From positions 1-8,017 of the forward strand of contig DAHWHT010000239.1 of NCBI GenBank assembly GCA_027335515.1: a stretch of DNA of 8,017 nt, given 5' to 3'. The notes under the pieces were generated by a model. It was not told where the DNA came from. It did not search any database and worked only from the letters and a program-made list of their open reading frames with translations. The DNA is from Clostridia bacterium. GTDB taxonomy: Bacteria > Bacillota_E > RBS10-35 > JAJYVN01. Both the position numbers and the translations under genes were made by a program. Every line of letters starts with the position of its first letter. The first letter of the stretch is position 1. Positions 1 through 8,017 of the stretch are shown here, in pieces.

Positions 1-597
<597 letters not shown>

Positions 598-1857
598 CTA
601 CTTCCCGCGCAGGAACACCTCGACCACCGGCACGCGCACGTCCGGGGCCCGGGGCGGCAGTTCGAGGGCAACGTCCGCGCCCTCCTCGCGGAAGCGGACC
701 TCGGAGGCGTCGTGCAGCAGTTGGGCATACGCGACGCGCCCCGCCAGCCCCTCCAAGCGAAGGCGGCGGAACGGCCAGGCCAACACGTGCACATAGAGGC
801 GGTCGTCGGCCTGGGTGTAGCGGCAATCCTCGGGTGGGTGGTGTGCACTCGCCCCGCAACCGTAAATCGCGCGCCCGTGCAGCCGCATCCAGTCCCCGAT
901 CGCCTCCAGGCGCGCCTGGGCCTGCGGATCAAAGGTGCCGCGGGCCGTCGGCCCCACATTCAGCAGCAGGTTGCCCCCCTTGCCGACGGCGTCGATCAGC
1001 GTGCGCAACAGGTCGTCGGCGTCGCGCCAGCCTGCGCTGTCGCGGTGGTAACCCCAGGAGCCATTCATCGTCTGGCAGGCCTCCCAGCCCCCCTGCGTCG
1101 CGCCCTCTCCCCGGCCGGGCTGACGTTCTTCGGGGGTTCGCACACCCCGTCCAAGGTCCAGACGGTCGTTGAGGATGATCTGCCGCTGCAGTTCGCGGAC
1201 CATGGCCTCCAGCCGCTCGGACTGCCAATCCTCGCGCCCCTTGCCGCGCGACCAACCCCAGTCGCTGCCGGCATACGAAAAGTCGAACCACAGGTAGTCG
1301 ATGCGACCGTAACCCGTGAGCAGTTCGCGCACCTGGCCGTGGAGGTATTCGGTGTAGCGGCGGATGTCGCGGCCGGCCTCGCGCTGCCTGGCCTCAAGAT
1401 CGTCGCACAGCGGGTGCAGGCCGTCCAGCGGGAAGTCCGGATGGTGCCAGTCAATCAGCGAGTAGTAGATACCGACGCGCAACCCCTCGGCCCGGAAGGC
1501 GTCGAGCAGCGGCCGCAGCAGGTCGCGGCCGGCGGGCGTATTGGGGGCCTTGTAATCCGTCAGCGCCGAGTCCCAGAGGCAGAACCCCTCGTGGTGTTTG
1601 GCGGTGACCACCATGTAGCGCATGCCCGCCCGCCGCGCCGCCCGTGCCCACGCCGCCGGATCAAAGAGGTCCGGCTCGAAGTGTTCAAAATACTTGCGGT
1701 ACGCCTGCGGCGCAATCCGTTCACGGTTCTGCACCCACTCATGCCGGGCGGCCGCCGCATACAGACCCCAGTGCATGAAAAGTCCGAAGCGCTCGCGCGT
1801 CAGCCAGGCGGTATCCTGAGGCGTCGCACCGTCCACGTTGCATCCCCCGCCCTCCAT
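598..1857 (-). CDS. Alpha-L-fucosidase, glycoside hydrolase family GH29
   Basis: The 419-residue product is a retaining exo-fucosidase that removes terminal alpha-L-fucose from glycans or oligosaccharides. Family motifs appear in the right order: FGLFMHWGLY (24-33), AKHHEGFCLWDS (86-97), YLWFDFSY (188-195) with Asp192 as the expected nucleophile, WEACQTMNGSWGYH (258-271) with Glu259 a candidate acid/base residue, and GKGGNLLLNVGP (292-303). A short C-terminal beta-rich segment (about 335-419) follows the barrel, making it slightly short for the family. No signal peptide or lipobox is visible, so it is probably cytoplasmic. ATG 1857 is chosen as the first ATG near the conserved domain, although its ribosome site is weak. 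GTG 1836, seven bases after a GGGGG run, is a good alternative. The frame stays open up to 2085, but that upstream part is low-complexity and crosses the 11-bp repeats. It is divergent from the Gfo/Idh gene and upstream of the flavin oxidoreductase. All catalytic motifs look intact. Confidence 0.93.
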   Translation of the reverse strand: MEGGGCNVDGATPQDTAWLTRERFGLFMHWGLYAAAARHEWVQNRERIAPQAYRKYFEHFEPDLFDPAAWARAARRAGMRYMVVTAKHHEGFCLWDSALTDYKAPNTPAGRDLLRPLLDAFRAEGLRVGIYYSLIDWHHPDFPLDGLHPLCDDLEARQREAGRDIRRYTEYLHGQVRELLTGYGRIDYLWFDFSYAGSDWGWSRGKGREDWQSERLEAMVRELQRQIILNDRLDLGRGVRTPEERQPGRGEGATQGGWEACQTMNGSWGYHRDSAGWRDADDLLRTLIDAVGKGGNLLLNVGPTARGTFDPQAQARLEAIGDWMRLHGRAIYGCGASAHHPPEDCRYTQADDRLYVHVLAWPFRRLRLEGLAGRVAYAQLLHDASEVRFREEGADVALELPPRAPDVRVPVVEVFLRGK

Positions 1858-1893
1858 ACCGTATCCGCACCGTATCCGCACCGTATCCGCACC
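1858..1893. repeat. 11-bp perfect tandem repeat (three copies) next to the fucosidase start
   Basis: The unit GTATCCGCACC occurs three times without mismatch at 1861-1871, 1872-1882 and 1883-1893. The periodicity reaches back three more bases to 1858. The array abuts the proposed fucosidase ATG (1857). The spacing of 11 bp is about one helical turn, so a protein could bind all copies on one face. The length is also not a multiple of three, so copy-number change would shift any frame translated through it. Confidence 0.85.
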
Positions 1894-2184
1894 CCGCCGG
1901 TGGCCACTTCGTGGCGGACCCGCCTCCGCCTGCGGCCATGGCTCCACTCCTCGACCCGACACCGATCGGGCCGGCGGCGGTCGACGAAGTTCACCCGAAG
2001 ACAAGTCGATGCAGGGTTCCCCGCGCCGTCGGCGTAGGCAGACCATGGGACGCGGTCGTCCCGCTCCCGCGGCGGCGTGCGCCAACCTGGAAGGCCGGCG
2101 CGATCTGGAGCAGGTGGCGGCACAGCGCGGGGCGGACCGGCTTCAAGGCAAGCACGGCCGCGATCGAAGACGAGGGGGATCAGG
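1894..2184. other. Divergent intergenic region between fucosidase and Gfo/Idh gene
   Basis: No believable gene is seen here; the open frames have no recognisable domain. The region presumably holds promoters for both divergent genes, but no convincing -35/-10 pair stands out in this GC-rich sequence. Small perfect hairpins are GCCAC-TTC-GTGGC near 1905-1917 and GGGACG-CGGT-CGTCCC at 2047-2062. The Gfo/Idh ribosome site GAGGGG is at 2172-2177. Confidence 0.5.
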
Positions 2185-3198
2185 ATGGCGGGAGACACGA
2201 TTCGTTTGGGCTTCATCGGAACGGGAGGTAACGCCCGCGGCCACATTGCGCAGATGGCCCGGCTGGCGGACGTAGAGATCGTCGCCTTCGCCGACCCGAG
2301 CGCGCAGAGCCTGCAACTGGCCACGGAGCGCCTGGGGCGGTCGGTGCCGACCTTTGGCGACTACCGCGAAATGATCGAGCGGACCGAGTTGGATGCGGTG
2401 GTCATCAGCACCCCGCACACCCTGCACTACGAACAGGCGCTCTACGCCCTGGACCACGGCCTCCATGTCGAAGTGGAAAAGCCCATGGCCTGCACCAGCG
2501 CCCACGCCCGGGCCCTGGTGAACAAGCAGCGCGAGACCGGCAAGGTGCTGTGCATCGGCTATCAGCGCCACTTCGATGCGCGCTTCCGCTGGATCCGCGA
2601 CCAGATTGCCTCCGGCCGCATCGGGCGGGTCACCTTCCTTCAGTGCTACCAGAGCCAAAACTGGCTCCGCGGCCAGCGCGGCACCTGGCGCACCGACCCG
2701 AGCCTGGGCGGCGGCGGACAACTCAACGACTCGGGCAGCCACCTAGTCGACATCGTCCTTTGGATCACCGGCCTCGAGGCGGCGGAGGCCAGCGCCTACA
2801 TCGACCGGCGCGGGGAGCGCGTCGACATCAACTCCGCCGTCAGCGTGCGCTTCACCAACGGGGCCGTGGGCAACATCTCGATTGTCGGGGACCAGGTGGC
2901 CAAGGGTATGTGGGAAGACGTCACCATTGCCGGCGACAAGGGCATCATCTGGATGCGGCAGGGCGGCCACGTCTCCATCGCCACAGAGGATGCCATGGAG
3001 CCGACGGCGGTGACCGACTTTGGTCCATCGGTCGGGAGCAAGGACCAAAACCTCATCGACGCCATCCTGGGGCGCGCCGAGGTCCAGGTGCCGCCCATCT
3101 GCGGGCTGCGCGTAATCGAACTCACCGAAGCCGTCTGGCGGGCCGCCGACCAAGGGCACCCGGTGGCCGTCGAAAAGGCCGACGTGGCCGTTTCCTGA
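2185..3198 (+). CDS. Gfo/Idh/MocA family NAD(P)-dependent oxidoreductase
   Basis: The 337-residue protein has the two-domain architecture of the Gfo/Idh/MocA family, which oxidises or reduces sugars, inositols and related polyols with a nicotinamide cofactor. The N-terminal Rossmann fold shows LGFIGTGGNARGH (8-20) with Gly9, Gly12 and Gly14. ISTPHTLH (74-81) follows, then the family signature EVEKPMA (96-102) with catalytic-type Lys99. GGGGQLNDSGSHLVD (175-189) provides Asp182 and His186 at the substrate site, and the C-terminal part is the usual mixed sheet domain. Length is normal. ATG 2185 is chosen because GAGGGG lies seven bases upstream and the Rossmann motif begins eight residues in; the frame extends upstream to 2077 with a non-conserved basic sequence. 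It is divergent from the GH29 fucosidase, which suggests but does not prove a role in fucose or other deoxysugar metabolism. The substrate cannot be told from sequence alone. Confidence 0.92.
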   Translation: MAGDTIRLGFIGTGGNARGHIAQMARLADVEIVAFADPSAQSLQLATERLGRSVPTFGDYREMIERTELDAVVISTPHTLHYEQALYALDHGLHVEVEKPMACTSAHARALVNKQRETGKVLCIGYQRHFDARFRWIRDQIASGRIGRVTFLQCYQSQNWLRGQRGTWRTDPSLGGGGQLNDSGSHLVDIVLWITGLEAAEASAYIDRRGERVDINSAVSVRFTNGAVGNISIVGDQVAKGMWEDVTIAGDKGIIWMRQGGHVSIATEDAMEPTAVTDFGPSVGSKDQNLIDAILGRAEVQVPPICGLRVIELTEAVWRAADQGHPVAVEKADVAVS

Positions 3199-3222
3199 CC
3201 AGGCGGCCACCCGGCACCACCA

Positions 3223-3269
3223 GCGAACGCCGGAAGGTTCGGCCCACGGCCGGACACCCCGGCGTTCGC
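3223..3269. terminator. Two-tier dyad between convergent genes, probable bidirectional terminator
   Basis: GCGAACGCCGG (3223-3233) pairs perfectly with CCGGCGTTCGC (3259-3269). Inside, after symmetrical three-base internal loops, GTTCGGCC (3237-3244) pairs with GGCCGGAC (3248-3255) around CAC with one G-T wobble. The 47-base structure starts 25 bases after the Gfo/Idh stop and lies 42 bases after the qoxD stop on the other strand. There is no T-tract on either side, so it would be an atypical terminator or an RNA 3'-end stabiliser. Confidence 0.6.
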
Positions 3270-3281
3270 CGGCCCGCCGGC

Positions 3282-3305
3282 CCCTGAACCTCCCTGCGGT
3301 CAGGG
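3282..3305. terminator. Second small hairpin in the convergent spacer
   Basis: CCCTGA (3282-3287) and TCAGGG (3300-3305) form a 6-bp stem with a 12-base loop, six bases beyond the qoxD stop. It has no T-run. It may add to transcription termination of the oxidase operon, but it is short enough to be chance. Confidence 0.3.
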
Positions 3306-3310
3306 CGCGG

Positions 3311-3685
3311 TCAGGAGACCCCCCACTTGAAGGTCATGATCCAAATCGACATCCCGACCAGGACAAACGCGATCACAAACGACAGCCCGAGGGGCAGGAT
3401 CTGCCAGGCCGGTCCCCGACTCTCGCGGATGTGCATGAACACGCCGAGTTGCAGCATGGCCTGACCGGCCGCCAGCGCCAGAACCAGGGCACCCAGGGTC
3501 GCCGCCGGCAGCAGGTGCTGGACGACCAAATACACCGCCGCAGCGGTCAGCAGCAGCGAGCCCACGTAACCCCAAACCTGAGCCCAGGGAAACCCCTCTT
3601 GCGCGAAATGCGGGTTGAGAAACTCGAATCCGACCTCCGTCTCGGTTGCATGGGTCGAGACGGCGTCCTGTACCTCGGCTTGCAT
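3311..3685 (-). CDS. qoxD: Cytochrome aa3-type quinol oxidase subunit IV
   Basis: This is the last gene of the oxidase operon. The 124-residue product has a hydrophilic N-terminus (1-35) and three membrane segments at about 37-59, 62-85 and 95-119. That is the architecture of the bacterial subunit IV family (QoxD/CyoD/CtaF), a small accessory subunit that packs beside subunits I and III and assists assembly. The LGVFMHIRES segment (80-89) after the second helix is typical of the family. The frame is open to 3715, but ATG 3685 is preceded by GGGGAGG with an eight-base spacer, which decides the start. A 49-base gap separates it from qoxC. Low sequence conservation in this family means the assignment rests on topology, the HIRES-like motif and position. 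Confidence 0.9.
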   Translation of the reverse strand: MQAEVQDAVSTHATETEVGFEFLNPHFAQEGFPWAQVWGYVGSLLLTAAAVYLVVQHLLPAATLGALVLALAAGQAMLQLGVFMHIRESRGPAWQILPLGLSFVIAFVLVGMSIWIMTFKWGVS

Positions 3686-3693
3686 GCGCTTCG

Positions 3694-3700
3694 CCTCCCC
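3694..3700 (-). promoter_or_regulatory. Ribosome binding site of qoxD
   Basis: GGGGAGG on the minus strand lies eight bases before ATG 3685. It selects this start over the in-frame codon at 3715. Confidence 0.8.
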
Positions 3701-3720
3701 TTGCCACCGCCGCAAACCAC

Positions 3721-3733
3721 CCGGCGACGCCGG
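3721..3733 (-). other. Small hairpin between qoxC and qoxD
   Basis: The 13-base dyad CCGGC-GTC-GCCGG on the minus strand begins one base after the qoxC stop codon. It could separate the translation of the two genes or slow RNA decay. The 5-bp stem is short, so the role is uncertain. Confidence 0.3.
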
Positions 3734-3734
3734 A

Positions 3735-4394
3735 CTAGGTGATCCGGGAGCCCAGATACACCACGGTGAAGATGAAGACCCAGATGATGTCCAGGAAGTG
3801 CCAGTACAGTGAGAAGGTATAGACCTTGCGCGCCGTGACCACGTTCAGACCGCGGCGCAGCACCTGCACGATGATCGCCGTGGCCCAGACGATGCCAAAC
3901 AGGACGTGCGCCCCGTGGGTGCTGACCAGCAGAAAGAAGGAGGACAAAAAGGCACTGGTCTGCCAGGAGGCGCCCCGGGCCACGTCCGCGATGAACTCGT
4001 GCAGTTCCAACCCGAGAAAGCACGCCCCCAGCAGCAGGGTGACGGCCATCCAGGCCAGCATCGCCCCCCGGCGTCCGCGGCGCATGTACCAGACGGCGAT
4101 CCCGACGGTGAAGCTGGAAGTCAGAAGAAACAGCGTCTCGGCAATCGCGGATCCGAGGCTGAAAAGCTGGGCGCCGGACGGGCCCGCGGCCACCATCGGC
4201 CGATACACGGCGTACGAGGCAAACAGGCTCGCGAAGATCAGCAGATCAGTGACCAGCAGCATCCAGAACCCGGTGATCTTCAGGCTCTGCTCCTCGTCGG
4301 AGAACTCCAGCGGCACCCCCGCCAAGTGCCGCGCCGGCTCGGACGCGAACCGGATGGGCGGGGACGCATCCGTCTTTTCCAGCGGCAGACTCAC
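3735..4394 (-). CDS. qoxC: Cytochrome aa3-type quinol oxidase subunit III
   Basis: The 219-residue integral membrane protein belongs to haem-copper oxidase subunit III (QoxC/CyoC branch). It has five predicted helices at about 41-63, 79-104, 110-132, 147-176 and 195-215, and a hydrophilic N-terminus of about 35 residues. Family signatures are GLELHEF (128-134), STHGAHVLFG (158-167) and YWHFLDIIWVF (197-207). Subunit III has no redox centre; it stabilises subunit I and the entry of the D proton pathway. The start is GTG 4394: GGGGAGG lies eight bases upstream, inside the end of qoxB, and GTGA overlaps the qoxB stop by four bases, a sign of translational coupling. The longer frame to 4529 overlaps qoxB heavily and has no family sequence. 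Confidence 0.95.
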   Translation of the reverse strand: MSLPLEKTDASPPIRFASEPARHLAGVPLEFSDEEQSLKITGFWMLLVTDLLIFASLFASYAVYRPMVAAGPSGAQLFSLGSAIAETLFLLTSSFTVGIAVWYMRRGRRGAMLAWMAVTLLLGACFLGLELHEFIADVARGASWQTSAFLSSFFLLVSTHGAHVLFGIVWATAIIVQVLRRGLNVVTARKVYTFSLYWHFLDIIWVFIFTVVYLGSRIT

Positions 4395-6391
4395 GCCGGC
4401 AACCTCCCCAACGACGCCTCGATGCGGCGGATTTCGTCGGCGCGCACGTGCTTGTGCTGATCCTGGTCGAACCAGGCATACCCCAGCGCGGCACCCACCC
4501 CGGCCAGCCCCAGCAGGGCGATCACCCACCAGGAGAACACCAGACCGAAGCCCAGGACGAAGAAGGCGGCGCCAAGGAAGAACGGATAGGCCGTGTTCCT
4601 GGGCAGTTCAAGCCCGTGGATGTCCTGGGGACGCAGGCTGGGCGTGGCGGCGCTCTGGTCCGGTCCCTGGCCGACCTGCTTCATGGCCCACCAGGCGTCC
4701 AGGCTGGAGACCGTGGGGATGCGGGCAAAGTTGTATTCCGGCACCGGCGAGGGCAGTGACCACTCCAAGGTGCGGCCGTTCCAGGGATCGCCGCCGACCT
4801 CGCGCTCCGCGTGGCGCATGCTCCAGACCACGTTGTACACGAGTACCAGGAAGCCCGCGCCCATCATGAAGGCCCCCACCGTCGAGATCACGTTGAGCAG
4901 GTGCCAGCCGTGACCGGCGGGATAGGTCCACATGCGCCGCGGCATACCTTTGAAACCCAGAAGATACTGCGGTCCGAAGGTCACCCAGAACCCGATCAGA
5001 AACAGCCAGAAGGCCCACCTGCCCTGGCGCTCGTCGAGCCGGTAGCCGAACATCTTCGGCCACCAGTAATACATGCCCGCCAGCAACCCAAAGACGGTGC
5101 CGCCGATCAGCACGTTGTGGAAGTTGGCCACCAGAAAGTAGCTGTTGTGCACCTGGTAGTCGGCGGGAACCGTTGCCAGAAACATCCCGCTCGCGCCACC
5201 GATGGTGAACGTCGGGATGAAGCCCATCACATACAGCATCGCGGTCGTAAAGCGGATGCGGCCGCCCCACATGGTGAAGATCCAGTTGAAGATCTTGACG
5301 CCGGTCGGAATGGCGATCAGCATCGTCGAGATCCCGAAGAAGGCATTGACCGCGGCGCCGGCGCCCATCGTAAAGAAGTGGTGCACCCAGACCCCATAGG
5401 ACAGCACCATGATCGCGGCCATGGATACGACCATGGAGGTGTATCCAAACAGCCGCTTGCCGGAGAAGGTGGGCACGACCTCGGAGAACACGCCGTAGGC
5501 GGGCAGCGCCACGATGTAGACCTCTGGATGTCCAAAAAGCCAGAAGAGGTTGACATACATCATGGGCATGCCGCCGTGGCTCATGGTGAAAAAGGCGGTA
5601 TGCGCCAAACGGTCCAGCAGGGTCATCAGCAGGGCGACCGTCAGCGGCGGAAACGCGAACAGGATGAGGACCGAAGTGTTCAGGGCCGCCCACGCGAACA
5701 TCGGCATGCGCATCAGCGTCATCCCTGGGGCCCGCATCCGCAGAACCGTGACCAGGAAGTTGATGCCGGTGATGGTGGTGCCGATACCGGAAATAAGCAG
5801 GGATACCAAAAGATAGTTCGTCCCCACGCCCGGGTTGAAGTGCAGCTCGGTGAGCGGCGGGTATGCCGTCCAGCCCACATTCGGCGCACCTCCCACCACA
5901 AAGGCCAGGTTGAAGAGGGCCGCCGCGAAGGCAAACAACCAGAAGCTCACGGCGTTGAGCCGCGGAAAGGCCACATCCCGCGCCCCGATCATCAACGGGA
6001 TGACGGCGTTGAACAGCGCGAAGATGAAGGGCATGGCCATAAAGAAGATCATGATCACGCCGTGGGTGGTAAAGACCTCGTTGTATTCCTCGGGACCGAT
6101 GAAGGGCGTCTGCGGCATCGCCAGGTTGACGCGCATCATCAGCGCGTCGACGCCGCCGCGAAACAGCATCAGGATCGCGGCGATCAGGTACATGGTACCG
6201 ATCTTCTTGTGGTCGACGGTGGTCAGCCAATCGCGCCAGAGCCAGCCCCACTTGTGGTGGCGCGTCAGCCAATAGATAAGGTAACCCACTCCGGCGACCA
6301 TCATTACGTCCGCGCCGATCTCGGTCGGCCGGTGCGTGTTGGGCGGAAACAGCGTGTGCAGCAGATACGGGACAAACGCGGGCACGGTCAT
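4391..6391 (-). CDS. qoxB: Cytochrome aa3-type quinol oxidase subunit I (with Asn at the high-spin haem ligand position)
   Basis: The 666-residue catalytic subunit of a haem-copper quinol oxidase spans the membrane about 14-15 times and would couple quinol oxidation to O2 reduction and proton pumping. Motifs: VDHKKIG (59-65), RGGVDALMMR (78-87), FTTHGVIM with low-spin haem His110, GARDVAF with D-channel Asp139 plus Asn128 and Asn146, GHPEVY with CuB His288, Glu290 and cross-linking Tyr292, WVHHFF with CuB His337 and His338, TGVKIFNW with K-channel Lys366, and VANFHNVL with low-spin haem His425. In E. coli CyoB numbering (recalled) most of these are offset by four. In that alignment position 423, normally the His that binds the high-spin haem, is Asn (codon AAC, 5125-5123), and position 102, the quinol-site His, is Glu (GAA). 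RGG..DALMMR and the subunit II type place it in the Qox/Cyo branch. ATG 6391 is chosen as the first ATG, after AAGGAGG; the frame extends to a GTG at 6418. Length is normal for QoxB and no frameshift is seen. Confidence 0.95.
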   Translation of the reverse strand: MTVPAFVPYLLHTLFPPNTHRPTEIGADVMMVAGVGYLIYWLTRHHKWGWLWRDWLTTVDHKKIGTMYLIAAILMLFRGGVDALMMRVNLAMPQTPFIGPEEYNEVFTTHGVIMIFFMAMPFIFALFNAVIPLMIGARDVAFPRLNAVSFWLFAFAAALFNLAFVVGGAPNVGWTAYPPLTELHFNPGVGTNYLLVSLLISGIGTTITGINFLVTVLRMRAPGMTLMRMPMFAWAALNTSVLILFAFPPLTVALLMTLLDRLAHTAFFTMSHGGMPMMYVNLFWLFGHPEVYIVALPAYGVFSEVVPTFSGKRLFGYTSMVVSMAAIMVLSYGVWVHHFFTMGAGAAVNAFFGISTMLIAIPTGVKIFNWIFTMWGGRIRFTTAMLYVMGFIPTFTIGGASGMFLATVPADYQVHNSYFLVANFHNVLIGGTVFGLLAGMYYWWPKMFGYRLDERQGRWAFWLFLIGFWVTFGPQYLLGFKGMPRRMWTYPAGHGWHLLNVISTVGAFMMGAGFLVLVYNVVWSMRHAEREVGGDPWNGRTLEWSLPSPVPEYNFARIPTVSSLDAWWAMKQVGQGPDQSAATPSLRPQDIHGLELPRNTAYPFFLGAAFFVLGFGLVFSWWVIALLGLAGVGAALGYAWFDQDQHKHVRADEIRRIEASLGRLPA
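4403..4409 (-). promoter_or_regulatory. Ribosome binding site of qoxC inside the qoxB 3' end
   Basis: GGGGAGG on the minus strand is eight bases before GTG 4394. It fixes the start that overlaps the qoxB stop in GTGA. Confidence 0.8.
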
Positions 6392-6402
6392 CGATCCCCC
6401 GG

Positions 6403-6409
6403 CCTCCTT
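6403..6409 (-). promoter_or_regulatory. Ribosome binding site of qoxB
   Basis: AAGGAGG, fully complementary to the 16S tail, lies eleven bases before ATG 6391 on the minus strand. A GGGGG run four bases before the ATG could also contribute. It makes the GTG at 6418 unlikely as the start. Confidence 0.7.
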
Positions 6410-6437
6410 GCGCAACACTGGAATCGGGACGCCGGTG

Positions 6438-7421
6438 TCAGCTGCGGCCCCCCGACGCAGCCTTGCCCGAGCCGGCGGCCGGCATCAGCCCCATGTTCAT
6501 CTGTCCGTACCCGCGCACGGCCGGAACGTATTGCCCGCCGGAGAGGGTGAACCGGTGCGAGATCGCGGGAAACGACCCGGCCGGATAGCCGGAGTACGTG
6601 GCCGGTCCGGTGGTGCCAAAGGCCCGCAGGCGGCGATACCCGCCGGCCGTCAGGGCCGGGGCTGACCGCTGCGTCGTCTGCACCCAGGTGGCAAAGCCGG
6701 AGGCCGACACCACTTTGACCGAGAAGAACATCTTCTCGAACTGCAACCCGGAAAAGTTCGCGCTGTGCCCCCAGAACACACCGGTGTGGTCGGCCTGCAG
6801 CCACAGCGGCAGCACCTCACCCGGCATCGTGTACTCCATTCCGCCGAGTTGGGGCACCCAAAAGGTGTTCATGGCCGAGTCCGCGGTCAGTTCGAACAAC
6901 ACGGGCTGGCCCTCCGGCAGGACCAGGTGGTTGACCGTGGCGAGGTGCTGGCCCGGATACTCGAAAAACCACTTCCAACTCAAAGACGTCACGTCGACCA
7001 CCAGCGCCTTGCGCGCGTGGGGCATCCGGGCCAGGGCATACGTCTGGCGCAGCGTGGGTACGGCGATAATCGCCACGATCGCAACGGGGATGACAAACCA
7101 GATCAGTTCCAACACCCGGCTCTCGTGCCAGTCCGGCACGTAGGCCGCGCGCCGACCCCGACGGTCCCGGAAGCGCACCGCCGCGATGGCGAGCAAGACG
7201 AAGACAAAAAGGATGACGACGGCCATGGCGCCGCCGGCCAGAAGCATCAAACGAAGCTCGCTTTGTCCCACCGGCCCGACGGGGTGCAGGAGCACATACT
7301 GCGGCCCGCAGCCGGACAGGAGCGCCGCGGCCGCGACCAACGCGCCCCACCGAAGCGTGCGGCCCGCAGGGAACCCGGCCGCGAACCCAGAGGACACCCG
7401 AAGCCACATGCGCTGCGCCAC
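6438..7421 (-). CDS. qoxA: Cytochrome aa3-type quinol oxidase subunit II (lipoprotein, no CuA)
   Basis: This is the first gene of the operon. The 327-residue product has a signal sequence ending in the lipobox LLSGC with Cys38 as the expected lipidation site, two membrane helices (about 57-83 and 103-124) and an exterior cupredoxin domain (about 139-250). VTSLSWKWFFEYPGQ (144-158), MNTFWVPQLGGMEYTMPG (184-201) and LWLQADHTGVFWGHSANFSG (206-225) match the quinol oxidase subunits QoxA/CyoA. Cys38 is the only cysteine, and the CuA His and CxxxC ligands are absent, so electrons come from quinol rather than cytochrome c. The tail from 251 to 327 is Gly/Ala/Met-rich and less conserved. GTG 7421 is selected by GGAGGAG seven bases upstream; ATG 7409 would be too far from it. 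qoxB follows after 46 bases. Confidence 0.96.
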   Translation of the reverse strand: MAQRMWLRVSSGFAAGFPAGRTLRWGALVAAAALLSGCGPQYVLLHPVGPVGQSELRLMLLAGGAMAVVILFVFVLLAIAAVRFRDRRGRRAAYVPDWHESRVLELIWFVIPVAIVAIIAVPTLRQTYALARMPHARKALVVDVTSLSWKWFFEYPGQHLATVNHLVLPEGQPVLFELTADSAMNTFWVPQLGGMEYTMPGEVLPLWLQADHTGVFWGHSANFSGLQFEKMFFSVKVVSASGFATWVQTTQRSAPALTAGGYRRLRAFGTTGPATYSGYPAGSFPAISHRFTLSGGQYVPAVRGYGQMNMGLMPAAGSGKAASGGRS

Positions 7422-7692
7422 GCAAGAACTCCTCCGTTGGAGCGGCTCGGCGTCCGCCCTCCGGCCCCCAGCCTACCGAACAACAGGACCGCGCCCGCAC
7501 GGGCGAAGGAACCACATGCGGAGTGCGGTCGCCCCTCGCACAATGGTCCATTCAGGCCTTGACACCGACGGAAATCGACACGGTTGCGCGGGAAAACCGG
7601 CGGTTCCACTTCGCCGGCACGACCGGGGATCGCGGACACGACGGCACCGGGGGTCCCGACCGCGACCACCGATCGGGAGGCGCGTTTCTGAA
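7422..7692. other. Divergent intergenic region between qoxA and the carbonic anhydrase remnant
   Basis: No gene is recognised. The region should contain the qox promoter, but no convincing minus-strand -35/-10 pair is visible. On the plus strand a perfect TTGACA lies at 7559-7564, but the sequence 16-18 bases later is a poor -10. Hairpins: CGCCC-GTGC-GGGCG (minus strand) at 7492-7505, in the likely qoxA leader, and CCGGCG/CGCCGG at 7597-7602 and 7612-7617. A ribosome-site-like GGGAGG lies at 7675-7680, twelve bases before the anhydrase ATG. Confidence 0.45.
7429..7435 (-). promoter_or_regulatory. Ribosome binding site of qoxA
   Basis: GGAGGAG on the minus strand is seven bases before GTG 7421. 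It supports the GTG start over the ATG four codons downstream. Confidence 0.8.
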
Positions 7693-7865
7693 ATGCAGCT
7701 CCTGTACGACATTCTGGAATACAACCGGAACTTTGTGGAAAACCGAGCATAAAGCCATACCGAACCTCGCGCTACCCGAACAAGAAACTGGTCGTCCTTT
7801 CCTGCATGGACGCCCGGCCCACCAAGCTGCCGCACGCCATGAACCTGCGGAACGGGGATGCCAAA
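7693..7865 (+). pseudogene. Beta-carbonic anhydrase (YtiB-like) remnant, frameshifted and 3'-truncated
   Basis: From ATG 7693 the frame reads MQLLYDILEYNRNFVENRA and then stops at TAA 7750-7752. In the frame shifted by one base, starting at AAG 7752, it continues KPYRTSRYPNKK, LVVLSCMDARP and MNLRNGDAK. Together these match the N-terminus of Bacillus-type beta-carbonic anhydrases, zinc enzymes that interconvert CO2 and bicarbonate. Restoring one base in a Tyr codon at 7750-7751 would join both parts. The Cys of SCMDAR (7803-7805) is the first zinc ligand, and Asp and Arg form the catalytic dyad. Similarity ends at about 7865, before the HxxC zinc ligands, so only about 57 of some 190 residues remain. 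One residue also seems missing in TKLPHAMN. The gene cannot make an active enzyme. The deletion could be a sequencing error, but the lost 3' two thirds is independent evidence of decay. Confidence 0.85.
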
Positions 7866-7922
7866 TTCACTATGGCGTCAAGAGTCGGTTGGATTCGGCG
7901 GGAGCCCGCTGCGGGGGGCCCG
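7866..7922. other. Possible junction or end of an inserted element
   Basis: This lies between the last carbonic anhydrase codon and the stop of a minus-strand frame. The anhydrase-like sequence stops sharply after GGGGATGCCAAA, and the next residues do not fit the family. The segment ends in GC-rich inverted repeats (AGCCCGCTGCGGGG and a following GCCCGC/GCGGGC pair around 7918-7934). It could be the terminal region of an insertion sequence, but the other end is outside the window, so no terminal repeat can be confirmed. Confidence 0.3.
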
Positions 7923-8017
7923 CTAGCGGCGGGCAGCTGCGGCGAGGTGCTCGCGGAACGCCTTGAGGCGGATGAGACGGCGGTCGGCGAGCGGTAGGGC
8001 GGCCGTGACGCGGGCCG
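7923..8017 (-). CDS. Unidentified protein, C-terminal 30 residues only (partial at right edge)
   Basis: The minus strand holds a 30-codon open tail ending LIRLKAFREHLAAAARR and a TAG stop at 7925-7923. The third codon positions are strongly G/C (about 26 of 30), as in the real genes of this window, and the tail is basic and helical like many protein C-termini. No family is recognised. Because it follows a truncated gene, a transposase of an inserted element is possible, but this is a guess. Too little is visible to be sure that it is coding. Confidence 0.4.
   Translation of the reverse strand, partial: ARVTAALPLADRRLIRLKAFREHLAAAARR

Follow-up and report, generated by a model that had tools for sequence, protein, structure and literature searches.

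The window, the whole stretch of 8,017 nucleotides that was analysed, carries a four-gene oxidase operon on its minus strand, in the order qoxA (7421-6438), qoxB (6391-4391), qoxC (about 4403-3735) and qoxD (3715-3311). The qoxA-like gene codes for subunit II of a quinol oxidase in an open frame that contains PF00116 and PF02790 and matches TIGR01432 (QOXA) best, at 207 bits against a curated cut-off of 240.95. The qoxB-like gene begins with an ATG at 6391-6389 and encodes subunit I, a protein of 666 residues in an intact frame. The qoxC-like gene (subunit III, PF00510) probably starts at a GTG at 4403 and overlaps the end of qoxB; its best family is TIGR02897, with 213.4 bits and a curated cut-off of 239.9. 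The qoxD-like gene (subunit IV, PF03626) scored best against TIGR02901 (71.2 bits, curated cut-off 85.6). The best families across 3311-7421 are thus those of the four quinol oxidase subunits, each with a score below the NCBIfam curated cut-off, and the NCBIfam models for these subunits may under-call this branch.

Subunit I matches PF00115 over the entire profile (positions 1-436 of 436), scoring 507.2 bits where the cut-off is 34.8, which places it in the haem-copper oxidase superfamily. Among NCBIfam profiles, its best family was the QoxB equivalog TIGR02882 (915.5 bits); the CyoB family TIGR02843 gave 816.3 bits. The TIGR02882 score lies below the curated cut-off of 1015.5, so the model does not call the protein a QoxB equivalog. 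The CuA motif of subunit II is a Cys pair. The segment of the window's subunit II where CuA enzymes carry that pair, GHSANFSGLQFEKM, contains no Cys, as expected of a quinol oxidase. On sequence grounds, the locus is an ordinary qoxABCD operon predicted to encode a quinol oxidase of the aa3-600 or bo3 kind. Next to the operon lie an open alpha-L-fucosidase frame on the minus strand (598-2085; PF01120 nearly complete, 278.8 bits) and, diverging from it, a GFO/IDH/MocA oxidoreductase frame on the plus strand (2077-3198).

We compared the predicted enzyme to characterized quinol oxidases. The aa3-600 oxidase of Bacillus subtilis (QoxABCD) is encoded by a four-subunit operon and has a subunit II without CuA cysteines, and the window's operon shares both properties. 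The window's subunit I aligns with its B. subtilis counterpart (PDB 6KOB, 6KOC, 6KOE) over residues 21-661 with a score of 789.3 bits, the first gaps appearing beyond about residue 537. The two differ in that the window carries Asn423 where the B. subtilis enzyme has His415, and in that the window's protein falls below the QoxB curated cut-off. Homology to Escherichia coli CyoB (1FFT) extends over residues 32-658 (670.4 bits), but CyoB has His419 where the window has Asn423. The two enzymes probably also use a different quinol and haem. Of 8000 proteins scored, the 120 at the top of the ranking include the QoxB-like sequences P0003 to P0121, which are 61 to 85% identical to the query over 91 to 100% of its length and share the same motif context. 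All of them have His at the column where the window has Asn. Named proteins in this group include those of Sulfobacillus and Alicyclobacillus, which suggests that the nearest kin of the window's subunit I are aa3-600-type quinol oxidases in Sulfobacillus-like Bacillota and that the window itself derives from a relative of these bacteria. One related genome (G004, the source of locus L009) has three subunit I genes: two code for close homologues of the window's QoxB (72% and 64% identity), the third for a more distant subunit I (38%).

The first-pass annotation had reported Asn at residue 423 of QoxB in place of an otherwise invariant His ligand, and the letters of the minus strand bear this out. 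The codons TAC TTT CTG GTG GCC AAC TTC CAC AAC GTG CTG read YFLVANFHNVL, with codon 423 (AAC) at 5123..5125 and a T at plus-strand position 5125. AAC differs from the His codon CAC by a single base, a change of the G:C to T:A class. Two residues on, the codon for His425 (5117..5119, minus strand) is intact, and this His is present in 212/212 aligned relatives. Subunit I of the haem-copper oxidases has six His ligands, of which two bind the low-spin haem, one the high-spin haem and three CuB. In CyoB, the high-spin haem has His419 as its axial (proximal) ligand, while the low-spin haem is bound by the His at position 421 (H425 in the window). The assignment of column 423 to the high-spin haem holds on alignment: N423 lies opposite His415 in subunit I of the aa3-600 oxidase from B. 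subtilis (6KOB), and the residue of the relative P0003 in the same column, H421, lies opposite His419 of CyoB (1FFT).

The rest of the active site is present, as had also been claimed. Five of the six His ligands are kept (H110, H425, H288, H337 and H338), so the high-spin position, occupied by Asn423, is the one at which the set of six is broken. N128, D139, N146, E290, Y292 and K366 are present as well, and each of these residues, like the five retained His, is invariant in 212/212 aligned relatives. We assume that Y292 is the cross-linked Tyr of helix VI, E290 the end of the D channel and K366 the Lys of the K channel. The presence of these three residues identifies the protein as an A-type haem-copper oxidase. 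Were the base genuine, the high-spin haem would be left with no proximal ligand, and the protein, judged by sequence, should be inactive or badly assembled.

This consequence would not follow if another His served as the proximal ligand, in which case nothing would have been lost. We tabulated every His in the protein against the 212 relatives. A single one, H494 (codon at 4910-4912, minus strand), is unique to the window's protein in this comparison. H494 is, however, 71 residues downstream of position 423, in a variable segment (YPAGHGWH) soon after an RR pair, and its column in the relatives holds mostly L, M or F. The RR pair upstream of it is also present in 6KOB, and the topology would put the loop around H494 at the propionate face of the haems. 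Around residues 423 and 425 the alignment to 6KOB is free of gaps, which leaves H425 in its own position. We therefore reject the idea of a substitute His, raised in the first-pass annotation, and give it almost no credence.

We examined whether Asn423 recurs among homologues of subunit I. Column 423 is His in all 212 aligned relatives (132 database proteins and 80 loci), which are not fully independent, some loci and proteins being one gene reached twice. The proteins, compared as cluster representatives, were all the rows listed by two protein searches minus the window's own, the first search listing the top 120 out of 8000 proteins scored; the loci were 80 kept from 597 relatives. In these 80 loci the His codon is CAC in 60 and CAT in 20. 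The two proteins closest to the window's, P0003 (85% identical) and P0004 (84%), both have His at this column. The second of these searches, centred on the motif (residues 402-443) and using exact words that included the Asn, yielded 33 proteins out of 40 candidates, and Asn was found in the window's own protein only.

Genomes sampled from the phylum of a relative gave the same picture. A protein search of 398 genomes, with at most three candidates scored per genome so that match counts are lower bounds, found matches in 31 genomes and 68 matches in all. We fetched one locus from each of 30 of these 31 genomes, and all 30 have His at the column; this set overlaps the 80 loci above by at least two genomes. 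We also searched the 398 genomes with a degenerate DNA pattern for the Asn form of the motif. It matched 13 genomes, once each, about the same rate as a reversed control (16 matches). We retrieved ten of the 13 matches, with flanks of some 1.5 kb to either side where the sequence extended that far, and no HPEVY-like motif lay near any of them; the other three fall in genomes without a haem-copper oxidase match by protein search. The corresponding pattern for the His form matched 29 of the 398 genomes, among them 22 of the 31 with a protein match, which indicates that only about 31 genomes are informative and that the DNA pattern detects roughly 7 in 10 of them. Of 677 plasmid records matched, none among the matches listed covered at least 80% of the query. 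Thus His occupies the column in 212/212 and 30/30 sequences and Asn in none, and the recurrence that would have marked a shared variant was not found.

We next consider how constrained the remainder of the gene is. In the alignment of 213 sequences, 119 columns have no more than one deviating sequence, and at these columns the window differs solely at position 423. The same columns contain 19 one-sequence departures spread over 17 sequences, and isolated substitutions at otherwise fixed positions are therefore no rarity in such data. Most of the other lone departures are more conservative, such as F to Y, V to I or G to A, and a few are equally drastic (H61A in L076 and G343D in L068). A smaller alignment likewise showed lone departures to be common, with 28 of the first 60 relatives deviating at one or more columns that are 98% conserved in the rest. 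In that alignment the window also carries D531E, at a column conserved in 123/125 sequences. In a separate comparison, its changes at well-conserved columns number 6, slightly more than the 5 in P0004 and the 3 in P0003. The difference between 6 and 3 changes and the D531E substitution are too little to mean much.

The position of the window in a tree places the change on its own lineage. A FastTree phylogeny of 63 proteins grouped the window with P0004 (support 0.941) and then with P0003 (0.995). Both of these sisters have His, and parsimony therefore assigns the change to the window's own tip. We looked for relaxed constraint in branch length and root-to-tip rank and found no sign of it: the terminal branch of the window measures 0.107, close to the median of 0.108, and its root-to-tip rank is 21 of 59. 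What needs explaining is a single base change on the terminal branch of the window, within a gene that is otherwise constrained.

The other subunits were compared in the same manner. Decay of the operon was considered and rejected, as subunits A, C and D are intact at nearly all conserved columns. In qoxA, 0 of 41 conserved columns deviate when compared with subunit A from 60 of the 60 loci searched (L001 to L060). In qoxC, 2 of 47 deviate (F to L and G to S; 59 of 60 loci), and in qoxD, 0 of 12 (51 of 60 loci). The operon looks functional and, as far as its sequence tells, under normal selection.

One reading of the Asn form is a functional variant, in which Asn, water or another residue would provide the fifth ligand or the site would stand empty, and the oxidase would have an altered chemistry or a non-catalytic role, regulatory or structural. 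With the operon complete and every other catalytic residue that we checked in place, the protein could still fold and could bind copper and the low-spin haem. From a new function one would, however, expect co-varying changes or additional carriers. Residues 408-434 are identical to those of P0003 except at 423, which leaves no co-variation near the site. The branch is not accelerated, and Asn occurs in no relative examined, neither among the 212 nor among the 30. To our knowledge, haem-copper oxygen reductases hold their high-spin haem through a histidine; an active enzyme with a genuine Asn at this site would be an exception to that rule. No natural haem-copper oxidase lacking just this ligand was announced in the literature as searched, whose coverage is incomplete and in part limited to excerpts; this is a weak observation, and we do not claim its absence from print. 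We consider a functional variant very unlikely.

A more plausible explanation is a real and very recent inactivating mutation, in which the sampled cells carry the base, the oxidase is inactive for want of its high-spin ligand and another terminal oxidase supports respiration. Such a mutation would leave a gene that is otherwise intact and conserved, being too young for decay, and this is what we observed. Four genomes of the phylum sample (G003, G004, G331 and G373) each have at least three matches to haem-copper subunit I; with several subunit I genes present in related genomes, the loss of one oxidase might be tolerated. There is a precedent of sorts in Acetobacter. One report (PMC10715153) describes a COX1-like protein said to have lost all conserved metal-binding residues, whose gene is clustered with ctaB and is retained in the genome. 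As described there, the Acetobacter protein resembles the window's in being a subunit I homologue with loss of cofactor ligands, but the window's protein is changed at one ligand of six and keeps the others. Set against inactivation, no second carrier of Asn was found among the relatives and phylum loci examined, and an assembly would rarely show a loss-of-function allele that is present at low abundance. We regard a recent inactivating mutation as possible but rather unlikely.

We favor, with some confidence, a sequencing or assembly error in the metagenomic contig as the most likely cause of Asn423. The only contig listed for the Asn423 protein is the window itself, which is short (8017 bases). 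The protein cluster to which it belongs (P0002) has two member sequences and one contig, and the second member may be another gene call of the same contig. Were the base an error, the organism's main population would encode the usual His ligand and would make a normal oxidase that takes electrons from menaquinol and reduces oxygen to water. Changes from G:C to T:A arise in living cells. They can also arise ex vivo from oxidised guanine, according to one study (PMC12390751). The class of change therefore cannot separate an error from a mutation. The first-pass annotation had offered three readings of the site. Its novel variant finds no backing, given that Asn is absent from every relative examined, the sister proteins have His and there is neither acceleration nor co-variation; its other two, a one-base error and an early inactivation, both fit the data. 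More generally, a departure at an active-site residue that amounts to a single base on a single contig needs inspection of the reads before an enzyme variant is called.
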